Positions 1 through 32,615 of a stretch of 32,615 bases of DNA are shown here, piece by piece. Origin of the DNA: Azospirillaceae bacterium (lineage in GTDB: Bacteria; Pseudomonadota; Alphaproteobacteria; Azospirillales; Azospirillaceae). The stretch is taken from positions 1-32,615 of the forward strand of contig JANQJV010000179.1 in NCBI GenBank assembly GCA_028281465.1, in the 5' to 3' direction. Under the pieces are notes generated by a model. That model saw nothing but the letters and a program-made list of their open reading frames with translations, was not told the DNA's origin and ran no database searches. How positions within the stretch are numbered: the first letter of the stretch is position 1; every line of letters begins with the position of its first letter. Position numbers and translations under genes: made by a program.

Positions 1-345
1 CTAGAGCACGGGCTTCGCGGCACCAATGAACGACCGATCTTCATGCCGACAACCGTGCTATAAATAGGGCACGCCGTCGAAAAGCCACCGTTTCGGTCAT
101 GGTGGGTCGGTCGAAAGACCGGTGTGGGACTAGAAAGAGACCCAGGGCGATGACTGCCGTAGGAGCCACAACCGCCTCCCGTGCTTGTGTTCAGCAGGCC
201 CACGATCCTTGTGGGCGCCGACCGCACTGAACGCCACTTTCTCGCGGAACGGCCGCACTCTCCATGCGACGGATACAGGGTGTTGTGTTACTGTATAACA
301 TATCGGAGGCGACATCGCTCACTTGCCAGTTGGAGCCGCCTAGCC
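1..345. other. Intergenic leader region upstream of the zinc operon
   Basis: No convincing gene lies here. The reading frame of the DUF3299 gene stays open back to a GTG at 181, but the extra residues look like translated leader (Arg/His-rich, no signal peptide) and the frame crosses the Zur box, so I treat it as non-coding. A short hairpin with a GNRA-type loop (CGGTC-GAAA-GACCG) sits at 108-121. The window opens with CTAGAGCA, a string that recurs at 17535-17542 in another non-coding stretch. The only clear regulatory element is the Zur-like palindrome at 286-300. Confidence 0.6.
286..300 (+). promoter_or_regulatory. Zur box (zinc-uptake regulator operator) with overlapping -10 element
   Basis: The 15-bp sequence TGTTACTGTATAACA is an inverted repeat (TGTTA-N5-TAACA) that matches the proteobacterial Zur consensus TGTTATANTATAACA at nearly all positions. 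It lies 46 bases upstream of the first gene of a zinc-type transport operon. A -10-like hexamer TATAAC (294-299) is embedded in it, so bound Zur would block RNA polymerase. No good -35 hexamer is visible. The functional reading is inference from sequence match plus context. Confidence 0.8.
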
Positions 346-873
346 ATGCCAGAATGCAGAAGAGTAGGGTTCACCATTCTCTTGTGGACGGTTTTGGGTC
401 TCGTCGTCAGCCCGTCGGCCGGCGCCAGGGAAACCAGAGAGTTAACCTGGGAAGACCTGATCCCGCCGCGGAGCGCAGATGACGATGGCGAGGTTTCTAA
501 ACTCTTCTTCGGCGTCGCCCCTCATGGGTCGGTCTCTCTCGCTCCAGACGAAGGACAAACCTTGCAGCAGTTGGTCCATACGCTTGATGGCGAGCTGGTG
601 CGCATGCCCGGGTATGTCGTCCCTTTGGAGTTTGACGGGGCAAAGGTGACGGATTTCTTCCTGGTGCCGTACATCGGCGCCTGTATTCACGTGCCGCCGC
701 CGCCACCCAATCAGCTCGTTTATGTCCGCATAGAAGACGGCTTTGAGATCGAGGGGCTATTTCAAGCGGTTTACGTGACCGGAACCATGAATTCGGCTTC
801 GAGCCAGCAGAGTCTGGAGCAAAGCGGCTATGGCTATCGGATCGAAGCCGATGATATTTCTGCGTTCCAGTAA
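346..873 (+). CDS. DUF3299 family periplasmic protein of the zinc (Zrg-type) operon
   Basis: A 175-residue exported protein. The N-terminus has a basic start and a hydrophobic core (TILLWTVLGLVVSPSAGA) typical of a signal peptide, with likely cleavage after the AGA near residue 26. The mature part carries the DUF3299 hallmarks: ELTWEDLIP near the start, the central MPGYVVPLEF, and the conserved GACIHVPPPPPNQ with a Cys, a His and a proline run. DUF3299 genes commonly sit next to ZrgA and a MacB-like ABC pair, and in Vibrio cholerae such a cluster (ZrgABCDE) was described as a zinc importer; the precise role of the DUF3299 subunit is not known to me. ATG at 346 is preferred because GGAG lies about ten bases upstream and the signal peptide follows directly. 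A Zur box precedes it. Confidence 0.85.
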   Translation: MPECRRVGFTILLWTVLGLVVSPSAGARETRELTWEDLIPPRSADDDGEVSKLFFGVAPHGSVSLAPDEGQTLQQLVHTLDGELVRMPGYVVPLEFDGAKVTDFFLVPYIGACIHVPPPPPNQLVYVRIEDGFEIEGLFQAVYVTGTMNSASSQQSLEQSGYGYRIEADDISAFQ

Positions 874-915
874 GTATCCTCTTCAGGTCGGGTCAAAGAT
901 TGATGGAGATTTGCG

Positions 916-1605
916 ATGAAGGTGCGTGAGTTGACCGGAACCGTTTTGCTGACGATGGGTCTGGGTCTGATGGCCCCGCCGATTGGTGCAGAGTTTCGGG
1001 ACCATGATGCGCATGTGCATGGTGTTGGCCGGCTGAACCTTGTGGTCGAGAGCAAAACCCTCGTGATTGAACTGGACACGCCGTCCTACGACATCGTGGG
1101 ATTCGAACACCAGCCGAGCACGGAAGCCCAGCACCATGCCGTTGAAGAGGCGGTTGAGAAACTCCGTGATGGCCAGGCGCTGTTCAGCTTCCCCACGGAG
1201 GCCGGCTGTACACTGGCAGACGTCGATGTCGAGTCCGTGCTGATGGATAGTGAGCACCACGACGAAGACCATCATGATGATCATCATGCCAAAGCGCACC
1301 ATGATGATCACCACGGCGATGATCACCACGGCGACGAACACGATCATGAGCATCACGCAGAAGAGCACGATGCTGAGCATCATGCCGAAGAACACCATGG
1401 TGACCATGACGGTGCAGAGGTTCATTCCGAATTCGCTGCTAAATGGACCTTTTCCTGCACAAATCCCGACGCCCTGACCCATATCGACGTGGTGTACTTC
1501 GAGTTCTTTTCGCGGAGCGAAGAACTCCAAGTGCAAGCGATCACGGCCACCGGTCAGACGGCTGAAGAGTTGACGCCGGACGCGGCTCGGCTGACCCTGC
1601 GCTGA
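916..1605 (+). CDS. zrgA: ZrgA-type histidine-rich periplasmic zinc-binding protein (DUF2796)
   Basis: A 229-residue secreted protein. Residues 1-25 form a signal peptide ending PPIGA. The mature N-terminus has the DUF2796 motif DHDAHVHGVGRLNLVVE. Residues about 113-171 are an Asp/Glu/His tract with more than 20 histidines, an obvious metal-binding loop, followed by a folded C-terminal part (WTFSCTNPDALTHIDVVYFEFF) that resumes the family pattern. The likely role is to capture zinc in the periplasm and hand it to, or gate, the ABC pair encoded downstream; this is inferred from the characterised Vibrio Zrg system. It is second in a Zur-controlled operon, 42 bases after the DUF3299 gene and 13 bases before the ATPase gene. 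The His tract is encoded by CAT/CAC-GAT repeats and may be length-variable. Confidence 0.88.
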   Translation: MKVRELTGTVLLTMGLGLMAPPIGAEFRDHDAHVHGVGRLNLVVESKTLVIELDTPSYDIVGFEHQPSTEAQHHAVEEAVEKLRDGQALFSFPTEAGCTLADVDVESVLMDSEHHDEDHHDDHHAKAHHDDHHGDDHHGDEHDHEHHAEEHDAEHHAEEHHGDHDGAEVHSEFAAKWTFSCTNPDALTHIDVVYFEFFSRSEELQVQAITATGQTAEELTPDAARLTLR

Positions 1606-1618
1606 GGCAAACGGGAGC

Positions 1619-2344
1619 ATGGCTCCGCTGGATACCACTCCAATCCCACGGGTCCGTCTCTCGGGTGTTCGGTTCCGCTGGCATCGCCGGCTCCCACCTG
1701 CATTGGAAATTTCGGAGCTGTCGATCGGACGGGGCGAACGGTTGTTCGTCCATGGCCCCAGCGGCACCGGCAAGACGACCCTGCTCAGCCTGTTGGGCGG
1801 GGTCGTGGTCCCGGAATGTGGGCGGGTCGAGATCGACGGCACCGATATCGCGCGCCTTTCCGGGACGCACCGGGACCGGTTCCGGGCCGATCACATCGGT
1901 TTTCTCTTCCAGCTATTCAATCTCATCCCCTATCTGTCCGCGGCCGAGAATGTCATCCTGCCGTGTCAGTTTTCGACCGCTCGACGCCGGAAAACGAAGA
2001 GGCGCCACGGGACCGTCCGTGCGGCCGCGGGCGCTTTATTGCACCACATGGGATTGGATGCCGATGCCCTGTCAGGCTCGCCGGTTGCCAAGCTGAGCGT
2101 CGGTCAACAGCAACGCGTGGCCGCGGCACGGGCGTTGATCGGCGAACCAGGGCTTCTGATCGCCGATGAACCGACCTCGGCCCTGGATGCCGACAACCGC
2201 CAGGCATTTCTGGATTTGTTGTTCCGTGAAGCCGAACGCGCTGGAGCAACCGTCATGTTCGTCAGCCACGATCTCAGCCTGGCGAGTGCCTTTCACCGCG
2301 CTCTTGCCATCAGCGACGTCAACCTCGTCACGGAGAAAGCCTAG
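1619..2344 (+). CDS. MacB/LolD-type ABC transporter ATP-binding protein
   Basis: A 241-residue cytoplasmic ATPase subunit. Visible motifs are the Walker A GPSGTGKTT (residues 46-54), a Q-loop in FLFQLFNLIPYLSA, the signature LSVGQQQR, Walker B LLIADEPTSALD and the H-loop FVSHD. The FQxFNLIP wording after the Q-loop places it with the LolD/MacB/FtsE class that pairs with FtsX-fold permeases, not with the ZnuC class of canonical zinc importers. It presumably energises the permease encoded seven bases downstream. GGGAG just before the ATG at 1619 supports the start. A basic insertion after the Q-loop (about residues 120-135, rich in Arg/Lys) is unusual for such short ATPases but causes no frame break. 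Confidence 0.88.
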   Translation: MAPLDTTPIPRVRLSGVRFRWHRRLPPALEISELSIGRGERLFVHGPSGTGKTTLLSLLGGVVVPECGRVEIDGTDIARLSGTHRDRFRADHIGFLFQLFNLIPYLSAAENVILPCQFSTARRRKTKRRHGTVRAAAGALLHHMGLDADALSGSPVAKLSVGQQQRVAAARALIGEPGLLIADEPTSALDADNRQAFLDLLFREAERAGATVMFVSHDLSLASAFHRALAISDVNLVTEKA

Positions 2345-2351
2345 TCGCCCC

Positions 2352-3617
2352 ATGTCCCTCTTCACCCTGACATTGTCGATCAAAAGCCTGATCAACCGCT
2401 GGGTGACGGTGTCGTTGACAATTGCAACCCTGGCCTTCAGCACCGCTCTCCTATTGGGGGTCGAGCGTATTCGGGTCGAGGCGAAGGCCGCCTTTGCCGA
2501 CACGATTTCCGGCATCGATACCATTGTCGGTGCGCGGAGCGGCTCGGTGCAGCTTCTGCTCTATTCCGTGTTCCGCATCGGCAATGCCACCAACAATATT
2601 TCGTGGGAGAGCTACCAAGATATATCTCAACATCCCTCGGTTGCTTGGACGGTACCGATTTCCTTGGGCGACTCCCATCGAGGTTTTCGGGTGATGGGCA
2701 CGACGACGGAGTATTTCCAGCGCTACCGTTTTGGCCGCCGGAGGACACTGGACTTCTCGGACGGCAAGCCGTTCGATGATCTGTTCGATGCTGTCCTCGG
2801 GGCCGACGTCGCCCGGGATCTCGGGTATGAACTCGGCGACCCGATCGTCGTCGCCCATGGTATCGGGTCGGCCGAACTGGCGAAACATGACGACAAACCG
2901 TTCCGCGTTGTCGGCATTCTGGCCAAGACCGGGACTCCGGTCGATCGCACGGTCCATGTCAGCCTGGAGGCGATCACCGCCATCCATGTCGACTGGCGAA
3001 GTGGGGCGCGGATTCCCGGCCAATCGGTGAGCGCGGACGCCGTTCGCAAGATGGATTTGACGCCCGAGACGGTCACTGCGGTGCTGATCGGTCTCAACTC
3101 GCGCCTGGGACTCTTCACCTTTCAGCGCTTCATCAACGAGTATCGCGAGGAGCCGCTCCTGGCGATACTCCCCGGCGTTGCCCTGCAAGAACTCTGGGGT
3201 TTGCTGGGAACCGCAGAATCCGCGCTGTCCATGATTTCCTCTTTCGTTCTATTCACCGGACTGCTCGGCATGGTCACCATGCTGTTGGCCGGTCTCAACG
3301 AACGCCGCCGGGAAATGGCGATCCTGCGGTCGGTTGGTGCCCGACCGCACACGATTCTGGGCCTGTTCGTTGCGGAGTCTCTGGTGATCACCGTCGCCGC
3401 CGCGATCGCGGGTCTCGCTCTGGTCTATGGTCTGCTGGCGGGTTTGCAACCCGTTATCGACGCCCACTGGGGCCTGTTCGTCCCAATCAGGCCACCAAGC
3501 GACCGTGACCTGACAATCCTTATCTTGATTACCGCGTCTGGCGTTATCGCCGGCCTGTGTCCGGCCCTCGTCGCCTATCACCGTTCCCTGACAGACGGGA
3601 TGACAATCAGGACATAA
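2352..3617 (+). CDS. FtsX-like ABC transporter permease of the zinc operon
   Basis: A 421-residue inner-membrane protein with the MacB/FtsX layout: one N-terminal transmembrane segment (about residues 17-37), a large periplasmic domain (about 40-290), and three C-terminal segments starting at SALSMISSFVLFTGLLGMV. The cytoplasmic loop has the family motif NERRREMAILRSVGARPHTIL, which couples to the ATPase. The reading frame is open further upstream but overlaps the ATPase gene; ATG at 2352 gives a normal permease N-terminus. Together with ZrgA and the DUF3299 protein it should form a Zrg-type system. FtsX-fold pumps usually work by mechanotransmission or extraction and not classical import, so the direct zinc-import role is inference. 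Confidence 0.87.
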   Translation: MSLFTLTLSIKSLINRWVTVSLTIATLAFSTALLLGVERIRVEAKAAFADTISGIDTIVGARSGSVQLLLYSVFRIGNATNNISWESYQDISQHPSVAWTVPISLGDSHRGFRVMGTTTEYFQRYRFGRRRTLDFSDGKPFDDLFDAVLGADVARDLGYELGDPIVVAHGIGSAELAKHDDKPFRVVGILAKTGTPVDRTVHVSLEAITAIHVDWRSGARIPGQSVSADAVRKMDLTPETVTAVLIGLNSRLGLFTFQRFINEYREEPLLAILPGVALQELWGLLGTAESALSMISSFVLFTGLLGMVTMLLAGLNERRREMAILRSVGARPHTILGLFVAESLVITVAAAIAGLALVYGLLAGLQPVIDAHWGLFVPIRPPSDRDLTILILITASGVIAGLCPALVAYHRSLTDGMTIRT

Positions 3618-3661
3618 TACCAATGAACGGAAGTTCTGACCGACGCGGCGCACCCCCGTAG

Positions 3662-3679
3662 GGCCTGCTTTAGCAGGCC
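3662..3679 (+). terminator. Possible terminator hairpin after the zinc operon
   Basis: GGCCTGC-TTTA-GCAGGCC forms a perfect 7-bp stem with a four-base loop, 45 bases after the permease stop codon. It lacks a following T-run, so intrinsic termination is uncertain. Confidence 0.4.
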
Positions 3680-3801
3680 GCGGCCGGGATCAGCGCCCGA
3701 GAGCGGTTTTCGCTCACTCTGGGTCGCGGGAGACGCTCTAGCCAATTGATTTTTCGCCAGATCGTCGTCGCAGATCGGCTCAATCTGCTCGGGATTTGCT
3801 C

Positions 3802-3831
3802 TAAAGTCCGGCGCTTTAAAGTCCGGCGCTT
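3802..3831. repeat. Two perfect tandem copies of a 15-bp unit
   Basis: TAAAGTCCGGCGCTT occurs at 3802-3816 and again at 3817-3831 with no mismatch. Each unit starts with AAAG and ends toward CTTT, so the pair also has dyad character. It lies about 280 bases upstream of fumC; function unknown. Confidence 0.9.
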
Positions 3832-4109
3832 TTCTGGCTGCACGAGGCGCGCTGAAGCACGTCCTACGAGAATAGACCCATGAGTCAATCCGACCGTTTG
3901 TTGGTCTAAGATCGATACCGATCGCGCACCCTGACCACTCAACCCAGCCATCCCCGAGTGACAACCTGTTCGGTGGCGGCCTTCCCGGCAGCCGGCACGT
4001 CGACGCCCTGGGCCGGCAGCCCCCACACGGCGGGCCACCGCTGGCAGTTTTGCCGGCCGGGCCGGTGTGCTAAGAACCCCGGCACGCGCAGAGCAGGGAG
4101 ACCGGCACC

Positions 4110-5510
4110 ATGGCCGATGCACACGCCACCCGCACCGAATCCGATACCTTTGGGCCGATCGACGTACCCGCCGACCGCTACTGGGGCGCCCAGACCCAGC
4201 GGTCGCGCCAAAACTTTCGGATCGGCGACGAGCGCATGCCGGCCCCCTTGGTGCGCGCGCTCGGCATCGTTAAGAAGGCGGCCGCCCGCACCAACATGAC
4301 GCTCGGCGAGTTGGACCAGCACCTGGGCGACGCCATGGTGCAGGCGGCGGACGAGGTCATCGACGGTCGTCTGGCCGACCACTTCCCGCTGGTGGTATGG
4401 CAGACCGGCTCCGGCACCCAAAGCAACATGAACGCCAATGAGGTGATCTCCAACCGGGCGATCGAACTGCTGGGCGGCGAGAAAGGCTCCAAACAGCCGG
4501 TCCACCCCAACGACCACGTCAACCGTGGCCAGTCCTCCAACGATACCTTCCCGACCGCCATGCACATCGCAGCGGCCGAACAGATCGTGCATGGGCTGGT
4601 GCCGGCCCTGGAGCACCTGCACCAAGCCCTGGACGCCAAGGCCGCAGCGTTTGCCGACATCGTCAAGATCGGCCGCACCCACCTGCAGGATGCCACGCCA
4701 CTCACGCTGGGCCAGGAGTTTTCGGGCTTCGCCGCCCAGATCGCCTACGGCATCGAGCGGGTCACGGCCGGCCTGCCACGCCTGTATCAATTGGCCCAGG
4801 GCGGCACGGCCGTCGGCACCGGGCTGAACGCCCGGGTCGGCTTCGCCGAAAGCTTTGCCGCCGACGTGGCGGCGATCACCGGCCTGCCCTTCGTCACTGC
4901 CGAGAACAAATTCGAAGCCCTGGCCGCGCATGATGCGGTGGTCGAGGCGTCCGGCGCCCTCAACACGGTGGCGGTGTCACTGATGAAGATCGCCAACGAC
5001 GTGCGCCTGCTCGGCTCCGGGCCGCGGTGCGGCATCGGCGAGCTGCTGCTGCCGGAGAATGAACCCGGCTCCTCGATCATGCCGGGCAAGGTCAACCCAA
5101 CCCAGTCGGAAGCGCTGACCATGGTGTGCGCCCAGGTCATGGGCAACCACGTCACGGTCAGCGTGGCCGGCTCCAACGGCCACTTCCAGCTCAACGTGTT
5201 CAAGCCGGTGATGATCTACAACCTGCTGCAGTCGATCCGTCTGCTGGCGGACGGCGCGCGCAGCTTTACCGACAACTGCGTCGTCGGCATCCGTCCGAAC
5301 CTGCCACGCATCGAACACCTGCTGCACGACTCGCTCATGCTGGTGACCGCGCTCAACCCGCACATCGGCTACGACAATGCGGCCAAGGTGGCCAAAAAGG
5401 CGCATGCCGAAGGCACCACCTTGAAAGCCGCCGTGACCGCGCTCGGCCTGCTCGACGCCGGGGATTTCGACCGCCTGGTGCGGCCCGAAACCATGACCGG
5501 TCCGAAGTAA
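4110..5510 (+). CDS. fumC: Class II fumarate hydratase (fumarase C)
   Basis: A 466-residue enzyme, the normal length for the oxygen-stable, iron-free homotetrameric fumarase that converts fumarate and water to L-malate in the TCA cycle. Diagnostic motifs are [12 protein letters not shown] and [13 protein letters not shown] near residues 105-155, [16 protein letters not shown] near 190, and the superfamily signature [13 protein letters not shown] near residue 320, which carries the mobile-loop catalytic serine. The same superfamily includes aspartase and argininosuccinate lyase, but the NMNANEV and [10 protein letters not shown] wording fits FumC. The start at 4110 is backed by a GGGAG about ten bases upstream and a standard N-terminus ([20 protein letters not shown]). 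The next gene follows after 28 bases on the same strand. Confidence 0.97.
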
Positions 5511-5538
5511 CCGCGCCCGGCAGCGCCTTGGCAGACCG

Positions 5539-5841
5539 ATGGCGGACACTGACACACCGCCGTCGCGGCTCGAAAAGCGCTCTGTCAAGATCATGGGCCA
5601 TGCCACCAGCGTGTCGCTGGAGCGGGCGTTCTGGGATGCCTTGAAGGGCATTGCGGCTTCGCGCCGCTGTTCGGTCAACGCCCTGATCGCGGAGATCGAC
5701 GACGGCCGCAGCGGCAACCTGTCGAGCGCAATCCGGGTCTTCGTCTTGCAGTCGGTGCAGCGAACCGTCGCAACGGCACCTAAGCAATCCGCAGGAAATA
5801 CCAGACCGGAGACATCGGCCAGATCGGAGACATCGGAATGA
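5539..5841 (+). CDS. Ribbon-helix-helix domain protein (RHH_4 type)
   Basis: A 100-residue protein. Residues about 10-70 (LEKRSVKIMGHATSVSLE through LSSAIRVFVLQSV) match the RHH_4-type domain common in alphaproteobacteria: a basic beta strand with KR/K residues, then two helices with the SVNALIAEID turn. These proteins are presumed DNA-binding dimers, but no target is known for this family. The C-terminal 25 residues are low-complexity and polar. It starts 28 bases after fumC and its stop overlaps the ATG of the amidohydrolase gene by four bases (ATGA), so the two are probably translationally coupled. Finding an RHH_4 gene behind fumC is, from memory, a recurring arrangement in Rhodospirillales; it could regulate the neighbouring genes, but that is inference. 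Confidence 0.8.
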   Translation: MADTDTPPSRLEKRSVKIMGHATSVSLERAFWDALKGIAASRRCSVNALIAEIDDGRSGNLSSAIRVFVLQSVQRTVATAPKQSAGNTRPETSARSETSE

Positions 5842-6890
5842 TCGTGATTCACTCCCCGGAACACGCCCGGCACCACAGCCAGTGCGAAGTACACAACGGG
5901 GCCCTGGTGCCGTCGTTCGAAAGTCCGCGGCGCGCCGAGATCGTGCTCGAGGCCGTGACCGCGGCCGACCTGGGGCCGATACGGCCACCGTCGGCGGACG
6001 GTCTGGCGCCCGCCGCCGTCCTGCACCGGGTCGACTATCTGCGCTTCCTGGAAACCATCTGGAACGACTGGCAATCCGCCGGCCGGGCTGGGGAAGCCAT
6101 GGCGTTTTCCTGGTGCACCCACGCCTTCCGGCCACGGCAGGAACCGCTCGGCCTGGACGCAAGGCTCGGCTACTACTCGTTCTGCGTCGACACCACGATC
6201 AACGCCGGCACCTGGGGGGCCGCCCGCAGCGCGGCCGATGTCTGCCGGACGGCAGCGGCCGTGGTGTGCGACGGGGCCGCCGGTGCCTTCGCCCTGTGCC
6301 GACCGCCGGGTCACCACGCCGGTCCAGGGTATTTCGGCGGCTACTGCTTCCTTAACAACGCCGGCATCGCCGCCCAGACCTTGCGCGACGGCGGCTGTGC
6401 CCGGGTGGCCGTTCTGGACGTGGACTTCCATCATGGCAACGGGACCCAGGATGTGTTTTACCAGCGTGGCGATGTGCCGTTCGCGTCGCTGCACGGCGAC
6501 CCGCGCCACTGCTTCCCATTCTACTCCGGCCATGCCGACGAGACCGGCGCCGGCCCAGGCGCCGGTGCCACCCTCAACCTGCCGCTGCCACCCGGTACCA
6601 CCTGGCCGACCTATGCCGAGGCCCTGGACCATGCGCTACGCTGGCTCGGTGGGTTCGACCCGGATGCCTTGGTCGTGTCCCTAGGCCTGGACACCTTCGC
6701 CGGCGACCCGATCAGCGCCTTCCGCCTTGAGACCGACGATTTCCCACGTCTGGGCGAACGGCTGGCGTCGCTGGGCAAGCCGACCGTCTTCGTCCTGGAA
6801 GGCGGTTATGCGGCCGAGGATTTGGGGCGCAATGCGGTCGGCGTGCTCGGCGGGTTCGAGTCCGCCTCCGGCAGCGGTGGAAACCGGTAG
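5838..6890 (+). CDS. Histone deacetylase-fold amidohydrolase (acetylpolyamine amidohydrolase-like)
   Basis: A 350-residue zinc hydrolase of the arginase/deacetylase fold. It has the paired active-site histidines in RPPGHHAG, the zinc ligands in LDVDFHHGNGTQ (Asp and His) and in GLDTFAGDP (Asp), and the transition-state tyrosine in LEGGYA. The N-terminal EVHNGALVPSFESPRRAE region is typical of bacterial acetylpolyamine amidohydrolases, which deacetylate small amine substrates; bacteria lack histones of the eukaryotic type, so the true substrate is probably a polyamine or other acetylated amine. It is coupled to the RHH gene by a four-base overlap. Its last 85 bases overlap the end of the convergent HAD-type gene; this part encodes the conserved GGYAAEDLG tail here, so this frame is the one under constraint. 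Confidence 0.92.
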   Translation: MIVIHSPEHARHHSQCEVHNGALVPSFESPRRAEIVLEAVTAADLGPIRPPSADGLAPAAVLHRVDYLRFLETIWNDWQSAGRAGEAMAFSWCTHAFRPRQEPLGLDARLGYYSFCVDTTINAGTWGAARSAADVCRTAAAVVCDGAAGAFALCRPPGHHAGPGYFGGYCFLNNAGIAAQTLRDGGCARVAVLDVDFHHGNGTQDVFYQRGDVPFASLHGDPRHCFPFYSGHADETGAGPGAGATLNLPLPPGTTWPTYAEALDHALRWLGGFDPDALVVSLGLDTFAGDPISAFRLETDDFPRLGERLASLGKPTVFVLEGGYAAEDLGRNAVGVLGGFESASGSGGNR

Positions 6891-9286
6891 ACCCGGGGCA
6901 CCGGCCGCCCTGCTCGCGCCGCGATGACAGAGAGCTCGGCCGCCAAGACATCGGCATAGCCGAGCGTGACCAGGGCGACCGCCTGTGGCGCCAGCGCCAA
7001 GGCAGCCTCCAGGCCGCACACCGGGATGCCGTTCAGGGCCGCGCCCAACCGCCCCGGCAGCCGGTCGACATACGCAGCCACCGCGATACCTTCGGCCTGG
7101 GCCAGGCTGAGAAACAGCGGCCCGATGCCGCCATGGCCGCCAACGCCGACGGCGATCAGGCGCTCGGGGGCATTCGGCCGCATCTGATCGAGCAACGCCA
7201 GACACAGGGCGTGGTGACCGGCATCCGGCCGAGCCGCGCGATGCAAGCGCTCGAGCAACATCCGGTCTGCCCGGGCCAACGCACCCTGCGGCCAAGGCAG
7301 CACGACCGGATCGGTGTGCAACGCGGCGGTCAGACAATGGCTGCCGGCCCGGTCGATCAGGCTGCGGGCCGCGGCCAACGCGCGGTCGTCGATCAACGGC
7401 CGGCTCAGCCGGCTGCCGTCGTTGAAGCTGTAGACGAGGTCACCCAGGCGACGGGCATCTTCTGCGGTCGGGAGCATGAGGCAGGCATAGAGCGGCCGCC
7501 AGGCATCGAGGCCGCTCCCCAGCAACGCACTGGCCGGTGTGCCCGACGGCATCAGGGTGCACAACGCATCCCGGAACGCAGCCATGCCGGCCCGGCACGC
7601 AGCGATCGCCCGGCGTTGTGCCGGCGGCACCGGCGGCGTGCGCCACACCGGCTCCACCGGCCCATCGGGCCGCAGCGGATCGATCGGCCGGAAACCGAGC
7701 GTGGTCGCTTCCAACCCAGTCAGCATCTCTTCCAGAATCTGGGGCGTGCGATAAAGAACGCCCGCCGCCGCCAGTTCGCTGCCACCGCAACCGAGATACA
7801 CCGAGAGTCGCGCCCCATCGGCCACAGCATCAAACACATCCCGGGTGGCATAAGCGAGAAGGTGGTGGAAGTGCCACGTTCCAGCGATCTCCGGAATCGC
7901 CTCCAAGGCGGCCTGGGTGGTGCCGCGGGCGCCCAAGTCGACGGTGGCAACCACCCCACCACCGGCCGGCAGAACCTGGCGCAAGTAGGCAACCAGCCGT
8001 GCGAGGCCAGCCCGTCCATGGCAACGCACCCGCTCCGTCACCGCCGGTTGAGCAAGATGGGCCTTGAGTCGATCGATCGGACGGGGGACGCCGGTGCCAT
8101 CGGCCGGCATCAGCGCCAATGCCTGCAAGCGCTGGCCGGCCGCAACCGCGAGCGCCGACGGAAGCTCGTCCAGCCCAAGGACGGCCAGGAATTCATCCAC
8201 CGTCAGGAATGGGTTACGCGTCACCAAATGGTCAACCGTGTCGGGCGTGAAACCGGCCAGTCGGACCGGCAGCATGGCTTCGCGCGACAGGCTGAGCCTG
8301 CTGACGTCGAGCGATACGCCGCGCCGCGCCGCGGCATCGGCCACCGCCTCGGCAAACACGGCTCCTTCGCGCATGAAGGCAACGACATGGCGCACATCGT
8401 CGGCGACACAGCGTTCGACCACCCAGTCACAGAACCCAGCGACCAAAGGGCCAATCATGGTCGCCCCCAAGTCGAACCAATAGTCGTCCGGTACCGGGGG
8501 AGGTGCCGCCAATCCGGCCAAACGGCGGACTGCCGTCTGCCGCTTAGCCGCCGGATATGCCAGCACCAGGGCTTCGCGCGCCTGTGCGGTGGCAAAGCGC
8601 GGGTCGGGCTGGTACAGATGGGTGGCCAGACCGGCCCGTGCCGCCATGGCGCCATCACCGTGCGGGTCGTCGCCGATGTGCACCCCCCGTGCTGGCGCCA
8701 TGTCTGGGAAGTCGGCGAGCATGCGTCGGAATAGACCACCGTCGGCTTTGGAACAACCGTGATCACAGGATACATACAGGCATTGCGGTCGCACGACCGT
8801 GACGCCACAGCTCTGCAGCAAGGGAAAAAGGTGAACAGCAGGCAGATACATGTCTGACACGGCGACCACCAGCCGGCCGGCGGCCAGAACCGCCTCAAGG
8901 AATCCGTGCACCGCCGGATTGACGACGCAAGCCTCGGCTTCCGTGGCCAGTTCCAGGGCGATCAGCCGACATGGATCCCCCAGCCTGGGCGGGAAGGCAG
9001 CGTAGATCTGATCGAGAGTCACCTCGGGACAACCGGTCTCAGCCTCCGCTGCAGTGCGGGCTCGTTGCTCAAGCCGCTGGCGCAAGGCAACGAAGGCGGC
9101 GGGACACAGAGCGGCATCCAACACGCCATCGGCCGCAGCTCGGACGGCGACTCGCTCGAACACGTCCTCCGGCGCCTCGCAACGACGCAACAGCAGCGTA
9201 TCGAAGACATCGATGCTGACCAGGTCGTACCCGGCCGGGTCCATCCTGGCCAAGACGCGGTCGTGCCGCCAGGCGAGCGCTGGCAT
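6806..9286 (-). CDS. Large HAD-type protein with C-terminal Rossmann-like domain (COG5610-like)
   Basis: An 826-residue protein. Residues 20-235 form a HAD-like domain: motif I in SIDVFDTLLLR (nucleophile Asp26), motif II in VVAVSDMYLP, and motif IV in HIGDDPHGDG. The residue two after Asp26 is Phe, not the usual second Asp, as in the predicted hydrolases of COG5610, so phosphatase chemistry is not assured. A long central part (about 280-690) has no family I recognise. The last 110 residues (LIAVGVGGHGGIG and LVTLGYADV) look like a nucleotide-binding Rossmann unit seen in sugar-modifying proteins. COG5610 relatives usually accompany glycosyltransferases; none is nearby. I chose the ATG at 9286 because AGGTG lies nine bases upstream; the frame is open to 9346 but without a Shine-Dalgarno. 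It follows imuA by 22 bases and its 3' end overlaps the amidohydrolase gene. Confidence 0.78.
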   Translation of the reverse strand: MPALAWRHDRVLARMDPAGYDLVSIDVFDTLLLRRCEAPEDVFERVAVRAAADGVLDAALCPAAFVALRQRLEQRARTAAEAETGCPEVTLDQIYAAFPPRLGDPCRLIALELATEAEACVVNPAVHGFLEAVLAAGRLVVAVSDMYLPAVHLFPLLQSCGVTVVRPQCLYVSCDHGCSKADGGLFRRMLADFPDMAPARGVHIGDDPHGDGAMAARAGLATHLYQPDPRFATAQAREALVLAYPAAKRQTAVRRLAGLAAPPPVPDDYWFDLGATMIGPLVAGFCDWVVERCVADDVRHVVAFMREGAVFAEAVADAAARRGVSLDVSRLSLSREAMLPVRLAGFTPDTVDHLVTRNPFLTVDEFLAVLGLDELPSALAVAAGQRLQALALMPADGTGVPRPIDRLKAHLAQPAVTERVRCHGRAGLARLVAYLRQVLPAGGGVVATVDLGARGTTQAALEAIPEIAGTWHFHHLLAYATRDVFDAVADGARLSVYLGCGGSELAAAGVLYRTPQILEEMLTGLEATTLGFRPIDPLRPDGPVEPVWRTPPVPPAQRRAIAACRAGMAAFRDALCTLMPSGTPASALLGSGLDAWRPLYACLMLPTAEDARRLGDLVYSFNDGSRLSRPLIDDRALAAARSLIDRAGSHCLTAALHTDPVVLPWPQGALARADRMLLERLHRAARPDAGHHALCLALLDQMRPNAPERLIAVGVGGHGGIGPLFLSLAQAEGIAVAAYVDRLPGRLGAALNGIPVCGLEAALALAPQAVALVTLGYADVLAAELSVIAARAGRPVPRVYRFPPLPEADSNPPSTPTALRPKSSAA

Positions 9287-9308
9287 GGCGGGAACACCTG
9301 GGCCGCGG

Positions 9309-10145
9309 TCAGGCGGCCAATCGGTCGGAGTCGACCGCGGCGGCATGGGACGGGGTGGCCATGGACGGGAGATCGCCGGGCGCCAGTGCCGTCTCAGCCA
9401 CGTCGATCAGGCGTTGGCCATCCCAGACCACATGCCAGGTATCAAGACGGCCAGCCCGGCACCGGTCCAATGTCAGCCGCCAGCATGGAACGGCCCAGCA
9501 TGAACCGACAAAGTTTGCCCGCTCCGGGCCAACCACACCGGGCCCAGTCAAACCGGGACCAGTCAAACCGGGACCAGGCCGGGTGGCAACCCGCCAGCGG
9601 GTCACCGCGGCGCTGAGCGTGCCGCGCGCCGCCGCCGGGTGCACCATGAGCGCTGTGACACCGCTGGCCTCGGCAGCCAATTGCAAACGCCGGCTGGCGG
9701 TCAACCCGGGCGGTGCCAACTCTGCCACCACCGCGGCCAGACCAGCACAACGCAGCCCCTCTTCCGTGGCCCACAAAAGCGCGTCGTTGCGCTCGGCCTC
9801 GGCCAGGATGACCCGGTGCGGCGGCAGGCCGAAGCGCAGCAGTCCAGGCGCATACAGCTCCAGGCGGCGACCGAGCCACAGCACCGGCCTGGCCTCCGGG
9901 CCCCGAGCCGCGATGCCAGCGGCCACCACGGCCGCAAACCCGATGGCCGCCGCCTGATCGGCTACACCGTCGCCCGTGATCTCGTGCAAACCGGCCAAGG
10001 GCAGACCGCCATCCGGCAAGGCGGCATCCAGACCGGCCAACCCGAACGGCCAGGCCTGCCCGGCCTGGCCGCCGATGCCTTCCAGGCGTCGGATGCGCGT
10101 CCGCAACGCGGCCAAAACTGCGGCCTTATCCGATCTATCGGACAT
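9309..10145 (-). CDS. imuA: ImuA, SOS mutagenesis cassette protein (RecA-fold)
   Basis: A 278-residue protein of the ImuA family, RecA-like accessory factors that work with ImuB and the error-prone polymerase DnaE2 in damage-induced mutagenesis. Recognisable stretches are LRTRIRRLEGIG, FGLAGLDAALPDGGLPLAGLHEI (residues about 37-60), PVLWLGRRLELYAPGLLRFGL, LLWATEEGLRCAGLAAVVAEL and LTASRRLQLAAEASGVTALM. The ATG at 10145 is the likely start: GGAAGG lies eight bases upstream, while the upstream in-frame ATG at 10178 falls inside the LexA box. Near the C-terminus a short tandem repeat adds GPGLTGPGLTGPG. Neither imuB nor dnaE2 follows; a large HAD-type gene takes the second position. Confidence 0.88.
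   Translation of the reverse strand: MSDRSDKAAVLAALRTRIRRLEGIGGQAGQAWPFGLAGLDAALPDGGLPLAGLHEITGDGVADQAAAIGFAAVVAAGIAARGPEARPVLWLGRRLELYAPGLLRFGLPPHRVILAEAERNDALLWATEEGLRCAGLAAVVAELAPPGLTASRRLQLAAEASGVTALMVHPAAARGTLSAAVTRWRVATRPGPGLTGPGLTGPGVVGPERANFVGSCWAVPCWRLTLDRCRAGRLDTWHVVWDGQRLIDVAETALAPGDLPSMATPSHAAAVDSDRLAA
9537..9577. repeat. In-frame 15-bp tandem repeat inside imuA
   Basis: ACCGGGMCCAGTCAA occurs about 2.7 times (9537-9551, 9552-9566, 9567-9577; one C/A difference in the first copy). On the coding (minus) strand each unit adds Leu-Thr-Gly-Pro-Gly, a flexible linker. Copy-number change would not shift the frame. Confidence 0.85.
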
Positions 10146-10170
10146 GGCATGCCTTCCAATCAGGGTTTTT

Positions 10171-10185
10171 GTTCGCATTATGTTC
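10171..10185. promoter_or_regulatory. LexA box (SOS operator) of imuA
   Basis: GTTCGCATTATGTTC is a perfect alphaproteobacterial SOS box, a direct repeat GTTC-N7-GTTC (GAAC-N7-GAAC on the other strand). It lies 26 bases upstream of the imuA ATG at 10145, where LexA would cover the promoter. No second box is visible on the + strand side for the divergent gene at 10431, which is about 245 bases away. Confidence 0.92.
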
Positions 10186-10430
10186 TAATCTGATTGGGCG
10201 CGCCGGTCAAGCGTTTGCCGCAATCAGCATTGAGCACAAACCATCACCACAAAAGGGTGTGCCCCCCGGTCCACCTCCGCCAGTAAACCAAAAAACCCGA
10301 GAATTTCAGGCACGTCTTCATGGGTCATCCATCTGGTGGGTTCCAGTTCCGGCACCTACTTAGTGCTCAGGAGAAATCTTCGGCAAACCGAGACACCGGG
10401 CCTCCTCATCACCTGTCGGACCGCGGCCGC

Positions 10431-11240
10431 ATGACCGAAAACACGCTGTACCACTCCCACCACGCGCTGGCCCAGAACCTGGTTGAAACGATTTTTTCGG
10501 CGATCTTGCAGACCTTCGACGATCGGGACGCCGTGACCGTGGCCGAGCTGAGCGAAGCCTTCGAGAGAATCCGCTACTACTGGCCGAAAGTGCTACCAGT
10601 ATTCGAGACAACCTGCCGGGAGTGCAGCGCGCTCAACCAGAAGAGCTATGTGCCGGACCGACGCCGACGCGATTTCCTCACCCGCCTCGTGTTCTCGCGC
10701 ATCGTCGACCAGGTGCCACGCCGTCCGCTGCTGCGCACCGACCACCCTTTCCCACATCTCCTCGCCCCGGGTCTGCAAGCGGTGATCCGGTCCGTGCTGA
10801 GCGGCAACGAAACGGAGATTTTCAACCAATTGGCACGCAGCATCTTCGATCAAGTCGGCACAGACCGCGACGATGAGGTCTGGAGTGTGATCGCCCGCAG
10901 CGACCCTTTGGTGATGCTGGCCAACCGCATCCTGATCCGGCTCCTGCTCAGCTTCAAGAACTTCAATACCCGGCGCTGGGAAGTCTTCCGCGTCATGCAG
11001 GGCACACTGGACGACAGCGTCTACAAGTTTGACGAGATCGCCTTCTGCGAGATATTCGACGCCCTGTTCGGCGATTTCCAAGAGCAAGTCAAAAGCGAGG
11101 AGATGCGTCTGCGCTTCAACCTCTTCCACGGCGACGACACCGCAGAACAGATCAACGCCGTGCTCTTGACCTACCAGCGCTACCGCCAGAGCCTGGCGGC
11201 GCCGTCTAGCGGCCGCCGTGCCGCCGGCAGCCGACGCTGA
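10431..11240 (+). CDS. Hypothetical helical protein
   Basis: A 269-residue protein that I do not recognise. It has no signal peptide or transmembrane segment and reads as mostly alpha-helical and amphipathic, with a conserved-looking core (FEEF-type acidic helices such as AVTVAELSEAFERIRYYWPKVLP, a CRECSALNQ pair of cysteines, and KFDEIAFCEIFDALFGDFQEQ). The C-terminus ends in an Arg/Ala/Ser-rich tail. The frame opens at 10320, but the segment before 10431 is low-quality sequence and the ATG at 10431 begins a clean polar helix; the Shine-Dalgarno is weak. It is divergent from the imuA promoter and precedes pgi by 128 bases. Codon use matches its neighbours, so it is probably a genuine cytoplasmic protein. 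Confidence 0.65.
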   Translation: MTENTLYHSHHALAQNLVETIFSAILQTFDDRDAVTVAELSEAFERIRYYWPKVLPVFETTCRECSALNQKSYVPDRRRRDFLTRLVFSRIVDQVPRRPLLRTDHPFPHLLAPGLQAVIRSVLSGNETEIFNQLARSIFDQVGTDRDDEVWSVIARSDPLVMLANRILIRLLLSFKNFNTRRWEVFRVMQGTLDDSVYKFDEIAFCEIFDALFGDFQEQVKSEEMRLRFNLFHGDDTAEQINAVLLTYQRYRQSLAAPSSGRRAAGSRR

Positions 11241-11283
11241 CATCCGCCGTTGGCTTGCCAGCCGGCGGCGCCAAGCCTAGCAT

Positions 11284-11342
11284 GCGGTTTCAGGCTCGCA
11301 CCGCCAGCCACACTGCGGCTGGCGGTGCGAGCCTGAAACCGC
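11284..11342. repeat. Perfect 26-bp inverted repeat (large hairpin)
   Basis: Arm 11284-11309 is perfectly complementary to arm 11317-11342, with a seven-base loop ACACTGC. The arms read GCGGTTTCAGGCTCGCACCG... and its reverse complement. It lies between the hypothetical gene (stop 11240) and the pgi start at 11369. There is no T-run, so it is not a standard terminator; a strong RNA hairpin, a repeat-element remnant or an mRNA end-protecting structure are all possible. Confidence 0.93.
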
Positions 11343-11368
11343 GCCACCGTCGAGATCGGATCGGACGC

Positions 11369-13057
11369 ATGACCCCGCACCCTCGCCCCCGGCTCACTGA
11401 CACGCCGGCCTGGCAGGCTCTGGCCGAGCATAGGGCCCGGCTCGCCGATGTGCCGCTCACCAAGTTATTCGACGGCGATGCCGAACGGTTCCGCCAGTTC
11501 TCGGCGGAAGCCTGCGGCATCCTGCTCGACTATTCCAAACAGCACATCACCGCCGAAACCATGACCCTGCTGTTCGACCTGGCCCAGCAACAGGACGTGG
11601 CCGGCTGGCGGGCGCGCATGTTCGCCGGTGAACGCATCAATAGGAGCGAAGATCGGCCGGTGCTGCACGTGGCCTTGCGCAACCGCAGCAACCGCTCGAT
11701 CGCCATCGACGGCCGCGACGTCATGCCCGGGGTCAACGGCATGCTGGCCAAGATGCATCGATTCGTCGACGCCGTGCGCTTCGGCACCTGGACTGGCTAC
11801 ACCGGCCGCCAGATGCGCGATGTCGTGCACATCGGCATCGGTGGCTCCCATCTGGGCCCACAGATGGTCGTCGAGGCCTTGCGACCGTATCACCATACCG
11901 ACCTGCAGGTGCGATTCGTCGCCAATGTCGACGGCACCGATCTGGCCGAAACCCTGGGCTGGCTCGACCCGGAAACAACCCTGTTCATCATCGCCTCGAA
12001 AACCTTCACCACCATGGAAACCATGGCCAATGCCGGCAGCGCACGCACCTGGTTCCTGGACGAAGGCGGGCCGGAGAGCGCCATCGGCAAGCATTTTGTC
12101 GCCATCACCTCGGCCCGGGGGGCAGCCGAGGATTTCGGCATCGACGCCGACAATCTGTTCGAAGTGTGGGACTGGGTGGGAGGACGCTTCAGCCTCTGGT
12201 CCGCCATGGGTCTGCCGGTGGCGCTCGCCGTCGGCATGGACCATTTCGAGCGCATGCTGGCCGGGGCGCATGCCATGGACGAACATTTCCGCACAGCCCG
12301 CCCGGAGCACAACATGCCCTTGATTATGGGGCTGATCGGCGTGTGGAATGTCAATTTCCGGCAGGCGGCCATCCATGCCGTCCTGCCTTATGACCAATAT
12401 CTGGCCCATCTGCCGGCCCATCTGCAGCAATTGGAGATGGAGAGCAACGGCAAATCGGTCGACCGGAACGGCCGCCCGATCGACCATGCTACCTGCCCGA
12501 TCATCTTCGGCCAGCCCGGCACCAACGGCCAGCATGCCTTTCACCAGCTCCTGCACCAGGGCCCAACTCCGGTTCCGGCAGATTTCCTGGTGCCCGTACA
12601 AAGCCACAACCCGTTGTTGTGCGATGCCGGATGGCACCACGATCTGTTACTGGCACATTGCCTGGCGCAGGCTGAGGCGCTGATGCGTGGACATGGTGCC
12701 GGCGCCATCGCTGCGGAACGACGCGCCGAAGGCGCCGCCGCCGATGACGACGACCCGGCCGTCCGCCACCGCGTCTGCCCCGGCAACCGACCAAGCAGCA
12801 CACTCCTGTTCCGCATGCTCGACCCGTACACGCTGGGCGCCTTGGTGGCCCTCTACGAACATAAGGTGTTCGTCCAAGGTGTCCTATGGGAGATCAATTC
12901 TTTCGACCAGTGGGGCGTGGAATTGGGCAAACGGCTGGCCGGGCCAATCTTGCGCACCCTGGCCGAAACCGACCCTGACGCGCCGCCGGTGCGGGACCAC
13001 GATGCCTCCACCAACGGACTGATTGCCTGGATCCGGGCACACAAGGGCAACGCATGA
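11369..13057 (+). CDS. pgi: Glucose-6-phosphate isomerase
   Basis: A 562-residue enzyme, near the usual length, interconverting glucose-6-phosphate and fructose-6-phosphate. Family blocks are [18 protein letters not shown] (about residue 153), the SIS-domain phosphate site [37 protein letters not shown], the catalytic-glutamate block [13 protein letters not shown] (about 353), [18 protein letters not shown] with the catalytic His (about 384), and a C-terminal lysine in [10 protein letters not shown] (about 520). The frame is open to 11255, but that extension translates the large inverted repeat, so ATG 11369 is the likely start. Residues about 440-470 carry an Ala/Glu/Asp-rich insertion. It precedes mutL by 55 bases. 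Confidence 0.96.
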
Positions 13058-13112
13058 CCCAGCCGGCCGGCCACCCTGGCCGCGTCGCCCGACACCGTGG
13101 AGGCTGCCAACC

Positions 13113-15029
13113 ATGCCGATTCGCCGCCTGCCCGAGACTCTGGTCAACCGGATTGCCGCTGGTGAAGTCGTCGAGCGACCGGCCGCCGTGGTCAAAGAAC
13201 TAGTCGAGAACGCGCTCGATGCCGGCGCCAGCCGCATCGAGGTGACCGTGCGTGATGGTGGCCGGGCCTTGATCGCCGTCAGCGACGATGGCTGCGGCAT
13301 GGCCGCCAACGAGCTCACGCTGGCGATCGAACGCCATGCAACGTCCAAGCTGGCAGACGACAATCTACACCGCATCGCCACATTCGGCTTCCGTGGCGAA
13401 GCGCTGCCATCGATTGCCGCCGTCAGCCGGCTGTCGGTCACCAGCCGAACCCGCTGCGCCGACAGTGCTTGGCGGTTACAAGTGGAGGGGGGCGCCATCG
13501 GTGCGGTCGAACCGGCCGCTCTGCCACCCGGCACGCGCATCGAGGTGCGCGACCTGTTCTATGCCACACCGGCACGCCTCAAGTTCCTCAAGGCGCCGCG
13601 CACCGAACTCGACCATTGCCGGGACGGATTGGAACGGCTTGCCATGGCGCATCCCGCCATCGGCTTCCGTCTGACCGACGAGGCGCGCAACCTGGTAAAC
13701 CTGGGCGCCGGCCAGGGTGACCTGTTGCCGTCGCGCCTGATCCGACTCGGTGCGATTCTGGGCCGGGATTTCGCCGAAAACGCAGTACCCGTGGACGCAT
13801 CCCGCGACGGCGTCCGGTTGACCGGCTTCATTGCCCTGCCAACCTTGAACCGGCCGACAGCACGCCAACAATATCTGTTCGTCAACAATCGGCCGGTACG
13901 TGACAAGCTGCTGCTCGGTGCCGTACGCGGCGCCTATGGCGATCTGGTGCCACGCGACCGCCATCCCCTGCTGGCTTTGTTCCTCACGCTGCCGTTGCCG
14001 GAGGTCGATGTGAACGTCCATCCGGCCAAGGCCGAAGTACGCTTCCGCGACCCGACCCTGATTCGCGGCCTGGTGGTCAGCGGCCTGCGCCATGCTCTGG
14101 AGACGGCCGGACACCGCGCCGCCACCGCCGGCGGGACGGCGGCGGTGGCGGCCTTGCAGTCCATGGCCGGACCGCGACCAGGTGTCCGCGGTCCCGGGTC
14201 ACCACCGCTCGGTTTGGCCGAAACCGCAGCCGCCTTCCAGGCACCGCTGCACCGCCTCGACGCCAGTCCAACGGCGCCGAACACCGGCGACACGCTGGCC
14301 AGCCCACACACCGGGCACCCCGCGTCGGCCAACACGGCGGACATCACTGTCTCCTCCGATGGCGTTGCCACGGCGTTGGCCGAAGCGGACAATCGCTTTC
14401 CGCTCGGCGCCGCCCGAGCCCAAGTCCACGGAACCTATATCGTCGCCCAGACGCGCGACGGCATCGTTTTGGTCGATCAGCATGCAGCACACGAACGGTT
14501 GGTTTACGAACGCCTCAAAGCCGGTGTGACCAATGGCGGACTGGCCCGGCAGATGCTGCTCGTGCCTGAAGTGGTCGAGCTGGACGAGGCCGATGTGGTG
14601 CGCCTGTGCGCTGCTGCCGGACCCCTGGCCCACTTCGGGCTGGAACTGGAGCAGTTTGGCCCCGGGTGCATCTTGGTGCGCGCCGTGCCCGCCCTGCTCG
14701 GTCATCCGGATGTGGCCGGTCTGGTCCGCGATCTGGCCGATCAGCTAGCCGAAGGTGGATTGGTTGCGGATGATCTGGTCGCCGGGGACGAAGGCGATGG
14801 CGCCACGAGCGGCCGTGCCGGAACGCTGGGAGCACGAATCGACGCCGTCTGTTCGCGCATCGCGTGCCACGGTTCCGTGCGTGCCGGCCGACGGCTGAAC
14901 GGCGAGGAGATGAATGCGCTGCTACGCCAGATGGAGGCAACGCCGTTCAGCGGTCAATGCAACCATGGCCGACCAACCTATGTGGAACTCAAGCTGAGCG
15001 ATATCGAACGACTGTTCGCGCGCCGGTGA
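13113..15029 (+). CDS. mutL: DNA mismatch repair protein MutL
   Basis: A 638-residue GHKL ATPase and nicking endonuclease of methyl-independent mismatch repair. The N-terminal ATPase shows [13 protein letters not shown] (motif I), DDGCGM (II), the [15 protein letters not shown] lid and the [19 protein letters not shown] block, all within residues 30-160. Residues about 330-425 form a disordered Ala/Gly/Thr/Pro linker. The C-terminal domain has the metal-binding endonuclease motif [12 protein letters not shown] (DQHA-x2-E-x4-E), an ACHxxxR-like [11 protein letters not shown] and a final GQCNHGRPT, so this is an endonuclease-competent MutL, as expected in species lacking MutH. The start at 13113 has GTGGAGG upstream and the normal [22 protein letters not shown] beginning. 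The kinase gene follows after 30 bases. Confidence 0.97.
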
Positions 15030-15059
15030 CGCCGGCCCACCCGAAACCGGCCACAGACC

Positions 15060-17459
15060 ATGAACCCCAAGCGATTCCGCCGCTTCGGCCTGGTAACCTT
15101 GCTCTCGCTGTTCGGCGCGTCGACGGTGCTCGCCCTGTGGGCCGTGGTGGCCATCGGCGCGTGGTCGGCCTATTCCGATACCTATGCCAAGGCCGAACGG
15201 ATGGCCCGACGGCTGGCGCTGACGCTGGACCAGAACCTGCAGGCGCGACTCGGACTGATCGAGCATGGCCTCGACCATATCGCCGCCGGCACTGACCCGG
15301 TCACCACCGTTCCGCCCGACACCACGGTCTGGCTTCGCATCGACCGCCACGGACCGCGGGTGATTGGCCGACCGGCGCTGGCGCTTGGTGATCTGCGCGC
15401 CCTGGTCACGCTGGCCGAAACGGCCTGTGCGGACGCCGGGACGCAGCGCCTGCGTGCCGTTCCACCTTGGGTCCCCCCGGGCGACGGCCACAAGCGATTG
15501 CCGCTTGTCCGTTGCGGCGACCACGGCGCGACCGCTGGGTCAGCCACCGCGCTGGCGTTGACCGAGCATGATGTTTTGGCCCGCCTCTTCACCGACCTCA
15601 GCGTTGGCGGCGGCCTCGGCGCCGCCGCCTGGCTGCCGGGCGGCATTCCCTGGATCCGCGCCGGCATGGCAGCCGGCAATGACAGGCCAACACCAGAGGT
15701 ACGGCAGGCCGTGGCCCGTCTGTCGGCGATGGGCGACATCAGCGTCTTCGCCGTTCACGTCACACGGGACAGCTCGGAGCACCTCACGGTCATCCGTGCG
15801 CTTGAGACCGCTTCCCTCGTGGTAACCATCGGCCTTGAACTGGACGACGTCTTCGTCGATTGGCGCCAAGCGACACAGAGCAATGCCGCCGCCGCCGCCG
15901 CCCTGACGCTGGTGGTGGTGCTGCTGACGTCGTTGCTGATTCGCCGCATCATCCGCGAGCGTGGCTATGTCTCGTCCCTGCAGCACAGCGAAGAAAAGTT
16001 GCGGTTGGCGCACCAGCTCGGCAAACTCGGCCACTTCGAGCAATCGCTCGACACCGGACGCCTGGAATGGTCGGCGTCGCTCTACGAAATTTGGGGGCGC
16101 GACCCCCAGCACTTCATACCAACCGTCGAGTCGCTGCTCGAGCAGGTGCACCCCGACGACCGGGCCTTGGCCGAGGCCGAGTTCCAACGCCCAAGTTCCT
16201 ATTACGAGTTCCGCATCACTGGCAGTGACGGCAGCGTGCGGCATTTGGCCACGCATGGCGTGGTCGAACCGACGGCCGACCAAAGCCGCTCGCGCTATTT
16301 CGGTGTCACTCAGGACATCTCCGAACGGCGGGAACGCGAGTTCGACCTCATTTCGGCGGTTCAGCAGACGCGGCTCTTGGTCTCGGCCCTTGAGGCAATC
16401 CCGACCGCCATCGCCATTTCCGATCCTCACCTGCCGGACCGGCCCATCGTCTTCGTCAACCGGGCGTTCTTGGAGACCACGGGCTACGACGCCGACGAGG
16501 TGATCGGGCGCAATAGCCGGTTTCTGGAAGGTCCACAGACCGACCCGGACACGCTCGCCAAACTGCGCGAGGCAATCGCCGAACGACGCTCAATCCGGCT
16601 TGAGCTGATCACCTACCGCAAGACCGGCGACATGTTCTGGAGCGAACTGGCCACCGAGCCCGTGTACAACGACGACGGTGAGCTGGTCGCCTTCGTCAGC
16701 GCATTGAAAGACATCACCCGCGAACACGAGCATCAAACGCGCCTGCGCCAGTTCCAAAAAATGGAAGCCTTGGGTCAGCTCGCCGGAGGGCTCGCCCATG
16801 AGCTCAACAATCTGCTGCAGCCGGTGATGACCTTCAGCCAGATGTCCATGCGCGCGCTGCCCTCCGGGTCGCGGCTCTGGCAGTACCAACAGTCGATCCT
16901 GGAAAGCAGCCGGCGCGCACGCGAGATCATCCGCAACATCCTCACCTTCGCACAGGGCGGTGCCCCCAAGAACGATGTCGTCGACCTGATTGAAACCATC
17001 CAATCGGTCACAAAGTTCGCCACCGACCTCATACCCTCCACCGTGACAATCCATCCGTCGCTCGCCGTCGCCTCGGTCAAAAGCCGGGTCAATGCCACCG
17101 AACTGTTCCAGGTCCTGCTCAACCTGCTGAGCAATGCTGCCGACGCCATGGAGCAACACGGCGACATCTATGTCTCGATTGAGCTGCGGTGTCTGCCCGC
17201 TGCCGAGGCCACGGTCCTGCAGCTCTCCCCCGGTCCCTTTGCCGTTATCTCGGTGCGCGACACCGGTCACGGCATGGACCAGGCGACGCGGGCGCGCATC
17301 TTCGAACCCTTCTACACCACCAAGCCGGTTGGCCATGGCACCGGCCTCGGCCTGTCGATCGCCTATGGCATCGTCCGACGCTGGGACGGTACCATCACGG
17401 TGGACAGCGCCGTCGGCCATGGCACCCTGTTTCGGGTCATCATCCCGGTGATGACCTGA
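15060..17459 (+). CDS. Membrane sensor histidine kinase with PAS and degenerate LOV-like domains
   Basis: A 799-residue kinase. Order: transmembrane segment (about 10-36), a 240-residue periplasmic sensor region, a second transmembrane segment (about 275-297), a PAS_3-like domain (about 310-427), a LOV-like PAS domain (about 438-555), HisKA with phospho-acceptor His580 in GGLAHELNNLLQP, and a HATPase domain (N box NLLSNAADAM near 690, G1 RDTGHGMD near 733, G2 GHGTGLGLS near 758). The second PAS has the LOV wording GRNSRFLEGPQTD, but the photoactive Cys is Ser486 and other flavin-contacting residues are changed, so light sensing is unlikely. It lacks a receiver; the CheY-like gene 223 bases downstream is the probable partner. 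It follows mutL by 30 bases and may share its transcript. Confidence 0.92.
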   Translation: MNPKRFRRFGLVTLLSLFGASTVLALWAVVAIGAWSAYSDTYAKAERMARRLALTLDQNLQARLGLIEHGLDHIAAGTDPVTTVPPDTTVWLRIDRHGPRVIGRPALALGDLRALVTLAETACADAGTQRLRAVPPWVPPGDGHKRLPLVRCGDHGATAGSATALALTEHDVLARLFTDLSVGGGLGAAAWLPGGIPWIRAGMAAGNDRPTPEVRQAVARLSAMGDISVFAVHVTRDSSEHLTVIRALETASLVVTIGLELDDVFVDWRQATQSNAAAAAALTLVVVLLTSLLIRRIIRERGYVSSLQHSEEKLRLAHQLGKLGHFEQSLDTGRLEWSASLYEIWGRDPQHFIPTVESLLEQVHPDDRALAEAEFQRPSSYYEFRITGSDGSVRHLATHGVVEPTADQSRSRYFGVTQDISERREREFDLISAVQQTRLLVSALEAIPTAIAISDPHLPDRPIVFVNRAFLETTGYDADEVIGRNSRFLEGPQTDPDTLAKLREAIAERRSIRLELITYRKTGDMFWSELATEPVYNDDGELVAFVSALKDITREHEHQTRLRQFQKMEALGQLAGGLAHELNNLLQPVMTFSQMSMRALPSGSRLWQYQQSILESSRRAREIIRNILTFAQGGAPKNDVVDLIETIQSVTKFATDLIPSTVTIHPSLAVASVKSRVNATELFQVLLNLLSNAADAMEQHGDIYVSIELRCLPAAEATVLQLSPGPFAVISVRDTGHGMDQATRARIFEPFYTTKPVGHGTGLGLSIAYGIVRRWDGTITVDSAVGHGTLFRVIIPVMT

Positions 17460-17534
17460 ACGCAGGTCAGGGCGCAAGTCGGCGCTGTGTGGCGGGGGGC
17501 CGGTCAAAACGCTGTTGTGTGATCGATCGGTCTG

Positions 17535-17640
17535 CTAGAGCATCTACGGCGGGGCGCGAAGCCCGGTCCCGCGGTGCGAAACTGCGATAAAAACCGGCTG
17601 GAGCGGTTTCCTGAGACCACTGGAACGGAACCGCTCTGGG
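17535..17640. other. Non-coding stretch with hairpin, dispersed-repeat-like
   Basis: Between the kinase and the response regulator lies a 223-base gap. It holds CTAGAGCA (also the first bases of the window) and an imperfect hairpin in which GAGCGGTT (17601-17608) pairs with AACCGCTC (17629-17636). Wording such as GGAACGGAACCGCTCTGGG resembles dispersed non-coding repeats common in alphaproteobacteria. No gene is seen. Confidence 0.45.
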
Positions 17641-17682
17641 CAACGATTGCTTTATTGGAGAAATCCAGGCGGAGACGGCAGC

Positions 17683-18066
17683 ATGGCGAACGTACTCGTT
17701 GTCGAGGACATGGCGTTGGTGCGGCAGTCCGTGCGCGCCGTGCTCGAAGATGCCGGCCACACGGTGCATGAAGCCGCCGATGGCGAAGCCGGCCTGGCAC
17801 TCCTGGGCAGCCAGCGATTCGATTTGGTGGTGGCGGATATATGGATGCCGCAGCTCGATGGCATCGCCATGCTCAAGGCGATCAAGGGTCAGGACCAGCC
17901 GCCCCCGGTCATCATCATATCCGGCGGCGGTCCCAAGGCCTCGCTGGAACTGTCGGCGACGCTTGCAGAGACATGGGGCGCCGATGCGATCCTGTACAAA
18001 CCATTCGAAGATCAGGAACTGTTGGATGCGCTGAATCAGGTCCTCAGCCGGCCTGGCAAGGGTTGA
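17683..18066 (+). CDS. Single-domain response regulator (CheY-like)
   Basis: A 127-residue receiver domain with no output domain. It keeps the acidic pair Glu8/Asp9 (VVEDM), phospho-acceptor Asp52 (VVADIWMPQLDG), the switch Ser80 (VIIISGGG) and Lys106 in YKPFEDQELLDAL, so phosphorylation should work. The ATG at 17683 has GGAG about nine bases upstream; an in-frame start at 17647 is possible but adds non-homologous residues. It follows the orphan PAS histidine kinase on the same strand and is the natural candidate for its receiver. Output would need protein-protein interaction, as for CheY or phosphorelay intermediates such as DivK. Confidence 0.92.
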   Translation: MANVLVVEDMALVRQSVRAVLEDAGHTVHEAADGEAGLALLGSQRFDLVVADIWMPQLDGIAMLKAIKGQDQPPPVIIISGGGPKASLELSATLAETWGADAILYKPFEDQELLDALNQVLSRPGKG

Positions 18067-18095
18067 GGATGTGGCACCAGGACGGGCGGCGCCGG

Positions 18096-19136
18096 TCAGC
18101 GCACCGCGGCCGGGCGGATCTTAGCGGTTTGTTCGGCCGACAGAAGGGTTTCGCCGGCCCGGATCAGCCGATAGGTCCCGGTCACGGGACCGGGAGGCCA
18201 CCCTCCCGCCGGACGCCGGCGGCCACTGTACGAGAACCATGAAACATTGCTGGCCTTCAGCGAGGTCTGGCCATGGTGCAACACCCGGCCATCCGCCATG
18301 GTCAGGGTAAACTGCTCGAGATCGCCAGCCATCGCGCCGAACATATCGATCCAGAAAACCAGGGCCGGCATGTCAGCCGGCAGGGCAGATACGGCATAGT
18401 CGCCGTTGCGTGCCTCCTTGGCATCGGGCCGCCCCATGGCGAATCCGGCAGACAGGATGCCGCTGGCCCGATACGCAAGCCTCCGCTCCGCGTCGGGATG
18501 CCACAGCGGCTGGCGCCGGTCGCCACACAGGTATCCGAGGATCGGGCCGACGAATGGGTCGACTGCGCGCCCGTCGCGGCGCACAGTGAATTCGACATGG
18601 GGATACACCGTGTTGCCGGATAAGCCGATCAAGCCCAACTCATCACCGGCGGCGACCCGATCGGTGGGACGTACGCGTACACTGCCCCGGCGCAGGTGAC
18701 TGTATTGGGTTTCCCAACCATTGCCGTGGGCGATTACGACGCCGTTTCCGGCCAGCCGGCCGGCCAGCGCGGGGCTGCCGATCTCATCGACGCTGACGTC
18801 GGCCATGCCATCCCGCGTTCGCCGCACCACTCCGGCCGCGGCGGCTACGACGGCGACACCGCGACGCATGGCAACCAGATCGGCCAGCCGGATGTCGGTC
18901 CCGTCGTGGCCATCATAGCTCAGCCGCCCGCATTGGAAGTCCAAGCGGCCTGGCCCGGGATCGTGGTCGACATATGTCTGAACGAAGCACGTCTCTCCGA
19001 TGGTGCAACGCACCGGAAGCGACAAAGGCGGCCCATCAGCCTCGCCCGTCGACGTGGCCAAACTAGCGACGGCAATCGTCACGCCAGCGACCACGGCTCG
19101 AACGATGCTGCGGTTTGCCCGCCCTGGCTGCCGCAT
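18096..19136 (-). CDS. M23-like peptidase with altered metal-site motif
   Basis: A 346-residue exported protein, convergent with the response regulator. Residues about 11-34 form a signal peptide (IVRAVVAGVTIAVASLATSTGEA). The LytM/M23 fold is seen in YDGHDGTDIRL (His77 and Asp81, zinc ligands), VVIAHGNGWETQYSHLRRGSV (His147, catalytic His), GDELGLIGLSGNT and YPHVEFTVRRDGRAVDPF. In the last motif the canonical HxH is H180-V-E182, so the third zinc ligand is Glu. The C-terminal 130 residues, about 215-346, form an extra domain of unknown type (ADMPALVFWIDMFGAMAGD). M23 enzymes cut peptidoglycan cross-bridges; some are inactive activators. ATG 19136 is chosen over 19166 because the strong GGAGGGGAGAG sits seven bases upstream. 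Confidence 0.85.
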   Translation of the reverse strand: MRQPGRANRSIVRAVVAGVTIAVASLATSTGEADGPPLSLPVRCTIGETCFVQTYVDHDPGPGRLDFQCGRLSYDGHDGTDIRLADLVAMRRGVAVVAAAAGVVRRTRDGMADVSVDEIGSPALAGRLAGNGVVIAHGNGWETQYSHLRRGSVRVRPTDRVAAGDELGLIGLSGNTVYPHVEFTVRRDGRAVDPFVGPILGYLCGDRRQPLWHPDAERRLAYRASGILSAGFAMGRPDAKEARNGDYAVSALPADMPALVFWIDMFGAMAGDLEQFTLTMADGRVLHHGQTSLKASNVSWFSYSGRRRPAGGWPPGPVTGTYRLIRAGETLLSAEQTAKIRPAAVR

Positions 19137-19184
19137 CGTCCGTCTCTCCCCTCCGCGGCGTGACATCGGCTCACAAGTCTCGGC

Positions 19185-20396
19185 TCACAAGTCAAGGGCC
19201 TGAAAGGCCGCCGTGATGCCCAGACCTCCGCCGATCCCGATCATGGCCAGGCCAATTCCATCCGGCTGTCGCACCGTGCCACCACGCACCATTTGGCTGA
19301 ACAACCGCGTCACCAGGATGGCACCGGACGCCCCGAACGGGTGGCCCAAAGCGAGGGCGCCGCCGTCGCGGTTGACGAAGGCCGGATCAATCTCCAGAGC
19401 CGTCAGACTGGCCAGAACCTGCGATGCGAACGCCTCATTGAACTCCAACACACTCACCGCGTCGAGTCCGACGTCCGGCCGCCGGCGCAACAGCCGCCGG
19501 GTCGACTCGATCGGCCCGATGCCGAGCAGCTTTGGATCCACCCCGGCCGCCGCCGCATCCAGGAACCCAAGGCCGCGGTGGAACCCGAGCCGGCGCCCGT
19601 GGCCCCGGCTGAGCACGACCAGGGCGGCGGCCCCATCATTGAGCGGACAGGCATTGCCGGCGGTGACCGTGCCGCCGGGAACGAAGGCTGGAGTCAGCTT
19701 AGCCAAGGCGGCCGCTGAGGTGTCGCGCCGCGGGCACTCGTCCGTCGTCACCAGACCTTGCCACGTCGGCACAGCGACGATCTCCGCCGTGAAGCGGCCA
19801 CCGTCCTGTGCAGCCACGGCACGCCGATGGCTTTCCAACGCGAAGGCATCCTGGGCCGCGCGGGTAATGCCGAAGCGCTGCGCCACGGTCTCGGCAGCCA
19901 CCCCCATGTCGGGATCGCCAACGCTGTCGGGCGCAAAGCGGGCCCGCGCGTAGAAGCGGGGGAGCCCTTGCAGGCTCCGGGGTTTCTCGACACGCCAGGG
20001 AGCCCGACTGACACTCTCCACACCACCGGCGATGAAGACCGTGCCGGCGCCAGCGGCCACCAGACGGCAAGCGGTAACCACCGCTTCCAGACCGGCCCCG
20101 CACTGGCGGTCAATGGTCATACCGGGCACACCGATCGGCAAACCGGCAGCGAGCAAGGCCGTGCGCGCCAGATTGCCGCCACCATTGGCGGCATTACCGA
20201 GAATCACGTCATCGATGGCGTCGGGATCCAGGCCGGCCTCGTCGACCACGGCGCGCAGCACAACGCCGGCCAGGTCCTCAACCTCGACATCGGCCAACCG
20301 GCCGCCGGCCCGGCCGATCGGCGTTCGCCGTGCAGCAACGATCACCGGCTGACGTTCGTCGGACAATGTCGGCGGACAAGCATCGGTGATGGGCAT
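19185..20396 (-). CDS. Thiolase family acyl-CoA acetyltransferase lacking the CxG cysteine
   Basis: A 403-residue thiolase. The nucleophile Cys99 is present in DRQCGAG, as are the loop block TVTAGNACPLNDGAAAL, the NEAFA Asn motif, and the catalytic-His block GGALALGHPFGASGA. The second catalytic cysteine, normally in a CxG motif near the C-terminus (for example LCIGGG), is Gly387 in AMIGIGGGLG, so deprotonation or protonation of the thioester enolate must be done otherwise. Length and the rest of the fold are normal. The start is the ATG at 20396; the frame stays open upstream only as a shadow of the MDR gene. It is 37 bases behind the MDR gene and probably the last gene of the bioMNY transcript. 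Substrate cannot be told from sequence. Confidence 0.9.
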   Translation of the reverse strand: MPITDACPPTLSDERQPVIVAARRTPIGRAGGRLADVEVEDLAGVVLRAVVDEAGLDPDAIDDVILGNAANGGGNLARTALLAAGLPIGVPGMTIDRQCGAGLEAVVTACRLVAAGAGTVFIAGGVESVSRAPWRVEKPRSLQGLPRFYARARFAPDSVGDPDMGVAAETVAQRFGITRAAQDAFALESHRRAVAAQDGGRFTAEIVAVPTWQGLVTTDECPRRDTSAAALAKLTPAFVPGGTVTAGNACPLNDGAAALVVLSRGHGRRLGFHRGLGFLDAAAAGVDPKLLGIGPIESTRRLLRRRPDVGLDAVSVLEFNEAFASQVLASLTALEIDPAFVNRDGGALALGHPFGASGAILVTRLFSQMVRGGTVRQPDGIGLAMIGIGGGLGITAAFQALDL

Positions 20397-20433
20397 GGTT
20401 GGACGCAGACCTCTCCACGGCGTTGCAGCCACG

Positions 20434-21450
20434 TCAGGACCCGTCACCGGAGGAACAGGCGAGCAGGATCTTGCCCAAGCGACCGGGGCGCTCGGCATGG
20501 TGGAGAGCCGTCCGGATGTTGGACAATGGGTAGACACGCTCGATCGTGCTGGCCAGGGTGCCGGCAGCCACAAGCGAGGCGGCAGCCTGCAGGGCCCGAC
20601 CAAGCCTCTCACGCGGAACGCCGTGGACCCAAGAGCGCAGATTGACCAATTCCACCCGAACATCGCGGCGCACGCTATCCGCGGTGTCGATCGGGGTCCC
20701 GGACAACAGGCCATAATGCAGCATTCGGCCGCCGGGACGCAAAACCTCCAACATGGACTGACCGACCGGTCCCCCCACGGCATCGAGGGCCAAATCAAAA
20801 TCGACGCCGCCGACGGCAGCCCGCAGCGTATCGGGACAAATCCACCCATCGGCAACGACGATGCCGGCGAGATCGAGACCGGCCAGCACGGTGCGGGTCC
20901 GGGCATGGCGCAGGATCGCCACCGGTCGAACGCCCTGCCGGTTAGCCAAGCGCAACAGCATGCGGCCGATTGCCGACCCGGCCGCGCTGACCACCACCCG
21001 GTCGCCCGGGGTCAGCGAGGCCCGATCGGTCAGCATCAACAGAGCCGTCAGCGGGTTGATGTAGCCCATGGCAACCTCGTGGTCGGCGAGGCCATCGTTA
21101 ACCGGGAAACACCAATCGGCCTCGGTCAATTTCAGCGTCTGCCAAGCCCCGGGGCTGCCCAGCGGCCAGACCCTCAGCCCGGGACGCAAATGCACCACGC
21201 CCGCACCGATCCGCTCCACCACGCCAACCCCTTCAAACCCGGCCACATACGGACACGGAAAACGGGCTCCATAGACGCCGGCGATGGTAAGCAGATCCGA
21301 CGGGTTGATGGCCGCCGCGCGCATGCGCACCCACACCTGCCCCGGCCCGGGCGGTGGCACTCGATGCGTTTCCAGCTCCACCACGTCGGGTGCTGGGCCA
21401 GGCCGCCGCACGGTTGCGGCCAGACTGTCAGCACCGCCGGAGCCGCGCAT
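20434..21450 (-). CDS. MDR-family oxidoreductase, 2-enoyl thioester reductase-like
   Basis: A 338-residue medium-chain dehydrogenase/reductase without the structural or catalytic zinc ligands. The N-terminal GroES-like part has AAAINPSDLLTIAGVYG and PYVAGFEGVGVVERIG; the cofactor domain starts at GDRVVVSAAGSAIGRMLLRLANRQG. The tract MGYINPLTALLML resembles the conserved NPLTA(Y) segment of mitochondrial-type enoyl-ACP/CoA reductases (MECR/Etr1), so NADPH-dependent reduction of a 2-enoyl thioester or quinone is plausible. ATG 21450 lies four bases after the bioY stop, with a weak AGGG as ribosome site, which suggests translational coupling. Thiolase follows after 37 bases; together they suggest an acyl-CoA step, though the pathway is not identified. 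Confidence 0.85.
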   Translation of the reverse strand: MRGSGGADSLAATVRRPGPAPDVVELETHRVPPPGPGQVWVRMRAAAINPSDLLTIAGVYGARFPCPYVAGFEGVGVVERIGAGVVHLRPGLRVWPLGSPGAWQTLKLTEADWCFPVNDGLADHEVAMGYINPLTALLMLTDRASLTPGDRVVVSAAGSAIGRMLLRLANRQGVRPVAILRHARTRTVLAGLDLAGIVVADGWICPDTLRAAVGGVDFDLALDAVGGPVGQSMLEVLRPGGRMLHYGLLSGTPIDTADSVRRDVRVELVNLRSWVHGVPRERLGRALQAAASLVAAGTLASTIERVYPLSNIRTALHHAERPGRLGKILLACSSGDGS

Positions 21451-21454
21451 GGCC

Positions 21455-21991
21455 CTAGAGTCCCGGGTAGGCGCGCCTGACCCCGCGCGCGATCAGAGCG
21501 GTCAACACCACCTTGACCAGGTCGCCGGGCAGGAAGGCCATGGAGCCGGTCAGGGCCGGCACCCAACCGATCTCGGCCACCACCACGAGCCAAGGAATGC
21601 CGATCAGGTAAACCACACCGATGCCGCCAAGAGTGAGGGCAGTGATGGCCTGCAGCAGCGGCACCGCACCGTCGTGGCGGGTGTACAACCACCCGACCAC
21701 GCCAGCGGCGATCGGCCAGGACAGGATGAAACCACCGCTCGGCCCGAGAAAAACACCGAAACCGCCACGCCCGCCAGCCAGCAGCGGCAATCCGACCGCC
21801 ACGAGAACGATGAACAACAACAAGGCTAGACCACCGCGGCGGGCCCCGATCAGGGCGCCGGCGAGCATTGGCCCCATGGATTGGGCCGTAATCGGCACGC
21901 CGACGACGGGCAGGACGATCGGCGGAAACAGGCCGAGCGCTGCTGTCAGAGCAGCGAATAGAGCAATGTGGACGATGGCGCGCGTGCTCAT
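21455..21991 (-). CDS. bioY: BioY biotin-binding S component of an ECF transporter
   Basis: A 178-residue, six-helix membrane protein of the BioY family, which binds biotin with high affinity and is the substrate-specific unit of the energy-coupling-factor importer. Recognisable parts are IVLPVVGVPITAQSMGPMLAGALIGARRG (N-terminal half), GLPLLAGGRGGFGVFLGPSGGFILSWPIAAGVVG (central conserved signature) and MAFLPGDLVKVVLTALIARG near the end. Its start overlaps the bioN stop by four bases (ATGA), so the three importer genes are coupled. The order ATPase-T component-S component is the rhizobial bioMNY arrangement. Confidence 0.96.
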   Translation of the reverse strand: MSTRAIVHIALFAALTAALGLFPPIVLPVVGVPITAQSMGPMLAGALIGARRGGLALLLFIVLVAVGLPLLAGGRGGFGVFLGPSGGFILSWPIAAGVVGWLYTRHDGAVPLLQAITALTLGGIGVVYLIGIPWLVVVAEIGWVPALTGSMAFLPGDLVKVVLTALIARGVRRAYPGL

Positions 21992-22668
21992 GGTCGGGCC
22001 TCTCGGTCGGAACGGGGCGAACCGTCCGCAGCAGACGGCAATCGGGGTGGCGACACAGTCCCACTGTGCCCCGGATCATAGCAGCGCGCATCGATGGCAT
22101 CGGCGATGTCGTCGGCCATTTTCATCAGGCGCACGGTCACCGGCAAAGCGACAGCCAGCACACTATGGTCGAGACCGCGGACCCGCTGCGCCTCGCGCAC
22201 CTCGGCGGTGATGGCGCCCAACACGGGAATGAAGCGGAATGCCAACGCCAGCGCGAGACCAATCGGCCGGGACGGCAGACCCAGAGGCCGCAGCCATGCC
22301 AGGTGGGCCTGCAGCGAGTCGATCATATCGGACGACCGGGTGGTCAGTGTGATCAGACCGGCCAGCAAGAGCACGGCAGCGAAGCGCAGGAACACGAACA
22401 CGCCCGACAGCCAGTCAACCATCAGCGTCTGGACCAGAAGCAGGGCCAACAAGAGCCACATGACGGGTTTGAGTTGGCGCCACGCAAACCGCAGCGACAG
22501 ACCGGCAACGCGGTAGAGCAACACAATCGCTGCGGTCCCCAGCGCCACCACGGCCAGGTCGCGGATCAGGAAAAGACCGGTGCCAACCACCGCCAGCACC
22601 AGGACCTTGAGACCGGGGCTGAGGCAGTGGATCACGGAGTGTCCGGGTTGGTAAAGGTCCACCGTCAC
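21988..22668 (-). CDS. bioN: BioN, energy-coupling factor transmembrane (T) component
   Basis: A 226-residue membrane protein of the CbiQ/EcfT family that links the ATPase to BioY. It begins with the typical [22 protein letters not shown] block (the family's xxxSxLHxLdPrxKl pattern), has about five hydrophobic segments, and carries the Ala-Arg-Gly-type coupling motif in [14 protein letters not shown], which contacts the ATPase groove. It overlaps bioM by four bases upstream and bioY by four bases downstream. The polar C-terminal tail after [11 protein letters not shown] is probably flexible. Confidence 0.93.
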
Positions 22669-23441
22669 GTCAGGTGCGCCTGATAGAAGGGGATGGCGCG
22701 CGCGGGTACGTCATCCACGACCAGCTTTCCATTGTCGAACACCAGGACCCGCTCGAAATCCGCCAACAGGTCCAGATCGTGCGACACCAGCACGACGGTT
22801 TGCGGCAGCTCAGCGACCGCCCGGGCCACCCGCCGCTTGTTGCGCAGATCCAGCACAGTCATGGGTTCGTCTAGCACCAGATAGGCCGGGTCCATGGCTA
22901 GCACGCCAGCGATGGCGAGGAGTTGTTTCTGCCCCCCGCTCAACAGATGTGCCGGATGCTCGCGGAGAGCGGCCAAATCGTAGCGTTCCAGGGCTTCGGT
23001 CGTCCGGCGCGCGACCTCGGCTTGAGACAGACCCAGGTTCTTCAAACCGAAGGCGACATCTTCCTCGACGATGGGAAAAACGATCTGATTATCAGGATTT
23101 TGGAAGACGAAGCCGACCCGGCGGCGCACTTGCGCCCCCTCCGTCCGAGTGTTCAGCCCGTCGATCAGCACATCTCCGCTGGCCGGCAGCAGCAGTCCGT
23201 TTAGCAAGCGGGCAAAGGAACTCTTGCCCGAGCCATTGGCACCGATGACGGCAACCCGCCTCTCGGTGATCGTGAGCGAGAGATCGGTCAGTGCGAATCC
23301 ACGACCGCGCGACAGAGACACCCCGCACAGTTCAATGCCACGCCGAACCGGCTCTGGCCGTGGACTGGACACGGATGCCGTCGGACCCGTTGCGGTCCGC
23401 CCCATACCCGCACGCCCGGGGAAGAAGCGGTGCATCAACAT
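22665..23441 (-). CDS. bioM: BioM, energy-coupling factor ATPase
   Basis: A 258-residue ABC ATPase of the ECF class. Motifs: Walker [19 protein letters not shown]-loop [25 protein letters not shown] (the NPDNQ wording is diagnostic for ECF ATPases), signature [14 protein letters not shown], Walker [14 protein letters not shown] and H-loop VLVSHD. The frame extends to a TTG at 23477; ATG 23441 is preferred because GAGAGGG lies about eight bases upstream. A second ATG two codons on is also possible. The first 35 residues are a basic, proline-rich extension. It is the first gene of the biotin-importer operon; a small membrane-protein gene lies 314 bases upstream on the same strand. Confidence 0.92.
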
Positions 23442-23755
23442 GCGGGGTGCCCTCTCATCAGGGGACCAGATCGCCAAGGACCGATCGGCACGGTGGTCGG
23501 GTTGAAATCGTCATACTTCAGAGGCACCGGGGGCGATCGGAGACGGTCTCGAAGCGGATAGAGGTCATCAGCAATCATCATTCGCAGTGCGTGTGTGCCG
23601 GGATCACCAACACGGGTTGAGACGACTAACATGGGTGTCGCAGTCATCGGGATGGGAATGCGGGCTGGCTGATCTGCGCGGACCGTCGGCGGCGCCGGCG
23701 CGAGGTGGGGCTGGGCGGACGGATCGACGGGATGCAAGACGGTCAAGGTGTGACG
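23442..23755. other. Gap between bioM and the small membrane protein gene
   Basis: About 314 bases with no supported gene. The open frame 23435-23746 on the minus strand starts with TTG, overlaps bioM and is Pro/Arg-rich low-complexity sequence, so it is not called. The bioMNY promoter should lie here. I looked for the alphaproteobacterial BioR operator (TTATCTATAA-like) and did not find it. Confidence 0.5.
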
Positions 23756-24169
23756 TCAAATCGCGATTCGCCGGCGCATGAGCACGCCGAACCAGGCGCC
23801 GACCACGATCAACAACTGACCAATCAGGCCATGCGGACCGTGGTCAGCCAATTCGACGGCCGTGCCCAGCGCCACCAGCACGGTGACGAGCCCCAGAAAG
23901 GTGTTGCTGGCGGCCAGTTCGCTGGTCGACAGGCGCAGGCGGAACCACTTCAAGCCGAAACGCAGCCCGACATGCGCCAAAAACGACGCCAAAGCACTGA
24001 TCGGCAACGGAAGAAAGGTTCTTTCCAGGAAAGCTGGCCAGCCGCCCACCGTGCCGAAAGCAACCTCGATCATCAGCCCGACCTTGAAGGCAAACAGCCA
24101 GATCAGGGCGTAGAAGACGAGGAAGATCAGCAACCCGTTCGCCAGCGCATTGAAGCCGCGGGACAACAC
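23756..24169 (-). CDS. Small integral membrane protein, unknown function
   Basis: A 137-residue protein with four hydrophobic segments: ALANGLLIFLVFYALIWLFAF, PLPISALASFLAHVGLRFG, FLGLVTVLVALGTAVEL and GLIGQLLIVVGAWFGVL. No family is recognised. The C-terminal RRR is a cytoplasmic anchor by the positive-inside rule. I chose the GTG at 24169 because GGGTGAGG lies six to ten bases upstream; an in-frame ATG at 24238 would add 23 basic residues without a ribosome site. It is divergent from the Sel1-repeat gene and upstream of bioM on the same strand. Confidence 0.62.
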   Translation of the reverse strand: MLSRGFNALANGLLIFLVFYALIWLFAFKVGLMIEVAFGTVGGWPAFLERTFLPLPISALASFLAHVGLRFGLKWFRLRLSTSELAASNTFLGLVTVLVALGTAVELADHGPHGLIGQLLIVVGAWFGVLMRRRIAI

Positions 24170-24421
24170 GGCACACCTCACCCGAAACCGCAACGCCGAC
24201 ACCGATTGGGATCGACCCCGGCAGTTTACTCGGTTCATGCGCCGGATTCGATCTTTCGCGGCTGTTCGGAAACCGCGGATGCACCCGGCCCGGTCGTGGC
24301 GACTGCGAGCGACTGGCGGTATGATGCGCGGGGGCCCCGATGCACAGGGGTGCACACACGACCGGAGCGTCCGGACGACAATGCCCGCCATACCGCGCCC
24401 CCATCCGTGGAGACGAGCCCG

Positions 24422-25600
24422 ATGGTTCTCTGCCTGCGCCACGTCTCGATGCTGTTGGTGTGGCTGACACTGGCACCCGGCGCCATGTCGGCCGAAGCGA
24501 CCAACCGTCTGTCCGCGGAAGAGTCCCGTCAGCGCGCCGAGCAGGCTATGGCGGAGGGCAACGCGGTGTTGGCGGCGCAGTGGTTCCGGGCAGCAGCACG
24601 CCAAGGCAACGCCGCCGCACAGGTCTATTTCGGCTGGTTGCACCGGCTCGGCCGTGGCGTTCCACAAGACGACCACGCGGCGCTCCGCTGGTTCTTCCTT
24701 GCCGCGGCCCAAGGCAATGCCGGTGCCGAATTCAGCCTCGGCACCATGTATGAGAATGGGCGCGGCATACCGACCGACAAGGCCGCGGCGGCGCGCTGGT
24801 ACCGCAGTGCCGCCGAGAAGGGCAATGCACAGGCGCAGAACAACCTGGGTTGGCTCTATCTCAACGGATTGGGTGTGCCCCAGGATGCGGCTGAAGCCGT
24901 ATTATGGTTCCGTCGGGCGGCCGACCAGGGCCAGCCCGACGCCATCGGCAACCTGGGTCTGTTGACCTACCAGGGCCGCGGCGTGCCGCGCGATCCGGTC
25001 GAAGGGCTCACACTGCTGCGTCGTGCGGCCGACCTGGGCGACCTGGAAGCCGCCGCCGAAGTCATCCGGCTCGAAGCCGAGCAGCAGCGCCAACGTGCCG
25101 AGGCCGAACGGCAGCGGCGTGCCGAGACCGAGCAACGCCGACGAGCCGAGGCGGATCGACGGCAACAGGCCGCGGCAGCCGCGCGCCCTCCCTCTCCCTC
25201 TCCCTCTCCCTCTCCCCCTGCCACGGCACCGGCCATGACCAAGCACCCGGGGCCGGTACCGCCGCGACCGTTCGGCGCCTGGCGGTCAGCCGCACCAGTG
25301 GTCGACATGGGTCTGCGCCAGATGTTCCTGCGCATGGACATCCGGGCCAACGCCGTGACCTTCCGCTACGACTGCCAATATCTGGATGGCAGCCGCCTGA
25401 GCGGCCGGTTCACGACGCGCGCCGAGGTCGGCCCAACGGCAATCCGCATCCTGGAACGCGGGCAGAGTCGGTCAGAAGACGCCAACAACATCTGTGTCGC
25501 CTCGATCAGGCCAGTGATCCTACCCTACAGCCTGCGTGGCGACCGTTTGACCGTGACCTTCACCGACAAACCGGTCAACCTGCGCCGTCTCGGCGGCTGA
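24422..25600 (+). CDS. Secreted Sel1-repeat (tetratricopeptide-like) protein
   Basis: A 392-residue exported protein. Residues 1-24 form a signal peptide (MLLVWLTLAPGAMSA). Four to five Sel1 repeats follow (about 55-215), each with the pattern A-x-LG-x-Y-x-x-G-x-GVPxD-x-x-x-A-x-x-W-x-x-x-AA-x-x-G. Then comes a charged, Gln/Arg/Glu-rich coiled coil (about 217-255), a PSPSPSPSPP linker encoded by a CCTCTC microsatellite, and a C-terminal domain of about 120 residues (FRYDCQYLDGSRLSGRFTTRAEV) that is unrecognised and beta-rich. Sel1 proteins often serve as scaffolds in signalling or envelope complexes. The frame is open far upstream but ATG 24422 has GGAG in place and begins the signal peptide. 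It is convergent with the barrel gene, 21 bases apart. Confidence 0.85.
   Translation: MVLCLRHVSMLLVWLTLAPGAMSAEATNRLSAEESRQRAEQAMAEGNAVLAAQWFRAAARQGNAAAQVYFGWLHRLGRGVPQDDHAALRWFFLAAAQGNAGAEFSLGTMYENGRGIPTDKAAAARWYRSAAEKGNAQAQNNLGWLYLNGLGVPQDAAEAVLWFRRAADQGQPDAIGNLGLLTYQGRGVPRDPVEGLTLLRRAADLGDLEAAAEVIRLEAEQQRQRAEAERQRRAETEQRRRAEADRRQQAAAAARPPSPSPSPSPPATAPAMTKHPGPVPPRPFGAWRSAAPVVDMGLRQMFLRMDIRANAVTFRYDCQYLDGSRLSGRFTTRAEVGPTAIRILERGQSRSEDANNICVASIRPVILPYSLRGDRLTVTFTDKPVNLRRLGG
25191..25214. repeat. CCTCTC hexanucleotide microsatellite
   Basis: Four perfect CCTCTC units (25191-25214), flanked by further C/T-rich sequence, code for alternating Pro-Ser between the coiled coil and the C-terminal domain of the Sel1 protein. 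Unit gain or loss keeps the frame, so it would change linker length only. Confidence 0.9.
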
Positions 25601-25621
25601 CAGGCACTTGCCAAAGCCAAC

Positions 25622-27112
25622 TCAGAAGTAGACACGCACCGCGCCCAGCAGACGGCCGGCTTCTGGCCGGCTACCGAATTCGCTGCGCCGCAGTCCCGGT
25701 GACAGGCTGCCAATCAGCGTCAGGGCTGTCTCGTCGTTCACGAAATAGTCGGCGCGGAGCTGCACCACCGCCCCGGCATCGCGTAGGCCCAACTGGGCCA
25801 GGCCGGTCAAGTCCAGATTGTCCACCCCGGCGTCCTCCCAGACGCTGCGCAGGAACAAACTGTGTTCGCCGAGCGGTTCGCCACGGTCGCGTGCGTAGCC
25901 GCGGATTGCCCACAATTGGCCACTTATGCCCGCATCCCGGTCGGCCGCTGCGCCCGTGTCAAACCAGCGCCGCCAGTCAGCCTGCGACAGGCCGGCTTGG
26001 TTGAATTGATACTCGATCGAGGTGGTGAGCTTCGCGAACCCGGCGGCATGGGTGGCGCCGACGGCGAGTTGCGAACGGAATCGGGCGCCGTCGTCGAGGG
26101 CGAACACCGTGGGTACGTCAGCAGGCAGGTCGCCCCGACGCCGCGCCGCCCGCAGACCGCCGCTGATCAGATCGGTCCGCCAGCCGCCCGCCCATTCCAG
26201 ATATGCCACGACGTCGTCGCCAACCGTCCGGGTCAGGTTGGTGCCAAAGAATGACCGTGTATCCTCGCGGAAATAGAGGAACTCCGACGACAGGTCACCC
26301 AAAGCCGGCGGCGCGACCTTCGCCAACAACCGATCGTCGGCATTGGTGCGCTCCAATCCAAGACCGATGACATCGGCGTCGGTCCACCATTCCCCGGACG
26401 CTTCGCTGATAGCCGGCGCATAGGCGAGCATGAGCGACCCGAAGGTCCAGACTCCGAGTGCGCGCAGCATGACCGCTCCCAGACGATTGTCTCGGAACTC
26501 CCCGGGATCACCGGAATCGGTGGTGACCACTGCCTCGGTTTTGAAGAAATCGGTCGGATTGAAACCGGTGGCAACACCGGACTTGAGGTTGATACGCCCG
26601 GCGTCGATGAACAAACCAGGCGCAAGGCGCCAACTTACGAACGCTTCCTTCAGATCGTTGCGCAAGCTGTCCGCCTCGGTCACCGACCGTCCCCGTTCCA
26701 GCAGGGCATTGGCGCGATTGGACAGGGTGAATGTCACAGCGTCGGAGGCCGCGAACACCGTGCGCAGATCCAGGCTGACGCGCGCGGTGAGCGTCGGACG
26801 GCCATGCGGCGGCGGCGGCACGAGGAGATCGTCGCGATCGGTGCGCCCCTGCGGGGCGACCTCGACGAACGCCGTGGACTCCCAACGGCTGTCTGCGGTC
26901 TTGGCGGTCGCCGTCTCCAGAGCGTCGACGCCGGGAGGTTCATTCGGCAGGGATTCCGGTTCCACCTCCGGACCATCGTGAAAAGGCACGGCCGGTGCAT
27001 CGAGCAATTCCGGTGGCAGGAAATCAAGATCGGAGTCTTGCGCGGCCGCCGTTCCACATTCGGCGGCCACCAACACCAACGCCAGAAAACCGACGGACGC
27101 ATGCCAAGGCAT
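25622..27112 (-). CDS. Outer-membrane beta-barrel protein of the ABC/LolA-like locus
   Basis: A 496-residue exported protein. The signal peptide is WHASVGFLALVLVAAECGTAAAQ, then an acidic, Pro-rich segment (about 25-70), then alternating amphipathic strands such as TARVSLDLRTVFAASDAVTFTLSNRAN, FIDAGRINLKSGVATGFNPTDFF and AGAVVQLRADYFVNDETALTLIGSL. It ends in VRVYF, the C-terminal aromatic residue recognised by the BAM complex. The AGRINLKSGVATGFNPTDFF block recalls alginate/DUF1302-type porins but I cannot fix the family. ATG 27112 lies five bases after the stop of the LolA-like gene, so translation is coupled. It would supply the outer-membrane end of the transport system encoded upstream. 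The substrate is unknown. Confidence 0.82.
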   Translation of the reverse strand: MPWHASVGFLALVLVAAECGTAAAQDSDLDFLPPELLDAPAVPFHDGPEVEPESLPNEPPGVDALETATAKTADSRWESTAFVEVAPQGRTDRDDLLVPPPPHGRPTLTARVSLDLRTVFAASDAVTFTLSNRANALLERGRSVTEADSLRNDLKEAFVSWRLAPGLFIDAGRINLKSGVATGFNPTDFFKTEAVVTTDSGDPGEFRDNRLGAVMLRALGVWTFGSLMLAYAPAISEASGEWWTDADVIGLGLERTNADDRLLAKVAPPALGDLSSEFLYFREDTRSFFGTNLTRTVGDDVVAYLEWAGGWRTDLISGGLRAARRRGDLPADVPTVFALDDGARFRSQLAVGATHAAGFAKLTTSIEYQFNQAGLSQADWRRWFDTGAAADRDAGISGQLWAIRGYARDRGEPLGEHSLFLRSVWEDAGVDNLDLTGLAQLGLRDAGAVVQLRADYFVNDETALTLIGSLSPGLRRSEFGSRPEAGRLLGAVRVYF

Positions 27113-27117
27113 CCCAA

Positions 27118-27897
27118 TCACTCGACCGGCAGACGCGGCAAGAATGCCCGTCTGAACCAATGATCGGGCACGTCGCGATAGGCATATCCACCGTATTGCA
27201 TGCGGGTGACCAAGGATTTGTCCAACCCGTCGATGATCAAGACTTCGGTTGGCCTGAGACGGCCGAGTTGTTGCTGCGGCCGCCGGTAATAGGCGATCTT
27301 GAGCAGGCGGTCACTTTCGGAAAAGAACCGCCCTTTGACTGGAAAAAAGCTGTCGATCTCGACCCAGTAGATAATGCGGAAATACGTCACGGTGTCGTTT
27401 TTGGCCCGCAGGCTCAGACGGTAACAGGTGCGGCGCTGTCGGTCGGCGTCGGTGATCGTCTCGGTGATCTCCAGACGGGCGTCGTAGTCCAGATGGAAGT
27501 TCACGGTGACCACGTCGCCATTCGAGGCCTGGCCCATCAACCGCTGGCGTGGCGACAGGCGCACGCTGGATTTCGAGGCAGGGTCGTATAGCCACATGTA
27601 ATTGCCGATCTTGAGCACCACCTTGCCACGGTCGCGCGGCGGCTCTGCAAAACGCACCAGCGTGTTGAATTGGCCGGTGTCCGGGTCGGTCTTGGACAGG
27701 ATGACGAGACGGTTTTGGCGGATTGCCCGACCGGCGCGGTACTCGGTCATCGTGTCGACCAAACGGAACGGCCGTTGCGGGTTGCGCACGGCGTCGGAAC
27801 GGGCAAGAATCTCCCGGGCATCGAGCGCCAGCCCGGCGGGTGCGCCCGCGGTGACGAGGACAGCGGCGATCAGCAGGGTCTTGACGGCGCGCAGCAT
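27118..27897 (-). CDS. LolA-like outer membrane lipoprotein-sorting protein
   Basis: A 259-residue periplasmic protein with a signal peptide (LLIAAVLVTAGAPAGLA, cut near residue 24). The mature part matches the LolA-like family often annotated as outer membrane lipoprotein-sorting protein (PF17131): LDAREILARSDAVRNP, a tryptophan-containing NYMWLYDPASKSSVRLSPRQRLMGQASNGDV, then YFRIIYWVEIDSFFPVKGRFF and a final MQYGGYAYRDVPDHWF. Such proteins have the half-barrel fold that shields acyl chains. GGGAG sits seven bases before the ATG at 27897. It lies between the FtsX-type permease gene (37 bases upstream) and the barrel gene, so a role as periplasmic carrier between the two is likely but not shown. 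Confidence 0.88.
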   Translation of the reverse strand: MLRAVKTLLIAAVLVTAGAPAGLALDAREILARSDAVRNPQRPFRLVDTMTEYRAGRAIRQNRLVILSKTDPDTGQFNTLVRFAEPPRDRGKVVLKIGNYMWLYDPASKSSVRLSPRQRLMGQASNGDVVTVNFHLDYDARLEITETITDADRQRRTCYRLSLRAKNDTVTYFRIIYWVEIDSFFPVKGRFFSESDRLLKIAYYRRPQQQLGRLRPTEVLIIDGLDKSLVTRMQYGGYAYRDVPDHWFRRAFLPRLPVE

Positions 27898-27934
27898 TTC
27901 GAAGCTCCCATCGTCGATCGGAGAGAGGCGACGG

Positions 27935-29335
27935 TCAGACGTGCCGCAGCGCGTCGACCACCGGCATGCGGGCGGCCTTGTTGGCCGGCAGGAGCGACGA
28001 CAGAGCCGCCAGCGCCATGAGGAGGACCCAGGCCGACAAAACCAATTGCGGCGCTTCCACGGTGACCAGCTTGAAGTCGACCGGATCGGCATTGCCGGGC
28101 GGCAGCCAGGTCAGGCCGGCGCCGTTGATGGCGGCGGCGGCAGCCAAGGCCAAGCCGACACCCAAGCTGGCGCCGATCATGCCCAGCATCAGCCCCTCGG
28201 CAACGAATAGCCGCCGCACGCCGCCGCGGCGCAGCCCAAGCGCACGCAACGTGCCAATTTCTGTGATCCGTTCCATGACGCTCATGGTCATGGTGTTGAC
28301 CACCGTAAAGACCACGATCACCCCCATGATCAGGGCAATGAAGGTGAAGATGGCGCGGAACAACCCGGTGATCTGGCCATACCGCGGGTTAAGGTCCTTG
28401 AAATCGCGCACCTCGAGCGGCAGACCCTCGGCGACGAACAACCGGGTCAGGTAGGCACGCGCCGCCGCCATGTCGGCCGTGTGCACGAGCTGCAGGACCA
28501 CAGCAGTAACCTTCGGCGTGCCACGGCCAAACACCAAACGCTGGGCCAAGGTCAGGTGCATCGCGATGAAGTTGTCGTCGATGACCTTGTTGCCTTGGGA
28601 TTCGGCCCGGTTGATGGCCAAGCTGACCACATTGGGTGCGCCACCAGCGGTCGCGGCCAACAGGTCGAGCTTGGGCCGCGGGTCGGTATGCGCCGGTTCG
28701 ACCGCATCCAACGCGGTCAAGTCGCTGAAATCCTCGTCTGGCACATCTTGGGCCGTGACCACCCGAGTGGTCAGATCGGCCGGCGGCGCCGGGCAATCGT
28801 TCACCCCGAGGTCGTCGCACAAGAACAGCATGCGCGCGACGCCGATGCCGATCACACCGCCCTCGACGTCGTCGTCGGACAAGGCCGAGGTCCGGTGGCG
28901 CCCGCTGCCAACACCGTAATCGTCCCAATGGCGCATGCGCTCGCGCTCCGATGGCACCTGGCCCTGGGCGAACACGGTCTTGGATGCATCTTCGGCGAAA
29001 TTGCCGGCAATGCCGGTGACGGCGAGGGTCGACGTCACGACACGCAGCTTGGGCGCCAACACCAGATCGGCACGGAGACGGTCGATCAGTGCCGCGTAGC
29101 CACCGATCCCGAACGCTTCCGGCTGGCCGGCACCGAAGTCGAAGTAACCGGCCCGGAATATCTGCAGATGGCCACTACGGCGGACGAACTCGGTTTCGAG
29201 CTGCAACATGATCATGGCGACATAGCCGCCAAACAGAACCACCGCCATGGCACTGACGATGATCGCCAACATGGTCATGATCGAACGGCGACGGTTGCGG
29301 AAGATGTTGCGGTAGGCGATGGTGATGGTGGTCAT
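27935..29335 (-). CDS. FtsX/MacB-type (LolCE-like) ABC transporter permease
   Basis: A 466-residue inner-membrane protein. An N-terminal cytoplasmic coupling helix and transmembrane segment (IAYRNIFRNRRRSIMTMLAIIVSAMAVVLFGG) precede a long periplasmic domain (about 45-320) and three C-terminal segments with the coupling loop MERITEIGTLRALGLRRGGVRRLF between them. The IAYRNxFRNRRRS start is typical of LolC/E-like permeases that act with a LolA-like partner. The periplasmic domain carries a cysteine pair in FLCDDLGVNDCPAPP. It overlaps the ATPase gene by four bases (ATGA). A permease of this type would probably extract a lipid or lipoprotein from the outer leaflet of the inner membrane. Confidence 0.92.
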   Translation of the reverse strand: MTTITIAYRNIFRNRRRSIMTMLAIIVSAMAVVLFGGYVAMIMLQLETEFVRRSGHLQIFRAGYFDFGAGQPEAFGIGGYAALIDRLRADLVLAPKLRVVTSTLAVTGIAGNFAEDASKTVFAQGQVPSERERMRHWDDYGVGSGRHRTSALSDDDVEGGVIGIGVARMLFLCDDLGVNDCPAPPADLTTRVVTAQDVPDEDFSDLTALDAVEPAHTDPRPKLDLLAATAGGAPNVVSLAINRAESQGNKVIDDNFIAMHLTLAQRLVFGRGTPKVTAVVLQLVHTADMAAARAYLTRLFVAEGLPLEVRDFKDLNPRYGQITGLFRAIFTFIALIMGVIVVFTVVNTMTMSVMERITEIGTLRALGLRRGGVRRLFVAEGLMLGMIGASLGVGLALAAAAAINGAGLTWLPPGNADPVDFKLVTVEAPQLVLSAWVLLMALAALSSLLPANKAARMPVVDALRHV

Positions 29336-30033
29336 GCTCGATCTCCGACCTGCCGGTCGACCAGAGCGCCGTCGCGGACCAAGAACAAGTCCTCGGCCTG
29401 CGCCATGACGTCGGGATCATGGGATGAGAAGATGAAAGTGGTGCCCAGGCGCTGCTGCATGGCGCGCATGAGCGTGATGATGTCATGGCCGGTCCGGCTG
29501 TCCAGATTGGCAGTCGGCTCGTCGGCCAACACCACACCGGGATCCTTGACCAAGGCCCGAGCAATGGCAATGCGCTGGCGCTGGCCTCCGCTCAACTCAT
29601 TCGGTCGCTGCCCGTGCTTGTCGGCGAGTCCGACCGCCTCCAACATCGCTTGGGTGCGCCGCTGCCGCTCGCCCACCGGAGTCCGGGTCAGCAGCAACGG
29701 ATATTCCACATTCTCGTAGGCCGAGAGGACGGGAATCAGGTTGAAGGTCTGGAACACGTACCCTATGGTACGAGCACGGAAATCGGCTAGGTGATCGTCG
29801 GCGAGACGTGCGATGTCCTTGCCGCAGACGGTCACGGTGCCGCGGCTCGGCCGGTCGATGCAACCGATCAGGTTGAGCAAGGTGGTCTTGCCGCTGCCCG
29901 ACGGGCCCGCGATGACCGAAAAGCTGCCGCGGCGCACGGTCAGACTGACCTCGGTCACACCGGTGACGGGCACTTTGCCTAACCAATAGGTCTTGGTCAC
30001 GCCGGAGAGGCGGACGACATCGTCCTCATCCAT
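29332..30033 (-). CDS. LolD/MacB-type ABC ATP-binding protein
   Basis: A 233-residue ATPase. Walker A GPSGSGKTTLLNLIG (about residues 44-58), Q-loop IGYVFQTFNLIPVLSAYENVEYP, signature NELSGGQRQRIAIARAL, Walker B GVVLADEPTANLD and H-loop FSSHD place it in the LolD/MacB family. The frame extends upstream to 30288, but that part is the tetR shadow; ATG 30033 has GGGGGC about six bases upstream and begins a standard N-terminus (VVRLSGVTKTYWLG). It is the first gene of the minus-strand operon, divergent from the TetR gene, with the GTACC-N4-GGTAC palindromes in the 151-base gap between them. Confidence 0.93.
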   Translation of the reverse strand: MDEDDVVRLSGVTKTYWLGKVPVTGVTEVSLTVRRGSFSVIAGPSGSGKTTLLNLIGCIDRPSRGTVTVCGKDIARLADDHLADFRARTIGYVFQTFNLIPVLSAYENVEYPLLLTRTPVGERQRRTQAMLEAVGLADKHGQRPNELSGGQRQRIAIARALVKDPGVVLADEPTANLDSRTGHDIITLMRAMQQRLGTTFIFSSHDPDVMAQAEDLFLVRDGALVDRQVGDRA

Positions 30034-30083
30034 ACTTGCCCCCAGGATTTCGCTTGGTGGCGGATCGTGCGCCGATGTATCTT

Positions 30084-30129
30084 GGTACCCACCGGTACGA
30101 TAACGGGGATATAGCGTACCAGTTGGTAC
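30084..30129. promoter_or_regulatory. Paired palindromes, probable TetR-family operators
   Basis: Two copies of a GTACC-N4-GGTAC palindrome lie in the divergent gap: GTACCCACCGGTAC (30085-30098) and GTACCAGTTGGTAC (30116-30129). The first sits inside a longer imperfect dyad starting TATC and ending GATA. Both lie between the ATPase gene and tetR, as expected for an autoregulating repressor. The same palindrome recurs at 30930-30943. Confidence 0.75.
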
Positions 30130-30184
30130 AGAACAAGCGGAAAATGGGCCAGCGCCAGCCCGGGAAAACAGGAAAGCTCTCACT

Positions 30185-30955
30185 GTGCCACGGACCGATC
30201 GTCGCCCGCAGCCGCAAACCAGCCGTGGGACCGGAACCAATCCGGCACACCCTGGCCGCCCCGCACCGGAGCACCGGCGGGATACCATTCTCCAGGCTGC
30301 CTATGCCGTCTTCGTGCGCGACGGCTTTGGCGCCGCCACCACACTTGCCATAGCGCGGGAGGCCAAAGCATCGAAGGAGACTGTGTATCAGTTGTTCGGC
30401 AGCAAAGAGGAGCTGTTCGCCGCTCTGATCCGCTGGCGCGCCGATCGCATGCAGGCGCCCTTGGCCATGGTGGAGCAATCCGGGATGATGGCAGAAGGGC
30501 AGGAATTCTTAGAACTCGCGGGTACGCTCACCGCGTTCGGCGTCGAATTTCTCACGCTGCTGACCCTGCCCTCGACCATCGAGGTGCACCGCATGGCCAT
30601 CGCCGAAGCCGGGCGAACGCCGCGCCTCGGCCAATTGCTGCATGAGGTCGGGCGGGCCCCCACGGCGCATCGCGTGAGCGCCTACCTGGCTCAAGCGGCA
30701 CAGCACGGCCTGATTGAGATCGACGACGCCAGGGATGCGGCGGGCACCTTCTTCGCCCTCCTCAAACGCGACATCCTGGACCGGCTTCTGCTGGGCCTGG
30801 AAACCCAACCGGATCAAGCCACTCTACGGGCGCGGGCGGCCCATGCCACCGAGCAATTCTTGGCCTTGGTCTCCCCGAAGACGGGGCTTTCGCACCGGAA
30901 CGAACCCGATGGTCCGCCCGCCGTTTTTGGTACCGATCGGTACATCGAAAGATAG
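30185..30955 (+). CDS. TetR/AcrR family transcriptional regulator
   Basis: A 256-residue regulator starting at GTG 30185 with AGGAAAG about nine bases upstream. The N-terminal 30 residues are a polar, Pro/Arg-rich extension. The TetR DNA-binding domain covers about 33-79 (TILQAAYAVFVRDGFGAATTLAIAREAKASKETVYQLFGSKEELF), with a typical recognition helix KETVYQLF. The C-terminal ligand domain (about 90-235) resembles AefR-like regulators (VHRMAIAEAGRTPRLGQLLHEVG). It is divergent from the ABC/LolA-like/barrel operon and most likely represses it; the ligand is unknown. The final residues, FGTDRYIER, are encoded across a third copy of the putative operator. Confidence 0.9.
   Translation: MPRTDRRPQPQTSRGTGTNPAHPGRPAPEHRRDTILQAAYAVFVRDGFGAATTLAIAREAKASKETVYQLFGSKEELFAALIRWRADRMQAPLAMVEQSGMMAEGQEFLELAGTLTAFGVEFLTLLTLPSTIEVHRMAIAEAGRTPRLGQLLHEVGRAPTAHRVSAYLAQAAQHGLIEIDDARDAAGTFFALLKRDILDRLLLGLETQPDQATLRARAAHATEQFLALVSPKTGLSHRNEPDGPPAVFGTDRYIER
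30930..30943. promoter_or_regulatory. Third GTACC-N4-GGTAC palindrome, inside the 3' end of tetR
   Basis: GTACCGATCGGTAC is a perfect 14-bp palindrome with the same half-sites as the two in the tetR-ABC gap. It lies 12 bases before the tetR stop codon, within the coding sequence. It could be an auxiliary operator for DNA looping or a chance match; no promoter is evident next to it. Confidence 0.55.
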
Positions 30956-30984
30956 GGCTGGTGCTGCCATCGCCGGCCGATCGC

Positions 30985-31018
30985 CCTGACAGACGAACTG
31001 TCCTGACAGACGAACTGT
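30985..31018. repeat. Two perfect tandem copies of a 17-bp unit
   Basis: CCTGACAGACGAACTGT occurs at 30985-31001 and 31002-31018 without mismatch, in the short gap after tetR. Function unknown; probably a slippage duplication. Confidence 0.9.
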
Positions 31019-31025
31019 AAGGAGT

Positions 31026-31075
31026 CGGCGCTCTCAGGGACCGACCGATCCGCCCCGATCGGTTCGGCGCCTTTT
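31026..31075 (+). terminator. Rho-independent terminator after tetR
   Basis: An inner stem ACCGATC/GATCGGT (31044-31050 with 31057-31063) and outer GGCGC/GCGCC pairing (31027-31031 with 31067-31071) are followed at once by TTTT. Orientation fits tetR transcription, and the convergent lipoprotein gene ends just beyond. Confidence 0.65.
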
Positions 31076-31086
31076 CAGCATGTTCG

Positions 31087-31467
31087 TTAAGCCCCCGGGT
31101 CCGCTGGCACCACTGTGGGCAGTACGATGAGATACCCCGGATCGATGGTCTGGCGCGGGTCGAGTGGTGTCTGCGCGAACGGTGTCGGCCCACAGCTCAC
31201 CCGGAGCGCCTGCGGATGCAGCAGCGTGCCATCGTAAGGTCGGTCGATGACGCGCGCGACTTGGAAATCCGGACCGCATTCCCCAGCAATCAGCGCCGCC
31301 ACCGCACCATCATCGTGGCGCCAGTCGCTGAAACGCACGCTGAAGGATCGCATCGGCGGCTCGCCAAAAAGCCTGACCGGATAGATGTAGGGACCGGAAT
31401 CGAAACTGCCGGTTTCACACCCGACTAAGGCCACTCCAGCCACGACCGCCAATGCAACGCCGCGCAT
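31087..31467 (-). CDS. Small putative lipoprotein
   Basis: A 126-residue protein with a lipoprotein signal peptide: MRGVALAVVAGVALVGC, lipobox LVGC with Cys17 as the lipidated residue, followed by Glu, which favours outer-membrane sorting under the Lol +2 rule. The mature part (YIYPVRLFGEPPMRSFSVRFSDWRHDDGAVAALIAGECG) has two further cysteines, in GECGPDF and RVSCGPTP, that may form a disulphide. I do not recognise the family. The frame is open to 31569, but ATG 31467 begins the signal peptide. It is convergent with tetR across a terminator and lies 150 bases downstream of the CBS gene on the same strand. Confidence 0.72.
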   Translation of the reverse strand: MRGVALAVVAGVALVGCETGSFDSGPYIYPVRLFGEPPMRSFSVRFSDWRHDDGAVAALIAGECGPDFQVARVIDRPYDGTLLHPQALRVSCGPTPFAQTPLDPRQTIDPGYLIVLPTVVPADPGA

Positions 31468-31617
31468 GCCGCACACCCAATGTCGCCGAACATCCCGACC
31501 ATAGCCCACCGCGCAGACCCATGGCGACCCGACACTGCCAACGCGACACCACACGGCCGCCACGTGCACCCAGAGCAGAGCACCGGCCGCCCATTGAAAC
31601 AGGACAGGACCTGGTGG

Positions 31618-32055
31618 TCACGCCATGATCTCGGCCAATTCGCGTTTGCGCGCCAAATCCCGCTCCAGGCTGATCAAATCGATTGCCATGGCATCGCGAA
31701 TCGACACGATGCCGACCGGCCGCCCGTCGTCGACCACCGGCAGATGTCGGAACCCGCCCTCGTTCATAACATGCAGAGCATTGATGAGCGGTCGATCCTT
31801 GGAAATGGTGACCGGATTTGCCGTCATCACCTGTTCCACCAGCACCGTGTCCGGGTCGAGACCGGCGGCCATGACCCGGTAGACGGCATCACGCTCCGTG
31901 AAAATGCCGAGCAGCCGGTCGTCGTCGCCAACCACCAGCACCGAGCCGACCGTGTGCGCCTTCATGGTATCGGCACACGCACGCACCGTGGACGTGGCCG
32001 GCACAGACACCACGGTCTGTTCATGGATGATTTGCTGGATCGGTCTTTCCGGCAT
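31618..32055 (-). CDS. Two-CBS-domain protein
   Basis: A 145-residue protein made almost wholly of a CBS pair (Bateman module). CBS1 spans about residues 8-65 (VSVPATSTVRACADTMKAHTVGSVLVV and RLLGIFTERDAVYRVM) and CBS2 about 75-130 (VMTANPVTISKDRPLINALHVMNEGGFRHLPVV and GRPVGIVSIRDAM). Each ends with the GIxTERD/GIVSIRD motif that binds adenosine nucleotides. Stand-alone CBS pairs act as energy-state sensors or regulate partners, but the partner is not identified here. GGGGAGGG lies about eleven bases before the ATG at 32055. The C-terminal helix is charged (LISLERDLARKRELAEIMA). Confidence 0.92.
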   Translation of the reverse strand: MPERPIQQIIHEQTVVSVPATSTVRACADTMKAHTVGSVLVVGDDDRLLGIFTERDAVYRVMAAGLDPDTVLVEQVMTANPVTISKDRPLINALHVMNEGGFRHLPVVDDGRPVGIVSIRDAMAIDLISLERDLARKRELAEIMA

Positions 32056-32615
32056 GGCGCGATTCGCCCTCCCCGTCCCTGGCGCCAGATTTTCCAATGG
32101 CGCCGAGTTACACTTGCAACTAGTAAGCAAGCTCCGGGCCAGAAAGGCAAGGATTATGAGCCGATTGTGCACTGCAGCTATGCAGGCTGACAAATCCCCG
32201 CCCCTGTTCCACCGCCCCGGCAGTAAAGGAACGCCGGGGGCGGGTCCCTCCGCCACCAGCGTTCTATTAACACCTCGGCTGATGCCGCACGCAAGTGCGG
32301 ATCAAGCCGTCTTCAGCCGGAGGCAGCGGCCGTCGGCAACGGTGACCAGCATCCAGAGCGGCGGGGCGACGATGCGCACGCCTTGCACGGCCAGCTTTTC
32401 CATGCTGTAGGACCAGGTCGGTCGACGGGTCTCATAACCAACGGCGAAACAATGATCCGATCCTCGGGTCGCCCTGTTTCGGAGCGCCGGCATCCTTGCC
32501 GGCTGGACCGCCGGCTTCCAGCCGGCCCGGACCACGCCCAGCAGCCGGCCGCCAAGATGGCGGCGGACCAGCGGGCAGGGATGCAAGCGACGCGAATGCC
32601 ACGACAAGGCCGCCG
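32056..32615. other. Non-coding region to the window end, with palindromic repeats
   Basis: About 560 bases without a supported gene. Contents: a C/G-rich stretch (32190-32245) with possible CCCCGCCC/GGGCGGG pairing, a perfect hairpin CCGCAC-GCAA-GTGCGG (32285-32300), a 33-codon minus-strand frame at 32302-32403 (MEKLAVQGVRIVAPPLWMLV) that could be a tiny gene or the end of a larger one but has no support, and a cluster of GC palindromes from 32486 on. The frame 32302-32607 on the minus strand translates these repeats and is not called. Confidence 0.55.
32486..32580. repeat. Cluster of REP-like palindromes
   Basis: Consecutive dyads: GCCGGC-ATCCTT-GCCGGC (32486-32503), GGCTGGA...TCCAGCC (32501-32523) with internal GCCGGC units, and GCCGCCA-AGA-TGGCGGC (32548-32564). 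The wording (CCGGCAAGGATGCCGG on the minus strand, followed by CCAAGATGGCGG) is of the kind found as dispersed extragenic palindromes in many bacterial genomes. Confidence 0.75.

Follow-up and report, generated by a model that had tools for sequence, protein, structure and literature searches.

A YhfS-type thiolase clade with its CxG cysteine exchanged, a candidate relocated cysteine and a biotin-transporter neighbourhood

How might a thiolase work when the cysteine of its CxG motif, the canonical acid/base residue, has been replaced? The question is raised by one gene in a 32,615-nucleotide stretch of an Azospirillaceae genome (contig JANQJV010000179.1; the whole of this stretch is called the window here). 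The gene product shows both domains of the thiolase superfamily, Thiolase_N at 238.7 bits and Thiolase_C at 90.9 bits, with PF00108 and PF02803 each scoring above the Pfam gathering score. A sequence-only reading had described the CxG cysteine as replaced, the remaining catalytic residues as intact, and the formation of an acyl-enzyme as something that should still be possible. Re-reading of the codons returned the same residues: GGG for Gly387 at the CxG position, together with the nucleophile Cys99, Asn320 of the NEAF motif and His352 of the GHP motif (Table 1).

Table 1. Coordinates of the thiolase gene, its catalytic and clade-specific positions, and the neighbouring genes in the window
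Feature	Position	Strand	Basis
YhfS-type thiolase, 403 aa, Gly387 replacing the CxG cysteine	19185..20396	-	Pfam and NCBIfam matches, clade tree
Gly387 codon GGG, canonical acid/base Cys position (CxG)	19236..19238	-	alignment and codon reading
His352 codon (GHP)	19341..19343	-	alignment and codon reading
Asn320 codon (NEAF)	19437..19439	-	alignment and codon reading
Cys250 codon TGT, clade-specific cysteine, pantetheine loop (GNACPxND)	19647..19649	-	column comparison and codon reading
Covering-loop stretch, residues 147-164; Arg151, Asp161 and Pro162 (nearly) invariant in the clade	19905..19958	-	column comparison
Cys99 codon TGC, nucleophile, clade motif D-R-Q-C	20100..20102	-	alignment and codon reading
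MDR-family reductase (zinc-type dehydrogenase/enoyl-reductase-like), in the place of the ligase	20434..21450	-	Pfam
BioY, substrate-binding part of the ECF biotin transporter	21455..21991	-	Pfam BioY, 121.9 bits
BioN-like ECF transporter T protein	21988..22668	-	Pfam CbiQ, 55.2 bits
BioM-like ECF ATPase	22665..23477	-	ABC_tran; TIGR04520, 221 bits, below its cut-off

To place the exchange among homologues, 59 related genomes, the window's own included, were searched; they yielded five orthologues at 58–62% identity (next matches at most 49%), all with Gly at position 387. An alignment of six sequences, i.e., the window protein and these five, was used to scan 84,980 species genomes with two patterns, GNACP[LV]ND and [LVI]EFNEAFA, neither of which contains residue 387, and the best 80 loci were kept. 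Together with the five relatives, the window itself and three plasmid loci, picked like the six query sequences by overall similarity, the collection comprises 89 loci from five phyla (Pseudomonadota, Actinomycetota, Bacillota, Cyanobacteriota and Fidelibacterota). Position 387 is readable in 87 of them and is a cysteine in none; in the remaining two, L091 and L109, the sequence is broken or out of register at this site. In L109 (Alicyclobacillus pomorum, 6962-8154), a frame change near NEAF breaks the thiolase reading frame, through either decay or a sequencing error. Both loci and L115, being broken or partial, were left out of the alignment and tree, which hold 86 clade rows and 25 ordinary thiolases (one of 26 was dropped for length). 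The clade forms one side of a branch with an SH-aLRT support of 100. Its rows carry Gly (50), Ser (33) or Ala (3) at position 387, where all 25 ordinary thiolases have Cys; the CxG cysteine is thus found in 0 of 86 rows, whereas Cys99, the NEAF asparagine and the GHP histidine are each kept in all 86, in line with the acyl-enzyme formation expected earlier. In the CxS-type loop of the nucleophile, the window thiolase has Ala at residue 101, where 81 of the 86 rows have Ser. Many actinobacterial members (L078-L114, Arthrobacter and kin) combine Ser387 with GHA or GHG in place of GHP. That the window thiolase belongs to a clade without the CxG cysteine is practically certain.

The homologue alignment proposed in the sequence-only reading therefore does reveal a GxG-like motif kept in a clade, and the read error that it had allowed for at the Gly387 codon is excluded, because the site is non-Cys in every readable homologue. 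An AlphaFold2 model of the window thiolase, built from 49 sequences, reached a mean pLDDT of 95.1 and a pTM of 0.94, and among solved structures it comes closest to ordinary thiolases (8gqh by Foldseek; 1ulq with Z 59.8 and an rmsd of 1.4 over 377 residues). Both this confident model and the conservation in 87 of 87 readable homologues argue against a decaying gene, a sequencing error or an inactive protein, an explanation for which no support was found, which the conservation contradicts, and which we give a negligible chance. The suggestion that the enzyme may be inactive in condensation found no support either; there is no sign of inactivity, with Cys99, Asn320, His352 and Cys250 jointly retained throughout the aligned clade.

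Column comparison shows that only two cysteines are invariant in the 86 clade rows, Cys99 and Cys250. The Cys250 column holds Ser in 24 and Ala in one of the 25 ordinary thiolases, while its count of 86 of 86 in the clade is search-biased: the pattern GNACP[LV]ND includes Cys250, so the 80 scanned loci were partly selected for it, although [LVI]EFNEAFA does not include it. From the conserved motif, we read residue 250 as the probable equivalent of Ser247 in the Zoogloea thiolase and Ser284 in human T2. Excerpts of the respective sources name Zoogloea S247, together with H348, as part of the active-site lining (PMC7337054), and place human T2 Ser284 in the pantetheine loop, with Cys413 of the CxG motif as the acid/base residue (PMC6790690). 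As every clade row has Cys250 where Ser is the rule in ordinary thiolases, and as this residue would sit in the active-site-lining pantetheine loop, the second catalytic cysteine seems to have moved and not to have disappeared; the chances that Cys250 takes part in catalysis appear evenly balanced. Neither this residue nor the biotin-transporter context described below had figured in the sequence-only reading. Its option that another residue is used is now favoured, with Cys250 as the candidate, and the case that it had named as refuting, a cysteine from elsewhere filling the site, is one to which Cys250 may come close.

Comparison with known systems sets the clade apart in several respects. 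With canonical thiolases (1ulq, PcaF, the Zoogloea thiolase) it has in common the fold, the Cys nucleophile, NEAF and GHP; it differs in lacking the CxG cysteine and in having Cys250, a D-x-Q sequence before the nucleophile and a distinct covering loop. SCP2-thiolases offer a precedent for a second cysteine from outside the CxG loop: an excerpt of PMC7682436 describes them as without the CxG cysteine, the second Cys being thought to come from the HDCF loop. The window thiolase and its clade keep NEAF where SCP2-thiolases have HDCF, and the candidate cysteine would lie in the pantetheine loop instead.

The main chemical rival to a relocated base is that the thiolase frame houses a condensing enzyme of the decarboxylating type, in which the carbanion would arise, as in ketoacyl synthases, through CO2 loss from malonyl-CoA or malonyl-ACP. 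The clade has Gly, Ser or Ala at position 387, and ketoacyl-ACP synthases III (FabH, BioZ) also have a small residue, Ala or Gly, at the CxG position; a step losing CO2 would moreover pull the condensation forward. When a full-length profile alignment to 30 FabH sequences was forced (local hhalign, no accuracy cut), Gly387 paired with the alanine in the AMGGG motif of FabH and Cys99 with the FabH cysteine, but this alignment is weak (probability 28%), and when the clade was aligned by hhalign with individual FabH and FabF sequences, the alignments were partial and did not reach the C-terminal motif. In the FabH proteins of relatives, as read from the motif list, the position opposite Gly387 is Ala in 29 of 30 and Gly in one, and the window genome's own FabF carries NSFGFGGTN. 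Against a decarboxylating enzyme, the fold is thiolase-like throughout, as the match to 1ulq indicates, the invariant Cys250 is left unexplained, and no malonyl recognition residue was identified. The clade further differs from ketoacyl synthase III and its Cys-His-Asn triad in having NEAF in the place of HQAN, and hence no HQAN histidine, and in possessing the thiolase loop domain. We consider decarboxylation unlikely, though it deserves to be weighed seriously; the biological role, lengthening of a biotin-like acid, could be the same, and thiolase-type and decarboxylative condensation both fit it.

Beyond Cys250, the residues specific to the clade are Asn68, Gly74, Asp96, Gln98, Arg151, Asp161, Pro162, Ala167, Leu291, Phe319, Arg364 and Leu365, part of which fall in the covering loop, before Met164. 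In degradative thiolases, according to an excerpt of PMC7337054, this loop helps to set tunnel length and the nature of the substrate. The presence of Arg151 and Asp161 there suggests that the acyl group may be polar.

The genes around the thiolase point to biotin. In the window, the operon runs BioM–BioN–BioY–MDR reductase–thiolase, head to tail, with gaps of -4, -4, 4 and 37 bases, so that BioY lies on the same strand as the thiolase and less than 5 kb from it. No sigma-70 promoter-like site was found around the operon, and the BioR-type operator motif TTATNNATAA had no match in the window with one mismatch allowed. On the same strand, 18 bases after the thiolase, stands an M23 peptidase gene (18096-19166) that is probably unrelated and may be co-transcribed. 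Elsewhere in the window, two long minus-strand open reading frames (6806-9346 and 9309-10178) overlap by 38 bases. Across the collection, BioY occurs within 5 kb of the thiolase in 72 of 89 loci, and four of the 17 loci without it (L042, L047, L090 and L115) are truncated by contig ends; in many of the actinobacterial loci L078-L114 the BioY genes are on the opposite strand. By comparison, BioY was found at none of the 20 ordinary thiolase loci of the window genome and its relatives (about 7.5 kb on each side, three of them shorter). A biotin-related role of the clade is therefore highly probable.

The most constant partner is an AMP-dependent ligase, which 87 of 89 loci carry no more than 2.7 kb from the thiolase. 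The two exceptions are L115, a 3-kb fragment, and the window, where the MDR gene stands in its place; the window genome's closest match to the module ligase is an acyl-CoA synthetase of 29% identity (G000:C106). This near-constant partnership, combined with the loss of the acid/base cysteine from its usual place and the retention of the acyl-enzyme residues, would also suit an acyl transferase or thioesterase, in which Cys99 passes the acyl group of the ligase product to another acceptor, with no carbon–carbon chemistry. The full retention of the NEAF asparagine and the GHP histidine speaks against such an enzyme, as does the lack of a known acceptor (the neighbours were searched for the module's own families), and we hold it to be improbable. 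A reductase and a thioesterase recur as well. An MDR homologue accompanies the module in 17 of 89 loci, i.e., the window and 16 others, at most 6.5 kb from the thiolase; a 4HBT thioesterase does so in 15 loci, and the two occur together in 15. The best plasmid matches of the window MDR protein include module-carrying records from Streptantibioticus and from R. leguminosarum WSM1325. No ketoreductase or dehydratase could be assigned to the module. Four Rhizobium loci (L040, L041, L046 and L071), two of them on named plasmids, keep the ligase, thiolase, 4HBT thioesterase and reductase with no BioY nearby.

After the general model TIGR01930, the best specific NCBIfam model for the window thiolase is NF005212 (PRK06690), at 365 bits against a curated cut-off of 498. 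The same model ranks first or second in all nine other clade members scanned, and the cut-off leaves these out too, since their best score is 472.7. Matches to NF005212 occur in the control genomes of B. subtilis and Deinobacterium chartae, above the cut-off in one of the two. The best match of the module ligase is to PRK07638, a family of acyl-CoA synthetases, with a score under the cut-off of that model. NF005212 is presumably YhfS and the PRK07638-like ligase presumably YhfT, and we take the clade thiolase and its partner ligase to be the YhfS and YhfT of the literature. A comparative-genomics paper of 2002 reportedly had the BirA regulon as its subject. The link between YhfS and biotin is in any case already known: according to the excerpted text of PMC6391492, yhfS-yhfT of S. 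aureus is repressed by BirA with biotin, and an excerpt of PMC12445080 reports that the BioY, AMP-binding protein and thiolase genes of S. meliloti respond together to NolR. YhfS of Firmicutes, a BirA-regulon partner of YhfT and BioY, resembles the clade in its ligase and BioY neighbours and in matching NF005212; the window differs in its score below the cut-off, its full BioMNY transporter and its MDR reductase in place of the ligase.

The assignment of the ligase to an acyl-CoA synthetase family, albeit below the cut-off, could also mean that the pair serves lipid metabolism, rescuing or lengthening fatty acids when biotin shortage starves the biotin-dependent acetyl-CoA carboxylase. Such a response would leave unexplained both the persistent linkage to BioY across phyla and the polar covering-loop residues specific to the clade, and appears improbable to us, somewhat more so than simple acyl transfer.

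Regulation by biotin in Firmicutes (PMC6391492, in excerpt) would equally fit a role in which the module provides pimeloyl-CoA or pimeloyl-ACP to de novo biotin synthesis, with the thiolase as a counterpart of BioZ, whose route likewise uses a condensing enzyme (PMC11089781, in excerpt). Biotin synthesis genes were counted in 55 hand-picked module-bearing genomes: the hosts of 50 of the 80 scanned loci, less one, plus six, including the window genome. BioB scored above its cut-off in 25 of these, as a pimeloyl route would need, and in none of the other 30, which include the window genome and its five module-bearing relatives. In the window genome, which is 97.5% complete, the best BioB match reached 32.6 bits against a cut-off of 225. 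BioD was present in 19 of the 55 genomes, and 28 had neither BioB nor BioD. BioA exceeded its curated cut-off in 17 genomes and is a poor marker at loose E-values, where aminotransferases of other kinds are matched in 54 of the 55. Among the 59 relatives, own genome included, BioB occurred in 0 of 6 with the module and in 30 of 53 without it (Fisher p 0.011, a descriptive comparison, as the rows share kinship); within one genus, four genomes have the module and no BioB, and a fifth has BioB and no module. Partial pathways were also seen: eight module genomes (G062, G074, G076, G086, G089, G092, G105 and G106) have BioB and no BioD above the cut-off, and two cyanobacteria (G064 and G066, hosts of L047 and L049) have BioD and no BioB; these ten may make use of desthiobiotin or other enzymes. 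A pimeloyl precursor would be useless in the genomes without BioB, or without BioB and BioD, and with so many BioB-less hosts a de novo biotin precursor is not the general product of the module. Pimeloyl supply, already contradicted for the BioB-less genomes, is thus very unlikely as an explanation.

We infer a biotin-like substrate for the thiolase because a biotin transporter is its usual neighbour and because the biotin ring cannot be completed in BioB-less hosts. Known natural biotin catabolites are shorter than biotin, and for this reason lengthening of the side chain is preferred to shortening as the direction of the reaction. In the explanation that we favour, a biotin-like acid, most likely one whose side chain lacks two carbons (bisnorbiotin), would be imported via BioY and converted to its CoA ester by the partner AMP-dependent ligase. 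This ester would acylate Cys99, with His352 and Asn320 forming oxyanion hole 1, and Cys250 would take over proton transfer to or from the second acyl-CoA. The acid would thereby be lengthened by two carbons, the product reduced by enzymes of the fatty-acid type or by the neighbouring MDR reductase, and biotin released by a 4HBT-type thioesterase, found near the module in some lineages, or by another hydrolase. The MDR and 4HBT genes near the module are counted in support as a set for reduction and release; the window operon without a ligase, the presence of BioB in 25 of 55 module genomes and the missing ketoreductase or dehydratase count against this explanation. As a whole, i.e., a YhfS-type thiolase from an old clade with Cys250 as relocated base that lengthens a biotin-like acid with the ligase, this explanation has in our estimate a probability of roughly 0.35, and salvage by side-chain lengthening, taken by itself, is an equally tentative proposal. 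The narrower combination, in which the clade represents a third solution for the second cysteine, from the pantetheine loop, and ligase and thiolase together salvage biotin from shortened catabolites such as bisnorbiotin, is rather unlikely to hold in full.

In the open-access literature searched (subscription papers lay outside its scope), neither the absence of the CxG cysteine nor Cys250 was found described for the YhfS family, and the exchange in this clade seems to be undescribed there; PMC12642757 mentions neither yhfS nor yhfT. The same literature yielded no paper testing biotin salvage by the module genes and no functional study of the yhfS-yhfT pair, which belongs to biotin regulons. 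Given the residue exchange, a whole clade spanning several phyla may be wrongly labelled as 'acetyl-CoA C-acyltransferase', its usual annotation; in the many BioB-less hosts of this clade, the pimelate idea is ruled out. If the relocated cysteine is true, it would represent a new active-site layout in a textbook enzyme family. If the salvage role is true, it would constitute a new source of biotin for microbes unable to make it; biotin-requiring bacteria could then live on the degraded vitamin, and the yhfS-yhfT pair would be explained.
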